Shown: positions 1 through 64,000 of the stretch, in pieces
Layout: each line of letters begins with the position of its first letter
How positions within the stretch are numbered: position 1 is the first letter of the stretch
Program-made: the position numbers and the translations under genes
Source: Nitrospira sp.
GTDB taxonomy: Bacteria > Nitrospirota > Nitrospiria > Nitrospirales > Nitrospiraceae
Length of the DNA: 64,000 nucleotides
Direction: 5' to 3'
Assembly: GCA_030444405.1 (NCBI GenBank)
Contig: JARFPM010000010.1
Coordinates: forward strand, 1-64,000
The notes under the pieces: generated by a model
What the model saw: only the letters and a program-made list of their open reading frames with translations
What the model was told of the DNA's origin: nothing
Databases searched by the model: none

Positions 1-146
1 GGGTGGAGATGGTGATGCCGGGGGACAACGTGAGTGTGACGGCGGAGTTGATCAGTCCGATCGCGATGGATCAGGGGTTGCGGTTTGCCGTGCGCGAGGG
101 CGGCAAGACGGTCGGCTCGGGCGTCGTGACGGAAATTCTGGCGTAA
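1..146 (+). CDS. tuf: Elongation factor Tu, C-terminal fragment (partial at window edge)
   Basis: Only the last 47 codons lie in the window; reading frame 3 is open from the first base to TAA at 144-146. The translation runs through [30 protein letters not shown] and ends VVTEILA, which is the conserved domain III end of EF-Tu, the GTPase that delivers aminoacyl-tRNA to the ribosome. The rpsJ start lies 39 bases downstream, so this is the classic str-S10 junction with tuf as the last str gene. The 5' end is cut by the window, not by mutation. Confidence 0.95.
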
Positions 147-185
147 GAGGGATATGGCTCGCTTGACAGTCTAGGAGTTAATGAC

Positions 186-497
186 GTGAAAGTCGATCAG
201 CGGATCAGAATCAGATTGAGGGGCTTTGACTACCGAGTGCTGGATCAGTCGGTCGCGGAAATTGTTGAGACTGTTCGGCGCAGCGGAGCCAAGGTGGTGG
301 GTCCAATTCCACTTCCCACTAGAATTGAAAAGATCACAGTGCAGCGGTCGACGCACGCCGATAAGAAGTCTCGTGAGCAATTTGAGATGCGTACACACAA
401 GCGCTTGCTCGACATTATGGAGCCCACGCCTGAGACTATGGATTCGTTGATGAAACTGAATCTGGCGGCGGGGGTGGATGTAGAGATAAAGTTATGA
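186..497 (+). CDS. rpsJ: 30S ribosomal protein S10
   Basis: The 103-aa product matches S10 in full length, with the family pattern [15 protein letters not shown] near the N-terminus, [17 protein letters not shown] in the middle and [12 protein letters not shown] later. S10 sits in the 30S head and, in other bacteria, also acts as the NusE partner of NusB in antitermination. The start is GTG at 186; an upstream ATG at 181 is out of frame. It is the first gene of the S10 block after tuf. The 61-base gap to rplC holds a small perfect hairpin. Confidence 0.97.
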
Positions 498-507
498 GTC
501 TTGAGTG

Positions 508-525
508 CTAAGTTTGAGAACTTAG
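508..525 (+). other. Intercistronic hairpin between rpsJ and rplC
   Basis: A perfect 7-bp stem (CTAAGTT / AACTTAG) with a TGAG tetraloop lies in the 61-base rpsJ-rplC gap and has no T-run after it. It does not look like an intrinsic terminator. It may be an mRNA processing or stability element, or a translational regulator site. Seen in sequence; role unknown. Confidence 0.4.
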
Positions 526-558
526 TAGACGGGACGTAACGTTTGGTACTGGACGAAT

Positions 559-1179
559 ATGACAAACGGACTGATTGGAAAAAAGTTGGGAATGACTCAA
601 GTCTTCGATGAGAGTCGTTTGACCCCGGTAACGGTGATTGAGGCGGGTCCGTGCCGCGTCGTGACGGTGAGGACTAAGGAGCGGGATCAGTACGAAGCGG
701 TTCAGCTATCATTTGGTGAAGTCAAAGAGCGCAAGCTTTCGAAGTCGGAACTAGGCCATCTGAAGAAAAATCAAGCGCCTCCCAGTCGTGTGTTGCGCGA
801 ATTTAAGAAAGACGGAGAGGCGACGGTCGGCCAATTAGTCACGGTGGGCATGTTCAAGAAGGGCGACTGGGTCGATGTGATCGGCGTGTCGAAAGGTAAG
901 GGATTTCAGGGTGTCGTGAAGCGTCATCACTATGCAGGTGGTCCGGAGTCGCATGGGTCCATGTTTCATCGGGCGCCCGGTTCTATCGGTGCGAGTTCGT
1001 TTCCTTCTCGCGTGTGGAAAGGGAAGACCCTGCCAGGCCACATGGGATCGGAACGGGTCACGGTCCAGCGATTGAAAGTCATTGAGTCGCGATCCGAAGA
1101 AAATCTCCTCTTTGTCCGCGGGGCCGTTCCCGGGGCCGCTAATGGGGTCGTTGTCGTGCGAAAGTCAAAGAAGAGCTAG
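559..1179 (+). CDS. rplC: 50S ribosomal protein L3
   Basis: The 206-aa product starts [17 protein letters not shown], the typical L3 start, and carries the conserved loop region ([14 protein letters not shown], then [16 protein letters not shown] and [11 protein letters not shown]) that reaches toward the peptidyl transferase centre. Its length is normal for bacterial L3. It is an early-assembly protein that binds 23S rRNA directly. The rplD ATG follows the stop by one base, so the two are probably translationally coupled. Confidence 0.97.
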
Positions 1180-1180
1180 T

Positions 1181-1804
1181 ATGCCTACTATCGATCTAGT
1201 TGACTTACAGAAAAAGAAGGTGGGAACAGTCGATTTATCTCCGCAGGTATTCGGTTGTGACTCTCGTGCGGCGTTGGTGCATGAAGCGGTTGTCATGCAA
1301 CGCGCCTGTGAGCGAAGGGGAACGGCGTCTACGTTGCGGCGCGGTGAAGTGAGCGGGTCTGGTAAAAAGCCATGGAAGCAAAAGCATACCGGACGTGCAA
1401 GGGCTGGGTCTCTCCGCTCTCCCGTCTGGCGCCATGGTGGGAGTGTTTTTGGGCCGAAGCCTCGAAGTTATGCCTATTCTATGCCGAAGAAAAAGTATCG
1501 TATGGCGCTGCAAAGTGCCTTATCCGCTAAAGTGGCAGAGAGTAAATTGTTTGTCGTGTCGGATCTTTCTCTGCAGCAGCCTCGAACGAAATTCTTAGCG
1601 CAAGCGTTAAAGCAATTCGCCGGGGGTGATCATACGCTGGTGATCGTCGGGAAAGAGCAGTCTGACATCCTGAAGGCGGCAGGTAATTTGCCTGCCGTGA
1701 AAGTGCTCAGTGCTGATCAGTTGAACGTGTACGATGTTGTTCGCGCTCACGTGATCATGATCGCCGAGCGAGAGCTTGGTCCTGTGAGCGAGGTGTGGTC
1801 ATGA
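1181..1804 (+). CDS. rplD: 50S ribosomal protein L4
   Basis: The 207-aa product starts MPTIDLVDLQKKKVG; the same frame is open further upstream, but ATG 1181 directly after the rplC stop gives the family length. Conserved L4 features are the rRNA-binding loop RRGEVSGSGKKPWKQKHTGRAR, followed by SPVWRHGGSVFGPKPRSY. L4 lines the nascent-peptide exit tunnel. In Escherichia coli it also represses the S10 operon, but no E. coli-like leader is recognisable here. The stop overlaps the rplW start (ATGA). Confidence 0.96.
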   Translation: MPTIDLVDLQKKKVGTVDLSPQVFGCDSRAALVHEAVVMQRACERRGTASTLRRGEVSGSGKKPWKQKHTGRARAGSLRSPVWRHGGSVFGPKPRSYAYSMPKKKYRMALQSALSAKVAESKLFVVSDLSLQQPRTKFLAQALKQFAGGDHTLVIVGKEQSDILKAAGNLPAVKVLSADQLNVYDVVRAHVIMIAERELGPVSEVWS

Positions 1805-2094
1805 AAGTTGATAGCCACAGGGTCTTGATTCGGCCGTTATTGACGGAGAAGATTACCGGGCTTCGTGAAAAAGCGAATACGGTGGGTTTCGTGGTTCACC
1901 CTGACGCGAATCGCATTCAAGTCAGGCTGGCCGTCGAGGCGCTGTTAAAGGTCAAGGTTGATAAAGTTAACATCATGAATGTCCGTGGGAAAGTCAAGCG
2001 ACTCGGCCGGTTCTCGGGTAGGCGCTCCGATTGGAAGAAGGCGCTGGTGACCCTTAAGCAAGGGGAGAAGTTGGAAATGTACGAAAGCGCCTAG
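1801..2094 (+). CDS. rplW: 50S ribosomal protein L23
   Basis: The 97-aa product (ATG at 1801, overlapping the rplD stop) has the L23 pattern VLIRPLLTEKITGL, then FVVHPDANRIQVRLAVEALLKVKVDKVNIMNVRGK. L23 sits at the exit of the ribosomal tunnel and docks trigger factor and SRP. A GTG two codons upstream is in frame, but the ATG is preferred because of the ATGA coupling. Length is normal for bacteria. Confidence 0.96.
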   Translation: MKVDSHRVLIRPLLTEKITGLREKANTVGFVVHPDANRIQVRLAVEALLKVKVDKVNIMNVRGKVKRLGRFSGRRSDWKKALVTLKQGEKLEMYESA

Positions 2095-2146
2095 TGGGGT
2101 TGAATAGTCTGCCCGTTCGTGAAGTTTGGAAGGTGGGAGCATCATC

Positions 2147-2989
2147 ATGGGACTGAAATCATATCGTCCAACGTCTCCAGGTCGCCGAGGCATGACGGCC
2201 GTGGTGACCGAGGAGTTAGCCGACAAGAAGCCAGAGAAGTCGTTGACCGCCTTTCATCTTCGGAGTGGAGGGCGGAATAACGATGGTCGGATGACCGTTC
2301 GGTTTCGTGGTGGAGGGCACAAGCGACTCTATCGCACAATCGATTTCTTGCGCGATAAAGTTGGAGTTTCTGCGCGGGTTGAAGCGATTGAGTACGATCC
2401 GAATCGATCTGCAAGAATCGCGCTCTTGAAGTATCGGGACGGTGAGAAGCGGTATATCTTGGCTCCTGTCGGGCTGAGCGTGAATGATGAAGTACAATCC
2501 GGTCCACAGGCGGAGATCCGACCAGGGAATGCACTGCCATTGGTCAATATGCCTCTTGGTACGACCATCCACAATCTTGAATTGAAGGCCGGAAAGGGAG
2601 GGCAGTTGATTCGAAGTGCTGGCGGGTTCGCGCAGGTCATGGGGCGGGATGGCGATTATGTGCAGGTGCGTCTAAAGTCTGGAGAAATGCGTAGAATTTT
2701 AGGAATGTGCATAGCGACTGTCGGACAAGTCGGGAACGTCGATCATGAGAACGTCAGCGTTGGGAAGGCTGGGCGGAGTCGTTGGAAAGGGAAAAGGCCA
2801 CATGTGCGAGGGGTCGTGATGAACCCTGTCGACCATCCTCACGGAGGTGGCGAAGGAAAGTCTGGCCAAGGGAACCCGCACCCAGTATCTCCATGGGGTC
2901 TTCCGACCAAGGGCTACAAAACCAGGCAGAACAAGAAGACGGACAAGTTCATTATTGCTCGACGTAAGTCAGGAGTTCGCAATGCCTAG
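2147..2989 (+). CDS. rplB: 50S ribosomal protein L2
   Basis: The 280-aa product starts [17 protein letters not shown], with [14 protein letters not shown] and the C-terminal signature [20 protein letters not shown], which contains the conserved histidine near the peptidyl transferase centre. L2 is a primary 23S rRNA binder. The frame is open 7 codons upstream, but ATG 2147, preceded by GGTGGGAG, gives the usual start. The 3' end overlaps rpsS by 8 bases in another frame. Confidence 0.97.
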
Positions 2990-3269
2990 ATCGGTAAGTA
3001 AAGGGGCGTTTGTCGACGGTCATCTTCTCAAGAAGGTTGAGCAGATGAATGAGACCAAGGACCGTAAGTTGATCAAAACGTGGTCTCGACGGTCGACGGT
3101 CGTTCCCGACATGATCGGCCATACCTTCGCCGTTCATAACGGTAAGAAGTTCATTCCGGTGTTCGTGACCGAGAACATGGTCGGTCATAAACTCGGCGAG
3201 TTTTCGCCAACTCGGTTTTTCAAGGGACATGGCCAGGCCAAGACGGAAAAAGCTGTCGCTCTTAAGTAG
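2982..3269 (+). CDS. rpsS: 30S ribosomal protein S19
   Basis: The 95-aa product ([20 protein letters not shown]) has the S19 signature [46 protein letters not shown] split across the middle and end. S19 binds 16S rRNA in the 30S head together with S13. The frame runs further upstream inside rplB, but only the ATG at 2982 gives a family-like start. The 88-base gap to rplV holds nothing recognisable beyond a weak ribosome site. Confidence 0.96.
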
Positions 3270-3357
3270 AAAGGTCAATGTATTGGCTCATCGCCAATGT
3301 GTGGTGCATAGCGACGTTCATTGATTGCGGGGAGCTGATCGGTAACAGGGTTTGAAG

Positions 3358-3714
3358 ATGACTGAAGCACATGCGGTTCTGAAATTTGTTCGTGTTGCGC
3401 CTCGGAAGGCCAGGCCGGTGATCGATATGATTCGCGGGAGGCAAGTGCCAATGGCACTAGCCATCCTGAAGCACACCCCTCGTCATGCTGCGCGGGTGGT
3501 CGAAAAAATCGTTCGTTCCGCTGTGGCCAATGCCGAGCTGAAGGAGATGGGCGATAGCGAATCGATGGTCATCTCCAAGGCCTTCGTTGATTGCGGTCCA
3601 ACGTATAAGCGTGTACGTGCCAGGTCGATGGGCCGGGCCAATGCAATTCAAAAGCGCACGAGTCACATTACCGTCGTCGTGACGGCACCGGAAACTCAGG
3701 GCAAGAGGAAATAG
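3358..3714 (+). CDS. rplV: 50S ribosomal protein L22
   Basis: The 118-aa product has the L22 pattern [24 protein letters not shown] and the C-terminal hairpin region [31 protein letters not shown]. That hairpin lines the exit tunnel; changes in it give macrolide resistance in other species. A TTG two codons upstream (3352) is an alternative start, but ATG 3358 fits the family better. rpsC follows after 30 bases. Confidence 0.95.
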
Positions 3715-3744
3715 CTCATTTCTTTCTATTGAGGCATACAAGGC

Positions 3745-4416
3745 ATGGGTCAAAAAACACATCCAATCGGCTATCGACTTGGCTACAACTATACCTGGAG
3801 TTCTCGCTGGTATGCCGGAAAAGATTACGCCAAACTGCTCCATCAGGACGTCAAGATTAGAAGAATGGTTAAAGCACGGCTGTATCATGCCGGTGTATCG
3901 AAAGTCGAAATTGAACGCTCTGGCGATCAAACCAGGGTGATCATTCATACGGCTCGACCCGGCATCATCATCGGGCGCAAGGGGGCTGAAGTCGATAAGT
4001 TGAAGGCCGACCTTGAAAAGCAGTATGGGGGACAAGTCTACATCACGGTCAAGGAAATCAAGAAGCCTGAGCTTGATGCTCAGCTGGTTAGCGAAAATGT
4101 CGCAACTCAGCTTGAGAAGCGCGTAGCCTTTCGGAGAGCCATGAAGCGCAGTGTTCAGTCCGCCCTGAGGCTTGGTGCTCAGGGTATCAAGATCATGGTG
4201 GCTGGTCGCCTGGGTGGTGCCGAAATCGCTAGGACGGAGTGGTATCGAGAAGGACGTGTGCCGCTGCATACGCTCCGTGCTGAAATAGATTATGGTTTCG
4301 CCGAAGCGCACACGACGATGGGGCAGATTGGGGTGAAGACCTGGATTTACAAAGGAGAGCTTCTTCCCGTCCAGCCTATCAAGGCTGAATCATCTTTAGA
4401 TCGACGGTTTGGGTGA
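3745..4416 (+). CDS. rpsC: 30S ribosomal protein S3
   Basis: The 223-aa product starts [20 protein letters not shown]. It has the KH RNA-binding motif around [22 protein letters not shown] and the C-terminal block [37 protein letters not shown]3 forms part of the mRNA entry channel and has helicase-like activity there. It is full length and lies between rplV and rplP as in all S10 operons. Confidence 0.97.
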
Positions 4417-4428
4417 GGAGATCGAGCT

Positions 4429-4845
4429 GTGTTAGCGCCTAAGAAAGTCAAATTCAGAAAGATGCAGAAAGGCCGGATGACGGGAAAGGCCTATCGGGGG
4501 GGACAGATTACCCTGGGGGAGTTTGGTCTGAAGGCATTGGAACCGGGATGGGTCACCAGCCGGCAAATTGAGGCCGCACGTATTGCTATTACTCGGCACG
4601 TGAAGCGGGGCGGGCAAGTGTGGACTCGTATTTTCCCCGACAAGCCTATCACCAAGAAACCGGCAGAGACTCGAATGGGTAAGGGGAAAGGCAATCCTGA
4701 ATACTGGGTGGCCGTGGTGAAGCCAGGGAGGATTCTCTACGAGATGGACGGAGTCACTCCAGAAACTGCTCGAGAGGCGTTTCGCCTTGCTTCGCACAAG
4801 TTGCCTATTGCCACGAAGTTGGTCGTTCGCGGCGAGTTTGGGTAA
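4429..4845 (+). CDS. rplP: 50S ribosomal protein L16
   Basis: The 138-aa product begins [17 protein letters not shown] from a GTG codon preceded by GAGGAG. It contains the L16 core [40 protein letters not shown] (in two halves) and the motif [28 protein letters not shown]16 helps position A-site tRNA and is added late in 50S assembly. Length and context are normal. Confidence 0.96.
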
Positions 4846-4876
4846 GTTTTTGAGGATCTAAAGAGGAGCAGGGGAT

Positions 4877-5089
4877 ATGGCGTTGGACGTCAAAGAACTC
4901 CAGCAGCTGGGGGCAGTTGAACTTGTAGACAAAGAAAAACAGCTCGTGCAAGAGCTGTTCAATCTACGCTTTCAGTTCGGCTCCGGGCGTCTCGAGAATC
5001 CCATGCAAATCCGGAAAACCAAGCGGGATATTGCGCGGGTGAAAACTGTTTTCCAGCAAGTGAAGGCCCGAGAAGGGGCTAAAAGGTAA
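4877..5089 (+). CDS. rpmC: 50S ribosomal protein L29
   Basis: A 70-aa two-helix protein with the L29 signature LFNLRFQFGSGRLENPMQIRKTKRDIARVKTV. L29 lies beside L23 at the tunnel exit. A clear ribosome site (GAGGAG) is at about 4863. The gene is 8 bases upstream of rpsQ, in the invariant order rplP-rpmC-rpsQ. Confidence 0.95.
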   Translation: MALDVKELQQLGAVELVDKEKQLVQELFNLRFQFGSGRLENPMQIRKTKRDIARVKTVFQQVKAREGAKR

Positions 5090-5097
5090 AGGATGCT

Positions 5098-5364
5098 ATG
5101 GCTGAGGTGGTAAAGCGTCGTCATTGGTATGGCGACGTCGTCAGTAATAGGATGCAAAAGACGGTCGTCGTCGTGGTTTCGCGGTCTGTCATTCATCCGG
5201 TCTATAAGAAGGTCCTCAGGCGGGTGACAAGGCTGAAAGCCCACGATGAAAGCGGCATGTGTAAAGTGGGAGATCGTGTCAAGCTCGTTCAGACTCGGCC
5301 TCTGAGCAAGGAAAAGAACTGGCGCGTTGTTCAAGTTATGGAAAAAGGTCAACCTGAAAAATAG
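5098..5364 (+). CDS. rpsQ: 30S ribosomal protein S17
   Basis: An 88-aa OB-fold protein with the S17 patterns [18 protein letters not shown] and [14 protein letters not shown], then [24 protein letters not shown]17 is a primary 16S rRNA binder in the 30S body. Length is typical. Only 8 bases separate it from rpmC. Confidence 0.96.
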
Positions 5365-5420
5365 GAAGCGGCATTTGTTGTGGTCCTCCGTTTTTTGTTG
5401 CGTGTAGGAATAATATAGCG

Positions 5421-5789
5421 ATGATTCAGAACTATACATATATGGATGTGGCCGATAATTCTGGAGCAAAACAGGCCATGTGTTTTCATGTTTTTGGGGG
5501 GACGAGACGACGCTATGCCTCGCTGGGCGATGTCGTGGTGGTGGCTGTCAAGGAGGCGATCCCACAGGCCAGCGTAAAGAAGGGGGATGTGAGTCGGGCC
5601 GTCATTGTCCGAACCACGAAGGAGGTTCGTCGTGAGGATGGGTCCTATATTAAGTTTGATCGAAACGCATGCGTTTTAATCAACAAAGATGGGGAGCCGA
5701 TTGGAACGCGTATATTCGGTCCCGTTGCCCGCGAGCTCCGCTGGAAGAAATTCATGAAGATCATTTCTTTGGCACCTGAAGTTTTGTAG
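5421..5789 (+). CDS. rplN: 50S ribosomal protein L14
   Basis: The 122-aa product ([18 protein letters not shown]) is full-length L14, with [13 protein letters not shown], the [13 protein letters not shown] block and the ending [24 protein letters not shown]14 lies at the subunit interface, where it contacts 16S rRNA and the silencing factor RsfS. One minor difference is [17 protein letters not shown] where many bacteria have CIKVLGGSRRRYA. Confidence 0.97.
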
Positions 5790-5811
5790 GGCAGAACGAA
5801 CGAGGGGCATC

Positions 5812-6141
5812 GTGGAAGCACTCCAAAAGAGCAGAATCCGAAAAGGGGATACAGTCGTCGTGGTTTCTGGGCGTGAACGAGGCAAGACAGGGAAGGTTCT
5901 ATCAATCGACCTGCGTGCAGGGAAGGTAGTTGTAGAAAAGCTGAATATCATCAAGCGACACACAAAGCCGAATCAGAAGGCTAAGCAGGGGGGGATCCTC
6001 GAGCGAGAGGCGCCTCTTCAGATTTCTAACGTCATGTTTTTCTGTCCGGTCACACAGAAGCCTACCCGGATAGGAATTCGGGTTTTGGAAGACGGGCGAC
6101 GAGTGCGCTTCAGCAAGAAATCCAACGAGACCGTGGAATAG
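5812..6141 (+). CDS. rplX: 50S ribosomal protein L24
   Basis: The 109-aa product starts at GTG 5812. It has the KOW motif [23 protein letters not shown] followed by [34 protein letters not shown], the L24 hallmark. L24 starts 50S assembly at the 5' end of 23S rRNA. rplE starts 8 bases after the stop. Length is slightly above the usual 102-105 residues. Confidence 0.96.
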
Positions 6142-6149
6142 GTTACGTC

Positions 6150-6794
6150 ATGGCCAAGGAACCGAAAACCAGACCCAGCAAACCGTCTGAGCGAAAATCC
6201 TCAAAGAAGGAAGCGGCCCCGCAATTGGACCAAGGAAGCGAGGAATCCAAGTTTCGACCGCGACTTCGCGACATGTATGAGCAACAGGTAGTCCCGGCGC
6301 TCATGAAGGAGTTTGGGTACAAGAACGTGATGCAGGTCCCTAAGCTTGAGCGTGTCGTGTTGAACGTCGGAATGGGTGAGGCGATTCAGAATGTGAAGCT
6401 CTTGGAGGGTGCGGTGGCAGAATTGGGAATGATCACTGGTCAGAAGCCGGTCATCACTCGAGCCAAGAAAGCCATCGCTGGATTTAAACTCAGGCAAGGA
6501 CTTCCCATCGGTGCAAAGGTGACGCTCCGTAGCCGGCGGATGTATGAGTTTTTCGATCGGCTGGTCACGTTGGCGCTCCCTCGAATCCGAGACTTTCGCG
6601 GTGTTTCTCCGAAGGCTTTTGATGGTCGCGGGAACTACACTCTTGGTTTAAAAGAGCAGCTCATCTTCCCTGAAATCAAGTACGATGAAGTAGCCTCTAT
6701 CCACGGGATGGACATTACGGTCGTCACCACGGCCAGGACGAACGACGAAGGGAAAGCTCTTTTGAAGCATCTGGGTATGCCGTTTCGCGCGTGA
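6150..6794 (+). CDS. rplE: 50S ribosomal protein L5 with an N-terminal extension
   Basis: The 214-aa product is longer than the usual 178-187 residues. The first ~32 residues are basic, low-complexity sequence ([20 protein letters not shown]), followed by the normal L5 start [37 protein letters not shown]. The family motifs [21 protein letters not shown] and [23 protein letters not shown] are present. L5 binds 5S rRNA and contacts P-site tRNA. ATG 6150 lies 8 bases after rplX; no alternative start gives the short form cleanly, so the extension is probably real. Confidence 0.95.
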
Positions 6795-6839
6795 GAACGA
6801 CGTGAATCAACGGTGTCTGTTTGAACGGAAGGAGTGCGC

Positions 6840-7025
6840 GTGTCACGATTGGCACTGAGAAATAAGGCAGCAACGAAACAGAAGTTCTCCACACGGGACT
6901 ATCATCGATGTGGCGTCTGTGGCCGAGTTCGTGGATATCTCCGTCGGTTTCGGATGTGCCGAATTTGTTTTCGAATGATGACCCTGCGCGGAGAGATTCC
7001 CGGGGTGCGAAAATCTAGCTGGTAG
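6840..7025 (+). CDS. rpsN: 30S ribosomal protein S14, zinc-binding type
   Basis: The 61-aa product from GTG 6840 has the C-x2-C...C-x2-C zinc ribbon ([20 protein letters not shown]) and the C-terminal IPGVRKSSW. This marks the short, zinc-dependent S14 class. GGAAGGAG at 6827-6834 supports GTG 6840 over the in-frame GTG 6834, which overlaps that site. S14 completes the 30S head together with S3 and S19. Confidence 0.95.
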
Positions 7026-7074
7026 CTGGTGTGCTCATACCGGTGACTGCCAATGGAGGAGAGAAGGATATAGT

Positions 7075-7470
7075 ATGGTTACCGATCCAATCGGCGATCT
7101 TCTTGTTCGTTTAAAGAATGGCGCGCAACGTCGTTTTGAGACGGTTGCGGTTCCTACCTCAAAGCTGAAGCGTGCCATTTTAGAGATTTTGCGGAAGGAA
7201 GGCTATGTTGATGCAGTCGAGGATGGAGTTCATGACGGGCACCCCATTCTTACAGTGCGTCTTCGATATGTGGGCGAGGGGCAGCCGATGATCACCGGTC
7301 TGGAGCGTGTCAGCAAGCCAGGACGCCGAGTCTATGTCGGCAGTCAGGATATTAAGAAGGTCCGCAATGGGATCGGTGTGTCCATCCTTTCAACATCAAA
7401 AGGAATTATGACCGACCAGGAGTCCCGTAAGAGTCGTCTTGGTGGTGAGGTGCTCTGCTCGGTATGGTAG
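7075..7470 (+). CDS. rpsH: 30S ribosomal protein S8
   Basis: The 131-aa product starts [16 protein letters not shown] and ends with the S8 signature [34 protein letters not shown]8 binds 16S rRNA helix 21 and, in E. coli, represses the spc operon. A strong AGGAGAG ribosome site precedes the start. Full length. Confidence 0.96.
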
Positions 7471-7513
7471 GTAGATGAGTCATTTCGATCTCGAGTGAAG
7501 GATATAACAGGCC

Positions 7514-8050
7514 ATGTCCCGCATTGGAAAAAAGCCGATTGCAATTCCGGGTGGAGTAGAAGTCAAAATTGCCGGGTCAACCGTGTCCGTCAAAGGCCCA
7601 TTAGGCAAGCTGGATTGGTTGCTTGTGCAAGGGGTAGACGTTGCCGTCAATAATGGCCAAGTCGTTGTCGGCCGTTCGAGTGACGATCGTAAATTGCGGG
7701 CGCTGCACGGGCTGACCCGTGCGGAATTGAGCAACATGATCCACGGGGTCACCAAGGGGTACGAACGTTCGCTTGAAATCACCGGAGTGGGCTACAAGAC
7801 GCAAATCCAGGGTCGAACATTAAGTTTCAATGTGGGTTATATTAATCCAGTGATCTATCAGGTGCCCGCGGGTATTGATGTGAAAGTGGACAAGCAGACG
7901 CTCATCAACGTCAAGGGAGTTGATAAGCGGTTGGTGGGCCAGGTGGCAGCTGATCTGCGGGCCATTAAACCACCGGATGTCTATAAGCAAAAGGGTGTTC
8001 GCTACGCGGGCGAGACATTGCGTAAGAAAGAAGGCAAGACCGGGAAATAG
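7514..8050 (+). CDS. rplF: 50S ribosomal protein L6
   Basis: The 178-aa product starts MSRIGKKPIAIPGGVEV and carries SVKGPLGKLDW, RALHGLTRAELSNMIHGVTKGYER and the C-terminal YKQKGVRYAGETLRKKEGKTGK. It is the two-domain L6 next to the sarcin-ricin loop. Length is typical and the operon position is normal. Confidence 0.97.
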   Translation: MSRIGKKPIAIPGGVEVKIAGSTVSVKGPLGKLDWLLVQGVDVAVNNGQVVVGRSSDDRKLRALHGLTRAELSNMIHGVTKGYERSLEITGVGYKTQIQGRTLSFNVGYINPVIYQVPAGIDVKVDKQTLINVKGVDKRLVGQVAADLRAIKPPDVYKQKGVRYAGETLRKKEGKTGK

Positions 8051-8059
8051 GAACTGGCC

Positions 8060-8425
8060 ATGAATGCTGCAGACAAAGTTCGACAACTTGAACGCCGGCG
8101 CCGGCGAGTGAGGCGTGTGATTCTGGGGACGACAGAACGGCCCCGCCTGAACGTATTCAGGAGCGCGAGTCATATTTATGCCCAGATTATCGACGATATT
8201 CGAGGCACTACCCTGGCGGCTGCGTCGTCACTCGACAAATCATTACGTAAGTCCCTCAAGTCGACCGGTGGAATTGAAGCGGCCAAGGCGGTAGGGAAAC
8301 TGATCGCCGATCGTGCCAAGGTCGCGAAGGTGAGCACTGTGGTTTTTGATCGAGGTGGCCGGATGTACCATGGCCGAATCAAGGCGCTTGCGGATGCCTC
8401 GCGTGAAGGGGGCTTGGAATTCTAG
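8060..8425 (+). CDS. rplR: 50S ribosomal protein L18
   Basis: The 121-aa product has the L18 signature [20 protein letters not shown], then [13 protein letters not shown] and [29 protein letters not shown]18 binds 5S rRNA with L5. It starts 9 bases after rplF. The 84-base gap to rpsE holds no clear signal. Confidence 0.96.
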
Positions 8426-8509
8426 ATAGGATTTGGAGACGAGGCGAGCCAAGGAAGGGTGCGGTCTCCTGACGAACCGTAACTGAACTTAGGACTGAGG
8501 GGTAAGAGC

Positions 8510-9019
8510 GTGCGAGTCAATCCCGATGAGTTAAGCCTGAAGGATAAAGTCGTATTCATCAATCGCGTCGCAAAAGTTGTGAAAGGTGGAAAGCGCTTCA
8601 ACTTCTGCGCGCTCGTTGTGGTCGGTGACGGTCATGGCTGGGTTGGGATCGGCAAGGGGAAAGCCGCTGAGGTCCCAGTCGCGATTTCAAAGGCCGTCGA
8701 ACAAGCCAAGAAACACCTTGTTCACGTCCCGCTGAAGGGCGGAACTATCCCGCATGAGGTACATGGTCTGTTTGGGGGAGAGCATGTGTTGCTTAAGCCG
8801 GCGGTCGACGGTACCGGAATCATCGCCGGGGGGGCGGTTCGTGCCGTCGTGGAGCTGGTCGGTGCGCATAACGTCATCGCAAAAACATTGGGCCGTGGGA
8901 ACCCCTTTAATGCGGTTCGTGCAACGCTAGACGGGCTCACCCAATTGAGAAATTTAGATGATGTTCTTCGCTTCCGTCGGCAAGCAGTGGCCGAAGGGCG
9001 AGAAAGGGCTACGGTTTGA
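8510..9019 (+). CDS. rpsE: 30S ribosomal protein S5
   Basis: The 169-aa product from GTG 8510 has the S5 double-stranded RNA-binding pattern [31 protein letters not shown] and [26 protein letters not shown], then [18 protein letters not shown]5 helps mRNA entry and decoding fidelity (ram mutations in E. coli). The stop TGA overlaps the rpmD ATG by one base. Confidence 0.96.
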
Positions 9020-9237
9020 TGAGTTTAACAAAGACATCAAGAACTCCCGAGCATGGTGTTCAAAGTGTGCGCGTGACATTGCGGCGTAGCCCCATTGGAA
9101 CACCTGAACGGCACCGCCTTGTACTGCGTGGTCTGGGCCTTCGGCGTATTCGGCAGACGGTTATCCATCCCGACACGCCTCAGGTGCGAGGAATGATCCA
9201 TAAAGTGGGCTACCTGCTAGAGATTGGAAAGCCATGA
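9019..9237 (+). CDS. rpmD: 50S ribosomal protein L30
   Basis: The 72-aa product has the L30 motif RVTLRRSPIGTPERHRLVLRGLGLRRIRQTVIHPDTPQVRGMIHKVGYLLEI split over a short N-terminal tail. ATG 9019 overlaps the rpsE stop; a TTG one codon upstream is in frame but less likely. The 3' end overlaps rplO (ATGA). L30 is dispensable in some phyla, so its presence is informative. Confidence 0.93.
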   Translation: MSLTKTSRTPEHGVQSVRVTLRRSPIGTPERHRLVLRGLGLRRIRQTVIHPDTPQVRGMIHKVGYLLEIGKP

Positions 9238-9683
9238 ATCTTCATGATTTGGCTCCGGCGCAAGGAGCAAAGAAGCGACGGAAACGTATAGGACGGGGAC
9301 CTGGGTCCGGTCACGGGAAAACCGCCACCAAAGGCCACAAGGGATTGCTGGCTCGATCAGGGGGCGGCAAGCGACCAGGATTTGAAGGTGGACAGATGCC
9401 GCTGGTGCGCCGGCTGCCAAAGTTCGGATTCACCAACCCCTCTCGGACGGAATATGCCGTCGTCAACATTAAGAGTTTGGAACGGTGGGTGGGCAACGAG
9501 ACGGTTACTCCACAAGCCATGGTTGATGCTGGATTGGTGAAGCGAAAAAAACTGCCAATTAAAATTCTTGGTGATGGTGAGTTGAAGAAATCACTCGTTG
9601 TTCAGGCACATAAGTTCAGTAAATCGGCTGAAGCAAAGATCCAAGCAGCCGGAGGGCGAGTCGAGGTCATCGGCGGTGCTTGA
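9234..9683 (+). CDS. rplO: 50S ribosomal protein L15
   Basis: The 149-aa product has the glycine/lysine-rich L15 N-terminus KKRRKRIGRGPGSGHGKTATKGHKG, then GFEGGQMPLVRRLPKFGF and a C-terminal domain ending GGRVEVIGGA. It is a late 50S assembly protein. Its last 8 bases overlap the secY start, the usual rplO-secY junction. Confidence 0.96.
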   Translation: MNLHDLAPAQGAKKRRKRIGRGPGSGHGKTATKGHKGLLARSGGGKRPGFEGGQMPLVRRLPKFGFTNPSRTEYAVVNIKSLERWVGNETVTPQAMVDAGLVKRKKLPIKILGDGELKKSLVVQAHKFSKSAEAKIQAAGGRVEVIGGA

Positions 9684-10995
9684 ACGGCTCCTGACCAGTT
9701 TTCAGAATATCTTCAAGATTCCCGAGCTGCGTACTCGTGTTCTCTTCACGCTCGGAATGCTTGTGGTGTATCGGATCGGGTCTCACATCCCGACTCCCGG
9801 TATCAACGGTGAAGCTCTTTCCGAGTTTCTGCAGAAACAGGGCGGGTCTCTGCTGGGGTTTCTCGACATTTTCTCCGGCGGGTCATTATCCCGCCTGACG
9901 ATTTTTGCGCTTGGCATCATGCCGTACATCAGCGCATCGATCATCCTCCAATTGTTGACGGTTGTCATCCCGCATTTGACCAAATTGGCCAAGGAGGGCG
10001 AGCGAGGTCGGAAGAAAATTATCCAGTATACCCGGTTCGGCACGATCGGTATTGCCTTGATTCAAGGGTTTGGTATTGCGGTTGGGTTAGAACAGATGAA
10101 TCAGGGAGCGTTCGTGCTCAATGCCGGATGGGGATTCCGTCTCATGACGGTCATCACGTTGACGGCCGGCACCGGTTTCCTGATGTGGCTTGGTGAACAG
10201 ATCACTGAGCGAGGGATCGGCAATGGAATCTCTTTGATCATTTTTGCCGGTATTGTCGCCAGGCTGCCTGCGGCCGTGGCGCAGACCTACAATCTGTACG
10301 AAGTCGGCCAGCTCAATGCGTTTTTATTGATTGCATTGGCTCTATTGATGGTCGGCGTGGTCGCGGCGATCGTTTTTTTAGAAAGCGGGCGACGGAAAAT
10401 TCCGGTGCAATATGCAAAGCGTGTGATTGGCCGACGGGTCTATGGAGGGCAGAGCACGCACATTCCGTTGAAGATCAATACGGCCGGGGTCATTCCCCCC
10501 ATATTTGCCTCGTCGATCATCGCGTTTCCTGCGACTATTGCGGGGTTTTTTGAGACGCCATGGGTGAAATCCATCGGGGCGCAGCTGGCTCCTGGATCGC
10601 TGCTCTACACGTTGATGTATGTGGGGCTCATCATCTTTTTCTGTTTCTTCTACACCGCGGTGGTCCTTAACCCCGTCGATATGGCTGACAACATGAAAAA
10701 GTATGGAGGTTTTATTCCTGGTATCAGGCCCGGTCAAAGAACCTCGGACTACATCTACAATGTTCTCACGAAGATTACCTTTGCGGGCGCCATCTATCTA
10801 GCCATCGTCTGTGTGATTCCTGAATTTTTGATTTATAAGCTTAATGTTCCCTTTTACTTTGGTGGCACCTCCTTGTTGATCGTCATTGGTGTAGGCCTTG
10901 ACACGGCCCAGCAAATTGAATCCCATATGTTGATGCGGAATTATGAGGGGTTTTTAGGTAAGGGCATGGCTCCGTTGCGCGGGAGAAGCGGCTAG
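9676..10995 (+). CDS. secY: Protein translocase subunit SecY
   Basis: The 439-aa, 10-transmembrane channel of the Sec translocon. The N-terminal region has LRTRVLFTLGMLVVYRIGSHIPTPG, then the plug and TM2 region (FSGGSLSRLTIFALGIMPYISASIILQLL). Later come the cytosolic loop QYAKRVIGRRVYGGQSTHIPLKIN and TM7-10 with NPVDMADNMKKYGGFIPGIRPG. The frame is open back to 9598, but GTG 9676, with GAGG 9 bases upstream and overlap with the rplO stop, gives the family length. It is co-transcribed with adk and map, as in many spc operons. Confidence 0.96.
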   Translation: MLERLLTSFQNIFKIPELRTRVLFTLGMLVVYRIGSHIPTPGINGEALSEFLQKQGGSLLGFLDIFSGGSLSRLTIFALGIMPYISASIILQLLTVVIPHLTKLAKEGERGRKKIIQYTRFGTIGIALIQGFGIAVGLEQMNQGAFVLNAGWGFRLMTVITLTAGTGFLMWLGEQITERGIGNGISLIIFAGIVARLPAAVAQTYNLYEVGQLNAFLLIALALLMVGVVAAIVFLESGRRKIPVQYAKRVIGRRVYGGQSTHIPLKINTAGVIPPIFASSIIAFPATIAGFFETPWVKSIGAQLAPGSLLYTLMYVGLIIFFCFFYTAVVLNPVDMADNMKKYGGFIPGIRPGQRTSDYIYNVLTKITFAGAIYLAIVCVIPEFLIYKLNVPFYFGGTSLLIVIGVGLDTAQQIESHMLMRNYEGFLGKGMAPLRGRSG

Positions 10996-10999
10996 GATC

Positions 11000-11656
11000 A
11001 TGCGGCTTGTGTTTCTTGGTGCTCCGGGTGTTGGGAAAGGCACGCAGGCTGATAAAGCTGCCGTCCAGTATCGCATTCGTAAAATTTCGACCGGTGATTT
11101 GCTTCGGGAGGCGGTTCGAAATAAGACACCCCTAGGCCTTGAAGCTAAAGAGCATATGGATCAAGGAAGGTTGGTCCCGGATTCAGTCGTCATAGGACTG
11201 GTACGGGAGAAGCTGGCTGATCCATCAAGCGTCAGTGGGTTTATTCTCGATGGGTTTCCAAGGACAGTTCCTCAGGCGGAAGCGCTTGCGAAGGTGCTTG
11301 CCGAACGAGGCCTTCAGCTGGATCGAGTGATTAATTTCAGGGTTTCTCGAGAGGAAATTGTGAAGCGGCTGAGCGGGCGTCGGAGCTGTCCCATGTGTCA
11401 TGTGACTTATCATATAGAGTTCGCTCCATCCAAGAGAGGCAGTCTGTGTGAGCGGTGCGGAGAAGCGTTGGTTCAGCGAAGTGACGATCAGCGGGAGGCG
11501 ATTGAGATGCGCCTCTGTGTATACGAAGAGCAGACAGCGCCGTTGATCAACTTTTATGAGAAGCAGCGGTTATTGTCGCATCTTAACGGCGCCGAGGCGG
11601 TAGAAACGGTCTACCATAATCTTGTGAAAGCGATCGCAGCACCTCAGACGGCATGA
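11000..11656 (+). CDS. adk: Adenylate kinase with zinc-binding LID
   Basis: The 218-aa enzyme catalyses ATP + AMP = 2 ADP. It has the P-loop GAPGVGKGTQA, the AMP-binding region STGDLLREAV and DGFPRTVPQA. The LID domain carries C-x2-C ... C-x2-C (RRSCPMCHVTYH; LCERCGE), so this is the zinc-coordinating long form rather than the zinc-free E. coli type. It lies 4 bases after secY and overlaps map by ATGA, so it is clearly part of the spc operon. Confidence 0.96.
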   Translation: MRLVFLGAPGVGKGTQADKAAVQYRIRKISTGDLLREAVRNKTPLGLEAKEHMDQGRLVPDSVVIGLVREKLADPSSVSGFILDGFPRTVPQAEALAKVLAERGLQLDRVINFRVSREEIVKRLSGRRSCPMCHVTYHIEFAPSKRGSLCERCGEALVQRSDDQREAIEMRLCVYEEQTAPLINFYEKQRLLSHLNGAEAVETVYHNLVKAIAAPQTA

Positions 11657-12411
11657 TCATTCTGAAAACGCCCGCCGAGATTGCGGTGATGGCAGAGGCG
11701 TCAAGAGTGGTGGCTGAAGCGCTCGCGATTGTGAGGAAAGCGGTCTGTCCGGGTATCAGCACGGACGAGCTGGACCGTATTGCCGAAGAGGCGATAAGGG
11801 ACAGGGGGGCGGTTCCGGCGTTCAAGGGCTACCGAAACTATCCCAAGACCCTCTGTGCATCAGTGAATGAGCAGGTCGTTCACGGTATCCCTTCAAAGCG
11901 AAAACTGAAGGAGGGGGATATCATCGGGCTGGATCTCGGTGCTATTGTAGGCGGGTTCTATGGGGATTCAGCGGTAACAGTGGCGGTTGGTCGGATCCCG
12001 GATTGGACGGCAAAATTGATTCAGGTGACGGAAGAGGCGCTCTATCTTGGCATCAAAGAGGCTGTGGTCGGCAACCGTTTGACGGACATCTCGAACGCTG
12101 TGCAACAACATGTTGAATCCGTCGGCTTCTCAGTTGTCACCGAGTTTGTGGGTCATGGCATTGGTCGGCAACTGCATGAAGAGCCTCAAGTTCCTAACTA
12201 TGGGAAACCAAGTCAGGGGCCTCGATTGCAGCCAGGTATGGTCCTGGCGATCGAACCAATGGTGAACATGGGTCGGAGTGCTGTTCGTGTTCTTGAGGAT
12301 CGGTGGACCGCAGTCACAGCAGATGGCAGCCTATCTGCTCACTTCGAACATACGATTGCCGTCCAACCCAGCGGAGCGCCGCGTATTTTGAGTCAATTGG
12401 AGAAATCCTAG
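11653..12411 (+). CDS. map: Methionine aminopeptidase, type I
   Basis: The 252-aa enzyme removes the initiator methionine. Metal ligands of the pita-bread fold are visible: D in IIGLDLGAIVGGFYGDSAVTV (two Asp), H in FVGHGIGRQLHEEPQVPNYG, E in LAIEPMVNMG, and a C-terminal FEHTIAV Glu. There is no N-terminal zinc or SH3 extension, so it is the type Ia form. It overlaps the adk stop by ATGA, with infA following. Confidence 0.96.
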   Translation: MIILKTPAEIAVMAEASRVVAEALAIVRKAVCPGISTDELDRIAEEAIRDRGAVPAFKGYRNYPKTLCASVNEQVVHGIPSKRKLKEGDIIGLDLGAIVGGFYGDSAVTVAVGRIPDWTAKLIQVTEEALYLGIKEAVVGNRLTDISNAVQQHVESVGFSVVTEFVGHGIGRQLHEEPQVPNYGKPSQGPRLQPGMVLAIEPMVNMGRSAVRVLEDRWTAVTADGSLSAHFEHTIAVQPSGAPRILSQLEKS

Positions 12412-12442
12412 GTTACGTTATCAGGAAAGAATATAGAAGGAC

Positions 12443-12661
12443 GTGGCAAAAGAAGACATTATTGAAGTCCAGGGTTCGGTAGCGGAGACGCTCCCCAACG
12501 CCATGTTTCGGGTCAAGTTGGACAATGGCCATGTCATATTGGCTCACATCTCGGGGAAAATGCGGATGCATTTTATTCGCATCCTTCCCGGCGATAAGGT
12601 CACGGTGGAAATGTCACCATACGATTTGACCAGGGGCCGAATTACCTATCGCTTCAAGTAA
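12443..12661 (+). CDS. infA: Translation initiation factor IF-1
   Basis: The 72-aa OB-fold protein starts at GTG 12443 with [71 protein letters not shown] arranged exactly as in bacterial IF-1. It occupies the ribosomal A site during initiation. An AGAAGGA-like ribosome site is present. It sits in the normal place between map and rpmJ. Confidence 0.97.
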
Positions 12662-12679
12662 CGGGAGTGGCGAATTGTT

Positions 12680-12793
12680 ATGAAGGTCAAATCATCAGTG
12701 AAGCCCATATGTGCCAAATGCAAAGTTGTGCGTCGTCGGGGGGTCGTGCGAATTTTGTGCAAGAACCCACGTCATAAACAGCGACAGGGATAA
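12680..12793 (+). CDS. rpmJ: 50S ribosomal protein L36
   Basis: A 37-codon ORF reads [20 protein letters not shown] and continues [17 protein letters not shown]. This is the complete zinc-ribbon (C-x2-C...C...H) form of L36. ATG is at 12680 and TAA at 12791-12793. It lies 18 bases after infA and 104 bases before rpsM, a conserved position. Confidence 0.96.
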
Positions 12794-12897
12794 TAGGGAG
12801 TTTCGAACTGTCACTCTTGAGTTCCAGGCTGGTATGGCGAGCCCAACCAGTGAAGGCTTTGATGATTTAGTGCTTTGTACTTATTTCGGGAGGGAGA

Positions 12898-13287
12898 ATG
12901 GCACGTATTGCCGGCATCGATTTGCCACGGAATAAACGAACGGACATCGGATTGAGCTACATCTATGGAATCGGACGCATGTCGGCTCAGAAGATTCTCA
13001 ATGAAGCGGGAATCGATGGAGCGATTCGCGTCACGGACCTGAGCGAAGATAAGATCGTCAAGTTGCGTGAAATCATCGAGCGTGATTACCGGGTCGAAGG
13101 AGACCTCCGCAAAGAGGTGTCGCTGAATATTAAGCGGCTAATTGATACCGGGACCTACCGAGGGTTACGTCATCGCAAAGGCCTGCCCGTCCGGGGACAA
13201 CGAACCAAAACCAATGCTCGGACGCGCAAAGGGCGGCGCGCAGGCGTCAGTAGCAAGCCGAGACCGACGGGGACCAAAGGGGCCTAA
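12898..13287 (+). CDS. rpsM: 30S ribosomal protein S13
   Basis: The 129-aa product starts [27 protein letters not shown] and has the helix-two-turn-helix and C-terminal basic tail ([27 protein letters not shown], then [10 protein letters not shown]). S13 bridges to the 50S subunit and touches P-site tRNA. The ribosome site GGGAGGGAGA directly precedes ATG. It is the first gene of the alpha part of the cluster. Confidence 0.97.
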
Positions 13288-13323
13288 AACGCCTGGTCTG
13301 CCCAAACAGCCAGAGGAGTTTGC

Positions 13324-13707
13324 ATGAGCGTTAAAAAAGGGAAAAAGAAAGAACGTCGGATTGTTCAGAGTGGAGTGGCGCATGTTCAGGCGTCCTTCAA
13401 CAATACGATTGTGACCATCACTGACATGAGCGGAAACACGGTGGTGTGGGCAAGCGCAGGCAATCAAGGGTTTAAAGGGTCGAGGAAGAGCACCCCCTTT
13501 GCTGCTCAGCGGGCCGGAGAAGCCGCAGCGCGAAAAGCCATGGAAAGCGGGATGCGGCAAGTCGATGTGTATGTGAATGGACCGGGTTCGGGTCGAGAAT
13601 CAGCGATCCGTTCGCTGCAAGGAGCGGGATTGCGGATCAATCTGATTCGCGACGTCACGCCGATTCCGCATAATGGGTGTCGGCCGCCAAAGCGGCGGCG
13701 AGTGTGA
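13324..13707 (+). CDS. rpsK: 30S ribosomal protein S11
   Basis: The 127-aa product has [22 protein letters not shown], then [56 protein letters not shown] and the ending [18 protein letters not shown]. It is full-length S11 of the 30S platform near the E site. Context is normal between rpsM and rpsD. Confidence 0.97.
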
Positions 13708-13794
13708 CGCCATGAATGGATGGTCAGCTTGGCTGAGCAAGGTCGCATGACCTGTTTTCAGTGAATCAGTAAGTTATTTTGCGAGGAGGACGCA

Positions 13795-14421
13795 GTGGCA
13801 AAGTATCGTGGTCCAGTCTGTCGGTTGTGTCGGCGAGAAGGCGAGAAGCTCTTTCTCAAGGGCACGCGCTGTATGACGGAAAAGTGCGCGATTGAACGCC
13901 GGAGTTATCCACCTGGCCAACATGGGCAGGGGCGGCAGCGAACCTCTGACTATAGTCTACAGTTACGCGAAAAGCAGAAGCTGCGTCGAATCTATGGACT
14001 TCAGGAATGTCAATTCCGGGGTGTCTTCGAACGCGCAGAACGACAGACCGGCGTCACTGGCGATGCCCTGTTGCGTTTGCTGGAATGCCGCCTGGACAAT
14101 GTCGCGTATCGCTTAGGGTTCGGTGCCTCGCGCAAGCAAGCTCGTCAGATGGTGAGTCATGGTCATTTCAAGGTAAACGGTAAGAAGATCACGGTGGCTG
14201 GGGCGCTCGTGAAACCAGGAGATGTGATCGAAATTCGAGAACGGAGTCGGGACTTGGCCGCCATTCAGGCGGCATTGGAATCGGTTGATAGTCGAGGCAT
14301 TCCTGATTGGCTTGAGCTTGACAAAGGAGCCTTCAAGGGCACGGTCCGCGCATTGCCGGCTAAGGAGCAGATCACGTTGCCGGTCAACGAACAGATGGTG
14401 GTGGAATTGTACTCGCGATAG
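13795..14421 (+). CDS. rpsD: 30S ribosomal protein S4
   Basis: The 208-aa product from GTG 13795 (GAGGAGGA upstream) starts AKYRGPVCRLCRREGEKLFLKGTRC with the zinc-type cysteine cluster near residues 9, 12, 26 and 31. It contains the S4 RNA-binding domain (LECRLDNVAYRLGFGASRKQARQMVSHGHFKVNGKKI). S4 nucleates 30S assembly. It sits just upstream of rpoA. Confidence 0.97.
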   Translation: MAKYRGPVCRLCRREGEKLFLKGTRCMTEKCAIERRSYPPGQHGQGRQRTSDYSLQLREKQKLRRIYGLQECQFRGVFERAERQTGVTGDALLRLLECRLDNVAYRLGFGASRKQARQMVSHGHFKVNGKKITVAGALVKPGDVIEIRERSRDLAAIQAALESVDSRGIPDWLELDKGAFKGTVRALPAKEQITLPVNEQMVVELYSR

Positions 14422-14502
14422 TACGCCGGTCTGAGGTGTGTTCTTTCGACATCGGTATTATCTGCTGATGTCTTAGTCACTCGATGGTATGGAGGGTGGG
14501 TC

Positions 14503-15507
14503 ATGATTAAAGCGATGAAAGACTTTCAGATCCCAATGCGGGTGGAAGTCGACAAGGATGCACATTCTCCCACATTTGGGCGGTTCACGACGGAAGCGTT
14601 TGAACGGGGGTTTGGCACCACGATCGGTAATGCCCTCCGTCGCATTTTGTTGTCGTCGCTCACGGGGGCTGCGGTTACCACCATCAAGATTGAAGGGGTT
14701 GTGCACGAGTTTTCGACGATTTCTGGTGTGACGGAAGATGTCACGGCAATCATCTTGAATATCAAGAGCTTGCGACTGGCACTCCACACGGATAAACCGA
14801 AGACGATACGATTGAAAAAGAAGGGTCCTGGAGAAGCAAAGGGGTCAGACATTCTTCACGATGGCGACGTGACAATTCTGACACCTGATTTGCATATTGC
14901 CACCCTCGACAAGGATGCGACTCTGGACATTGAGATGACTGTGAAGCATGGCCGAGGTTATGTGCCGGCCGAGCGTAATAAAGAAGAGGGATTGCCAATC
15001 GGGATGATTGCCATCGATTCCATCTTCTCTCCAATCAGGAGGGTCAATTTCCATGTCGAGAATGCGCGGGTCGGCCGTATGACCGACTATGACAAACTGA
15101 CGATGGAGATCTGGACCGACGGAACCATCAGCCCTCGCGATGCTCTATCCACAGGGGCTGGGATTTTGCGTGAACATCTGGATATTTTTATCAACCCGGA
15201 AGAGCGCAGCGAAGGGAAGATTGAAGCGGGCTACGAGGAATCTCAGCGGGAAGCGAACAAGAATCTTTCTCGTAGCGTGAATGAGTTGGAATTGTCCGTT
15301 CGCGCGGCCAATTGTCTGAAGAACGCGAATATCAAAACAATCGCCGATCTTGTGCAAAAATCGGAAGGAGAGATGCTTAGGACAAAGAACTTCGGGAAAA
15401 AGTCCCTCAACGAGATCAAAGAAATTCTTTCTGAGATGGGGCTTTCGTTAGGAACAAAGGTAGAGACTGCGTCTTCTCCACACAATGGAAGCCCGAAGCC
15501 TGAATGA
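14503..15507 (+). CDS. rpoA: DNA-directed RNA polymerase subunit alpha
   Basis: The 334-aa subunit is the scaffold for RNA polymerase assembly. Its N-terminal dimerisation domain has [33 protein letters not shown] and [12 protein letters not shown]. The C-terminal domain has [47 protein letters not shown], which contacts UP elements and activators. GGAGGGTGG precedes ATG 14503. It is full length and lies in the conserved rpsD-rpoA-rplQ order. Confidence 0.98.
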
Positions 15508-15531
15508 TACTTTCCAATCAAGAGGACTACC

Positions 15532-15963
15532 GTGCGACATAGAAAAAAGGGGCGACAACTTGGGCGGCAGACGAAGCATCGAGGCGCTTTGTTTCGGAAC
15601 CTAGTGACCTCGTTGTTAGACCAAGAGCGTATCGAGACAACCGGAGCCAAGGCTAAAGAGATACGAGGGTTTACTGATCGCATGATCACCCTTGGCAAGG
15701 AAGGTACGCTGCCTGCGCGCCGACGAGCCTTAGGATTTCTTCGCAGCAAAGCCGTTGTGTCTAAACTGTTTAGTGATGTGGCGACACGATTCAACGATCG
15801 ATCCGGGGGGTACACCAGGATGGTCAAAACTCGTCGCCGCATTGGCGATGCGGCTGAAATGGTTGCGATCGAGTTAGTTTCTCGCCCGGAGGTCACGACC
15901 AAGAAAAAACCGGACGCTCGTGCGGCGCAGTCTGCACCCACCGAGACCCGAACATCGGAATAG
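15532..15963 (+). CDS. rplQ: 50S ribosomal protein L17
   Basis: The 143-aa product from GTG 15532 has [58 protein letters not shown] in order, followed by an L17 domain and a ~22-residue lysine/alanine/threonine tail beyond the usual end. It is the last gene of the ribosomal supercluster and is followed directly by a strong terminator. Confidence 0.96.
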
Positions 15964-15995
15964 TTTCAGTTACGATATTCTGTTGTCAATCTGGA

Positions 15996-16034
15996 GACTC
16001 CCATGTGCCAACACATGGGAGTCTTTCTATTTCT
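15996..16034 (+). terminator. Intrinsic terminator of the ribosomal supercluster
   Basis: A perfect 12-bp stem (GACTCCCATGTG / CACATGGGAGTC) with a 4-base CCAA loop is followed by TTTCTATTTCT. It lies 33 bases after the rplQ stop. It separates the ribosomal genes from the lpt-rpoN cluster. Confidence 0.92.
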
Positions 16035-16050
16035 AGTTCCCTGGATGACG

Positions 16051-16079
16051 TTTACTTGACAGACCGTGCATGCTACGAT
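16051..16079 (+). promoter_or_regulatory. Candidate sigma-70-type promoter for lptC
   Basis: TTTACT (16051-16056), a 17-base spacer and TACGAT (16074-16079) preceded by TGC (extended -10) lie just after the rplQ terminator and 47 bases before lptC. A TTGACA at 16055-16060 is better as a -35 but too close to this -10. An AGGAGGAATT ribosome site follows near 16108. Confidence 0.5.
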
Positions 16080-16125
16080 CGTGCCAGGTGTCGCTATGTA
16101 TCTACTCAGGAGGAATTCTTAGAGT

Positions 16126-16698
16126 ATGTGGGAGCTTATAGCGAGACGGGTTCTTCTTGCCTTGAGTGTGCTGTTAGCCACATTCCTCGGCTATCTTCTC
16201 GTTAGAAATGCAGATTCAGTGTCGAATAGCCGGCCCATCGCTCCAGAGTCGATTGAACAAGCGGATGCGAAGATCGTGGAGTTCATCTTTACACAATCAA
16301 AAGGTGATGTAGTCCAGTGGCAGGTGCAGGCTAAACAGGCCCGACTATTTGAGCGAGATAAGCGTGCCGTACTGCGCGATGTTGCCCTCACATTCTACGG
16401 AACAGGAGGAGATGAGGTGACCGTGCATGGGGAAGAGGGAACGCTGGATACTGCGACCAAGAATTTCAGGTTGGCAAATCGCCAAACGCCCATTGTTGTG
16501 GAAACGAGGAGCGGCTATACGATTTATACCAACCACTTGGTATGGACCGACCAGGCACGGGAAATTCGGACGGAAGATCCTGTGCGGATGGTGGGGCATG
16601 GGCTGGAGGTAAGGGGGCAAGGACTGCTTGGACGAATGGAATCCGAAGAATTTGAGGTTCTACAGGATGTGCATGTGGAGCTGGCTCCTTCTTCTTAG
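16126..16698 (+). CDS. lptC: LPS export system periplasmic protein LptC
   Basis: The 190-aa protein has one N-terminal membrane helix (residues ~7-27, RVLLALSVLLATFLGYLLV) and a periplasmic beta-jellyroll of the LptC/OstA type. Visible features are VVQWQVQAKQARLFERDKRAVLRDVALTFYG and the repeated strands VHGEEGTLDTATKNFRL and IRTEDPVRMVGHGLEVRGQGL. It would pass lipopolysaccharide from LptBFG to LptA. Overlap with lptA by 32 bases and the following lptB give strong context. Sequence alone is weakly conserved in this family. Confidence 0.85.
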   Translation: MWELIARRVLLALSVLLATFLGYLLVRNADSVSNSRPIAPESIEQADAKIVEFIFTQSKGDVVQWQVQAKQARLFERDKRAVLRDVALTFYGTGGDEVTVHGEEGTLDTATKNFRLANRQTPIVVETRSGYTIYTNHLVWTDQAREIRTEDPVRMVGHGLEVRGQGLLGRMESEEFEVLQDVHVELAPSS

Positions 16699-17278
16699 TG
16701 TCTTCTTTGTCGGATCCACGTCGGCAGCTCCCTCAACGGAATCTGTGAACCTAAAGAGGAGCATGGAGGCGCCCGGTGTCCCAACCACCATCACGTCCAA
16801 GAAGATGACGGTACGTAACCAAGACAGCCAGGCAATTTTCGAGGAAACGGTTGTGCTGACCAGGGGCCTACTCACCGTCCACTCGGATAAAATGATTGTG
16901 TTCTTCACCCCACGAAATCGCGACTCCGTGCAGCCATCCGGAGGAGGAACGGATCACCATGAATCCGTTCGGAATTCCTCGGCTGCAAAAGAGCAGAGTG
17001 CGGTATCGACGATGTCAAATCGCTCTGTGAGCCGTGTCGAAGCGACCGGGTACGCTCATCGTGTCAAAATCAACTACGAGAACGGCAACGCGACTTGCCA
17101 AAAAGCCGTGTATTTCGTTGATGGAGAGAAAATTGTGTTGACGGGCGATCCCGTTGCTTGGGAAAAGGGGACGCGTGTCAGTGGCAAGCAGATTACGATT
17201 TTTCTGGCTGAAGAGCGGAGCGTGGTGGAAGGAGGCTCACACGTGCGCATCGAAGGTGAGGGGCCCAGCCAGCCATGA
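16667..17278 (+). CDS. lptA: LPS transport periplasmic protein LptA (OstA-like)
   Basis: The 203-aa product begins with a signal peptide ([20 protein letters not shown]) and continues with an OstA-type beta-jellyroll: [41 protein letters not shown], then [27 protein letters not shown] and [13 protein letters not shown]. It is the periplasmic bridge for lipopolysaccharide. ATG 16667 or 16673 is the likely start, inside the lptC end. A low-complexity loop (~95-125) makes it longer than E. coli LptA. It overlaps lptB by ATGA. Confidence 0.85.
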
Positions 17279-18057
17279 TCCGAAGTCCTCATGCAGAGTC
17301 TGACGCGCTCGTCGGTCCGACTGCGGCACGGCAGGGGAATTGTCTGCGTGCTACCGGATTGGTGAAAAGTTTCCGTGGCCGCAAAGTCGTCAAGGGTGTC
17401 GCCGTCGAAGTGTATGCCGGAGAGGTAGTTGGGCTGCTCGGTCCGAATGGAGCGGGCAAGACCACAATCTTCGACATGGTGGTTGGCTTGTGCCAGCCCG
17501 ATGAAGGCGAGATCACCTTCATCGGGGAATCCGTGACCAACCTGCCGATGTACAAACGAGCGCGGAGGGGAATCGGTTACCTGCCTCAGGAGTCGTCGGT
17601 TTTTCGACGGCTTTCGGTAGAAGATAATGTCTTGGCGATTCTTGAAATGCTGGGGTATGCTCGTAAAGAGCGAAGCCAGCGGGTGGATGCCTTGCTTAAG
17701 GAATTGGATCTCGTCCATATACGAAAGAGTATGGCCTATGCCCTCTCGGGGGGAGAGCGCCGGCGTTTGGAAATCACACGTGCGTTGGCGGCCACACCGT
17801 CGTTCATGCTGTTGGATGAACCGTTTGCAGGGATCGACCCGATTGCCGTCTCGGATATACAGCAGATCATCACGCGGTTGAAGGAGAAGGGGATCGGCAT
17901 ATTGATTACCGATCACAATGTACAGGAAACGCTCTCAATCGTTGACCGTGCCTATATCATCAATGAAGGATTGATCTTGGAGGCGGGGCCTCCTGAAGTT
18001 ATCGTGCAGAGTGCAACGGCCCGAGCCGTTTATCTTGGGGAGCAATTCAAGTTGTAG
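17275..18057 (+). CDS. lptB: LPS export ABC transporter ATP-binding protein LptB
   Basis: The 260-aa ATPase has Walker [11 protein letters not shown]-loop [17 protein letters not shown], signature [15 protein letters not shown], Walker [17 protein letters not shown] and the switch histidine in ITDHNV, matching LptB closely. It powers lipopolysaccharide extraction from the inner membrane with LptFG, which are not in this window. It has an extra ~20 residues at the N-terminus. Directly downstream is rpoN, the common lptB-rpoN-hpf order. Confidence 0.95.
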
Positions 18058-18076
18058 AAGAGTAGCTGAGGCATCG

Positions 18077-19585
18077 ATGAAACTCCGTCTGGTTCCACAA
18101 CTCTCGCAAAAGCTCATCATGACGCCTCAACTGCAGCAAGCCATTAAGCTGCTGCAGTTGTCTCGACTTGAACTGCAACAGAGCCTCACTCAGCATCTCC
18201 TGGAAAACCCATTGCTGGATGAAATTCAATCCGATGTCGACGAGGGCGAGTCCTTGGTCAATGAGGAAAAAGTTGAAGGCCCACCCGTTCTCGAGGGGCA
18301 GGATCGATCGGACACGGCGGTGGAAACACGCGAAGAACAAGGATCGCCGGAGGAGTTTTCCGCCTCCGGGTGGGAAGAATATTTCGGCAGAGATCGAGGG
18401 AGCGGCGTGTCTGAATACTCCGCGGCACAAGATGAGTTTCCTTCGTACGAGCAGACGGTAGCAAAGGCGACATCTCTCGAGGAGCATCTTCTCTGGCAGT
18501 TGTCCTTGTCTGGGCTCGGTGATCGAGAAAAGGAACTTGGACGCTTGATCATCGGCAATCTGGATGATGATGGATATCTTCGCATTCCTTTGGCTGAGGT
18601 AGTGGCCGGGACTGGTTTTACTGAGTCCGAAGTCGAATCTGTGCTCAAAGACATTCAGACTTTCGATCCGACAGGGGTTGGTGCAAGAGATCTTCCCGAA
18701 TGCCTTCTGCTCCAACTCGGGCATTTAGGCCGGAATCCGTTTGGGTCACTTGGATCACCACCTGGAGCGCTGAAAGGGTCGGTTATTGAGAGCATCGTCT
18801 TGCACCACTTGAAGGACTTAGAAAAAAAACAGTATGCCAAGGTTGCGAAGGCTTTAAACGTCACGGTCGAGGAAGTCTTCCAAGCCACGAAAGTCATTGG
18901 AGAACTCGAGCCTAAACCGGGGAGGCCGTTTGCAAATACCCAGAACTACGTTATCGTCCCTGATGTGTTTGTAGTCAAGAATGAGGGGGAGTGGGTTGTG
19001 CTGTTAAATGACGATGGGCTCCCACGCATGAGGATCAGCCCATATTACAAACAGCTCATTTCTTCCGGGCAGGGCGGAACTCCGGAAACCAAAGCGTATA
19101 TGGATGAAAAATTGCGGGCCGCTCAGTGGGTTATTCGAAGCATCGAGCAGCGGAATCGGACGATCGTGAAAGTGGTTTCTAGCATCGTCAAGTTCCAGGA
19201 GCAATTTTTTGACCATGGCGTCCAATATCTCAAGCCCTTGGTTCTCAAGCAGGTTGCCGAGGATATTGGGATGCATGAATCGACGATTAGCCGTGTGACG
19301 GCCAATAAATATATGTATTGCCCGCAGGGCATGTTGGAACTCAAGTTCTTCTTCAACGCTGGCCTTCAACGAGCCGATGAACCCTCAGGCATGCATTCCT
19401 CTGTTTCCGTCAGGGATATGATCAAGACAATGGTGGCTGAAGAGGATGCGAAGCGTCCCTTGAAAGATGAAGAAATTGCGGCCCGGCTTCGTAAACTCGG
19501 GGTTCTTATCGCGCGGAGGACTGTGGCAAAATATCGGGCCGAGTTGAACATCCCATCCGCCAGTCAACGCAAACGATTTTTTTGA
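18077..19585 (+). CDS. rpoN: RNA polymerase sigma-54 factor
   Basis: The 502-aa protein starts MKLRLVPQLSQKLIMTPQLQQAIKLLQLSRLEL, the glutamine/leucine-rich region I. An acidic region II (about residues 55-110) follows. The core-binding and DNA-binding regions include LKPLVLKQVAEDIGMHESTISRVT, and the RpoN box ARRTVAKYR lies near the C-terminus. The frame extends upstream into lptB, but ATG 18077 is the family start. Its presence implies enhancer-dependent promoters in this organism. Confidence 0.97.
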   Translation: MKLRLVPQLSQKLIMTPQLQQAIKLLQLSRLELQQSLTQHLLENPLLDEIQSDVDEGESLVNEEKVEGPPVLEGQDRSDTAVETREEQGSPEEFSASGWEEYFGRDRGSGVSEYSAAQDEFPSYEQTVAKATSLEEHLLWQLSLSGLGDREKELGRLIIGNLDDDGYLRIPLAEVVAGTGFTESEVESVLKDIQTFDPTGVGARDLPECLLLQLGHLGRNPFGSLGSPPGALKGSVIESIVLHHLKDLEKKQYAKVAKALNVTVEEVFQATKVIGELEPKPGRPFANTQNYVIVPDVFVVKNEGEWVVLLNDDGLPRMRISPYYKQLISSGQGGTPETKAYMDEKLRAAQWVIRSIEQRNRTIVKVVSSIVKFQEQFFDHGVQYLKPLVLKQVAEDIGMHESTISRVTANKYMYCPQGMLELKFFFNAGLQRADEPSGMHSSVSVRDMIKTMVAEEDAKRPLKDEEIAARLRKLGVLIARRTVAKYRAELNIPSASQRKRFF

Positions 19586-19629
19586 TCACCGTTGCTTCGC
19601 ATCCAACCAGGTCTAAATTGGAGGTGGGC

Positions 19630-19941
19630 ATGAAACTGAGAATCACAGGTCGCCACATGGACATCACGCCAGCGCTTAGAAGCTATGTGGAAACCCGATT
19701 CGGTCGCTTGGATCGATACGGGTTGAAGGTCCGATCGCTTCAAGTAGTATTGGGAGTCGAGAAGCTTCAGCATAAGGCCGAAGTCACTGGTGCGGTCAGT
19801 GGTAAACGAGTACAAGCCAAGACATCGACTCCTGAGATGTATGCTACAATCGATGCCCTCGTCGACCGCGTGGATGCACAGTTTCGAAAATGGAAAGACC
19901 GCCTTGTCCATCATAAGCCGACCAAGCCGAACAGATCGTAA
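19630..19941 (+). CDS. hpf: Ribosome hibernation promoting factor, short form
   Basis: The 103-aa product starts MKLRITGRHMDITPALRSYVETRFGRLDRY and has the S30AE fold pattern (EVTGAVSGKRVQAKTSTPEMYATIDALVDRVDAQFRKWKDR). It binds the 30S decoding region in stationary phase. ATG 19630 with GGAGGTGGG upstream is preferred over the longer frame from 19582, which overlaps the rpoN stop. The lack of a C-terminal dimerisation domain makes it the short type. The order rpoN-hpf-rapZ is widely conserved. Confidence 0.94.
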   Translation: MKLRITGRHMDITPALRSYVETRFGRLDRYGLKVRSLQVVLGVEKLQHKAEVTGAVSGKRVQAKTSTPEMYATIDALVDRVDAQFRKWKDRLVHHKPTKPNRS

Positions 19942-20113
19942 TCTCGTTTCCCACATGAGCCTCTCGTCAAATCTCGCTGCCTCGCTTCTTGGCGCACTCA
20001 ATGTGCCTGAGCGGCCCGGCGAAATAGACACGTCCATGGGGGGCATAGCGCAGTCACGCCGCTGAATCGCTGGTTGAGGCTGACAGCGAACTCTTAAAAG
20101 GAGCATCTCGGGT

Positions 20114-20152
20114 ATGACCACCGAGACAATTACGCCCCCATGGCCCGGCTGA
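20114..20152 (+). other. Candidate 12-codon leader ORF overlapping the rapZ start
   Basis: ATG 20114 follows a strong ribosome site (AAAAGGAG, 20096-20103) at about 10 bases. The frame reads MTTETITPPWPG and stops at 20150-20152, 12 bases inside rapZ in another frame. rapZ itself has no ribosome site of its own, so translation could be coupled through this ORF. It may instead be chance. Confidence 0.4.
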
Positions 20153-21006
20153 ATCTAGTCATTATCAGTGGGGTGTCCGGTTCTGGTAAAACCTACGCTC
20201 TCAAAGCATTTGAGGACGCCGGGTATTTCTGTATTGATAATCTTCCCCCCGCCCTGCTCCCGACCTTTGTTGATCTCTGCAATCAGCAGCATAGTGAAAT
20301 TGCCAACGTTGCTCTGGGGATTGACGTTAGAGAGCGTGCGTTCTTTTCGGATTTCGTCGGTATCTTGGAAAGAGTGAAAGCTCTCGGCCATGCCGTTCAG
20401 CTGCTTTTTCTTGAGGCTCGTGAGGAGGTACTGATCAGGCGGTTTTCAGAGTCGAGGCGCCCCCACCCTCTGTTGCCACATCTCCCCGTCGTGGATGGGA
20501 TCCGGTTCGAAAAAGAACGTGTAGCCGATCTCCGACGTCGGGCTGATCGAATCATCGATACTTCCGATCTGACAGTTCATGAGCTCGGTGAGTTGCTCGC
20601 GAAGGAGTTTCAACGGGAGTCATCGGACAGACGATTGACCATCTCACTCATGACCTTCGGATATAAATTTGGAGTACCGCATGATATCGATTTGTTGTTT
20701 GATGCGCGCTTCCTCAAAAATCCATTTTTCGTGCCTGAGCTCAAACCACTTTCCGGAAACGATCCTCTGGTCCGGAGCTTCGTTCTGACAGACCCCGAGG
20801 CCGTTTTACTCATGGAGCACCTCGAAGGTCTACTGAAGTTTCTCTTGCCACTATTCCAGCGAGAGCGGCGTAGTTATCTGACAATCGGTATTGGGTGCAC
20901 TGGTGGACGTCATCGCTCGGTCGCGCTTGCCAGCCGTCTTCGAGAAAGCCTCACCGCGCTGGGGTACGAAGTCGGCCTCAAGCATCGAGATATCGACAAG
21001 ACTTAG
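20140..21006 (+). CDS. rapZ: RNase adapter protein RapZ (YvcJ family)
   Basis: The 288-aa P-loop protein has Walker A GVSGSGKT, YFCIDNLPPALLPTF, the SESRRPHPL block and a C-terminal domain with IGIGCTGGRHRSVALASRL, all RapZ hallmarks. In E. coli it feeds GlmZ RNA to RNase E to control GlmS; in other bacteria it binds nucleotides with less clear roles. No start codon lies further upstream in frame (stop at 20095), so ATG 20140 is forced even though CCCC, not a ribosome site, precedes it. A PTS EIIA-type gene often follows in relatives. Here a repeat and mobile DNA follow. Confidence 0.94.
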   Translation: MARLNLVIISGVSGSGKTYALKAFEDAGYFCIDNLPPALLPTFVDLCNQQHSEIANVALGIDVRERAFFSDFVGILERVKALGHAVQLLFLEAREEVLIRRFSESRRPHPLLPHLPVVDGIRFEKERVADLRRRADRIIDTSDLTVHELGELLAKEFQRESSDRRLTISLMTFGYKFGVPHDIDLLFDARFLKNPFFVPELKPLSGNDPLVRSFVLTDPEAVLLMEHLEGLLKFLLPLFQRERRSYLTIGIGCTGGRHRSVALASRLRESLTALGYEVGLKHRDIDKT

Positions 21007-21155
21007 CCCGCATTATTCATGACGGTTCGTCGCGAAATCGCTGAGCCGCGTCGCGAGACCAGCGCGTGGAGCCCTGAGGCCCCGATGCGTACTCGTGCAG
21101 TACGTTGAGGGTCCGAGGGGCGAGCCCGCTGGCCGAAGGCTCGTCGCATGCGGGT
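21007..21155. repeat. REP/MITE-like intergenic repeat
   Basis: About 150 bases bounded by imperfect inverted ends: CCCGCAT at 21007 and its complement ATGCGGG at 21148-21154. Inside is a perfect 6-bp hairpin (CGTACT-CGTGC-AGTACG, about 21088-21104) and other GC-rich dyads. There is no credible ORF. The layout resembles REP/BIME-type intergenic elements. The outer IS5 element is inserted at its right edge. Confidence 0.6.
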
Positions 21156-21227
21156 TAGGGAAGGTCTGATGTATTCTTTTCTCGTGATGTGCTAAGGGTC
21201 GCGCCGCCCTGATGAGGAGGCGCGCCC

Positions 21228-21371
21228 ATGCCGCTATAGACGTTTGCAGAAGTGGCATTTAAACGGTATCGCAATCCTACTCGCCGGGAGAGGTTTCTCG
21301 ACGAGATGAACCGAGTCGTGCCGTGGGCGGAACTGACCGCCGCCATTGCGCCGGTCTATCCGGTCAAGCGG
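21228..21371 (+). pseudogene. IS5 transposase, piece 1 (N-terminus, nonsense codon 4)
   Basis: ATG 21228 follows a GAGGAGG ribosome site. The frame reads M-P-L-stop-TFAEVAFKRYRNPTRRERFLDEMNRVVPWAELTAAIAPVYP in short runs, the standard N-terminus of IS5-family (DUF772 and DDE_Tnp_1) transposases. Codon 4 is TAG, so the gene was already dead or is read from a later codon. The reading frame stops being IS5-like at about 21371, where the IS256-like element begins. Confidence 0.85.
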
Positions 21372-22264
21372 CGATTTGTGTGTAAATTCGGGAAAGGGTT
21401 TCGTGGTTGTGCGCCCATTGGGTTACTGGGTGGAAGCTCCAGTGATACTCCATGGTCATGGCGACAGAGGTGATCAGCCGGTAGGTTGAGGTCTCTCCTC
21501 CGGTCGCTTCCCTGGTGTTGGTTCGGCGGTTGATCTCCTTGTTCAACCCTGCAATCGGATCGGTGGTCCGAATGGTGGCCCAGTACATGGAATCGAACTG
21601 GGCGAAGGTGAGCAATGCATCCTGATCCCGCTCAATCACCCCCACAGCACCTGGGTAGGTGCGTCCCCACTGGGCTTTGAGCGTGTGGGACGCCTTTGGC
21701 TTCCGTGGTATCGTAGAAGACCTTGTTCAGAGCCTGGCTGAAGGACTCGCGGTCAGCTTTCTGCACACGTCTCACGGGATTGGCGGAGGCATGCTTCTGA
21801 CAGCGTTGGGGCTGCGCCCGGCTAAAGTGCTGCGTGAAGCACGTTTCCAGCCCCGGCAGGCCATCCATCACCCTGAGTTCGACGGCGTTCATATCCAAGC
21901 CCCGACGGGCCAAGTCATGAAAGAGCTGGGCCCAGAGTTCAAGTTGCTCCCGGTCCCCCATCATCACGCCGAGGACATCGATGACGTGGGCCTGTGCGCT
22001 GATCGCCAAGACGACACAGAAGGCGAGCGGCTCGACCCACTGTTTGATTCGAATACGGACATGGGTGCCATCCACAAATAGCAGCTGGTACGCATTCCCC
22101 GCCAACGGCCGGTTCTGCCAGGCGTCCAACTCCATACTCGCCCGCTCCACGATGCGGCTGACCTGTTTGGAATCGTCGCGTGTGCCGAGATGTTTTTCCG
22201 TGATGCGCGGCAGATCGCGGGCGGAGAGCCCCTCGAGAAAACCCTCGGAAATAAAGGCTTCCAT
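21364..22264 (-). pseudogene. IS256-family (Mutator) transposase, frameshifted
   Basis: The upstream half, from 22264, contains GLSARDLPRITEK, LLFVDGTHVRIR (first catalytic Asp) and VMDGLPGLETCF (second Asp). At about 21690 an extra G in AAAGGCG shifts the frame. The downstream half then resumes with the LKAQWGRTYPGAVGVIERDQDALLTF region and LNKEINRRT, which holds the catalytic Glu, and ends near 21364 past the element edge. All three catalytic residues survive, but the frame is broken, and a typical N-terminus is not recognisable upstream of 22264. Confidence 0.75.
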
Positions 22265-22540
22265 CGCCTCGTCCTATCCCCGCCGTTCCGGCAGCACAGA
22301 GCGGGGGCTCCGGAATTTCGGACAGTATGATAAAAAGTGGCCATCTCACTTCGGTGTTTTGTGGACACCCAACGTCGGTCTTGACAGCAGTGTCCTGCAT
22401 CATCGGGATGACTCCTGCAGGTAGGGGTGATCTCGCGGTCAGCTCCTGACCGACAGGAGCTGACCGCCTTTCATACTGTGATCCCCTCGGCGCTTCCGGC
22501 CCCTCCTCATCCCGATTGACACACATGACGCCGCACTACC
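21372..22540 (-). mobile_element. IS256-family element inserted in the IS5 copy
   Basis: The ends share an inverted motif: TGTGTGTAAATTCGGG at about 21377-21392 on the + strand and TGTGTGTCAATCGGG on the - strand at about 22525-22511. Between them lies a Mutator-type transposase on the - strand. At about 1.17 kb it is slightly short for IS256 elements. The exact outer bases and target duplication could not be settled by eye. Confidence 0.7.
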
Positions 22541-22570
22541 GATCCGCCACGTTCCCTTGGGCCGTGGGTG

Positions 22571-22672
22571 GGGGATCGTCTGGAGGGACGCTGGGAGGCG
22601 TCGAGCGCAGGCTGCGCCTCCAGTGTCTGCAACAGGGGTTCAACCTGTCGGACCCAGTGGTCGAGGAGGCCG
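22571..22672 (+). pseudogene. IS5 transposase, piece 2
   Basis: After the IS256-like element the IS5 reading resumes with GGVERRLRLQCLQQGFNL and SDPVVEEAV, the family's helical region just before the YDSRAMRQF motif. It stops at 22672, where the IS21-like element starts with TGT. The last 7 bases, GAGGCCG (22666-22672), are the target duplication of that insertion. Confidence 0.85.
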
Positions 22673-22735
22673 TGTCTGGCGTCAACTAGATTTGAGGGTT
22701 GGCGACAATTAGAAGTGCAGGGGCCGTCCTCCGGT

Positions 22736-23083
22736 TTAGGGAGCCGTCCGGGTTCCGTCGGTACGCTCGTCGTTCACGGCCGTGTCTCCCACGCTCTTTA
22801 TGTCTGGCGTGGCGGCGCCGGATGGCGCCTGACTTCTCGCTTTCGCGGCTTGGGCCCGGTAGCTGGGAATCGGGAGTTCCAGAATCACGGCATGATGAAC
22901 CACCCGATCCACGGCCGCCGCCGTGGTCATGGGATCCTTGAAGATCTGGTCCCACTTGCTGAAGACGAGATTACTGGCGATCAGCACCGACCGGTGTTCA
23001 TAGCGTTCGGCTAGCAGGGTGAACAGTACTTCCATCTCTTCGCGGTCCTGTTGCACATACCTGAGGTCATCAAGAATGAGCGT
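22736..23083 (-). pseudogene. IstB ATPase C-terminal remnant fused to IstA
   Basis: The - strand frame continues from the IstA C-terminus (TTTFRQAYD) directly into TLILDDLRYVQQDREEME and LLAERYEHRSVLIASNL. These are the Walker B (ILDDL) and sensor I region of IstB, the AAA+ helper of IS21 transposition, followed by FSKWDQIFKDPMTTAAAVDR. The N-terminal half of IstB with Walker A is absent. The joint looks like a deletion at a short similarity. Confidence 0.8.
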
Positions 23084-24302
23084 GTCATAGGCCTGGCGGA
23101 AAGTCGTGGTCGGAACCAACGTGGCTTGATAGCGATACCGGGCGAAGGCGCCGGGCTTGTGCACCAGCGCCCCAATCAGATGCCGATAGTCGATCGAGGC
23201 CTGCCCGCGCCGCCGGTCGATCGTCGCTAGAGCGTCACCGGCATGCCGTACCTCCAGTCGTTCGGAATAGAGGCGCACCGCCACCGTTTCGCCAATGAGC
23301 CGCGAGGCAACGGAGTAGACATTATGACCGACCCGAATCATCGAGAAGCGATTGACCATCACCCGGAGCACGCGGAAATCCTCAAGACGCAGGGCTGGGA
23401 GGGTGTGCATGTGCGGGAGTTCTTCCTGGAGTGTCGCCTGGCGTCCTCGATTCCGCCCGGCAAGGATTGTCCGCAGAAACTGCGCATAGTGGGTCTGGCT
23501 CTCAAAATCGCGCTGGCCCCGGAGCAGCAACGCCTACTCGACTGCCCGCTTGAACCGGTGATGGGCTTGTTCCACATCGCCATTCTCATGGCCACGACCT
23601 GGCGGGTTCGCATCCGACCGCACCCCATAGTGTTCCAACACCTGTCGATACCGCTCGTTGAAGGTCCGGCCGCCGTCGCGCAGGTCATGGGTGGCGGCCG
23701 ACAAATTGTCCGTCCGGTGGATGGCTGGCACCCGTCCCAGTTCCCAGACCGCCGCTTGAAGCCCGGGGATCAGCGCCTCGAAAGTCTCTGACACACCGAG
23801 CGCGCCGGTCTCCCAGTTCGAGTACGGAAGGACGAAGTGATAGAAGCGGTGATCGAACGGCTTCCCGTTGAGCGTGATGCCCCAGTGAGCCCATGACCTT
23901 GAAATCGCTCTGCGCGTATTCGCCCGGTCGGTGAACTTGCGGAAACATCACCTCCCGTTCTGGTCCGTGGGTGGCCCGCCAGCGCCGGATCCGGCGCTGC
24001 AACGTGCGGAGTTGGCCGTCGGTCGAGGGCACCTCGGGCCGTCCCCGCAGGGTTTCGAAGATCGTGGGGCCCTCGAGGCCAGGCGCCTAGACCAACAGCG
24101 CTTCAATCTCCGGCCACAACGCCGCAAAGGGATCGGGGCGTGTCCGATACTGGCGCGGGACTTTCCGCTGACTGGGGAGTGGGCCCGTCCGATACCGCCG
24201 GGCCGTGTTCTCACTCATCCCTGACCGCATGGCTGCTGGTGAAAGTGGTGTGCCGGTGCCACGTACCATCATCAGTCTCCTTACTTGCCGGTGGGTAACC
24301 AT
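23084..24302 (-). pseudogene. IstA transposase remnant of IS21-like element
   Basis: Pieces in different frames on the - strand together cover IstA. From 24302: MVTHRQVRRLMMVRG and GMSENTARRYRTG (HTH). Then PSTDGQLRTLQRRIRRW and PGEYAQSDFKVMGS, with the catalytic-core start. From 23794: ALIPGLQAAVWELG, TDNLSAATHDL, FNERYRQVLEHYG and GHENGDVEQAHHRFKRAVE. Finally, in the frame open from 23530, the C-terminal FSMIRVGHNVYSVASRLIGE region. There are several frameshifts. The last frame runs straight into istB sequence at about 23083. Confidence 0.8.
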
Positions 24303-24410
24303 TCACCATCCCTTGGTAGAGCGAAGAGGGTACAGGACCGGCGGTGAGGAGGGGTGGGCACCCCGCAGATCTAATTGTCGTTACCCCGCAATGCTAATTG
24401 TCGCTAAACA

Positions 24411-24628
24411 GAGGCCGTGTACGACTCGCACGCCATGCGGCAGTTCGTCGGGATTGATCTGGGCCGCGAGCCCGTGCCTGATGAGACGACGATCTGTACA
24501 TGTCGGCATCTGCTGCAAACCCACCAGTTGGGGAAACCGCACTTTCGGCGGATCGTGGCGTCTCTAGCCGCGCAGGGCATGACGGTCGGGCGGGGGGCCA
24601 TCGTGGATGCGGCCATTATTGACCCCGG
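24411..24628 (+). pseudogene. IS5 transposase, piece 3
   Basis: From the right-hand GAGGCCG copy the IS5 frame resumes with EAVYDSHAMRQFVGIDL and EPVPDETTICTCRHLL, which contains the first catalytic Asp region (PDETTI) of the IS5 group. It runs on to GRGAIVDAAIID before the IS3-like element starts at about 24629. It joins pieces 2 and 4 without loss of family order. Confidence 0.85.
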
Positions 24629-24659
24629 TTGTCAATAGTGGACGCCATGAATGGCAGCC

Positions 24660-25126
24660 TCACGCTGTCGGCTGTTGGCGGACCCATTGCTGGGCAAACG
24701 CAGCGGGCGAGCGATTCCCAAGCCGAGAATGCCGCCGCTGCCGGTTATAGAAGAGCTCGCTGTACTCCGCGATCTCGCGCCGAGCCTGCTCACGGGTCTC
24801 GTCGCGACGGTGATGCACCCGCTCATTCTTCCGCGTTCCCCAGACACTCTCCATCGGCGCGTTGTCATAGCAATTCCCCTTCCGACTCATGGATGGGATC
24901 ATGCCGAACTGCCTCAGCGTTGCTTGATACACCTGGGCACAATATTGAGCCCAGCGAGCGGAGTGATGAATGAGCCCCGGGGCTGGACGCTTGGTGTCGA
25001 TGGCCTTCATCAGTGCACCCTGCACCAAGTCCGTCGTCATCCGGGCGTCCATCGCATGGCCGACCACCTCCCAGGTGGAGCGATCCTTCACGCCAGCCAG
25101 ATACCGCCACCCTTCTACGGTCGGCA
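24660..25126 (-). CDS. IS3 orfB transposase, 3' exon
   Basis: Starting with TG at 25126-25125, the frame reads PTVEGWRYLAGVKDRSTWEVVGHAMDARMTTDL in sequence, then FGMIPSMSRKGNCYDNAPMES and FYNRQRRHSRLGNRSP, the retroviral-integrase-type core and C-terminus of IS3/IS150 transposases. The conserved second catalytic Asp (usually HSDRG) is replaced by Ala (HHSARWAQY). The Glu region (APMES...KNE) is present. It joins exon 1 in frame if the intron is removed. Confidence 0.85.
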
Positions 25127-25177
25127 GTGGAGTGAGAGACCGGGCGTAGTCGCACTATCTCCCAGTCTCTCCTCCCC

Positions 25178-25212
25178 GAACCGGACGTGCACCTCTCAGC
25201 GCATCCGGCTCT
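25178..25212 (-). ncRNA. Group II intron domain V
   Basis: On the - strand the 34-base hairpin GAGCCGGATGCGCTGAGAGG continues TGCACGTCCGGTTC. Its stem pairs GAGCCGGA with TCCGGTTC, with a GAGA-type tetraloop and internal bulge. This is the conserved catalytic domain V. It begins just downstream of the RT stop codon (25217), as usual. Confidence 0.9.
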
Positions 25213-25216
25213 CCAT

Positions 25217-26733
25217 TCAAGCGTTGCGTAACGCAAAAGCCACGTCAGCGTAACGCGATTCGAGAAACGTGCGATGCTCATCGCGAATCAGGTATGGGTT
25301 CCCTTCCGGGGTCCGCCACCTGAACTGACCTTTGTGGCTGGTGACCAGGCGTCGAAGCGCCTGTTCGCCATACCACCCACGACTATTCTGTCCCTTCAAT
25401 ACCCACGTGGTGGCACGTCCCAGTTCTGGGGCCCGGACGTGTTCGCGCATCAGGCTCGGGAATCCTCGCCGATACTTGCGCGTGAGCCAATGTCCGAGCT
25501 TCCAGAAGACGGTCCGGTCCACTCGGTTAAAGATGGTCGCCGTATAGTCAGTGTATCGATAGAAGTTCGCCCACCCCGAGAGTTTCCGGTTCAGGCGTTC
25601 CATCAGGTCCATGTGGTTCACGCTATAATTGCCAGACAGTTCCTTGACCAGTTTGGCCGTGAAGCCTCGGTACTTCTCCCATGGGATCGTCGTGACCGGT
25701 CGCAGATGACCTCGTGGTCCCCGCTTGCGAATGATGCGGTGGCCGAGGAAGACCACGCCGTCATTCACGTGGGTGATATGGGTCTTCTCCATATTCAACG
25801 TGAGTGTGAGCGTCCCTTCCAGAAACGTCCGGCACGCTTTGCGTATCGCCTCAGCATGCGCGCGGGTTCCTTTCACGACCACGACGAAATCATCTGCATA
25901 GCGGCAGTAGGAGACGCCTGGTTTCCACTGCCGGTTCTCTGGTACAGCAATCGGCCGCTGTTTGAGAATGCCGAAGTTCCATGCCCATCGGTCCTTACGC
26001 ACCTTCTGGCTCAGGTAGTTCGCCTCCATCCAGCCATCGAATTCATGCAACATGATGTTGGATAGCAACGGAGAGATGACTCCCCCTTGTGGAACGCCTT
26101 CGCTCGCGGCGCAAAAGAGACCCCGATCAACACACCCTGCTTTGATGCACGTCCACAGCAGGGCCAGGAAGCGCTGATCAGCAATACGTTTGCGGACAGC
26201 TTTCAGCAGCAGGCGGTGATGGACAGTCTCAAAGTAGCTGGCGAGGTCGCCCTCGATCACCCAGCGACCCGCCGCTCTTTGCTCGTCACTTTCCTGCAGC
26301 TGCAATTTGACCGTTCGTATCGCATGGTGCACACTTCGGGCGGGCCTGAAGCCATAGGATGCCCGATGGAAATCACTCTCCCATATCGGCTCCATGGCCA
26401 TCAGCATCGCTCTCTGGACCACTCGATCCCGCAGACTGGGGATCCCTAAGGGCCTCAACGTGCCGTTCGCCTTGGGGATGTACACGCGCCGTGCAGGGAG
26501 CGGCGTATAGGAGCCCGCTAACAATTCAGCACGTATCGTCGCCAGTTCCTGGTGAAGGTTTCCCGTCATCATGGCCTTGTCGACCCCATCGACACCCGGC
26601 GTTCGCGCACCCCTGGATGCGAGCGTGATGCGCGCGGCTTCTGCCAGCCATGTTCGATCAGCAATCAGCTCAGGAGTCGATCGAACTTACGTTCGGGGTT
26701 CTCCGTTGACCACGTTGCCAGCTTGCGTTGCAT
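25217..26733 (-). pseudogene. ltrA: Group II intron reverse transcriptase/maturase, frameshifted near N-terminus
   Basis: From ATG 26733 the product starts MQRKLATWSTENPERKFDRLL and meets a TGA. A second frame then carries LIADRTWLAEAARITLASRGARTPGVDGVDKAMMTGN and the rest, so one base is missing at about 26660. The long part (to 25217) has the RT blocks: RRVYIPKANGTLRPLGIPSLRDR, YGFRPARSVHHA, GDLASYFETV, EGVPQGGVISPLLSN and the catalytic YADD in CRYADDFVVVV. The maturase X domain includes LSGWANFYRYT. It ends shortly after GQFRWRTPEGNPYL without an HNH endonuclease. Apart from the frameshift it looks intact. Confidence 0.88.
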
Positions 26734-27419
26734 TTCACTGATTATCAAAGGTCTTCACCTCATTGTGGTCAGGTAATCCGCCACACACGCCGCTCAAACT
26801 GCCCACCCTTCGCCATGTGGCCGGCTTTCCCGACCGCGGACTACTACGAGGGCTCCGTCAACGTGTACCGCGTCGGGGGACACACTCCCTTGTCATCGGT
26901 CATCGGTACACGCCTTCCCCAGTTCACATGCTGGACTTCACACACGGGCGAGGTTGCCTATCGCAGTCTTTCTCCTTGCGTGCCGCAAGTCGTCGCGAAC
27001 GTCATGGTCTAGCTACGCGCTCCCCATGACTCCCTGCTGGCCAGCGTACATGTCCAGCCCGCATTCGCCGTTCCCGTCCATACGTATGACGGGCACGGAT
27101 CCGCGTCCTGCCTGGCAAGCGGTGTCGGCAGGGGTGACATTTCAACCCTCAGATGCGTGTCAATAGGTGTGTGTTCCTCAACCGTCCCATGTTCAGCCTA
27201 GAGGCGCATTTTGGCGTAACCGCTTCGCCGCACGCCCCGTTTCCTGCGGACTTCGTCACCTTGCCAGTGTCCGGCAAGTCACCGCCGCTTCGGCTCACTC
27301 CTTCTCGTAGCAGAGGGAGGGTATGCTCGTCATTGCCGCACTCCTTCATCGAGCCATGCATTCCAGACATGCTCAAGCAACTCAGCCCCAGACAGGTGGG
27401 CTTCGTTGGCTGGGCGTAC

Positions 27420-27813
27420 TGTAGGTAATATCGGTGCCCCACGCCTCATTCGGTCGCCTGGTGGCCAAGGTCTGAGCCAACACGTTTTCCACTACCGGCA
27501 GCGCAGGCGTCGAATCCGTGGTCGTCGTGAACCGACGGACTGGTTGACAACGCAGTCCCAGTTTCTTGCGCAGTCGGTTGATACGCCCGACCCCAGCCGG
27601 GAACCCGTCGGCACGCAATTCTGCGTGGAGCCGCTCTGGGCCGTAGGTCTGCCGCGTGCGTATCTGCGCGGCCTGGATCGCCACTTCCAGCCGCGCGTTC
27701 TCCTGGGCGCGTTTCGAGGGGCGGCTGGTGCGCCAGGCATCGTACCCGCTTCGGGACACGTCAAGGACCCGACACAACAGACGCAACGGATACTGGAGAC
27801 GCAGCGTCCTCAT
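27420..27813 (-). CDS. IS3 orfB transposase, 5' exon
   Basis: ATG 27813 overlaps the orfA stop (ATGA). The frame reads MRTLRLQYPLRLLCRVLDVS, then GYDAWRTSRPSKRAQENARL, the HTH_21 region (YGPERLHAELRADGF) and the start of the integrase core NEAWGTDITY with the first catalytic Asp. It runs to A at 27420, the last exon base. With the 3' exon the spliced gene is exactly 287 codons including stop (394 + 467 = 861 bases), a normal OrfB length. Confidence 0.87.
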
Positions 27814-28127
27814 GAGCGCGTACCGGGCCGCTGCGCCTTCGCAAAGTACGCGGTGGTTTTTTTTAGGATGTCACGCTCCATGCGTGCTTCAGCGAGATCG
27901 CGCTTGAGCCGAGACACCTCGGCCTCCAGATCCGTCACGGGCCGTCGGCACTCGCCCAGCGTCGCGAGCCGGCCCTGCCGGGCTCGACACACCCAGCGCT
28001 CGAGAGTCTTGCCCGACATGGTGAGACGTCTGGCTGCCTCCGGAATCGCCAACTTCTGTTCCAGGACCAGCTGCACCGCTTGTTCACGGAACTCCTTCGT
28101 ATACTGCTGTCGTGGTAATTGCTCCAT
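27810..28127 (-). CDS. IS3-family OrfA (HTH transposase subunit)
   Basis: The 105-aa product starts MEQLPRQQYTKEFREQAVQL, has the HTH_Tnp_1 helix-turn-helix (LAIPEAARRLTMSGKTLERWV) and ends in a leucine-zipper-like coiled coil (VTDLEAEVSRLKRDLAEARMERDILKKTTAYF). A run of eight A on the - strand (27864-27857) about 50 bases before the stop is a fitting slippery site for the -1 frameshift that makes OrfAB in this family. Intact. Confidence 0.88.
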   Translation of the reverse strand: MEQLPRQQYTKEFREQAVQLVLEQKLAIPEAARRLTMSGKTLERWVCRARQGRLATLGECRRPVTDLEAEVSRLKRDLAEARMERDILKKTTAYFAKAQRPGTRS

Positions 28128-28185
28128 CCCCCACCTCCAGACCTCAGATCATAGGTTGAAGGCGTCCACTTTTTCGAGCCTAGCA

Positions 28186-28728
28186 CATATTGCGGCGCCC
28201 CGTGCGACGAAGAAGCGCCAGCAGGAGCGGGATCCAGAGAGGCATCAGACGAAGAAAGGCAACCAGTGGTACTTCGGCATGAAAGCTCACATTCGGGTAG
28301 ACAGTCGGACCAAATTGATCCACTCCGTGGCAGCCAACGCGGCGAATGTACATGACAGTCAGGTGTTGCCCGAGCTGCTGCATGGGCAGGAGACCCGCGT
28401 GTGGGGCGATGCGGCCTATAGAGGGCAGCGCGAGGTGATCCGGCTCCACGCCCCCAGTGTCGCCAAATGGATCCAGACCAAAGCCCATCGCCATCGGCCT
28501 CTGAGCGAGGCAGAGCGCGTCTGCAACCGCACCAAGTCGAAGGTCCGCGCCAAAGTCGCCCATGTGTTCTATGTGATCAAGCAGATCTTTGGGTTTGCCA
28601 AAGTGAGGTACCGCGGGCTGGTGAAGAATACCAATTGGCTCTTCGTCGCCTGCGACTTGGCGAATCTGTACGTGGCGCGCCGGCGTCTGTTGGCGGTTGT
28701 CGAGCGGGCGTGGGTGCGAACCAGGTAG
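28186..28728 (+). pseudogene. IS5 transposase, piece 4 (C-terminal half)
   Basis: The IS5 frame resumes AAPRATKKRQQERDPERHQTKKGNQWYFGMKAHI, which includes the second catalytic Asp region (GMKAHIRVDSRT), then SVAANAANVHDSQVLPELL and VWGDAAYRGQ. It ends with the Glu region NRTKSKVRAKVAHVFYVIKQIFGF and ARRRLLAVVERAW before TAG 28726-28728. It is long and nearly intact. In family members the motif reads KVEHIFGVIKR; here E to A (KVAHVF) removes the likely catalytic glutamate. Confidence 0.85.
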
Positions 28729-28918
28729 GGGCGACCCGACAGCGGGCGAACCTCGATCAGACGCTCTCGGACCATCGGATTCCCACCTGATTGCCCGCGT
28801 TGATCATCCCAGGAACTGATTGCTCAGCGAAACCGTGAATTAATAAGACCTTCCTTAGGTTGTTCTTAGGGTAGCAGCCATCGTTTTCCTACCGTGCCAC
28901 CCACTTCCGGCCGCTTCC

Positions 28919-28946
28919 TTGACAGGTAGAGCATATTGACTATACT
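28919..28946 (+). promoter_or_regulatory. Sigma-70-type promoter upstream of the pil cluster
   Basis: TTGACA (28919-28924), a 16-base spacer and TATACT (28941-28946) make a near-consensus promoter. It lies 65 bases downstream of the right IS5 end and 48 bases before the small HTH gene. It is the only good promoter in front of pilMNOPQ. Confidence 0.75.
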
Positions 28947-28993
28947 TAGCTTTGTGAATAACAAAAGGCATCCTAACTAGTACTACTACTGAC

Positions 28994-29206
28994 GTGAAAA
29001 AGCCTAAATATACTTCAAGTGAAGCGGGCTTTAAGGCCTACCAAGTATGCGACTTGTTCGACATTTCCAAGGCCACGCTCTTTCGCTGGGAACGGGATGG
29101 AGTTATTACCCAACCCGCTCGAGATTGGAGAAACTGGCGACTCTATACGAGAAAGAATGTGGATGAAATCGAGAAAGTTATTCGCGATCGAAAGGCTGTC
29201 GCGTAA
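28994..29206 (+). CDS. Small MerR-type helix-turn-helix protein
   Basis: The 70-aa product from GTG 28994 reads YQVCDLFDISKATLFRWERDGVI followed by RNWRLYTRKNVDEIEKVI, which is the winged HTH DNA-binding part of MerR/DUF-type excisionase-like proteins without any effector domain. It lies 15 bases upstream of pilM behind a strong promoter. It may be a transcriptional regulator of the pilus genes or of itself, an inference from position. A similar small HTH gene before pilM is not part of the classical operon. Confidence 0.75.
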   Translation: MKKPKYTSSEAGFKAYQVCDLFDISKATLFRWERDGVITQPARDWRNWRLYTRKNVDEIEKVIRDRKAVA

Positions 29207-29221
29207 AGTAGCAGGTCACGC

Positions 29222-30328
29222 ATGTTGACTTCACTCAAAAAGCTCGTAGAAACCGATATTGTCGCGATGCTGACTCCTCGACGACAGTTAGTGGGGCTCG
29301 ATATCGGATCGAGTGCGATCAAAGTCGCTCAACTCAAGGAAAGTAAGGGACGATACTTTCTCCAAAAGTTCGGCGTGAAACCGCTTGAGCCGGAAGTGAT
29401 TGTAGATGGGACGGTCATGGATGAAGGGCGTGTGGTCTCGGCTATTCGAGAATTGTTTGAGGAAGCCAACGTCAAGAATAAGCACGTCGCCATCTCGATC
29501 TCGGGACATGCTGTCATTGTGAAGAAGATCAATCTTCCGCCGATGCCGGACGAGGAATTGGAGGGGCAGGTGAAATTGGCGGCGGAGCAGTACATTCCCT
29601 TCGACATCAACGAAGTGAATATCGACTTTCATGTCTTATCTTCGGATGCGTCAGAAGATCAGCAGGGGGATATGTCGGTGATCCTTGTTGCCGCTAAGAA
29701 AGACAAGATTAATGAACTGACCGAACTCGTCAAGGCCGCGGGACTCGTCCCAATGGTCATGGATGTGGATGCGTTTGCGGTTGAGAATATGCATGCGATT
29801 AATTATCCGCTGGCGCAGGAGGAAACGACGGCGCTGGTGAATCTCGGCGCGAGCGTAATGAATGTGAACATCATCCGTGCCGGTTCGTCGTTGTTTACCC
29901 GGGATATTCCGTTGGGGGGAAATAGGTACACCGAAGCGATTCAACGCGAGATAGGGCTCTCGTTTGAGGAAGCTGAAGAGAGTAAGAAAAAGGACCGAGG
30001 AGGCGATTCTGGCGGGGTGTCGCTCACTGGCATCATGGACAGCGTGAATGCAGAAGTCGCCTCCGAGATCGCTCGGACGGTGGATTACTTCAAGACCTCA
30101 ACCGCCAATGCCGAGCTCAGTCGTGTTCTCGTCTGTGGTGGCGTGGCCCGGGCAAGAGGGCTGATTCAGCAGCTCGGCGATAGGATGCAACTGCGTGTAG
30201 AAATGGCTGATCCATTCGCCGAGATCGATATTACAGGGTGTGACATCGACTCTGACCTACTGGCGGATTTGGCTCCGTCGGCAGCCGTCAGTGTCGGATT
30301 GGCGTTGAGAGCGGTGGGGGACAGATGA
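29222..30328 (+). CDS. pilM: Type IV pilus assembly protein PilM
   Basis: The 368-aa actin-like ATPase has the phosphate loop LVGLDIGSSAIKVAQLKES, ISISGHAVIVKKINLPPMPDEEL and LVCGGVARARGLIQQL, with GASVMNVNII in the second subdomain. PilM sits on the cytoplasmic side and binds the N-terminal tail of PilN. ATG 29222 is used; ATG 29267 (closer to the conserved start) is possible. It overlaps pilN by ATGA. Confidence 0.95.
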   Translation: MLTSLKKLVETDIVAMLTPRRQLVGLDIGSSAIKVAQLKESKGRYFLQKFGVKPLEPEVIVDGTVMDEGRVVSAIRELFEEANVKNKHVAISISGHAVIVKKINLPPMPDEELEGQVKLAAEQYIPFDINEVNIDFHVLSSDASEDQQGDMSVILVAAKKDKINELTELVKAAGLVPMVMDVDAFAVENMHAINYPLAQEETTALVNLGASVMNVNIIRAGSSLFTRDIPLGGNRYTEAIQREIGLSFEEAEESKKKDRGGDSGGVSLTGIMDSVNAEVASEIARTVDYFKTSTANAELSRVLVCGGVARARGLIQQLGDRMQLRVEMADPFAEIDITGCDIDSDLLADLAPSAAVSVGLALRAVGDR

Positions 30329-30879
30329 TTCGGATTAACCTCCTACCAAGTGGGCCCAAAGGAAGGCCATCTAAACCTCAGTATGACGTGCGCGCACAGG
30401 CGCTGCTCGGCGTCGGAGTGATCCTGGTTACGCTGGCCGGGTGTTGGTGGTATTCGGCTGCGTTGGAAAGCGAGCTTGAAGCTCGGCAGGAGGAAAAACG
30501 AGATAAAGAAAAGCAAGTTGCTCAGCTGAAAGAGCAAGTCAAGCAAGTACAGGATTTTGAACAAAGGAAAAAGCTTCTTGAGGACAAGAACAGGATTATA
30601 GACCAGCTTGAGCAATCCAGAATGGGTCCGGTGAAGGTTCTCGACCATGTTAGTCAGAGTTTAGAGCCGCTCAAAGTATGGCTCACAAAGCTGGGTGTGG
30701 CACCCGATACCGTTGAGTTGGAAGGGAAAGCCTTAACAAACGACGACGTGGTGGAATTCGTGAACAACTTGCGACGTACGGATTATTTTACCGGCATCAA
30801 TCTGCAGGAGAGTAAAGCTGCAGTTGAAAACAAGATTAATTTGTACCAGTTTCGTTTGGCATTTCGCCTGAAGGGCTGA
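30325..30879 (+). CDS. pilN: Type IV pilus assembly protein PilN
   Basis: The 184-aa bitopic inner-membrane protein starts MIRINLLPSGPKGRPSKP, the conserved INLLP motif that docks into PilM. One membrane helix follows (residues ~28-50), then a coiled coil rich in E, K and Q (~50-95) and a small ferredoxin-like C-terminal domain. It pairs with PilO. It lies 2 bases upstream of pilO. Confidence 0.93.
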   Translation: MIRINLLPSGPKGRPSKPQYDVRAQALLGVGVILVTLAGCWWYSAALESELEARQEEKRDKEKQVAQLKEQVKQVQDFEQRKKLLEDKNRIIDQLEQSRMGPVKVLDHVSQSLEPLKVWLTKLGVAPDTVELEGKALTNDDVVEFVNNLRRTDYFTGINLQESKAAVENKINLYQFRLAFRLKG

Positions 30880-30881
30880 AG

Positions 30882-31526
30882 ATGGCTTTGCCGCAGCTCA
30901 ACCTTGATGCGCTTCGCAATGTGCCGGCTTTGCAAAAGGCCGCGCTCTTATTCTTGCTCGTCGGCGGCATGATTGCTGGCTTCTATTTCTACATTGCAGA
31001 ACCTAGGTCTGCAACCATCACGGCGCTCGAGGCTGAAAACAGCAGGCTGGAGAGCGAAATTCAAACACTTACGATTAAAGTGAAACATCTTGATGAATTA
31101 GTCGCCGCGAACAAACAGCTCGAAATTGAATTAGCTAAGAAGAAAGAACGTCTCCCACCGGAAGAAGAAGCGATCATGCTGCTGAAGCAGGTGTCTGATC
31201 TCGGTGTGCGATTGGGACTCGATATCAAACTGTGGAAGCCCGGCGCCCAGACCGAAGATGCGTCGAAGCTCTTCGTTAAAATGCCGGTCAGTGTGGAAGT
31301 AGCCGGGGTCTATCACACCGCCGCACTGTTTTTTGATCGGATCAATCGACTTCCTCGGATTATTACGGTGTCGGGCCTTAAGATGGGATCTCCGAAGGTT
31401 GAACAAGGGCGAATTGTATCGCAAACGACATTTGACCTAGTGGCATACGCCGCGCCACAAGAAAAGCCGGTTTCAGGAGCACCCCCTTCGGCTACTGCTC
31501 CCAAAGTGGCTCAAGTTGGAAAATAG
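30882..31526 (+). CDS. pilO: Type IV pilus assembly protein PilO
   Basis: The 214-aa bitopic protein has a membrane helix at about 20-42 (AALLFLLVGGMIAGFYFYIA), a coiled coil (~48-95), and a ferredoxin-like domain starting near LGLDIKLWKPG with VSVEVAGVYHTAALFFDRINRLPRIITVSGLK. These are PilO features. The last 25 residues are Ala/Pro/Ser-rich. It forms the PilN-PilO alignment complex. Confidence 0.92.
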   Translation: MALPQLNLDALRNVPALQKAALLFLLVGGMIAGFYFYIAEPRSATITALEAENSRLESEIQTLTIKVKHLDELVAANKQLEIELAKKKERLPPEEEAIMLLKQVSDLGVRLGLDIKLWKPGAQTEDASKLFVKMPVSVEVAGVYHTAALFFDRINRLPRIITVSGLKMGSPKVEQGRIVSQTTFDLVAYAAPQEKPVSGAPPSATAPKVAQVGK

Positions 31527-31541
31527 AGAAATCGTGACACC

Positions 31542-32165
31542 ATGCACATCTTGAATATCAGAAAGAAGTCTAGAGTATATGTTCTAGCAGTCGGTGTCAG
31601 CGTGGTGTGCGTGTGTGTCATCCTTTTGGGGAAAATAGATGCACGGGCCGAGTCTTCCCCTGTTCCTGGCCTGATGACTCCGATGCGGCAAGATGCCCTC
31701 AAGTTGCCTTCTGTGCCGGAAACGCCGAGGATGACCCCTCAAGCGATAGAACCGTCATCGCCTGGCGCCAATACTCCGGTGTCTACGCAGCTTTCTGTCC
31801 CAGACAGTGTGGTCGGAGGTGGGTATGATCCGTCCGGTCGTCGAGACCCATTTGCTCCCATCATCCAGGAACTTCAGCCAGGAAAGACGGATACAACCCT
31901 TCCACCATTGCAACGGGTGACCCTGACAGAGCTCAACCTTATTGCTATTGTGTGGGGGGCATACGGCTATACCGCTATGGTGCAAACTCCAGAAGGACAT
32001 GGGTACACGGTTCGACGGGGAACGAGGATCGGTCAAAGCAACGGAGTGGTCAGCGCAATTACTGAGCGCGGCATCATTGTCCAGGAACGATTCACTGATG
32101 TGTATGGCAAGAAGCAGGAGCGAGAACATGTCAAGCTCCTACATCCCAAAGAGGGCTCAGAATGA
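31542..32165 (+). CDS. pilP: Type IV pilus assembly protein PilP
   Basis: The 207-aa protein has an N-terminal membrane or signal segment (residues ~8-28), a disordered Pro/Ser-rich linker (~35-95) with the motif SGRRDPFAPI, and a beta-sandwich domain (VTLTELNLIAIVWGAYGYTAMVQTPEGHGYTVRRGTRIG). PilP links PilNO to the PilQ secretin. No clear lipobox is seen, so it may be anchored by the helix instead. It overlaps pilQ by ATGA. Confidence 0.9.
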   Translation: MHILNIRKKSRVYVLAVGVSVVCVCVILLGKIDARAESSPVPGLMTPMRQDALKLPSVPETPRMTPQAIEPSSPGANTPVSTQLSVPDSVVGGGYDPSGRRDPFAPIIQELQPGKTDTTLPPLQRVTLTELNLIAIVWGAYGYTAMVQTPEGHGYTVRRGTRIGQSNGVVSAITERGIIVQERFTDVYGKKQEREHVKLLHPKEGSE

Positions 32166-34126
32166 AACCACTATTCTTGTGCGCAGATCATTCCCGAACT
32201 GTTGGATGTTCGATCAAAGCCTTAGGTCTGTCGCTTGCCGCTCTAACCATAATTGCCCAAACGCCTGCGTTTGCAGAAGAGATCGGCATGACAAAGCGGA
32301 GCCATGCCGCCACCACACGATTGCTGGCACAGGCCGTGACCGCTATTGATGTCCGTCCCGAAGCGGATCTGGTGACCGTGGTGGTTGCCGGGGATGGTCA
32401 GCTGTTTCCTGAAGCAAACTTTTTAGATGAATCCCGTTTAATTGTCGATATTCCTGCCGTATCGTCAACCCTGAGACGATCGGTGGTACTGGCTGACCAC
32501 TACCTGCTCAAAAAGATCAGAGTGGGACACCATGCTGATAAGGTCAGACTTGTGTTCGATGTGCCGGAACGGCCGATCTTCTCTCTTGCCCGCGAAGAAA
32601 ATAAGGTATTGATCACACTGAAACCGAGCGAGCGAAAAATATCCTCTGTTGTCGCTGCGCACGTTGATGGGGGAGAGGTCGGCTCATACCATTCCCACCC
32701 ACGTAAGGCACTGTTCGAACCAGCGGATCGTATGGTCAAAAAGGCCGCGCGTATTGTCGGCCCCTCGCAGTCTCAGTTTAAGGTGCAGCTCGTTCAGATG
32801 GCGGCAGAAAGTGCACCTACTGAAAAGGACGACCGCTCCGATGATCTTGTGGTAGGGCAGTCCCGATTTGTAGGCCGACGCATCTCGCTCGATTTTCAGC
32901 AGGCCGACATTACCAACATTCTTCGATTGATCGCCGAGGTCAGCGGTTTCAACATCGTTGTCGGAGAAGGCGTCAAGTCGAAAGTCACCATGAAGTTGGT
33001 GAGTGTGCCGTGGGATCAGGCGTTGGACATGCTGTTGAAGATGAACGGCCTTGGCATGATTCGCCAAGGGAGCATTGTATGGGTGGATTCTCTGGCGAAT
33101 ATTGCTAAGCAGCAGGATGAAGAAACACGGGCCAAGGATGCTAAGATGAAGGCGGAAGAACTAGTCGACCGCGTCTTTTATATCAGGAATCTCCAGGCGC
33201 AGGAACTCGTGCAATCTCTACGACAGAACTTGAGTCCGCGCGGCCTCATGCAATTTAACGCGGGAAGCAATGCCTTGGTGGTTCGAGAGACAGAATCCAA
33301 GCTGGCCGTCATTAAGCAGCTTGTGGAGGGGCTCGACCTGGAAGTCCCCCAGGTTCAGATCGAAGCGCGCATCGTTCAAGCCGACACTGTGTATGCAAGG
33401 GGGTTGGGCATTCAGTGGGGATTCCAAGTGGGGAATCAAACACCCACGAATTACTATGCCGTCTCGAATCTTACCGGTCCGTTTGCGCAAGCCGCCGGGA
33501 CAGGGGCCACTACGATCGATCGAACGTTCCTGGTTAATTTGCCGGCCCAAGTCGGTGGATTGCCGGCCGTCCCGTCGCTGGGCTGGACTTTTGGGAAGCT
33601 TGGCGGCGATTTCGCTTTGGATATGCGGCTCTCGGCTGGAGAGTTGCTAGGTTTGACTAAAGTGATTGCGGCGCCGAAGATCACCACGTTGGACAAGCGG
33701 GAAGCGAAGATTTCTCAGGGTGAATCGATCCCCTTCCAGACAACGTCCTTACAAGGTACGCAAACGACGTTTGTCGATGCGAACTTGGAGTTGAACGTTA
33801 CGCCTCAGATCACCTCGCGCGATCCGAAAGAGGAGGGAAAGAGGATTTTGATGCGGGTGCGGGCGACTCGGAATGCTGTTGGCGCACGGAGCAATCCGGC
33901 CGGTCCGAGTATCGATCGACGAGAAGCGACGACACAGGTGATCGTCAGGGACGGTGAAACAATGGTGATCGGCGGAGTCTTTGTCGATACTCAAGGCAAC
34001 AACGTGCAAGGGATTCCCTATCTGTCTCGTATGCCGGTGCTTGGCTGGTTGTTTAAGAACAAGTCTGAGAGCGTCGCGAAGCAAGAGTTACTCATTTTTC
34101 TCACACCAAGCATTATCAAGACCTAA
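32162..34126 (+). CDS. pilQ: Type IV pilus secretin PilQ
   Basis: The 654-aa outer-membrane channel has a signal region (~15-40), one AMIN domain (~55-140, VTVVVAGDGQLFPEANF), an STN domain (RISLDFQQADITNILRLIAEVSGFNIVV), a NolW-type domain (VFYIRNLQAQELVQSLRQNLSPRG) and the C-terminal secretin domain (VPQVQIEARIVQADTVYARGLGIQWG to NKSESVAKQELLIFLTPSIIKT). It has a single AMIN domain rather than two or three. It is the last gene of the operon, ahead of a terminator. Confidence 0.96.
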   Translation: MKPLFLCADHSRTVGCSIKALGLSLAALTIIAQTPAFAEEIGMTKRSHAATTRLLAQAVTAIDVRPEADLVTVVVAGDGQLFPEANFLDESRLIVDIPAVSSTLRRSVVLADHYLLKKIRVGHHADKVRLVFDVPERPIFSLAREENKVLITLKPSERKISSVVAAHVDGGEVGSYHSHPRKALFEPADRMVKKAARIVGPSQSQFKVQLVQMAAESAPTEKDDRSDDLVVGQSRFVGRRISLDFQQADITNILRLIAEVSGFNIVVGEGVKSKVTMKLVSVPWDQALDMLLKMNGLGMIRQGSIVWVDSLANIAKQQDEETRAKDAKMKAEELVDRVFYIRNLQAQELVQSLRQNLSPRGLMQFNAGSNALVVRETESKLAVIKQLVEGLDLEVPQVQIEARIVQADTVYARGLGIQWGFQVGNQTPTNYYAVSNLTGPFAQAAGTGATTIDRTFLVNLPAQVGGLPAVPSLGWTFGKLGGDFALDMRLSAGELLGLTKVIAAPKITTLDKREAKISQGESIPFQTTSLQGTQTTFVDANLELNVTPQITSRDPKEEGKRILMRVRATRNAVGARSNPAGPSIDRREATTQVIVRDGETMVIGGVFVDTQGNNVQGIPYLSRMPVLGWLFKNKSESVAKQELLIFLTPSIIKT

Positions 34127-34151
34127 GGGCCGTTCCACCTCCGTGATCACC

Positions 34152-34194
34152 AAAAGCCTGGTGATGCGTTTCAGCATCATCAGGCTTTTGTTTT
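34152..34194 (+). terminator. Intrinsic terminator after pilQ
   Basis: A 15-bp stem (AAAAGCCTGGTGATG / CATCATCAGGCTTTT, with one G-U pair) and an 8-base loop are followed by GTTTTT. It starts 25 bases after the pilQ stop. The A-rich 5' arm could also serve the opposite strand. Confidence 0.9.
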
Positions 34195-34366
34195 TATCCC
34201 GCAGAGCTCGTAGCAATACCATCCAGGGTTTTGGCACTTGGTGCGGAACGTGACCGTCTTTTTAGTCTTGCCTGGGCTGTGATACGATGTCCGTCCCGTG
34301 AAGGGCTCGTGTGCTATTGCGGTAGAAAACTGACACCTGCTCCGCTCGATTTTCCGGGACTACCAA

Positions 34367-35479
34367 ATGACTGCCATCTTCAACGTTCCTGTTTCTTTAG
34401 CTGAAAGAAGTTACGAGATTATCATCCAGGCCGGACTTTTGGAGAGGCTCGGCAGGAAATTGAAGAACCAGGGAGTAAGAGGGAAAATCGGAATTGTGAC
34501 TGATCGGCACGTCGCTCGGCACTACCTGAAGGGTAGTCTGGAGGCGATCAAGAGGTATGGGATTGAACCCATTCCGATCATTCTGCCTCCCGGAGAGCGG
34601 TCGAAAACGCTGAAGACGGTGGAGCAGATTCTCGACGTGTTGGCGAGTCATCGGTTTGAGCGGTCGTCGATGCTCTTGGCACTCGGCGGTGGCGTCGTGG
34701 GCGACATGGCTGGATTTGCCGCCTCGATCTATCAACGTGGTATTCCTTATATTCAGGTGCCGACGACTCTTGTGGCACAGGTCGATTCCAGCGTCGGAGG
34801 AAAGACGGGCGTCGATCATCGGCTCGGGAAGAACCTGATCGGGGCGTTTTATCAACCACGTGCCGTATGGATAGATCCATTGACTCTTCATACCCTACCC
34901 ACTCGGGAATGGGTCGCCGGGCTTGCCGAGGTCATTAAGTACGGAATCATTGCGGACGAGTCGTTCTTTGCCTATCTGCAGCGGCACATGTCTGAGTTGC
35001 GGAGGCAAGCGCCCGGTATCGTGGCGACGGTGGTGAAGCGATCCTGTGAGATAAAGGCCGAGGTGGTTGCCGCGGATGAGCGAGAATCCGATCGCAGACG
35101 AATCCTCAACTACGGGCATACCATCGGACATGCCCTTGAAGCGTTGGGGGGGTATAAGTCGTTTGTCCATGGAGAAGCGGTAGGGATTGGGTTAGTACAG
35201 GAAGCCGAACTCGCCTGTTTTCAGGAAATCTGTTCACGTGCAGTGGTCGAAGAGATTCGATGCACCGTGAACGAGGCGGGGCTGAGTGACCGTATGCCGC
35301 AGTGGCCACCGCAGAGGATATGGAAGGCCATGCTACATGATAAGAAGGTGTCAGGGGGGCGAGTCATTGGGGTGTGGCCGGAACGTATTGGGCAGGTGCG
35401 GATAGGGCCGATTGAAAAACATGTGTTTGAGCAGTGGTATGCCATTTCACGAGCACCCTCTCCTCATGGCCATGCATAA
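34367..35479 (+). CDS. aroB: 3-dehydroquinate synthase
   Basis: The 370-aa enzyme of the shikimate pathway converts DAHP to 3-dehydroquinate, using NAD+ and a metal. NAD and substrate motifs are LPPGERSKTLKTVEQIL, ALGGGVVGDMAGFAASIYQRGIP, QVPTTLVAQVDSSVGGKTGVDH and KNLIGAFYQP. Metal ligands lie in LAEVIKYG (Glu), NYGHTIGHALE (His) and FVHGEAVGIG (His). It stands alone between the pil terminator and nadE. The 170-base upstream region shows no strong promoter. Confidence 0.97.
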   Translation: MTAIFNVPVSLAERSYEIIIQAGLLERLGRKLKNQGVRGKIGIVTDRHVARHYLKGSLEAIKRYGIEPIPIILPPGERSKTLKTVEQILDVLASHRFERSSMLLALGGGVVGDMAGFAASIYQRGIPYIQVPTTLVAQVDSSVGGKTGVDHRLGKNLIGAFYQPRAVWIDPLTLHTLPTREWVAGLAEVIKYGIIADESFFAYLQRHMSELRRQAPGIVATVVKRSCEIKAEVVAADERESDRRRILNYGHTIGHALEALGGYKSFVHGEAVGIGLVQEAELACFQEICSRAVVEEIRCTVNEAGLSDRMPQWPPQRIWKAMLHDKKVSGGRVIGVWPERIGQVRIGPIEKHVFEQWYAISRAPSPHGHA

Positions 35480-35576
35480 TTACGAGTCTCTTGCCAGCAG
35501 AGCGGAGTCGATATGAACCTATCTCCTGCTTAGAGTGCGATTGGACGCGGGGATAGGCCGGTTTCACCGGAGCTCT

Positions 35577-37373
35577 ATGCGGACGTTGCGAATCGCGATG
35601 GCACAGATGAATCCGACTGTCGGGGATCTGACCGGCAACCTCCACCGCATCATGACCTGGCTCCAAGATGCGAAGAAGGCCGAAGCCGATCTGGTTGTAT
35701 TTCCTGAACTGGCCATAACCGGTTGTCCTCCCGAAGACTTACTTTTCAACTCGCAGTTTGTGGCAGATAACCTACGAGCCCTGAAGGAGATCGCCCAAGC
35801 CTGTCGCGGTTTGATTGCCGTGGTAGGGTATGTGGGGCGAGGAGATCAACGCGATTCACAATCCTCCCGGCCCTCGATCGTTTCAGCCGGCCGGCATAGG
35901 CTCTACAATGCGGCAGCATTGATCGCCGACCGCAAGGTAGTCGGTAGTTATAAGAAATGGTATTTAGCCGACTATGGGGTATTCGATGAAAGCCGTTATT
36001 TTCGTCCCGGCCGGAGACTCCCGTTGCTCCTCGTCAACGGAACGACCATCGGGGTGACCATCTGCGACGATATTTGTTTCTCGGAAGGCCCCACGCGTGT
36101 ACAAGCAGCGGCCGGCGCTGAGGTCATCGTCAACGTCAATGCCTCTCCCTTTCATGTCGGTAACAGTCGTTTGAGGGAGCGGATACTGGCGACGAGAGCA
36201 AAGGAAAATGGAGTCATTATCACGTATACGAACATGGTTGGAGGCCAAGATGAGCTGGTCTTCGATGGGAGCAGTTTGATTCTGGATCAATTCGGTAATG
36301 TGATCGCACGTGGTCACGCGTTTCGGGAAGAGTTGCTTGTGGCCGATTTGAACGTGGGTGCTGTTTCACGTGGGCGTATGCCTCATGGGCGAAAGGCGGC
36401 ATTGACCGGAAAAACTGTTTCGGTCGTCGATCGTCTCGTGGTGAACGGGACGGTGATTAGAAAGAAGGAGCGGACTCGAATCGTACAGGGGTTGGCAGAG
36501 CCGTTGGATGAGATCGAAGAGGTGTACCGCGCACTGGTACTGGCCGTGAAAGATTATGTCCAAAAGAATGGATTTACTCGAGTGGTGATTGGGTTGAGCG
36601 GCGGCGTCGATTCGGCAGTGACCGCGGCAATCGCCGCGGATGCGCTTGGCGCCCAGCACGTGCTCGGCGTCTTTATGCCGTCTCCGTACACCTCACATGA
36701 AAGCGAAGAGGATGTTGTGGAACTCGTACGGTGTCTCGGCATCAACTTGAATACCATCCCGATTACTCCGACATTTGAAGCGTATCGACAGTCGATGGCA
36801 CCGTCATTTGTTGACTGTTCGGAAGACGCGACCGAGGAAAACCTCCAGGCTCGCATTCGCGGCAATATACTCATGGCTGTATCCAATAAGTTCGGGCATC
36901 TGGTTCTGACCACTGGGAACAAAAGCGAGGTGAGCGTGGGGTATTCGACTCTGTACGGCGATATGGCCGGTGGGTTCGCCGTCATTAAGGATGTGCCGAA
37001 GACGATGGTCTATGGCCTGGCGAGGTTCCGTAATGAACTCGATCCGTCGCCTGTGATTCCCAAACGTATCCTGGACCGACCGCCGACCGCTGAGTTGAGA
37101 CCGAATCAAAAGGATGAAGATTCCCTTCCGCCCTACGCTGTGCTCGATCCCATTCTTCGGGCGTATGTTGAAGAAGACCGCTCGCTCGACGAAATCGTCG
37201 ACGCAGGGTTCGATCGCGCAATGGTCTTGCGCGTGGCCAGGATGGTGGATAGCAGCGAGTTCAAGCGACGTCAGGCACCTATTGGAGTCAAGATCACTCA
37301 CCGTGCCTTCGGCAAGGACCGACGGATGCCAATTACGAACGGCTACCGTATCAAGCAGCCAAAACCTCTCTGA
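35577..37373 (+). CDS. nadE: Glutamine-dependent NAD+ synthetase
   Basis: The 598-aa two-domain enzyme makes NAD+ from deamido-NAD+. The N-terminal nitrilase-type glutaminase has its catalytic triad in VFPELAITG (Glu), YKKWYLADYG (Lys) and VTICDDICF (Cys). The C-terminal synthetase has the P-loop VIGLSGGVDSAVTAAIAADAL and TTGNKSEVSVGYSTLYGDMAGGFAVIKDV. The frame is open 14 codons upstream, but ATG 35577, with CGGAG before it, fits the family. Single-gene unit. Confidence 0.97.
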   Translation: MRTLRIAMAQMNPTVGDLTGNLHRIMTWLQDAKKAEADLVVFPELAITGCPPEDLLFNSQFVADNLRALKEIAQACRGLIAVVGYVGRGDQRDSQSSRPSIVSAGRHRLYNAAALIADRKVVGSYKKWYLADYGVFDESRYFRPGRRLPLLLVNGTTIGVTICDDICFSEGPTRVQAAAGAEVIVNVNASPFHVGNSRLRERILATRAKENGVIITYTNMVGGQDELVFDGSSLILDQFGNVIARGHAFREELLVADLNVGAVSRGRMPHGRKAALTGKTVSVVDRLVVNGTVIRKKERTRIVQGLAEPLDEIEEVYRALVLAVKDYVQKNGFTRVVIGLSGGVDSAVTAAIAADALGAQHVLGVFMPSPYTSHESEEDVVELVRCLGINLNTIPITPTFEAYRQSMAPSFVDCSEDATEENLQARIRGNILMAVSNKFGHLVLTTGNKSEVSVGYSTLYGDMAGGFAVIKDVPKTMVYGLARFRNELDPSPVIPKRILDRPPTAELRPNQKDEDSLPPYAVLDPILRAYVEEDRSLDEIVDAGFDRAMVLRVARMVDSSEFKRRQAPIGVKITHRAFGKDRRMPITNGYRIKQPKPL

Positions 37374-38080
<707 letters not shown>

Positions 38081-38139
38081 CGGTAAAGGATCCAAGCGGT
38101 GCAACATGATCGTTGAGGATCTTTCAAAGGAGGAAGGGC

Positions 38140-39549
38140 ATGAACGTGCGTGAGGTATTGGAGTTCGCCAAGAAGCACAGGGTCCAGATGGTCGATCTGA
38201 AATTCGTCGATCTGCCGGGTGTATGGCAGCATATGACCATCCCTGTGAGCGAGCTGAAAGAAGAACTGTTCAAGGACGGGTCAGGCCTCGATGGATCGTC
38301 GATTCGAGGCTGGAAGGCCATCAACAACAGTGACTTATTGGTGGTGCCGGATCCTGCTACGGCGTGCCTGGATCCTTTCACCGCGGTGCCGACGCTCAGC
38401 TTGACCGGAAATGTTGTGGATCCGATTTCTCGGGAAAATTACGAACGTGACCCCAGGTTTATCGCGCAAAAGGCTGAGAAATATCTCCAGAGTACCAAGA
38501 TCGGCGACAACTCATTCTGGGGGCCGGAAGCCGAATTCTTTATCTTCGATCATGCCCGTTACGACCAAACCAGCCACAGCGGCTTCTACTATATCGACTC
38601 CGAGGAAGGCGCATGGAACATGGGGCAAGAGGGGATCAATCTGGGGGGGAAGATCCGGCATAAGCAAGGGTATTTCCCTGTGGCTCCCGCCGATACCCAG
38701 CAAGATATCCGGAGCGAGATGGTCCTGGAAATGGAAAAGGCCGGCATCGAGGTCGAAAAGCATCATCACGAGACAGCCTCGGCCGGACAGGCCGAAATCG
38801 ATATCCGATTTGACTCCCTCTTGCGGACCGCAGACAAGATGATGCTGTACAAATACATCGTCAAAAATGTGGCGCGTCGACATGGGAAGACGGTGACATT
38901 CATGCCGAAGCCGCTCTTCAGCGATGCCGGATCGGGGATGCACACGCACCAGAGCATCTGGAAAGATGGGAAACCGCTCTTTGCCGGGAAAGACTATGCC
39001 GGTATCTCGCAGCTCTGTTTGTATTATATCGGTGGCATTTTGAAGCATGCGCCGGCGCTGGCAGCGTTTACGAATCCGACGACGAATTCCTATAAGCGCA
39101 TCACGCCGGGGTTCGAAGCGCCGGTGCTGTTGGCCTATTCCAGCCGGAACCGATCGGCAGGCATCCGTATTCCAATGTATTCCCCGAGTCCGAAGGCCAA
39201 GCGGATCGAAGTGCGGTTTCCCGATCCATCCTGTAATCCCTATTTGGCATTCTCCGCGATGCTCATGGCGGGGCTCGACGGCATTCAGAACAAGATCAAC
39301 CCAGGCGAGCCGGCTGAAAAAGATCTGTATGATCTCGATCCGAAGGAAGCGGCGAGTATCCCGACCATGCCCGGAAGTCTGGATGAAGCGATCAACAGCT
39401 TAGAAAAGGATCACCAGTTTCTGCTCAAAGGAGAAGTGTTTACCGAGGATCTGATCGAGGCCTGGATCGGCTATAAGCGGAGCAAGGAGATCGATCAGAT
39501 GCGCTTGCGGCCGCATCCTTACGAGTTCTTTCTCTATTACGATGTCTAG
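38140..39549 (+). CDS. glnA: Glutamine synthetase type I
   Basis: The 469-aa enzyme assimilates ammonium into glutamine. It has [21 protein letters not shown], the metal-binding ligands in [12 protein letters not shown] and [12 protein letters not shown], the [14 protein letters not shown] active-site loop and [20 protein letters not shown] near residue 390-400 contains the tyrosine that is adenylylated in the GSI-beta class. ATG 38140 follows AAGGAGGAAGG; the frame also opens at 38113. Confidence 0.97.
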
Positions 39550-39593
39550 CCTCAGAAAGCCGTCGGGTGGGCACAAAACGCGTAGATGGAGGG

Positions 39594-39983
39594 TTAGCGT
39601 TTCTCGCAGGCCGCCTTCCAAAGCGCATGGTTGACGCTGCGCTCTTCTACCGGCTGCCAGCTACCGTTTTCTATGTAGCCGGCGGCTGATCTGCCCATGC
39701 CCATCTGGCGTGAAAATTCAATGACTTGCAAGACGCGAACGCGAGACTGCGGACAGTCAAATTCCTTGTAGGTCTTGAAGGACAAGAATCGTGTCGTGCT
39801 GTTCCACTTGAGATCCGTTAATTGCCAGAGCGTTGCATGATTTCTGTCTCGCTGAATCGTTTTCGGATCAAAGTACAGAGTTTCGAGACCAGTAGGTTGG
39901 TATTGTTTCTCGACGGCCACCCATCCTGCATAGACCGGACCGGAACTGAGCAGCAGCAGGGTGATGAACAGCAATTGCTTCAT
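39594..39983 (-). CDS. Periplasmic Adhesin_E-like protein of unknown function
   Basis: The 129-aa product has a clear signal peptide (MKQLLFITLLLLSSGPVYAG) followed by WVAVEKQYQPTGLETLYFDPKTIQRDRNHATLWQLTDLK, which resembles the surface-adhesin E (Adhesin_E) fold: W-V, Y-x-D-P-x-T-I, W-x-L-x-D. It has two Cys (CPQSR and ACEKR) that could form a disulfide. It is convergent with glnA. Function is not known; the family name comes from a Haemophilus adhesin, and most bacterial members are uncharacterised. Confidence 0.75.
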   Translation of the reverse strand: MKQLLFITLLLLSSGPVYAGWVAVEKQYQPTGLETLYFDPKTIQRDRNHATLWQLTDLKWNSTTRFLSFKTYKEFDCPQSRVRVLQVIEFSRQMGMGRSAAGYIENGSWQPVEERSVNHALWKAACEKR

Positions 39984-40171
39984 GGCAGTCGATCCCGTTT
40001 GGCGCCCGTCGAATCATCCTGCATGATCTGATTTGGATGCATAAGGGGTCGCGGATAAAAAATCAAGCGGCAAGATGCGAATAGGACGATATCGAAGGGT
40101 GAGTCTCAGGGATCTCTTGAGCGTCATCTTCACATTAGGTTATTCTCGCGCTCACAACCAGGAGGAATACG

Positions 40172-40933
40172 ATGCCGAAGCGAGTTCGTACGGGGTTGAC
40201 ACGGAGTGATATTCTCGATCGATATGTCGAGCGCTTCAAGCAGCAGCTCGTGAAATTCCAGCCCTTCCTCTCGCGCAAGCGCGGATCGTCTTCACTTGAA
40301 GATTTCGACGAGGCGGCGGAAGAGTTGATCAGCCAGGTATTCGGCGCCGCCTCGGACGAAGCTGAGGCCTACTTCTTTGCAAAGACAGGCGAATCGGCAA
40401 TTTTGCCTGAGGAAGCGCAGGAAAGCGGAACGCACAATATTGAACGTGAGAGCCTGCAACAACGACGGCAGGTATTGGAAAGCTGTCTAGCTGATCTCGA
40501 ATTACGTCGACGGCTGCAGGCAATGAGGAGAGGGAAAGGGATCGAGACAGCACTTGTTGAAGACTATATGTCGCATGACGTGCGAAGCATTCACCGAGAT
40601 GCGACCATCAAACAAGCGGGACAGTTATTGCAAAAGCATAAAGTCGGCTCGCTGATTGTCGACGACGGGTCCCGGTATATCGGCATCGTCACCGATTCAG
40701 ATCTGACACGCAAAGCCGTTGCCAAAGGGCTTGACCCGAATACCACGACCGTCGCCACTTGCATGAGCCGGCCACTTGTTACGATTGAAGAAGATGAGTC
40801 ACTCGCCGAAGCCATGTCGCTGATGAAGAAACAGATCATCCGACACCTGCCGGTTACTGCCGATGCCACGATCATCGGTGTGCTTTCAGTCTCTGACCTC
40901 CTTCGCGCGTTTGAAGAACAAAGAACTCCGTAG
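40172..40933 (+). CDS. CBS-domain pair protein
   Basis: The 253-aa product has an N-terminal charged helical region (~1-125) and two CBS motifs at about 130-185 (VEDYMSHDVRSIHRDATIKQAG, VGSLIVDDGSRYIGIVTDSDL) and 195-250 (CMSRPLVTIEEDESLAEAMSLM, IRHLPVTADATIIGVLSVSDLLRAF). CBS pairs bind adenosine nucleotides and act as energy sensors. AGGAGG precedes ATG. The N-terminal part is not one I recognise; partner and role are unknown. Confidence 0.85.
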   Translation: MPKRVRTGLTRSDILDRYVERFKQQLVKFQPFLSRKRGSSSLEDFDEAAEELISQVFGAASDEAEAYFFAKTGESAILPEEAQESGTHNIERESLQQRRQVLESCLADLELRRRLQAMRRGKGIETALVEDYMSHDVRSIHRDATIKQAGQLLQKHKVGSLIVDDGSRYIGIVTDSDLTRKAVAKGLDPNTTTVATCMSRPLVTIEEDESLAEAMSLMKKQIIRHLPVTADATIIGVLSVSDLLRAFEEQRTP

Positions 40934-41019
40934 TCTTCGCACAGCTCACTGCTAGTAGCTGCACGAAACGGTTGCCGAAAAGCCTGCTCACTAGAGCTTC
41001 GATCAGGTACACTGCTGTC

Positions 41020-42855
41020 ATGCCACCAATCATGCTGCTCAGTTGCGAGTCTCTGGGGAAAAGCTATGGCGTGAAGCCGTTGTTTACAGACCTGTCGCTC
41101 GGACTCTGCGAAGGTGATCACGTCGGACTGATCGGACCCAACGGTTCCGGGAAATCGACATTGCTCAAGATCCTGGCCGGTTTCGAAGAGCCGGATAGCG
41201 GCACCCGCGCCGTGCGCAGGCAGATCCGCATCGGCTACGTGCCGCAAGAGCCTTCGTTCGCCGAGCAGCCCTCAGTTGAAGAGGCGCTGGCTCAAGTGCT
41301 CCTCGACGAGGGGTTAGACCCCCATGAGCAGGGTGGACGAATCGCCAGAGCCTTGAGCCTCGGCGGGTTTGCCCGTGTCGATCAGGCTGTCTCGACATTA
41401 TCGGGTGGATGGAAGAAACGGTTAGCGATCGCGCGGTCGCTGATGCTGGAACCGGACGTGCTGCTCCTGGACGAGCCGACCAACCATCTGGACGTCGATG
41501 GTATTCTCTGGCTCGAAAATCTGCTGAAAGCCGAACCCCATGCCTTCATCGTCATCAGCCACGACCGCCGATTCTTAGAAGCGGTGACCACGCGAATCTG
41601 GGAATTGAATCGCCAATACCCCAATGGCCTCTTTGAGGCGAAGGGGCGGTACAGCGAGTATTTGGAACAGCGCGATGCGGCGTTGCAGGCCCAGGCCGAT
41701 TATCAGGCGTCCTTGGCCAATCGAGTCCGGCGGGAAGTGGAATGGCTCAGGCGCGGGCCGAAAGCCCGGACGACCAAGGCTAAGGCGCGGATCGATCAAG
41801 CCGGACGGATGATCGACCAATTACAAGACATTGAATCGCGGCAAGCGCAGGGATCGGCCGGGATAGACTTTACGGCCTCAGGGCGAAAGTCCAAGAAGTT
41901 GATCGAAGTGATCGGTCTCGGGAAGTCGTTGGGCGCGCAGCCGATCATTAGCGATCTGGATCTGCAGCTGGGTCCGGGTGAGCGGATCGGGCTGCTCGGT
42001 CCTAATGGGAGCGGCAAGTCGACGCTGCTCAAGCTGCTGGCCGGCACGTTGAAGCCCGATGCCGGAACGATCATCCACGCCGATCGGCTTCGAGTGGTGA
42101 CCTTTGAGCAACATCGAGACTCGCTGGATCAGCAAGCCACATTGCGGCGCGCCCTCGCTCCAGCCGGCGGGGATGCCGTCGTTTATCAGGACCGGTCCGT
42201 GCATCTGGTCTCATGGGCCAAGCGCTTCCTCTTCAAGCCGGAGCAACTGGATCTTCCGGTCTCTCGTTTGTCTGGCGGAGAGCAGGCCAGGCTGCTGATT
42301 GCACGGCTCATGCTTCAGCCGGCGGATCTCTTGCTTCTCGACGAGCCGACGAACGATCTGGATATCCCGACACTCGATGTACTGGAAGACAGTTTGCTGG
42401 AATTCACTGGCGCGGTTGTTTTGGTGACACACGACCGGTGGCTCTTAGACCGTGTCTCGACCAGGTTGCTTGCGCTGGATGGGACAGGCCGTGCCGAGCT
42501 GTTCGCCGACTATCCCCAATGGGAAGCCGCGCAGGGGAGAAACACTCCAGAAGACAGAACATCTCAGAGCTCAAAGGGGAGCTCCACACCAGGAGGACGG
42601 TCCAAACGGAAAGGTTTATCGTACAAAGAACAAAAAGAATGGGACCAAATTGAAACGAAGATTCTTGAGGCTGAGGCGCGTGTCGTAACGTGCCAATCAG
42701 TGGCAAGTGATCCCTCCATCGCATCTTCCGCCGCTGATTTACAGGAGCGGTATGCCGCACTTTATGCCGCGCAGGCTGACGTCGAACGCCTCTACGCTCG
42801 CTGGGCTGAACTGGATGAAAAACGAGCCCAAGCGATCAGTAGCGCTCAGCCCTAG
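41020..42855 (+). CDS. ABC-F family ATPase (Uup-like)
   Basis: The 611-aa soluble protein has two ABC domains. The first has Walker A GPNGSGKSTL, signature LSGGWKKRLAIAR and Walker B VLLLDEPTNHLD; the second has GPNGSGKSTLLKLLAG, LSGGEQARLLIARLM and DLLLLDEPTNDLD. The linker between them is the basic P-site tRNA interaction motif region (~225-300), and a C-terminal coiled coil with a Lys/Ser-rich neck (~515-611) is typical of Uup. These proteins act on ribosomes or DNA structures. ATG 41020 is chosen; 41032 is possible. Confidence 0.88.
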   Translation: MPPIMLLSCESLGKSYGVKPLFTDLSLGLCEGDHVGLIGPNGSGKSTLLKILAGFEEPDSGTRAVRRQIRIGYVPQEPSFAEQPSVEEALAQVLLDEGLDPHEQGGRIARALSLGGFARVDQAVSTLSGGWKKRLAIARSLMLEPDVLLLDEPTNHLDVDGILWLENLLKAEPHAFIVISHDRRFLEAVTTRIWELNRQYPNGLFEAKGRYSEYLEQRDAALQAQADYQASLANRVRREVEWLRRGPKARTTKAKARIDQAGRMIDQLQDIESRQAQGSAGIDFTASGRKSKKLIEVIGLGKSLGAQPIISDLDLQLGPGERIGLLGPNGSGKSTLLKLLAGTLKPDAGTIIHADRLRVVTFEQHRDSLDQQATLRRALAPAGGDAVVYQDRSVHLVSWAKRFLFKPEQLDLPVSRLSGGEQARLLIARLMLQPADLLLLDEPTNDLDIPTLDVLEDSLLEFTGAVVLVTHDRWLLDRVSTRLLALDGTGRAELFADYPQWEAAQGRNTPEDRTSQSSKGSSTPGGRSKRKGLSYKEQKEWDQIETKILEAEARVVTCQSVASDPSIASSAADLQERYAALYAAQADVERLYARWAELDEKRAQAISSAQP

Positions 42856-42954
42856 CGTGAGGGAGAAGCCTGCCGCGTGCAAAAACAGCCGACTAGAAAA
42901 CCTTTCTGCTACCTGTGCCGCGCTTCCAGCATCCTCATCTCCGCTCGTTGGGAT

Positions 42955-42972
42955 AATAGCGTATATGCTATT
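42955..42972. promoter_or_regulatory. Palindromic operator candidate before the XRE gene
   Basis: AATAGC-GTATAT-GCTATT is a dyad with perfect 6-bp arms around an AT-rich centre, 31 bases before the XRE gene start. TATGCT and GATAAT -10-like hexamers overlap it. This is the usual place and size for autoregulation by a HigA/XRE protein. Confidence 0.6.
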
Positions 42973-43002
42973 GATTAGAACAAGCTTGTAGGACGACTCT
43001 TG

Positions 43003-43335
43003 ATGAAAAAGTGCGACATGAAACCTAAAGCTGTGGGAACACGCAATGGATGGCTGGATAGGAAGCTGGCAAAGTCAAAATTTCGCAAAGGATTTGAGGA
43101 AGAGCTACAAAAGCTAGCCATTGGCGAGCAGCTTGCTCGGCTGCGTCAGGAGGCAGGATTGCCACAAGCGCAAGTGGCGAGGCTCACCGGCACCAGCGCG
43201 TCGGCAATCAGCCGCTACGAAAATGCAGAGAGCGATCGCTATGAACTCCGCACGCTGCAAAAGATTGTGGGTGCGTGTGGCGGCCGGCTGGAGATTTCCT
43301 TGGAGCCAGGACCCAAGAGACACCAAGCTGCATAG
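43003..43335 (+). CDS. XRE-family HTH regulator (HigA-like antitoxin type)
   Basis: The 110-aa product (ATG 43003) has an HTH_3 domain at about 40-95: LAIGEQLARLRQEAGLPQAQVARLTGTSASAISRYENAESDRYELRTLQKIVGACGG, followed by RLEISLEP. This form is common in HigA-type antitoxins whose toxin gene lies just upstream. No toxin ORF is present in the 147 bases between it and the ABC-F gene, so it is either an orphan antitoxin or a plain regulator. Confidence 0.85.
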   Translation: MKKCDMKPKAVGTRNGWLDRKLAKSKFRKGFEEELQKLAIGEQLARLRQEAGLPQAQVARLTGTSASAISRYENAESDRYELRTLQKIVGACGGRLEISLEPGPKRHQAA

Positions 43336-43384
43336 TGCAGAGCGCCGCAAAACTTCCAAAGATCACCCCGCTCGCACTAACCCT

Positions 43385-43747
43385 TTTCAGAATCTCTCGC
43401 CGTTCTTCGTTGAGCCTGGCATAGTCTCAATATGCAAACATTTCGAATTCTCGTCGGGCTGATTCGCTTGGTGCGCCCAGGCATTCTCCGGTCGAGATGA
43501 CCTGCATACGCATCACGGTCGACGCGCTGGGAAGATCTACAAGGTCCACATCACGGTGCAGTTGCGCGGCCAGCTGCTGAGCGAGCTCAAATCGACGCAG
43601 GGCGGGAATGGGATGACACGCGTGTACCGCGAGACCCACGTCACCCTCCAGGTGCGTGGTTCCCTTTGCCTGCGAGCTGAATCGGTACAGAGCCACGAAG
43701 TCGGAAATCGCTTGTCTGACGAATTCGCTCAATGCTCTCTCATTCAT
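43385..43747 (-). pseudogene. Decayed MntA-type nucleotidyltransferase (HEPN/MNT antitoxin remnant)
   Basis: From ATG 43747 the - strand reads MNERALSEFVRQAISDFV, SSQAKGTTHLEGDVGLAV, PALRRFELAQQLAAQLHRDVDLVDL and STVMRMQVISTGECLG. This follows the MNT family, in which LR-F-EL...VDLVDL...S-V-RMQV is typical. After EFEMFAY a TGA replaces the usual Ser (YSDYARLNEERREIL continues after it). The catalytic GS...DxD motif is degenerate (SS...DVG). No HEPN toxin gene is found beside it. Confidence 0.7.
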
Positions 43748-43924
43748 GTCTGGCACTCTCATTCAACTGGATTAGGCTACTGGTTCGGTCCCATCCTGTC
43801 AATTAAGAGACGTGGCCTTCGTAGATGGGAGTCAGTGCCCTGTGGATGTCGGCGATGAAGATTGCCAGTGGCAGGAACCTTCCAGTTGCGGTATTGTTAC
43901 AACTTCCTAAGTGTGGATGGCTGT

Positions 43925-44533
43925 ATGATTGCCATTATCGACTACGGGATGGGAAACCTTCGCAGTGTCTCGAAAGCCTTTGAGGCGGTGGGACACCAGG
44001 CGATTGTCACGCGCGATGCAGCCACGATTCAAAATGCCGGTCATGTGGTCTTGCCAGGAGTCGGGGCGTTCGGCGATTGCATGGCGAATCTGAAGCAGTA
44101 TGGACTGATTGAACCCATCAAGGCTGCGATTCGGTCAGGGAAACCATTCTTGGGGATCTGTCTGGGGTTTCAGTTGCTGTTTACGGAAAGCGAAGAGTTC
44201 GGCAGGCATGAAGGGCTTGACATTCTTCCAGGGAAAGTTCGAGCTTTCTCAAAGGATCAGGCGCTCAAGGTTCCGCATATGGGGTGGAATCAGATCAGCA
44301 TCCAAAGGCACTGTTCGCTATTCCAAGGCATAGCCGACGGATCCAATTGGTATTTTGTGCATTCCTTTTTCGTGGATCCTCGTGACAAGCAAATTACGGC
44401 CACGACCACGACGTACGGCATTCCCTTCACGTCTAGTATATGGAAGGACAATATTGTGGCGTGCCAGTTCCATCCGGAGAAGAGCCAGGCGGTAGGGTTA
44501 CAATTGATCAAGAACTTTGGAGCGTGGAAGTGA
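43925..44533 (+). CDS. hisH: Imidazole glycerol phosphate synthase subunit HisH
   Basis: The 202-aa glutaminase half of IGP synthase starts MIAIIDYGMGNLRSVSKAFEAVG. The catalytic Cys lies in PFLGICLGFQLLF and the His/Glu in CQFHPEKSQ. Ammonia made here is channelled to HisF for imidazole ring formation. ATG 43925 fits the family; the frame is open further upstream. The stop shares one base with the next start. Confidence 0.95.
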   Translation: MIAIIDYGMGNLRSVSKAFEAVGHQAIVTRDAATIQNAGHVVLPGVGAFGDCMANLKQYGLIEPIKAAIRSGKPFLGICLGFQLLFTESEEFGRHEGLDILPGKVRAFSKDQALKVPHMGWNQISIQRHCSLFQGIADGSNWYFVHSFFVDPRDKQITATTTTYGIPFTSSIWKDNIVACQFHPEKSQAVGLQLIKNFGAWK

Positions 44534-45273
44534 TGAGACAGGCCATGCGCTCCAGCGTGATTCTGGCCATGAGTGCTGTTGTGTTGGTAGCCATCACGAC
44601 AGGTTGTAGCGGCTCCAAGGTAGCGACGAAATCAGCCCCTGAACTCGCCCGCTACAAGATACGCTCCATTGCCTTGCTGCCGTTTACGTCGATTGCTACA
44701 CCCCAAGCGCCTGATCAGGACGATCTCTTTCTTCCACCCCCTGAGAGTGTCCTTCGGTCCGACATCTCATTGGCGATTCCACGGGACAAGCAACCACCAC
44801 CCAAGCAAACCATGGTTGTGTCTGGATATGCGGCGGAGAAGGTGACGGAATTGTTCTGGGGTCGCCTCCAGGAGCGGAAGGGAGTTCAGGTGTTATCTCC
44901 CGGTGATGCGGTCAAGGTCTCTTCAGCCAACGGAGAGCTGGCCAAGATGGGGCCGGAAAAAGCTGCAGCGGCCGTTGCGAAACGACTGAAAGCGGATGCG
45001 GCATTATTCGGCCTCGTGTCGGTCTACCAGGAGCGGGTGGGCAGTCGACTGGGCGCCAACCCTCCTGCGACGGTCGGCTTTGAAGCCAAGGTAGTGGCAG
45101 CTGATGGGCAAGTGCTCTGGGCCGGTGGCTATTATGAGCGGCAGCGGCCCATGATGGAGGACCTCTCGGGATTCTTGCATAGATGGGCCTTCGTGACGGC
45201 GGCGGAACTCGCAGAATACGGAGTTGAGGAGGTTTTGAAAGACTTTCCATTCGGTGTGGGGGAGGGCAAGTAG
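44533..45273 (+). CDS. Predicted lipoprotein of unknown function inside the his operon
   Basis: The 246-aa product has an N-terminal signal with Cys after VLVAITTGC, probably a lipoprotein although the lipobox is imperfect (Thr at -3). It continues with KIRSIALLPFTSIATP, VTELFWGRLQERKGVQVLSP, AAAVAKRLKADAALFGLVSVYQERVG and FEAKVVAADGQVLWAGGYYERQRP. The pattern (IALLPF ... ADA-LFG-V ... G-LLWSG) is like GNA1162/TolB-type periplasmic lipoproteins of the DUF799 sort. It overlaps hisH by one base and is followed by hisA. No histidine-pathway role is evident. Confidence 0.8.
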   Translation: MRQAMRSSVILAMSAVVLVAITTGCSGSKVATKSAPELARYKIRSIALLPFTSIATPQAPDQDDLFLPPPESVLRSDISLAIPRDKQPPPKQTMVVSGYAAEKVTELFWGRLQERKGVQVLSPGDAVKVSSANGELAKMGPEKAAAAVAKRLKADAALFGLVSVYQERVGSRLGANPPATVGFEAKVVAADGQVLWAGGYYERQRPMMEDLSGFLHRWAFVTAAELAEYGVEEVLKDFPFGVGEGK

Positions 45274-45274
45274 A

Positions 45275-46015
45275 GTGCTGGTTATTCCTGCAATTGATTT
45301 GAAGGATGGGCGTTGTGTGCGGTTACGTCAAGGCGATATGGCGGCAGAAACGGTCTATTCCGACGATGTCGCGGAGGTTGCCGGCAGGTGGCAACAAAAG
45401 GGAGCCGGCCTGATTCACGTCGTGGATTTAAACGGCGCGGTCGACGGCGAGCCCAAGAATCTGCTCCAAATCGAGGCTGTCATGAAAGCGGTTTGCGTAA
45501 AAGTTCAGCTCGGGGGCGGCATCAGGACAATTGATATGGTTCGCCGGTATCTCAATGCCGGTGTGTCACGCGTAGTGCTCGGCACGGCAGCACTCACGAA
45601 CCGGACACTTCTCAGTCAGGCTTGCAAGGAGTTTCCGCAGCGGATCGTACTTGGGCTCGACGCGCGTGATGGCCGAATCGCGGTAAAAGGCTGGACAGCG
45701 TTATCCGATGTAAGAGCGGTCGATTTGTTGAAGGAACTTTCCGACTGCGCGATTGCCGCTGTGGTGTATACGGACATCGCACGCGATGGCATGTTGAATG
45801 GACCGAATCTACCCGCGTTGAAAGAAATCGTTGAGTTCTCTTCGTTCCCGGTGATTGCGTCGGGAGGGATTACGTCTCTGCACGACCTGCGAGCCGTGCA
45901 ATCGATCGGCCCAAAGATTGAGGGAGCGATTATCGGCAAAGCGCTGTATGACGGCAAGCTGGACTATCAAGCTGCCGTGGCGGCGCTTTCCTCCCTAACC
46001 GACAGCATATGCTGA
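45275..46015 (+). CDS. hisA: ProFAR isomerase HisA
   Basis: The 246-aa TIM-barrel starts at GTG 45275 with [20 protein letters not shown], whose Asp is the first catalytic residue. The second half has [15 protein letters not shown] and [13 protein letters not shown], the two phosphate-binding and catalytic-Asp regions. It converts ProFAR to PRFAR. It overlaps hisF by 7 bases. GGAGGGC precedes the start. Confidence 0.95.
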
Positions 46016-46791
46016 CCAAGCGCATCATTCCCTGTCTGGACGTCAAAGAGGGCCGCGTGGTCAAGGGCGTTAGCTTTGTGAATCTCCGCGATGCCGGAGA
46101 CCCGGTTGAAGCAGCAGTGGGGTATGATCACGAAGGAGCGGACGAACTCTGTTTTCTCGATATCACAGCCTCGCATGAAAACCGGAAGACGATCATCGAG
46201 GTCGTTGAGCGGACGGCTGCCCGGGTATTTATGCCGGTGACGGTCGGTGGGGGCGTGGGGACGCTTGACGACATTCGTGCGTTGCTGAACGCCGGGGCGG
46301 ATAAGGTGAGCATCAATACCGCGGCAGTCCGACGACCCGAGTTCGTCAAAGAAGCCGCTCAACGTTTCGGGACGCAATGCATCGTCGTTGCCATCGACGC
46401 CAAGCAGGCAGGGGGTGATCACTGGGAGGTCTTTACGCACGGCGGCCGAAGATCGACCGGACTCGATGCTATCGACTGGGCGAAACGGATGGAACAGTAC
46501 GGCGCCGGTGAGATTTTACTGACCAGCATGGATCAGGACGGCCGGCAAACCGGGTACGACTTGGCTCTGACAGCAACGGCGTCGGCCACTGTATCGATCC
46601 CGGTGATTGCATCGGGCGGAGTCGGCACACTTGATCATCTGTACGAGGGGTTGGTGAAGGGAAAAGCTGATGCCGTCTTGGCCGCTTCGATTTTTCATTT
46701 TCGGACCTATACGATCTCCCAAGCGAAAGTGTATTTGCGGGAACGTGGTGTCCCCGTCCGTATCACTAACGATATTGATCGAGTAGCGTGA
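46009..46791 (+). CDS. hisF: Imidazole glycerol phosphate synthase subunit HisF
   Basis: The 260-aa cyclase TIM-barrel starts [32 protein letters not shown] (catalytic Asp in CLDV). It contains [47 protein letters not shown] (catalytic Asp) and [16 protein letters not shown]. It forms IGP and AICAR with HisH. Context hisH-lipoprotein-hisA-hisF-hisIE. Confidence 0.97.
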
Positions 46792-46795
46792 CTTC

Positions 46796-47464
46796 ATGAA
46801 CCAGGCAACGGTTGACCGGTTGAAGTTCGACGGGCAAGGCCTTCTCCCGGCCGTCATCCAGGATTGGCTCGACGGGACGGTGTTGATGCTTGGTTGCATG
46901 AATCAGGAGGCGGTGGCCAAGACGGTTGCCACAAGGAGTGTGCACTTTTGGAGCCGGACCAGAAACAAGCTGTGGGAAAAAGGTGAAACCTCCGGTCATA
47001 AGCTTCACGTCAAGGAACTCTTTATCGACTGTGACCGCGACACGATTCTGGTGAAGGCCCAGCCGGCTGGGCCGACCTGCCATACAGGCGAGCGGGCCTG
47101 CTTCTTTTCTAGGCTGGACGAGCAGGGGCTGATTGTCGGAGATAAAACGCAGGATGCGGCGGGGGGGATTCTTGAATCGGTATTGCGGACCATCCGCGAG
47201 CGCCGTGCGTATCCGCAAGCCGGGTCCTATGCGACGAAACTGTTCGAGGGAGGCCATGACAAGATTCTGAAGAAAGTGGCCGAAGAAGCGGGCGAGGTGT
47301 TGCTGGCCTCGAAAGGCGGCAAGAAAGAAGAAGTCGTCTATGAGGTGGCGGATCTGTTTTTCCACACCCTGATGGTACTGGGGTATCACGATCTGGCGCT
47401 ACACGATATTTATCAAGAGTTAGGCAAGCGATTCGGCAAGTCCGGGTTGAGGGCGGATAAGTGA
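46796..47464 (+). CDS. hisI: Bifunctional PRA-CH/PRA-PH protein HisIE
   Basis: The 222-aa product fuses two enzymes. The N-terminal HisI cyclohydrolase (~1-120) has MLGCMNQEAVAKTVATRSVHFWSRTR, LWEKGETSG and a zinc/magnesium site in DCDRDTILVKAQPAGPTCHTGERACFF. The C-terminal HisE pyrophosphohydrolase (~128-215) has YPQAGSYATKLFEGGHDKILKKVAEEAGEVLLASK. It catalyses steps 2 and 3 of histidine synthesis. Confidence 0.95.
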   Translation: MNQATVDRLKFDGQGLLPAVIQDWLDGTVLMLGCMNQEAVAKTVATRSVHFWSRTRNKLWEKGETSGHKLHVKELFIDCDRDTILVKAQPAGPTCHTGERACFFSRLDEQGLIVGDKTQDAAGGILESVLRTIRERRAYPQAGSYATKLFEGGHDKILKKVAEEAGEVLLASKGGKKEEVVYEVADLFFHTLMVLGYHDLALHDIYQELGKRFGKSGLRADK

Positions 47465-47474
47465 GGAGCCGGCC

Positions 47475-47819
47475 ATGAGCGAATGTTTGTTCTGCAGGAT
47501 TGTGGAGAAGACCATTCCGGCCAAGGTTGTTCACGAAGACGACCAGACCCTGGCCTTTGACGATATCCATCCGCAGGCGCCGGTGCATACCCTGGTGATT
47601 CCCAAACGGCATGTGGCTTCCATCCAAGACCTGGGTGAGTCAGATCAGGCGCTGCTGGTGCGGCTGCTGCTGACCTGTACGAAAGTCGCGAACGACAAAG
47701 GGCTGGCCGACTCAGGATTCCGTCTCGTGGCGAACACCGGGCGAAATGGAGGTCAAACTGTCTTCCATCTGCATGTGCACATCATGGGCGGCCGTCATAT
47801 GGGCTGGCCTCCAGGGTGA
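47475..47819 (+). CDS. HIT-family nucleotide-binding hydrolase
   Basis: The 114-aa product starts SECLFCRIVEKTIPAKVVHEDDQTLAFDDIHPQAPVHTLVIPKRH and ends with the histidine triad FHLHVHIMGGRHMGWPPG. It is of the HinT branch (purine nucleoside phosphoramidase). CxxC at the start is a common zinc-binding variant. It follows hisIE after 10 bases and ends the cluster. Confidence 0.95.
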   Translation: MSECLFCRIVEKTIPAKVVHEDDQTLAFDDIHPQAPVHTLVIPKRHVASIQDLGESDQALLVRLLLTCTKVANDKGLADSGFRLVANTGRNGGQTVFHLHVHIMGGRHMGWPPG

Positions 47820-47941
47820 CGGAATTCTCTGAATTGACAGGTTTTCCAGCTGTCTGTTAATCTGAACGGTCAATTATTCCGATTACTTAGCAACCGACTC
47901 GTCCGGTCGTGCGCGACGGGAGCGTAGGAGCTGAGACTCTC

Positions 47942-49765
47942 GTGGGCCGAGGCTTGATTTCCGACGATATCAAGAATCGAATAAGAGACCGGGTAGATAT
48001 CGCGGATGTCGTCGGTCACCACGTCTCGCTGAGGCGGGCCGGACAGAACCTTGTGGGGTTGTGTCCTTTTCATCAGGAAAAGAGCCCCTCATTCTCGGTC
48101 AGTCCTTCCAAACAAATGTTTTACTGCTTCGGCTGTAAGGCCGGGGGAGATGTTTTTGCCTTTCTGACCAAAATAAGCGGGGCAACTTTTCCTGAAGTGT
48201 TACGAGAGCTTGGGGACAAGGTGGGTATTGTCGTGGAGGAGTCACCTGCGGAACGAATACAACGCGGGCAGACCCATCGCATTGAAGAAATCAACCGGGT
48301 TTCGATGACGTGGTTTCAGGCCAATCTGCGCGAGCCACAAACCGGTGCCACGGCTCGCGAGTATCTGAGCAGACGAGGCATACACCAATCGACTGTGGAG
48401 TCGTTCCGAATCGGGGTGTCGTCCGCAGAGTGGGATGGATTGTGCAAATTCCTTTCTCGAAAAGGATTCTCTCAAGGCGAGATCATGGCGGCTGGACTCA
48501 TAAGCCCGAGAGCAAGCGGTAATGGGTACTACGACAAGTTCCATGGACGGCTCATGTTCACGATCACTGATCTGCGCAAGCGAGTGGTCGGATTCGGCGG
48601 CCGCGTGTTGGGCGACCGCACGCCCAAGTACCTCAATTCGCCCGATACCCCGCTGTTTAAGAAAGGCCAGACCCTCTTCGCCTTCGATCAGGCGCGCGAA
48701 GCCATCGTTCGGACCAAAACGGTGATTGTGGTTGAGGGCTATTTCGATGCGATCGCGCTCCACCAAGCGGGGCTCACCCATACGATCGCCACGCTGGGGA
48801 CGGCCTTGACGGCTGAACATATTCAGGCCCTGCGGCGGTTTGCCGACCAAGTCGTGTTGCTCTTTGATCCTGATGCAGCCGGTGTGCGCGCGGCGTTGAG
48901 AGGATTGGATCTCTTCGTCAACAGCGGATTGGGCGTCAAAGTCGTAACGTTGCCGGCTGGGGAGGATCCCGATATCTTTGTGCGAAAGGAAGGTGCCGGC
49001 GTGTTCGCGCAGCTGGAAGCGGCTGCTCCGAGTCTCTTGGACTATGCGCTGAATCACACGGTCAAGCAGGCCGACGCCGGCTCGCTTGAAAGCCGCATTC
49101 GAAGCGTCGATGAGGTGCTGCGAATTCTGCAGAAGAGCGAGCATCCGATCGAGCGACAGGAGCGCATGAGAATCGTGGCGGAACGGCTGGGGATCAGCGA
49201 GGCGCGGCTGATCGAACGTTATCCGCTGCTTCTGGCTCAACCGAAACGAGGCATAGCGGCGCTGCGCACGCAACCCGAACAGGGAAGTCCACTTAATGCC
49301 CTGTTCAAAGGGCTGCCTGAAGAGCGGGATCTGCTTTTACTGCTGCTGCACGGAAAATTGTCGCCTGCCGATGTCTGCCGCTTGCGGCCGGAGTCCTTTT
49401 CCGTCGCGGCCTGCCGCAAGCTCGTCGAGATTGCGCTCGCCCATATGGATCGGGAGGGGCGCATCAGTCTCAGATCGGTCTTGGATGAGTCGGTGGGCGA
49501 TCCCGACTGTGGTGCCCTGGCAACGGAATTGTCGATGCGCGAGGATCACTTCGACGACGTGCCGGCGCACGTGAAAGCCTGTTTGGATCGTCTTGACCAA
49601 AAGCGGTCGGAACAGACGCTTAGAGAGCTCATCGTCAGTCTGAAAATGGCTGAACGCGAAGGCCGGGTGGACGATGTGCGTGTGTTGAACATGCAGATCA
49701 ATGAAGTACGGATGCGGAAAGCCGGCACGCTAACCGCCGGTGTTGTTTCATTGGTGAAGGAGTAG
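47942..49765 (+). CDS. dnaG: DNA primase
   Basis: The 607-aa primase has a CHC2-type zinc finger ([31 protein letters not shown]), an RNA-polymerase core with [20 protein letters not shown] and the TOPRIM motif [15 protein letters not shown]...[10 protein letters not shown], and a C-terminal helicase-binding region. GTG 47942 (AGGAG about 11 bases upstream) is chosen; GTG 47909 is an alternative. rpoD follows immediately, the macromolecular synthesis order (here without rpsU). Confidence 0.96.
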
Positions 49766-49767
49766 TC

Positions 49768-51582
49768 ATGGCGAAACAAGAATTACTGGGCGAGGTGAAG
49801 AAGCTGATTACGATCGGGAAGGAAAAAGGCTTTCTGACGTATGACGAGCTCAACAGTACCTTGCCCGCTGAAGTCGTGTCTTCAGATCAGTTTGGCAGCA
49901 TTATGGCGATGTTCGGTGAAATGGATATCGAAATCATCGAGGCTGGAGATGGGGACCGGATTCAGAAACGATCTGAAGGCGAAGTCGGCGAAGATGTGGA
50001 GGACGTCGAGTCGGATTCCGAGGAGGAAAACGATAAGGCGATCGATTTGACGCCGGGCGCGCTCAGCCGTACCGACGATCCCGTGCGGCTCTATCTCAAG
50101 GAAATGGGCAGTGTGGCGTTGCTCAGTCGCGAAGGTGAGATCGAGATCGCAAAGCGGATCGAAGAAGGCAAAAACGATATCGCCTCGGTGATCTACGGCA
50201 TGCCGATGACCATCGAGTTTGTTCTGGCGCTCCGGGATCAGCTCAAGAACGGGAAAATCGATGTACGAGAAATCGTCCCGGTTCAAGAGACCGAGGAGGA
50301 TTTTGAAGAAGAGCAACAGCCGGTGGAGCGGGATTATGAGGAACTCCGAGTCAAAACGCTCGATGCATTGAACTCCGTGCGGAAAGTCTCGCTCGCGCTG
50401 AAGGCGTTGGCCGAAAAGGGTAAGCATCTCGGCAGTGACCCGGTCAAGCAAAAGAGGTTCGAGAAGCAGTTCGATGCAGTCCGTCAGCAGGTGGTGAGCA
50501 AGATTGAATCGGTGAATCTCCATGGCGTGCTGAAAGAGCGGATGGTGCAACGTGTCCGCGATCTTGCGGTCCAAATCAGGGCGGCTGAGCGGGAAGCCGT
50601 GAGCTGCCAGCGGCGCATCGGTGTCGGCGGCGAGGCCGGCGCAGAACTCCTGAGAAAGATGTGCCGGAGCCGTCAGGATTTCATAGCGGTCAAGCGGAAG
50701 ACCGGGGTATCAGAAGAGGCCTTGCTGGAGATTCGCAAAGTCTACCAAGCCGCCAAAGCCAAGGTGCGCCAACTCGAAACAGAAGAAGCGTTGGTCCCGG
50801 CTGAAGAGATCAAGGATGCGGTCAAGCACCTCGATATCGCCGAAGAAAAAGTCAAGCGTGGGAAGGCTGAATTGGTCGAGGCGAACTTGCGGCTCGTGGT
50901 CAGTATCGCAAAGAAATACACCAACCGAGGTCTCCAATTCCTCGATTTGATTCAGGAAGGCAATATCGGACTGATGAAAGCGGTAGACAAGTTCGAGTAT
51001 AAGCGCGGGTACAAGTTCAGTACCTACGCCACCTGGTGGATTCGGCAGGCGATCACCCGAGCTATTGCGGATCAAGCACGCACAATCCGGATTCCGGTTC
51101 ACATGATTGAAACGATCAACAAGCTCATTCGAACCTCCAGGCACCTCGTGCAGAAACTGGGTCGTGAACCTCTTCCCGAAGAGATTGCCGAGCGCATGGA
51201 TCTACCGTTGGACAAAGTGCGGAAGATTCTAAAAATCGCCCGTGAGCCCATCTCGCTCGAAACGCCGATCGGTGAGGAAGAAGACAGCCATCTGGGCGAT
51301 TTCATCGAAGACAAGAAGGCCGTGTCTCCCCTGGAAGCGGCTATTCGCTACGACTTGCAGCGGCAGATCAACAGTGCATTGGAAACCTTGACGCCTCGCG
51401 AGGAGAAGGTGCTGCGCAAGCGGTTCGGTATCGGCGAAGCGACCGATCATACCTTGGAAGAAGTCGGACAGGACTTTGAGGTCACCCGCGAACGCATCAG
51501 GCAAATCGAAGCCAAGGCCTTGAGGAAATTACGGCACCCGAGCCGCAGTAAAAAGCTGAGGAGTTTTGTCGAGAGCTTATAG
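49768..51582 (+). CDS. rpoD: RNA polymerase primary sigma factor
   Basis: The 604-aa sigma-70 has region 1.1 (~1-80), region 1.2 ([30 protein letters not shown]), a long non-conserved insert, region 2 ([61 protein letters not shown] across its parts), region 3 and region 4 with [37 protein letters not shown]. It is the housekeeping sigma factor. It starts 2 bases after dnaG. Confidence 0.98.
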
Positions 51583-51737
51583 ATTTCAGAGTTCAAGTCA
51601 GTGTAATTTGACTCTGCTCGGAACGGCGGCCTAGAATGGCAATTCGGGTAGGGATACCTGTTGAGGCTGAGGCTGATGGAAGGCGTCAGGTATGATTCAC
51701 GCATCCAGACGACGCCCGAATCCGAACCGTTCCGATC

Positions 51738-51814
51738 GGGCCCATAGCTCAGGTGGTTAGAGCGGCTGACTCATAATCAGCTGGTCCTAGGTTCAAGTCC
51801 TAGTGGGCCCACCA
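51738..51814 (+). tRNA. tRNA with CAU anticodon, probably tRNA-Ile2 (lysidine type)
   Basis: A complete 77-base cloverleaf: acceptor GGGCCCA/TGGGCCC, D arm GCTC...GAGC, anticodon stem GCTGA/TCAGC with loop CTCATAA (anticodon CAT), T arm CTAGG/CCTAG with TTCAAGT, and encoded CCA at 51811-51814. CAU could be elongator Met or the isoleucine tRNA read AUA after lysidine modification. The D-arm and T-loop (TTCAAGT) look more like tRNA-Ile2. It is not initiator, because the first base pair is G-C and the anticodon stem lacks three G-C pairs. Confidence 0.93.
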
Positions 51815-51867
51815 GTGCGGCCCGATGTCTGTCCCTTCAGTGCTCCAGCATTGATGGAAAGGATACG

Positions 51868-52644
51868 TTGAACCAAAAGCTTTCCCCGCTCATTGAACTG
51901 CAAAAGCTCGATCTCCGAATCATGGAGATCAGTGAGATCCGCCGAAAAATCCCCGAACGCCTCCAGATCGCCGAAGCGCCTCTTCGAGAGGTGACCCAGC
52001 TCTTGAATGACACCAAGACTGCCGTCGATGCCGCGATCAAGGAGCGACGTGCGCATGAGAAGGATCTCGAAATTCACGAGGCACAGACCGAGAAGATGAA
52101 ATCGCATGCGGCGAGCCTGAAGACGAATAAAGAATATCAGGCGCATTTGTTCGAACTCGAGTTGGCGAACAAGAAGCGGGGAGATTTTGAAGAGAAGATT
52201 CTCTTGGCGATGGACAAGATCGACCAGCTCCAGAAGACCACCAAGGAGCTTCAGGAGCAACATAACGTATTGGAGAAGGTGTTTCTCCAAGAGAAGCAAG
52301 GGCTGGATACGCAGGACAAAGAGCTGGCGGCAGAGCTGGCGCAACTCGAAACACGCTTTCGGGAGGCATCGGCACGTGTCGAACGAACGCTCCTTGACCG
52401 CTACAACCAGGTGAAGGCGGCACGAAAAGACCAACCGTTGGCGGCAATCCTCGGTGGCACGTGCGCCGGCTGCCGTCTGCAGATCCCTCCGCAACTCATC
52501 GCGCAAGTCAAACGCTCGGACGATTTGCACATATGCCCCTATTGCCGACGGATCCTCTATTGGGAAGGGGAGCCGGCGACCGCAAGCTCCTCCGCCCTCA
52601 GTGAAGCGAAAAAAGCTGATATGGAAGTGGGTGAGTCGGTCTGA
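51868..52644 (+). CDS. Coiled-coil zinc-ribbon protein (CdsZ/YbgI-neighbour type)
   Basis: The 258-aa product starts at TTG 51868 (GAAAGGAT upstream). About 190 residues form a long antiparallel coiled coil (ELQKLDLRIMEISEIRRKIPERL ... KSHAASLKTNKEYQAHLFELE). A C4 zinc ribbon follows: GGTCAGCRLQIPPQL and CPYCRRILYW. This family is widespread next to rpoD or RNase H genes and has been linked to ribosome or flagellar functions in other bacteria. Its exact role here is not known. Confidence 0.85.
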   Translation: MNQKLSPLIELQKLDLRIMEISEIRRKIPERLQIAEAPLREVTQLLNDTKTAVDAAIKERRAHEKDLEIHEAQTEKMKSHAASLKTNKEYQAHLFELELANKKRGDFEEKILLAMDKIDQLQKTTKELQEQHNVLEKVFLQEKQGLDTQDKELAAELAQLETRFREASARVERTLLDRYNQVKAARKDQPLAAILGGTCAGCRLQIPPQLIAQVKRSDDLHICPYCRRILYWEGEPATASSSALSEAKKADMEVGESV

Positions 52645-52655
52645 CGACTCACCCA
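52628..52655. other. 11-bp hairpin spanning the zinc-ribbon gene stop codon
   Basis: TGGGTGAGTCG / CGACTCACCCA is a perfect 11-bp stem with a GTCTGA loop that contains the stop codon TGA (52642-52644). No T-run follows. It may act as a 3' end mRNA stabiliser or a weak terminator, or mark an insertion point for the neighbouring IS110 remnant. Confidence 0.6.
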
Positions 52656-52689
52656 AGTCTGCTTGTATCCCCTCAGCATAGCGCGGCTA

Positions 52690-53297
52690 TGCGTGGTCTC
52701 TTCCTCCGAGTTGTGAGGGAATGCTTGGGCATAACGCCTTGTATCTTGGAATTGTGGTACATGAGATCCTCGCAATGTGACAGATCGATATGCCTCCGGT
52801 CCGAAGAGACCGTGGCCGAGCCGGGTCGTCACGTTCCCTATCCCATAAGCCCGCACAGTTGCCTGGGCCACCGAGCCCGCATTACGACAAGGCTGGGCTT
52901 CACCAAGGAGAAGGCGCTGCGGACAGCGTTGGTTGTTGTCGGAATTGATGTAGCGAACGCATACCTGGACATCGCGGTGCGACCGTCCGGTGAGCTCTTC
53001 CGTGTGCCGCATGACCCCACCGGGATCACCGCCATGATCGCGCGACTGAGTCCGCTGCGGCCGACGCGGATTGTGCTGGAAGCGACCGGGGGCTTGGAGC
53101 GAGCTGTGGGGCGGGCGCTGGTGGAGGCGGCCTTGCGCTGGAACCCCAGTATCCGGACTTTCTACCAGCGCCTGCGCGCAGCCGGCAAAGCGCCCAAGGT
53201 CGCGCTGGTCGCGGCCATGCGGAAGCTGCTGACGATTCTCAATGCGATGGTGCATCATGGGACACGGGGGCAGTCCACAGCGGAAGTGGCCGCTTGA
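52690..53297 (+). mobile_element. IS110-family remnant with internal deletion
   Basis: About 230 bases of non-coding sequence (52690-52916) precede a shortened IS110 transposase. In this family the non-coding end holds the bridge RNA. The left border is not defined by eye, since IS110 elements lack inverted repeats and target duplications. The right edge is near the transposase stop. No second copy is in the window. Confidence 0.6.
52917..53297 (+). pseudogene. IS110 transposase with large internal deletion
   Basis: The frame starts at CTG 52917, 6 bases after AAGGAG (52905-52910), probably a changed ATG; TTG 52929 is the next option. It reads LRTALVVVGIDVANAYLDIAV (RuvC-like DEDD start with the first Asp) to RIVLEATGGLERAVGRALVEA. 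It then jumps to RWNPSIRTFYQRLRAAGKAPKVALVAAMRKLLTILNAM, the extreme C-terminus of the family. About 200 residues, including the Tnp domain serine, are missing. Short GCGCTGGT similarity at the joint suggests microhomology deletion. Confidence 0.85.
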
Positions 53298-53619
53298 CAA
53301 ACAAGACAGTTGCTCGGCCCCTCAAAAACTCCTCACGGTTCCTGCCCAGTTCTCCTTGCGCGGATTGTCGACACGAGTGACCCAGCTGTAGACAGCGGGT
53401 ATCTCCAACACATACGAGTTACAACCAAATAGATACACCAGAGAATCTGTTTTGATACAGATCCATTTGGCCTGGCAGTCCTACCTGTAGCGATATCCAT
53501 CGGTGGGACTGGGCAGTTATACGTATTCAGACGACTTGGATTCATGCTATCGTGCGGCATGGCCTATGCTGAGGATACGGAACATCAGTTCTATCCTCCT
53601 GGCGAAAGGAGCTCCCACC
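53298..53619. other. 322-base intergenic region with inverted repeats
   Basis: No gene is supported. CTGCCCAGT (53342-53350) and its complement ACTGGGCAG (53508-53516) bound about 175 bases. Inside is a hairpin CCCAGCTGT/ACAGCGGG at about 53380-53397. This could be the remnant of a small non-autonomous element. AAAGGAG at 53605-53611 is the ribosome site of the next gene. Confidence 0.5.
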
Positions 53620-55902
53620 ATGCCACTCAACGCCTTTATCATTCGCCCATTCGGGATTAAGGATGTATTGTTGCCAGGCAAAGAGGAACTCGTCGAAGGA
53701 GGGCGAGTCCGTGTCTCCAAGTTGATGAAAGTGGACTTCGAAGCCGTACACAAAAAACTCATTGCACCGGCCATGGGTCGATTGCACATCGAGGCGAATA
53801 CAACGGAAGCGGTGGTCGAGGCGGGGAACATCCGTGAAGACATGTTCCACCTGCTGATGACCGCTGATCTGGTCATTGCCGATGTCACCATCCACAACCC
53901 AAACGTGTTCTACGAACTCGGCATCAGGCATGCTTTCCGGGACAAGTTCACCTTTCTGATCCGAAGCGAGGGCAACGACGATCCGTTCGATCTCAAGACG
54001 GATCGCTACTTCTACTATAGCCACCAACGGCCTGAAGACAGCATTGAGAAACTATCCAAGGCAATCAGGGCGACATTGGCATCGGAACGAACTGATAGTC
54101 CGGTGTTCCGGCTGTTGCCACGCATGCGCGCGGAAGACCGGTCCCGGTTTATCTCGGTTCCGAGAGATTTTCTCGAGGATGTAGAACGGGCGAAGAAGTA
54201 TCGGCGCGGTGGCGATCTTCGCCTGTTAGCGCATGAATCCGAGGGGTTTCTCTGGGGAGTGGAAGCCCTCCGAGAGGTGGGCCGAGCGCAATTCGAGCTC
54301 AACTTCATCGGAGGTGCCCGCACGACCTGGGAGGAAATCGCCCAGCGCTATCCGCATGATGTCGAGGCCAATATGATGCTCTCGACGATCTATCAGCGCG
54401 TCAGTGACGGGACCCGATCCGAACAGGCGCTGGCGCGCATCTCCAAGCTCAATATCCCTGATGTCAATGTCGTCGCCGAGATCCAGGCACTCATCGGGCG
54501 AAATCTGAAGGCGAAGTGGGGGGAAAGCTGGTATCCGCAACTGCACGCCGCGCTGGAAAATGAAGCGAACGGGGTGCCTGGCTCAGGCGAAAAGGTGAAA
54601 GAATTTCGTGAGCGGGCACTGCGCTCTCCGCTGCTGCGAAAGGCGAGAGAAACCTATGCCGAAGCGTTTCGTGGGAATCTCAACTATACCTACGCGGGCT
54701 TAAGCGCGCTGTCGTTATTGGTGATGGAAGTCTCTTTGGCGAAGGAGTTTCCAGGAGCTTGGGCGGTGATGGCAGCCCGGGGCGAGGATCCGGCTGCGAC
54801 CTTGAAGAGTCTCTGCGATGAGATTGTGAGCCTCACCAGGGCCCTCGACTATGCCATTGCCGCTGAACGAAAGCGGCTGATCGCGCAAAACCGCGTCGAT
54901 TTTTGGTTTGAGACCATGGAGGCCGCGTTTCTCTGTTTGACGGCGGACAATAAAGAGAAGGTCGCCCAATCATACTTGGAAGCGATGTTGTGGGCACCTC
55001 GCTATGCCGAGGCCTCCATGCGGCGAGCCTTGGCGCTCTATGTCGATTTGAACACGAAACATCCCGACCATCCGACCATCGATTTGCAGGCCAATGTCAG
55101 GGCTGCACTAGACGTCATTCGGCGGGAAGAGCCGAAGAAGAAGAGCGGCAACATCCTCATGTTCGTCGGCCTGAGGATGGAGGAAGCGGAGGCGGATGCT
55201 CATGACAACCACGATAAGTCGGACGGGCCGATACGATTCCTCCAGCATTCGCTGGCGGCAACTGCAAAGCGGGAAATTCGAAACGCCATTGATCGGGAGC
55301 AGACCAATCACGGAGAAATTTTGTTTGGCATGGCGGCTGCGGCCAATGGATCGGACCTGCTGTTTCATGAAGTCTGCGATGAGATGGCGATCAAGACCCG
55401 GCTCTATCTCGCTCTGCCCAAGGATCAGTACATCGGCGAATACGTGGCGTCGGCGGGAGTAGAGTGGGTGGAGCGATTCAATAAAATCTATCGGGCTCGC
55501 AGAGTCGAGGCGCGCAAGGTGGGCCTGGTGGAAGCGGATAGCGAGATGATTGTCAACGTGCTCTCCGATACCATGGAAATGCCGCGGTGGCTCCAGAGTA
55601 TGTCGTCCTATACGGTGGGCAAGCGCAACGCGGTCTGGATGCTCCAACATGCCATGGTGCAGCGGTATCTCCATGATGCCGAAGGTACGAACGTCACATT
55701 GATGGTTCTCTGGGATCGCAACAAGGTCGAGGCCAAAGGGAGCATGGCCGATTTGGTCGACCTCGGGCAAAAACACGGGATCAAGGTCGTGCATATCGAT
55801 TGTTCGGAATGGGGGAAGACTCACACCCAAACTGAAGAGGCGGAGAGTAACGGAGCTGACCATGACTATGCGTCCGCGCTGGAGCTTACGCACATGCCGT
55901 AG
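53620..55902 (+). CDS. Large signalling-type protein: deoxyribosyltransferase/TIR-like N-terminus, helical repeats, SLOG-like C-terminus
   Basis: The 760-aa product has three parts. Residues ~1-150 look like the nucleoside 2-deoxyribosyltransferase/TIR-like fold: LNAFIIRPFG, then GNIREDMFHLLMTADLVIADVTIHNPNVFYELGIRHA with a conserved acidic residue. Residues ~190-500 are helical and TPR-like, as in proteins with the DUF4071 (TRAF-binding-like) region. Residues ~509-670 resemble a Rossmann SLOG domain: GNILMFVGLRM, then ILFGMAAAANGSDLLFHEVCDEM and RLYLALPKDQYIGEYVA. Such domain sets occur in nucleotide-based signalling and immunity, but no function is assigned to this one. AAAGGAG lies 8 bases before ATG. 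The upstream frame is open to 53503 without support. Confidence 0.75.
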   Translation: MPLNAFIIRPFGIKDVLLPGKEELVEGGRVRVSKLMKVDFEAVHKKLIAPAMGRLHIEANTTEAVVEAGNIREDMFHLLMTADLVIADVTIHNPNVFYELGIRHAFRDKFTFLIRSEGNDDPFDLKTDRYFYYSHQRPEDSIEKLSKAIRATLASERTDSPVFRLLPRMRAEDRSRFISVPRDFLEDVERAKKYRRGGDLRLLAHESEGFLWGVEALREVGRAQFELNFIGGARTTWEEIAQRYPHDVEANMMLSTIYQRVSDGTRSEQALARISKLNIPDVNVVAEIQALIGRNLKAKWGESWYPQLHAALENEANGVPGSGEKVKEFRERALRSPLLRKARETYAEAFRGNLNYTYAGLSALSLLVMEVSLAKEFPGAWAVMAARGEDPAATLKSLCDEIVSLTRALDYAIAAERKRLIAQNRVDFWFETMEAAFLCLTADNKEKVAQSYLEAMLWAPRYAEASMRRALALYVDLNTKHPDHPTIDLQANVRAALDVIRREEPKKKSGNILMFVGLRMEEAEADAHDNHDKSDGPIRFLQHSLAATAKREIRNAIDREQTNHGEILFGMAAAANGSDLLFHEVCDEMAIKTRLYLALPKDQYIGEYVASAGVEWVERFNKIYRARRVEARKVGLVEADSEMIVNVLSDTMEMPRWLQSMSSYTVGKRNAVWMLQHAMVQRYLHDAEGTNVTLMVLWDRNKVEAKGSMADLVDLGQKHGIKVVHIDCSEWGKTHTQTEEAESNGADHDYASALELTHMP

Positions 55903-56032
55903 ATGATCCAGAGGTAGCAGCTCGGAATGAAATTCGACATTGAATCAATAGTCAGAAGGTGACCATAATTTGCTCGACAATGTTTGATTTCAAGGCAACA
56001 TCTGTAGCTCTTTAGACCCTGTAGATCTTGCT

Positions 56033-57871
56033 ATGGCAACGAACTCAGCAGATTCAGCCCCATTCGTTTCACCGACTGCCCACCCAGGGATGGGGACCAT
56101 CCTGCTTGCGGGAGGTGTCGCGTTTCGCGTCTGGGCACCCTTTGCATCAGAAGTGTTTGCAGCAGGAACGTTTAACCAATGGAGTGCGACGGCCAATCCG
56201 TTTGCCTGCGAAGGCAATGGCTATTGGTCGGTGGAAGTTCCCGGCGCGAAGATTGGCGACGAGTACCAGTTTGTGATCCGCTATGATGCGCAGCCGCTGA
56301 TCTGGCATAAGAACCCTTACGCGAGCGAACTGGTTAACTCGTCGGGCAACGCAGTTATTCACGATCCCAACTTCAACTGGACGGGCGACAACTTCACGAT
56401 GCCACCGTGGCATGAACTGGTCATCTACGAGATGCATGTGGGTACCTTCAATGATGCACCTGGCGAGGGTCCGGGCACATTCGACGAAATCGTGCCCAAG
56501 TTGCCCTATCTATGCGATCTGGGGATCAATGCGATCGAGATCATGCCGGTTGCCGAATATGCGATGGATTACTCGTGGGGATACAATCCATCACAGCCGT
56601 TCTCTGTGGAATCCGCGCTCGGTGGACCACAGGGCCTCTACCGGTTCGTCAAAGCCGCGCATGCACATGGCATCGCCGTGTTGCTCGACGTGGTGTACAA
56701 CCACGTGGGTCCTGGCGATCTCGACTTGTGGCGCTTCGACGGATGGTCTGATGCGAACCACGACGGTGGAATCTATATCTACGATAACGACCGTGCGCAT
56801 ACCAGTTGGGGCGATACGCGTCCCGATTACGGTCGGGGAGAGGTGCGGCAGTACTTCCGTGACAATGCGCTCTTCTGGCTCAATAAATATCGACTCGACG
56901 GCCTGCGGTTCGATTCTGTGGCGAATGTTCGCAACCGGAACGGCAATAACAACGACCCTGCCGGCGATTTGCCGGATGGCTGGGGGCTTCTGCAATGGAT
57001 CAACGATGACATTCGTGCGAGCCAACCATGGAAAATCACCATTGCAGAAGACTTACAGGACAACGAATGGATCACGAAAGACACAGGCGTAGGCGGGGCA
57101 GGGTTTGGCACCCAATGGGATGCGAGTTTTGTGCATCCCATCCGGCGTGCCATTATCTCTCCACGCGATGCCGATCGGGATATGCTGGCTGTGCGTGATG
57201 CCCTTTCTCATCGATACAATGAGAATGCGATGCAGCGGGTGATCTATACCGAGTCTCACGATGAAGTGGCGAATGGCAAGAGCCGCGTACCCGAAGAGAT
57301 CTGGCCGGGTCATGCCGACAGTTGGTTCTCCCGAAAGCGATCCACGCTTGGCGCAGGGATGGTGTTCACCGCACCAGGCATCCCGATGATGTTTCAGGGG
57401 CAGGAGTTCCTCGAAGACGAATACTTTCAAGACACGGTTCCCCTCGACTGGGGAAGGCTGCACACGTTCAGCGGTATTCATCTGCTGTACCGCGATCTGA
57501 TTCGGCTCCGCCGAAACTGGTTCAATCACACACGCGGGTTGCGGGGACAGCATATCCATGTCCATCATGTGAATAACTCAGACAAGGTGATCGCGTTTCA
57601 CCGTTGGGAACATGGTGGGCCAGGCGATGACGTCGTCGTTGTGGCGAATTTTGCCAACCGTAGTTATGCCAGCTATACCATTGGCCTGCCACGAGCAGGC
57701 CAATGGCGAGTGCGCTTCAACAGTGACTGGCAAGGCTATAGTGCGGACTTTGGTAACCACTTAGGCTACGACACCACGGCCGGAGGTGAGGCTCGGGATA
57801 CCATGCCGCTTCAAGCCAACGTGGGTATAGGGCCCTATACCATGTTGATTCTGTCGCAAGACAATGCGTGA
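56033..57871 (+). CDS. GH13 alpha-glucan enzyme with CBM48 (branching-enzyme-like)
   Basis: The 612-aa product has an N-terminal CBM48/E-set domain (~20-105, VAFRVWAPFASEVFAAGTFNQW) and a GH13 barrel. Its four conserved regions are DVVYNHVG (I), LRFDSVANVRN (II, nucleophile Asp), ITIAEDLQDNEW (III, acid/base Glu) and YTESHDEVANG (IV, His-Asp). A C-terminal beta domain follows. PGIPMMFQGQEFLEDEYFQDTVPLDW is typical of branching enzymes and maltooligosyltrehalose trehalohydrolases. Substrate cannot be fixed by eye: glycogen branching or another alpha-glucan. It stands alone, with no other glycogen genes nearby. Confidence 0.88.
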   Translation: MATNSADSAPFVSPTAHPGMGTILLAGGVAFRVWAPFASEVFAAGTFNQWSATANPFACEGNGYWSVEVPGAKIGDEYQFVIRYDAQPLIWHKNPYASELVNSSGNAVIHDPNFNWTGDNFTMPPWHELVIYEMHVGTFNDAPGEGPGTFDEIVPKLPYLCDLGINAIEIMPVAEYAMDYSWGYNPSQPFSVESALGGPQGLYRFVKAAHAHGIAVLLDVVYNHVGPGDLDLWRFDGWSDANHDGGIYIYDNDRAHTSWGDTRPDYGRGEVRQYFRDNALFWLNKYRLDGLRFDSVANVRNRNGNNNDPAGDLPDGWGLLQWINDDIRASQPWKITIAEDLQDNEWITKDTGVGGAGFGTQWDASFVHPIRRAIISPRDADRDMLAVRDALSHRYNENAMQRVIYTESHDEVANGKSRVPEEIWPGHADSWFSRKRSTLGAGMVFTAPGIPMMFQGQEFLEDEYFQDTVPLDWGRLHTFSGIHLLYRDLIRLRRNWFNHTRGLRGQHIHVHHVNNSDKVIAFHRWEHGGPGDDVVVVANFANRSYASYTIGLPRAGQWRVRFNSDWQGYSADFGNHLGYDTTAGGEARDTMPLQANVGIGPYTMLILSQDNA

Positions 57872-57939
57872 TGCCGGTAGGCTATGACTCTACAACGATT
57901 CTGGCTGGCTGCCGCCAGTGATCGACTGGAGCAACAGGC

Positions 57940-59382
57940 CTAATTCGAATTGCCTGTCTGCTTGGAACCAAAGCCTAGGTTTTTCGCAAGCCGCGAGAAC
58001 CAGGACGGTGGATCGCAGACATCCTCCTCCCAACGACCGCTGAGGATCGGGCTGATTTTGATATCTTGAAAGGTAATGTGGCGCGCGCCGATGAGTTTTT
58101 CCCGACAAACTCGATCGGTCAGCTCTTGACCATGGTGCTTGGTCAGCCAAGAGATATCCCAAACCCGGGCGGTCCGATCGCCAGAGGCGGTGACGATCTT
58201 GGTGCTGTCGGGGCTGAAGGTGGCTGACACGACGGGGAGGTCGTGTGCAAACCGCGCCAGTTCTTTGTGCGTCGCCACATCCCAGATGCTGGCGGTGTGG
58301 TCGTCAGAGGCGGTGACGATCTTGGTGCTGTCGGGGCTGAAGGCGACTGACATGACAGCGTCCCTGTAAGTAAAGCTAAAGCGAGCCAGTTCCTCCTTCG
58401 TCGTGGCGTCCCAAACCCGGGCGGTCTGATCGGCAGAGGCGGTGACGATCTTGGTGCTGTCGGGGCTGAAGGCGGCTGACGTAACGGAGCCTTCGTGTAT
58501 CAGTATGGCTTGTATAGCTGACGCATGAGCCGCTCGGGTTAACTGAGGCGCTGCTTCAAGGGAGGTAGGTGATAGCCAGGTGTCTTTTGTGGCCAGGGTG
58601 GCGAAACGAAGGGCTCGGTCAAAGTGGCCTGAGTCGCTGGCGTTCTGAGCAGCAGTTGCTAACACCAAGGAGGCTTGATGGGCGATCTCTCTGGTTTGAA
58701 GTACTACGCCGATGATCCCTACAGTTAGCAAGAAGGTGAGCAGAGTGAGTGCGACAATAACTAGCCTGGTGATTGTTCGGAACCGACGATGTTGCTGGAC
58801 ATCCTCTCCGTCTAACTCGTCCTTTGGCCTGCCTAAGAGTGTCGAAGAGATGTCGAGGACCGCAGGGCGGAATTGCGAGTGGCGTAAGGAGAGGTTCGCG
58901 ACTAATTTTGCCCAGCGCAGATCGACATAGAGGGGCTCATCCTTGAATTTGCCCTCCAAAACGGCTGGAAGAGCGTTGGTCTTTGTCCAATTGAAATCTC
59001 CGGCAGACGCATCCCAAACTGCCTCTCCTTCAGTCAGTACAAGAAACAGGGTTTGGGCTGTACGATGGTCTAGCCACCAGTCCACCTCCTTTTGCACCCA
59101 TGGTGACTGCGCTGCCTGGGGTGACGCCAAGAGGAGGAAATATTCTGATTCAGATAGCGCTCCCTGAATTGATGGCCATAGTTCAGGAGTCATGGCGAGG
59201 CTGGTCTTATCTCGGAAGACTCGCATGGCTCGCAGTCGATACCAGGGCTTGGTGAATTGATGCAGAGCGGTTTGCAAGGCTGGCGCTAGTTTGCCGTCCG
59301 CTGCGTGACTGTAGGACATGAAGGCGTTGTATTTATATGAGCTGCTTGCGTTCATGGTCGAGTGCGAACGGCCTGCTAACAT
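57940..59382 (-). CDS. TIR - transmembrane - WD40 repeat protein
   Basis: The 480-aa product has a TIR domain (~18-180: YNAFMSYSHAADGKLAPALQ, VFRDKTSLAMTPELWPSIQ, YFLLLASPQAAQSPWVQKEV, with Glu99 in the place of the catalytic NADase residue). A membrane helix (~206-228) and a helical stretch follow, then three WD40-type repeats (~295-425) with SVTSAAFSPDSTKIVTASADQTARVWD and near-identical copies. The repeats are only three, fewer than a closed propeller needs. TIR-WD40 proteins are thought to act in stress or phage defence through NAD+ cleavage. ATG 59355 (nine codons in) is an alternative start. Convergent with the GH13 gene. Confidence 0.87.
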   Translation of the reverse strand: MLAGRSHSTMNASSSYKYNAFMSYSHAADGKLAPALQTALHQFTKPWYRLRAMRVFRDKTSLAMTPELWPSIQGALSESEYFLLLASPQAAQSPWVQKEVDWWLDHRTAQTLFLVLTEGEAVWDASAGDFNWTKTNALPAVLEGKFKDEPLYVDLRWAKLVANLSLRHSQFRPAVLDISSTLLGRPKDELDGEDVQQHRRFRTITRLVIVALTLLTFLLTVGIIGVVLQTREIAHQASLVLATAAQNASDSGHFDRALRFATLATKDTWLSPTSLEAAPQLTRAAHASAIQAILIHEGSVTSAAFSPDSTKIVTASADQTARVWDATTKEELARFSFTYRDAVMSVAFSPDSTKIVTASDDHTASIWDVATHKELARFAHDLPVVSATFSPDSTKIVTASGDRTARVWDISWLTKHHGQELTDRVCREKLIGARHITFQDIKISPILSGRWEEDVCDPPSWFSRLAKNLGFGSKQTGNSN

Positions 59383-59518
59383 TGGTGTTGTTGAGACTCG
59401 AATAGATAGGAACGCAACCAGTTACGCGTAGGCGACAATACGTGCGGATTATGCAACAGGCTTGCCTTTCCTGCAACGCAAGATGCCGCGTACTGGAAGG
59501 GTAGATTCAGGAGGTGTA

Positions 59519-59614
59519 ATGTCAGCAGGACGACACGCTCGTATCAGTTTTGATACGGTTGTATCTGATTGGATCCTGCAACGCAGTCAGCCATTTGCAG
59601 GTAGTCCGTTGTGA
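59519..59614 (+). other. Candidate 31-codon small ORF with perfect ribosome site
   Basis: AGGAGGTG (59509-59516) precedes ATG 59519 by about 4 bases. The frame reads MSAGRHARISFDTVVSDWIL and continues QRSQPFAGSPL to TGA 59612-59614. It contains a hairpin (CGTATCA-GTTT-TGATACG, about 59540-59557) and lies between copies of an 11-bp direct repeat CCTGCAACGCA (59470-59480 and 59575-59585). I do not recognise it. It could be a small gene or the left-over of a mobile element. Confidence 0.35.
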
Positions 59615-59622
59615 AGGCAAAT

Positions 59623-60285
59623 CTAAGCTAAGCTCGCCAACACAGCCTGCGTGGTCTTGAAATGCAACTTGGCCACTGACCCCAGCCGGTCCTGTCCGTG
59701 TTTTTTGATAACCATCTTTGCGGCGAGTTCAACGGCTGGAGACGCGCCCTTAGGCAGAGTGGTGCCGACTTCGCTGGAGAGACGTTTCAATCGAAGTAAA
59801 AATTCTGCGCGGGCTAGGATCGATGCGGCAGCGACGGCAAGGTCGGATTCTGCCTTCGTCCGCTGTTCCAACACGATCTTTCGCCCCTTTTCCTGCAGCG
59901 CATTCAGAATCAATCGTTCGTTCCCGAACTGATCGGCAATAGCCCGCTCACAGGTGACTCGTTCAAGCAAGGTTTCGAGGGCCTTGGCATGGCCCCAGGC
60001 GAGGAGGCGATTGAGATTTTTGATCTTGGCATAGAGTTCGTTGTATTTTTGCGGCCCGATGGTGATGATGCTGTGGGGGCAGATGGTCTTGATGTCTGGT
60101 GCCATCTCCAGCACACGCCCGTCTGAAATCTTCTTGCTGTCCCGTACCTCCATGAGCCGCAACTCTCCCTGCGTCGTGGCATCGACAAACACAGCCGCGA
60201 TGACGAGTGGGCCGAAGTAATCGCCCTTCCCAGATTCGTCAATGCCGATGCGATCGACTCTGCTGCGGGGACCTTTTCCCATCAT
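59623..60285 (-). CDS. rnhC: Ribonuclease HIII
   Basis: The 220-aa nuclease cuts RNA in RNA-DNA hybrids. It has the type 2 core DRIGIDESGKGDYFGPLVIAAV (the GKGDYFGP form marks RNase HIII rather than HII), RDSKKISD and ESDLAVAAASILARAEFLL. The catalytic D-E-D-D residues are present. It lacks the N-terminal TBP-like domain of Bacillus RNase HIII. ATG 60285 is preferred because AGAGGGAG lies 10 bases upstream; longer starts at 60312 or 60336 are possible. Confidence 0.88.
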   Translation of the reverse strand: MMGKGPRSRVDRIGIDESGKGDYFGPLVIAAVFVDATTQGELRLMEVRDSKKISDGRVLEMAPDIKTICPHSIITIGPQKYNELYAKIKNLNRLLAWGHAKALETLLERVTCERAIADQFGNERLILNALQEKGRKIVLEQRTKAESDLAVAAASILARAEFLLRLKRLSSEVGTTLPKGASPAVELAAKMVIKKHGQDRLGSVAKLHFKTTQAVLASLA

Positions 60286-60399
60286 TGAATTCAGACTCCC
60301 TCTAGAAATCATGCTGAGCGGGCGGTAATCTACCAATCCAATACAGGAGGGTCAATCGATCGCGACTGACCTAGCAGGACGTGTTTGGTTGGGGGGTTG

Positions 60400-61269
60400 A
60401 TGATGCAAATGCGACGACTGATCCGTACGAGGACGATCGTATGTCTCCTCGTAGGAGGGATCGGCTTAAGTGGATGTCAGACGAATCCCTATACAGGTCG
60501 GTCGCAGCTGCTGATGACATCGGTCGGTCAAGAAATGCAAATGGGCGCTCAGGCGTACGATCAGGTCAGGAGTGATCCGAAAGTGAAGCTTTCGCAGGCC
60601 CCACGTGAGATCGAGCCGGTTAAACGGGTGGCGGCTCGCATTGTCGAGGCTGCCAAGCGCTCGAAATATGCCGAGATGGCCCAGCAGTTTCAGTGGGAAG
60701 TCTCGGTGATTAAAGATGACAAGACGGCCAATGCCTTTGCGCTTCCCGGTGGAAAGATGGCAGTCTACACCGGGATTTTTCCAGTAGCCAAGACGGAGGC
60801 CGGGTTGGCCGCGGTGATGGGGCATGAAGTGGTGCATGCCTTGGCCCGCCATGGGGCGGAGCGAATGAGTCAAGGGCAAGTGACGAATATTGGGTTGCAA
60901 GTAGTCGGTGCAGCGATTGGGCTCAGCGGGGGGGACCCCATGCTCGGTCAAGCTACGATGGCCGCGTTGGGTGTAGGGGCGCAGGTCGGCCTCCTGCTTC
61001 CCTACAGCCGAAAACATGAATCAGAAGCTGATTACATCGGGATCCTCCTTGCTGCTGACGCCGGCTACGATCCACAGGAATCGGTACATTTATGGGAACG
61101 GATGGAGCAACTGTCTGGTGGCGGTGGTCCGGCGGAGTTCTTATCGACTCACCCTGGCCATGAGACTCGGATTGAGCAGTTAAAGAAATGGATGCCTGAG
61201 GCCATGGCCATCTATCAGAAAAGAGCCCCAATGCCAGCCACCCCTTTACCAGAAGTCGGTGGTAGGTAA
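60400..61269 (+). CDS. M48-family metalloprotease, lipoprotein
   Basis: The 289-aa product has a lipoprotein signal (VCLLVGGIGLSGCQTNPYTG), and a zinc protease core with VMGHEVVHALARHGAERMSQG (HExxH) and the third ligand Glu in ESEADYIGILLAADAGYDPQ. SQLLMTSVGQEMQMG near the N-terminus and LSTHPGHETRIEQLKKWMPEA at the end match the LoiP/YcaL and BepA-related outer-membrane quality-control proteases. It probably faces the periplasm, removing misfolded outer-membrane proteins. Divergent from rnhC. Confidence 0.93.
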   Translation: MMQMRRLIRTRTIVCLLVGGIGLSGCQTNPYTGRSQLLMTSVGQEMQMGAQAYDQVRSDPKVKLSQAPREIEPVKRVAARIVEAAKRSKYAEMAQQFQWEVSVIKDDKTANAFALPGGKMAVYTGIFPVAKTEAGLAAVMGHEVVHALARHGAERMSQGQVTNIGLQVVGAAIGLSGGDPMLGQATMAALGVGAQVGLLLPYSRKHESEADYIGILLAADAGYDPQESVHLWERMEQLSGGGGPAEFLSTHPGHETRIEQLKKWMPEAMAIYQKRAPMPATPLPEVGGR

Positions 61270-61317
61270 AGGCTCTTGCCATTCGTGGCCAGTCGTAAGG
61301 GAGATTGATCCGTCCGC

Positions 61318-61347
61318 TTGTTCCCGACCTGCATCATTCTTTATACT
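61318..61347 (+). promoter_or_regulatory. Promoter of rnpB
   Basis: TTGTTC (61318-61323), an 18-base spacer and TATACT (61342-61347) lie 6 bases before the predicted 5' end of RNase P RNA. Confidence 0.65.
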
Positions 61348-61352
61348 GAACC

Positions 61353-61790
61353 TGCGTGGGTGGAAGGCTGGATGGTCGCTCGGTGCGTTTTGCATCGAGA
61401 GGAAAGTCCGGACTCCAAGGGCGGGGCGCTGGGTAACTCCCAGGCGGAGCAATCCGACACCAGCACCACAGAAATCAAACCGCCGATGGCCAAGGCGATG
61501 GGATCCCATCTGCTCGCTGCGGCTCAGGTAAGGGTGAAACGGTGGGGTAAGAGCCCACCGCGGTGGTGGTGACATCACCGGCACGGTAAGCGTCGCCCGG
61601 TGCAAGGCCAAATAGGAAGGCATGTGCGGGCTCTTCAGGGGCTCTGTACACCGGCTGGCCCGGTCGAGGTCTTCGGGTAGGTCGCTTGAGGTTCGAGGTA
61701 ACTCGAATCCCAGAGAAATGATCATCCAGGCAAAGAGGGAAACTTCTTTGCCGGACAGAATCCGGCTTATAGGTTTTCTGCCCACGCACT
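61353..61790 (+). ncRNA. rnpB: RNase P RNA (class A)
   Basis: The ends pair as P1 (TGCGTGGG 61353-61360 with CCCACGCA 61781-61788). Universal blocks are GAGGAAAGTCCGGACTCC (CR-I, P4 5' side), the AGGGTGAAACGGTGGGGTAAGAGCCCACCG region in the specificity domain, the AGGCAAAGAGGGAAACTTCTTTGCC hairpin region, and ACAGAATCCGGCTTATAGG (CR-V, P4 3' side). Length about 436 bases with P-stems of the bacterial A type. A T-run (CTTTTTC) follows as terminator. It is the catalytic RNA that matures tRNA 5' ends. Confidence 0.96.
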
Positions 61791-61860
61791 TTTTCACCGA
61801 AAGCTCCTTTTCTGAAAGGTTTCAGGCGTTCTCCTTTTTGGCGCTCCGCTCGGCGTTGTA

Positions 61861-61890
61861 TTGACGGTCCTTCATAGAGGATGCTAGGAT
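61861..61890 (+). promoter_or_regulatory. Candidate promoter of ilvBN
   Basis: TTGACG (61861-61866), an 18-base spacer and TAGGAT (61885-61890) with an extended -10 TGC form a good sigma-70-type promoter. It gives a leader of about 115 bases before ilvB. Confidence 0.65.
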
Positions 61891-61929
61891 CTCGAATCTT
61901 CCCCTTGATTTCACACACATTTCTGCACG

Positions 61930-61988
61930 ATGATGCGTGCTTCGCAAGGGGTACCGTTGTAAGGTCTCACTATCGACAGGAGACCTTA
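61930..61988 (+). promoter_or_regulatory. ilvB leader: 10-codon ORF and 9-bp hairpin
   Basis: A mini-ORF (ATG 61930, MMRASQGVPL, TAA 61960-61962) ends exactly where a 9-bp perfect stem begins (TAAGGTCTC 61960-61968 with GAGACCTTA 61980-61988). It has a Val and a Leu codon just before its stop but no ribosome site. The layout recalls a translation-sensitive leader. A T-run is absent, so a classical attenuator is not shown. Confidence 0.4.
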
Positions 61989-62014
61989 TGCATGCGGTTG
62001 GAGGGAGGGGTGCC

Positions 62015-63790
62015 ATGAAACTCACCGGTGCTGAAATCTTCATCGAATGTCTGAAGCGGGAAGGAGTGAAGACGGTCTTCGCGCTTCCCGGCGGAGTCGT
62101 CTTGAAGATTTTCGATATGCTCCACCAGCAGAAAGACGTTGAGGTGATCCTGACGCGTCATGAACAGGGTGCAGGCCATATGGCGGAGGGCTATGCGAAG
62201 GCGACTGGAAAGGCTGGCGTGTGTTTGGTCACCTCCGGTCCCGGTATGACCAACGTCATTACGGCGTTAGCCGATGCCTATATGGATTCTGTCCCAGTGG
62301 TCTGTTTCAGCGGCCAAGTCCCGACCAGTTTGATCGGGAACGACGCCTTTCAGGAAGCCGACAACGTGGGGTTGAGCCGACCCTGTACGAAGTACAATTT
62401 TCTGGTGAAAGACGTGAACGACTTGGCGGCAACGATCAAAGAGGCGTTTTATATCGCGACGACCGGCCGACCGGGTCCGGTTCTGGTGGATATCCCGAAA
62501 GATGTGTCGATGGCCAAAGCAGAATTCACCTATCCGAATTCCGTCTCGATTCGCGGGTACAACCCGACCTACGACGGGAATAAATGGCAGATCAAACAGG
62601 CAGCCGAAGCGATCATGAAGGCCAAGAAGCCGATTCTCTATGTCGGCGGCGGGGTGATCTTCTCGGGAGCCTCGCAGGAACTGGTTGAACTGGCCGAAAT
62701 GACACAGATCCCGGTCGATATGACGTTGATGGGGCTTGGCGCCTTTCCAGGGGAGCATCCTCTGTCACTGGGCATGCTCGGGATGCATGGGACCTATCAG
62801 GCTAACATGGCCATGCATTATTCCGATTTGGTGATCGCCATCGGCGCACGGTTTGATGATCGAGTGACGGGGAAGGTGTCGGAGTTCTGTCCCTATGCGA
62901 AAGTGATTCATGTTGATATCGACCCGACCTCTATCAGGAAAAACATCCATGTCGATATTCCGATCGTCGGCGATTGCAGGACGGTACTCCGTGAGTTGAA
63001 TCAGATCTTGCGCGCGACGGTCAATGGGGAACAGAAAGATCTTCGGAAACCCTGGTGGGATCAAATTCAGGAATGGCAGCAGGCCCATCCATTGATGTAT
63101 CACCAAGAGAAGGACGGGCCGATCAAGCCGCAGCAGGTGGTCAAGCGGTTGTATGAACTGACCAAGGACCGGGATCCGATCGTCTCGACGGATGTCGGAC
63201 AACATCAAATGTGGGCCGCGCAGTATTTCAAGCTGGCAAAACCGAACCGGTGGTTGACCTCAGGTGGGCTTGGTACGATGGGTTTTGGATTTCCCGCTGC
63301 AATGGGGGCACAAGCCGCCTTCCGGGATCGACTGGTTCTCTGCATTGCGGGAGACGGCAGCATTCAGATGAATATGCAGGAAATGGCCACGGCTGTCGTG
63401 AGCAAGTTGCCGGTGAAGATCGTCATCCTGAACAATGGATTTCACGGCATGGTCCGACAATGGCAGGACCTATTCTACGAAGGACGCTACGCGTCGAGCT
63501 ATCTGGATACCACTCCAGATTTCGTCAAACTGGCAGATGCCTACGGAGCGGTTGGCTTACGAGTTAATAAGGTCGGTGATCTTGATGCCGTCCTGAAAGA
63601 AGCCTTGGCGACGGATAAACCCGTCATTGTGGATGTGCCGACCTATCCGTTTGAAAATTGCTATCCGATGATCCCGGCCGGTGGTTGCAACCACGAGATG
63701 CTCCTGGAAGATCCGCCGGAGTTGAAGAAGAAGCAGTCCGGTGCGACAAAGGTGACGCCGGAGGATAAGGACACGGTCCTTACAGCATAG
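62015..63790 (+). CDS. ilvB: Acetolactate synthase large subunit
   Basis: The 591-aa ThDP enzyme makes acetolactate or acetohydroxybutyrate, the first common step of valine, leucine and isoleucine synthesis. Motifs are LPGGVVLKIFDMLHQQ, the catalytic Glu in LTRHEQGAGHMAEGYAKATGK, QEADNVGLSRPCTKYNFLV and the ThDP/Mg site CIAGDGSIQMNMQEMATAV...VILNNGFHGMVRQWQ. GGAGGGAGG directly before ATG 62015 decides the start over ATG 61988. ilvN follows after 39 bases. Confidence 0.97.
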   Translation: MKLTGAEIFIECLKREGVKTVFALPGGVVLKIFDMLHQQKDVEVILTRHEQGAGHMAEGYAKATGKAGVCLVTSGPGMTNVITALADAYMDSVPVVCFSGQVPTSLIGNDAFQEADNVGLSRPCTKYNFLVKDVNDLAATIKEAFYIATTGRPGPVLVDIPKDVSMAKAEFTYPNSVSIRGYNPTYDGNKWQIKQAAEAIMKAKKPILYVGGGVIFSGASQELVELAEMTQIPVDMTLMGLGAFPGEHPLSLGMLGMHGTYQANMAMHYSDLVIAIGARFDDRVTGKVSEFCPYAKVIHVDIDPTSIRKNIHVDIPIVGDCRTVLRELNQILRATVNGEQKDLRKPWWDQIQEWQQAHPLMYHQEKDGPIKPQQVVKRLYELTKDRDPIVSTDVGQHQMWAAQYFKLAKPNRWLTSGGLGTMGFGFPAAMGAQAAFRDRLVLCIAGDGSIQMNMQEMATAVVSKLPVKIVILNNGFHGMVRQWQDLFYEGRYASSYLDTTPDFVKLADAYGAVGLRVNKVGDLDAVLKEALATDKPVIVDVPTYPFENCYPMIPAGGCNHEMLLEDPPELKKKQSGATKVTPEDKDTVLTA

Positions 63791-63829
63791 GGAAGCCATC
63801 GGCGAATGGCTGTCAGCTGAAAGCTTTAT

Positions 63830-64000
63830 ATGGAACATATTATCTCAGTGACGGTTGAGAATAAGTTTGGGGTCTTGTCACGGGTCGCCGGGCTATTCAG
63901 TGGCCGAGGGTTCAATATCGAGAGCCTGTCGGTCGCTCCGACGCTTGATCCATCCATGTCCCAGATGACGATTGTGACGTCTGGTGATGAGCGGATCATC
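63830..64000 (+). CDS. ilvN: Acetolactate synthase small (regulatory) subunit, N-terminal part
   Basis: The first 57 codons are in the window and the frame stays open at its end. MEHIISVTVENKFGVLSRVAGLFSGRGFNIESLSVAPTLDPSMSQMTIV is read across this stretch as the ACT domain that binds valine for feedback inhibition of IlvB. The 3' part lies beyond the window. It forms a transcription unit with ilvB. Confidence 0.95.
   Translation, partial: MEHIISVTVENKFGVLSRVAGLFSGRGFNIESLSVAPTLDPSMSQMTIVTSGDERII

Follow-up and report, generated by a model that had tools for sequence, protein, structure and literature searches.

The 64,000-nucleotide stretch of Nitrospira DNA analysed here (the window) carries a group II intron in the transposase gene of an IS3 element. 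We consider it very probable that this intron is a copy of a mobile, endonuclease-less lineage, shared with an E.c.I4-like intron of E. coli (ORF class A), and that it retrohomed into the IS3 gene with the codons of a D-x-T-Y motif as homing site. That introns of this family splice and retrohome is inferred from sequence comparisons, set out below together with the anatomy of the element. Coordinates are collected in Table 1.

Anatomy of the intron and its host elements

Read on the minus strand, the intron starts with GTACGCCCAG at 27419 and ends with CTCCAC at 25127. Its terminal AC agrees with the group II consensus (5' GUGYG ... AY 3') and its 5' end reads GUACG. The Rfam model of domains V and VI (RF00029) matched with 61.6 bits and the match terminates exactly at 25127, while reverse transcriptase (RVT_1, PF00078) and maturase (GIIM, PF08388) domains lie inside the intron, with the NCBIfam model group_II_RT_mat (TIGR04416) above its cut-off. 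Approximately 15 blastn homologues align over the full length (1-2293) and have different flanks, so both ends are fixed without recourse to the host reading frame. The initial sequence-only reading, which had proposed a group II intron with precisely these ends, is thereby corroborated on both counts. Its suggestion to fold domains I-VI with covariance models succeeded in part: domains V and VI matched, but the Rfam D1-D4 models gave no match to the intron, so domains I-IV are based on covariation and homology and not on a modelled fold. The predicted branch point is a bulged A in the fold at 25133, the 7th nucleotide from the 3' end. A domain search of the intron protein found no endonuclease domain and no domain after GIIM.

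Joining base 27420 to base 25126 yields the sequence ...TDITYMPTVEGW... within an intact OrfB of 286 amino acids followed by a stop, and the joined protein matched the IS3 transposase model, as expected if exact excision restores the frame. An intron-free IS3 from another genome of the same genus (locus L085) aligns across the junction over 930 nt at 93.9% identity with no gap, and 11 more intron-free relatives in the genus also span it (12 in total). The proposed exon junction thus withstood the comparison with empty sites that the sequence-only reading had itself put forward and on which it could have failed. The terminal sequences of the element, TGTGCTAGG and GGGGTCA, are common to L085 and almost identical at locus L004 of another Nitrospira. 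With its orfA and orfB, TG...CA ends and 3-bp duplication the element has the features of the IS3 family, except that the DDE triad is not intact, the second Asp being replaced by Ala. Judged by its sequence, which is 94% identical to the intact L085, it is a decayed family member by descent and no exception to membership.

The IS3 element is in turn inserted in an IS5 transposase gene. A TAT duplication borders the insertion, a related IS5 (L128) is continuous across the same site, and the boundaries are backed by intact IS3 and IS5 relatives; the three-level nest of intron in IS3 in IS5 is thereby upheld. The order that had been suggested for it, with the intron entering an IS3 already within IS5, was not sustained. 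Other Nitrospira contain IS3-plus-intron units (L004, L003 and L102) whose resemblance to the window extends no further than the IS3 ends, and the unit at L004 has a 3-bp duplication of its own; the last two nesting steps could thus have taken place in either order. Elsewhere in the same genome (C46, locus L002), a related IS5 has an empty IS3 insertion site and lies beside an IS3 fragment. On the left, the IS5 of the window is abutted, and apparently truncated, by an IS21-like element at 22736-24405 on the minus strand, which has broken frames, an IstB domain and, at 24360-24405, terminal repeats of 23 bp.

Table 1. Positions in the window of the intron, its host elements and the predicted interacting motifs
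Feature	Position	Strand	Details
Group II intron	27419-25127	-	2293 nt; 5' GUACG ... CCAC 3'; Nitrospira
IS3 orfB exon 1	27420-27813	-	ends ...GTDITY plus 1 nt; NF033516 on joined protein
IS3 orfB exon 2	24660-25126	-	NF033516 on joined protein
IS3 orfA	27810-28127	-	PF01527, NF033516
Whole IS3 with intron	24620-28187	-	ends TGTGCTAGG...GGGGTCA; matches with L085 and L004 reach these ends
RT/maturase frame 1, broken	26665-26733	-	22 codons from ATG, then stop
RT/maturase frame 2	25217-26686	-	remaining RT (YADD) and maturase domain; PF00078, PF08388, TIGR04416
Domain V	25179-25213	-	Rfam alignment
Domain VI	25127-25178	-	fold; 3' end of TACTCYAC type kept in homologues
Intron nt 3-4 (A, C)	27416-27417	-	likely epsilon half of epsilon-epsilon'; covariation
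Intron nt 169-170 (G, U)	27250-27251	-	likely epsilon' partner; covariation
EBS2 AUGUC	27136-27140	-	intron 280-284; partner exon -13..-9 (GAYAU, with catalytic Asp codon)
EBS1 UGUACG	27045-27050	-	intron 370-375; partner exon -6..-1 (CCTACA in window)
IBS2 GATAT	27428-27432	-	exon 1
IBS1 CCTACA	27420-27425	-	exon 1
Codon GCT (Ala)	24957-24959	-	replaces second catalytic Asp of transposase
Target-site duplication TAT, left	24617-24619	.	L128 comparison
Target-site duplication TAT, right	28188-28190	.	L128 comparison
IS5 transposase 5' part	24411-24619	+	NF033581; element truncated on left
IS5 transposase 3' part and right end of similarity	28188-28858	+	NF033581; L128, L129, L130

Insertion codon, exon pairing and movement across the lineage

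Homologous introns were collected by RT similarity alone and only those with readable ends were counted. About 75 introns (52 with both ends and 25 with the 3' end only) are nearly all inserted at one codon phase, almost always in DDE transposases, after base 1 of the codon that follows D-x-T-Y, the motif of the first catalytic Asp. The exon bases G at -13 and A at -12 are invariant in the 52 introns. By their scores, the transposase hosts belong to the IS3, IS481-like and IS6 families, and the introns occur in several bacterial phyla. Two hosts (L010 and L019) look unlike transposases; TDITC is still found in L010 and the Asp codon in L019.

The exon-binding sites were placed by covariation over the 52 introns. 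EBS2 forms Watson-Crick pairs at -13, -12 and -9 in 52/52. At -11, where the Asp codon can vary without changing the residue, its invariant G faces C in 29 introns and U in 23. Two introns borne by IS6 elements (L012 and L022) are altered on both sides at -9/-10. Across the family, EBS1 pairs well at -6, -4, -3 and -2; at -1 and at -5, the last base of the Thr codon, pairing is poor and mismatches are common. In the window, EBS2 forms 5/5 pairs (one wobble) and EBS1 pairs with the exon end at 5/6 positions (UGUACG at 27050-27045 with CCTACA), so that the EBS1 partner called for by the sequence-only reading was found. An alternative EBS1, AGGTGA at intron positions 159 and 660, was rejected for its odd exon offset (-9..-4) and its absence from the covarying columns, and 370-375 was preferred; candidates for EBS3 at 266 and 385 each failed on one exception.

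By these pairings, EBS1 and EBS2 read the D-x-T-Y motif itself: EBS2 pairs with GAY-NN and EBS1 with the next C-N-TA-Y-N, a G facing the synonymous Y of both the Asp and the Tyr codons. The RT/maturase would normally help the intron to splice out and so restore the mRNA of the transposase; as a lariat RNP, the intron would then reverse-splice into other transposase genes.

Comparison of introns with their exons bears on how the shared codon came about. In Rhizobium sp. SL86, two introns (L041 and L042) are 100% identical over 2253 nt and lie in two different transposases whose 5' exons have no detectable similarity; in Novosphingobium, the introns at L036 and L082 are 99.96% identical and their exons dissimilar. 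Between the window and L004, introns are 93.6% and IS3 exons 77-81% identical, whereas the exons of the intron-free L085 and the window are 94-95% identical. The intron thus moves between hosts, among its relatives also recently, and by these identities it moved between IS3 hosts after the hosts had diverged. Such figures are difficult to reconcile with an old unit of intron and IS3 that transposes as one and owes its shared codon to vertical inheritance with the IS and not to homing. The IS3-plus-intron units with IS3 ends in several Nitrospira, including the one with its own duplication at L004, would fit such a unit, but introns much closer than their hosts, identical introns in different transposases and hosts covering IS3, IS481-like and IS6 argue against it; at family level it is contradicted. 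We regard it as quite improbable.

Undirected insertion, with IS genes serving as abundant safe targets and the codon a coincidence, draws on the fact that group II introns are frequently located in IS elements (PMC3522654). It predicts neither the one codon phase found in essentially all homologues of several phyla nor an EBS pairing that follows the codon site; the site data refute it and we give it almost no weight. Retrohoming to the D-x-T-Y codons is the reading that we retain.

A distant group II intron (L105, RT 36% identical) was also observed in an IS3 transposase of a Nitrospirota genome (G278), a few bases upstream inside the same D-x-T-Y motif. It is apparently an independent lineage that arrived at the same target.

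The GUACG start and known relatives

The GTACG start had been regarded as a rare variant that might affect the first step of splicing. It is instead clade-wide: the GTACG clade spans Nitrospirota, Burkholderiales, Acidithiobacillus and Paenibacillaceae, and on the sequences compared GTACG is the norm in the clade of the window intron and fixed there. Nucleotide 170 matches it, A3 occurring with U170 in 23/23 A3 introns, and every G3 intron (GTGYG relatives) has C170. Mapped on the RT tree, A3/G3 and nucleotide 170 changed together a single time, so the 23/23 are not 23 independent events. The neighbouring pair is U4-A169 in the E. coli intron and C4-G169 in other introns, a second, separate co-change. 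Covariation of nucleotides 3-4 with 169-170 fits an epsilon-epsilon' interaction and is suggestive of it, if not strong statistically.

E.c.I4 is reported to be a class A group II intron, a class without endonuclease domain (PMC3552965), and to home into IS629, IS911, ISEc16 and ISEc31 (PMC3522654). The intron at L083, carried by an ISEc31 of E. coli, occupies the same transposase codon as the window intron and falls inside its well-supported RT clade, the two RTs being 65% identical; a copy with at least 80% coverage was present in 1865/5426 complete E. coli genomes. L083 fits E.c.I4, a match made via its host element and the literature and not via a reference sequence. The window intron resembles E.c.I4 and S.f.I1 (class A; E. 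coli, Shigella) in its codon (that of L083), in being endonuclease-less and in its location in an IS3 transposase, E.c.I4 being reported to home into several IS3 elements. The E.c.I4-like L083 differs in starting with GUGUG and not GUACG, and E.c.I4 is reported in IS3 elements, whereas the family of the window intron is also found in IS481-like and IS6 transposases. By description, RmInt1 of Sinorhizobium meliloti is likewise endonuclease-less and homes into an insertion sequence, but belongs to another ORF class (D) and uses another IS. Ll.LtrB of Lactococcus lactis (type IIA) also targets a conserved gene of a mobile element and its splicing restores a mobility protein; unlike the window intron, it has an endonuclease domain and its target is a relaxase gene. 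On these comparisons, the window intron adds one member to an already known type, probably the E.c.I4-like class A.

Two of the collected introns were themselves interrupted by another group II intron. Both cases, L012:5991-7989 and L022:6009-8007, are from Burkholderia sp. OK233 and sit in IS6 transposases: a second intron of 1999 nt, which encodes an RT of its own, separates domain V from domain VI of the outer intron exactly at their boundary. These are apparently natural twintrons. A homologous intron in Pseudacidovorax (L007) contains a 1490-nt insertion (2780-4269) with a 467-codon frame and inverted-repeat-like ends.

State of the window copy and meaning for the lineage

The RT frame of the window copy is broken near its start by a 1-nt deletion, all inspected homologues having one extra nucleotide between 26669 and 26668; the sequence-only reading had overlooked this break. 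The second Asp of the DDE triad is Ala in the window, but Asp in intron-free relatives (12/12) and in two relatives that carry an intron. No other GIIM maturase was found in the genome (assembly rated 99.6% complete), and the draft of 170 contigs holds only one full intron copy. With its maturase frameshifted and its host transposase lacking a catalytic Asp, the window copy is probably an inactive relic, provided that the draft assembly is correct, and the earlier idea that splicing keeps the host IS3 functional becomes doubtful. Should the deletion and the Asp-to-Ala change be assembly errors, or be complemented, the copy could still be active; the source is a draft genome, and apart from these differences the two frames of the RT are open, as is the spliced OrfB. 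Against this are two independent defects, both at conserved positions, the missing second maturase and the single full copy, and we consider activity unlikely.

For the lineage as a whole, we lean toward a dedicated parasite of DDE transposases, whose RNA pairing would read the first catalytic Asp through its codons, a target that transposases can hardly change, and would tolerate synonymous variation through G-Y wobble and by leaving a third codon position free to mismatch. Neither homing at the DDE motif nor the site rule, the range of IS families and the tolerance of wobble in the pairing was found stated in the openly readable and searchable literature; an earlier description may exist elsewhere. 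In the surveys of 2013-14 (PMC3552965, PMC4244168), class A had three members that were nearly identical, and the homologues described here widen this little-sampled class to dozens in several phyla, with a concrete insertion rule, the catalytic-Asp codons of DDE transposases. If the proposed reading is true, wobble and third-position mismatch would allow a single lineage to pass between IS3, IS481-like and IS6 elements and across phyla. With the insertion rule, recognition of a protein-conserved motif as target becomes testable, and these introns take their place as parasites of insertion sequences.
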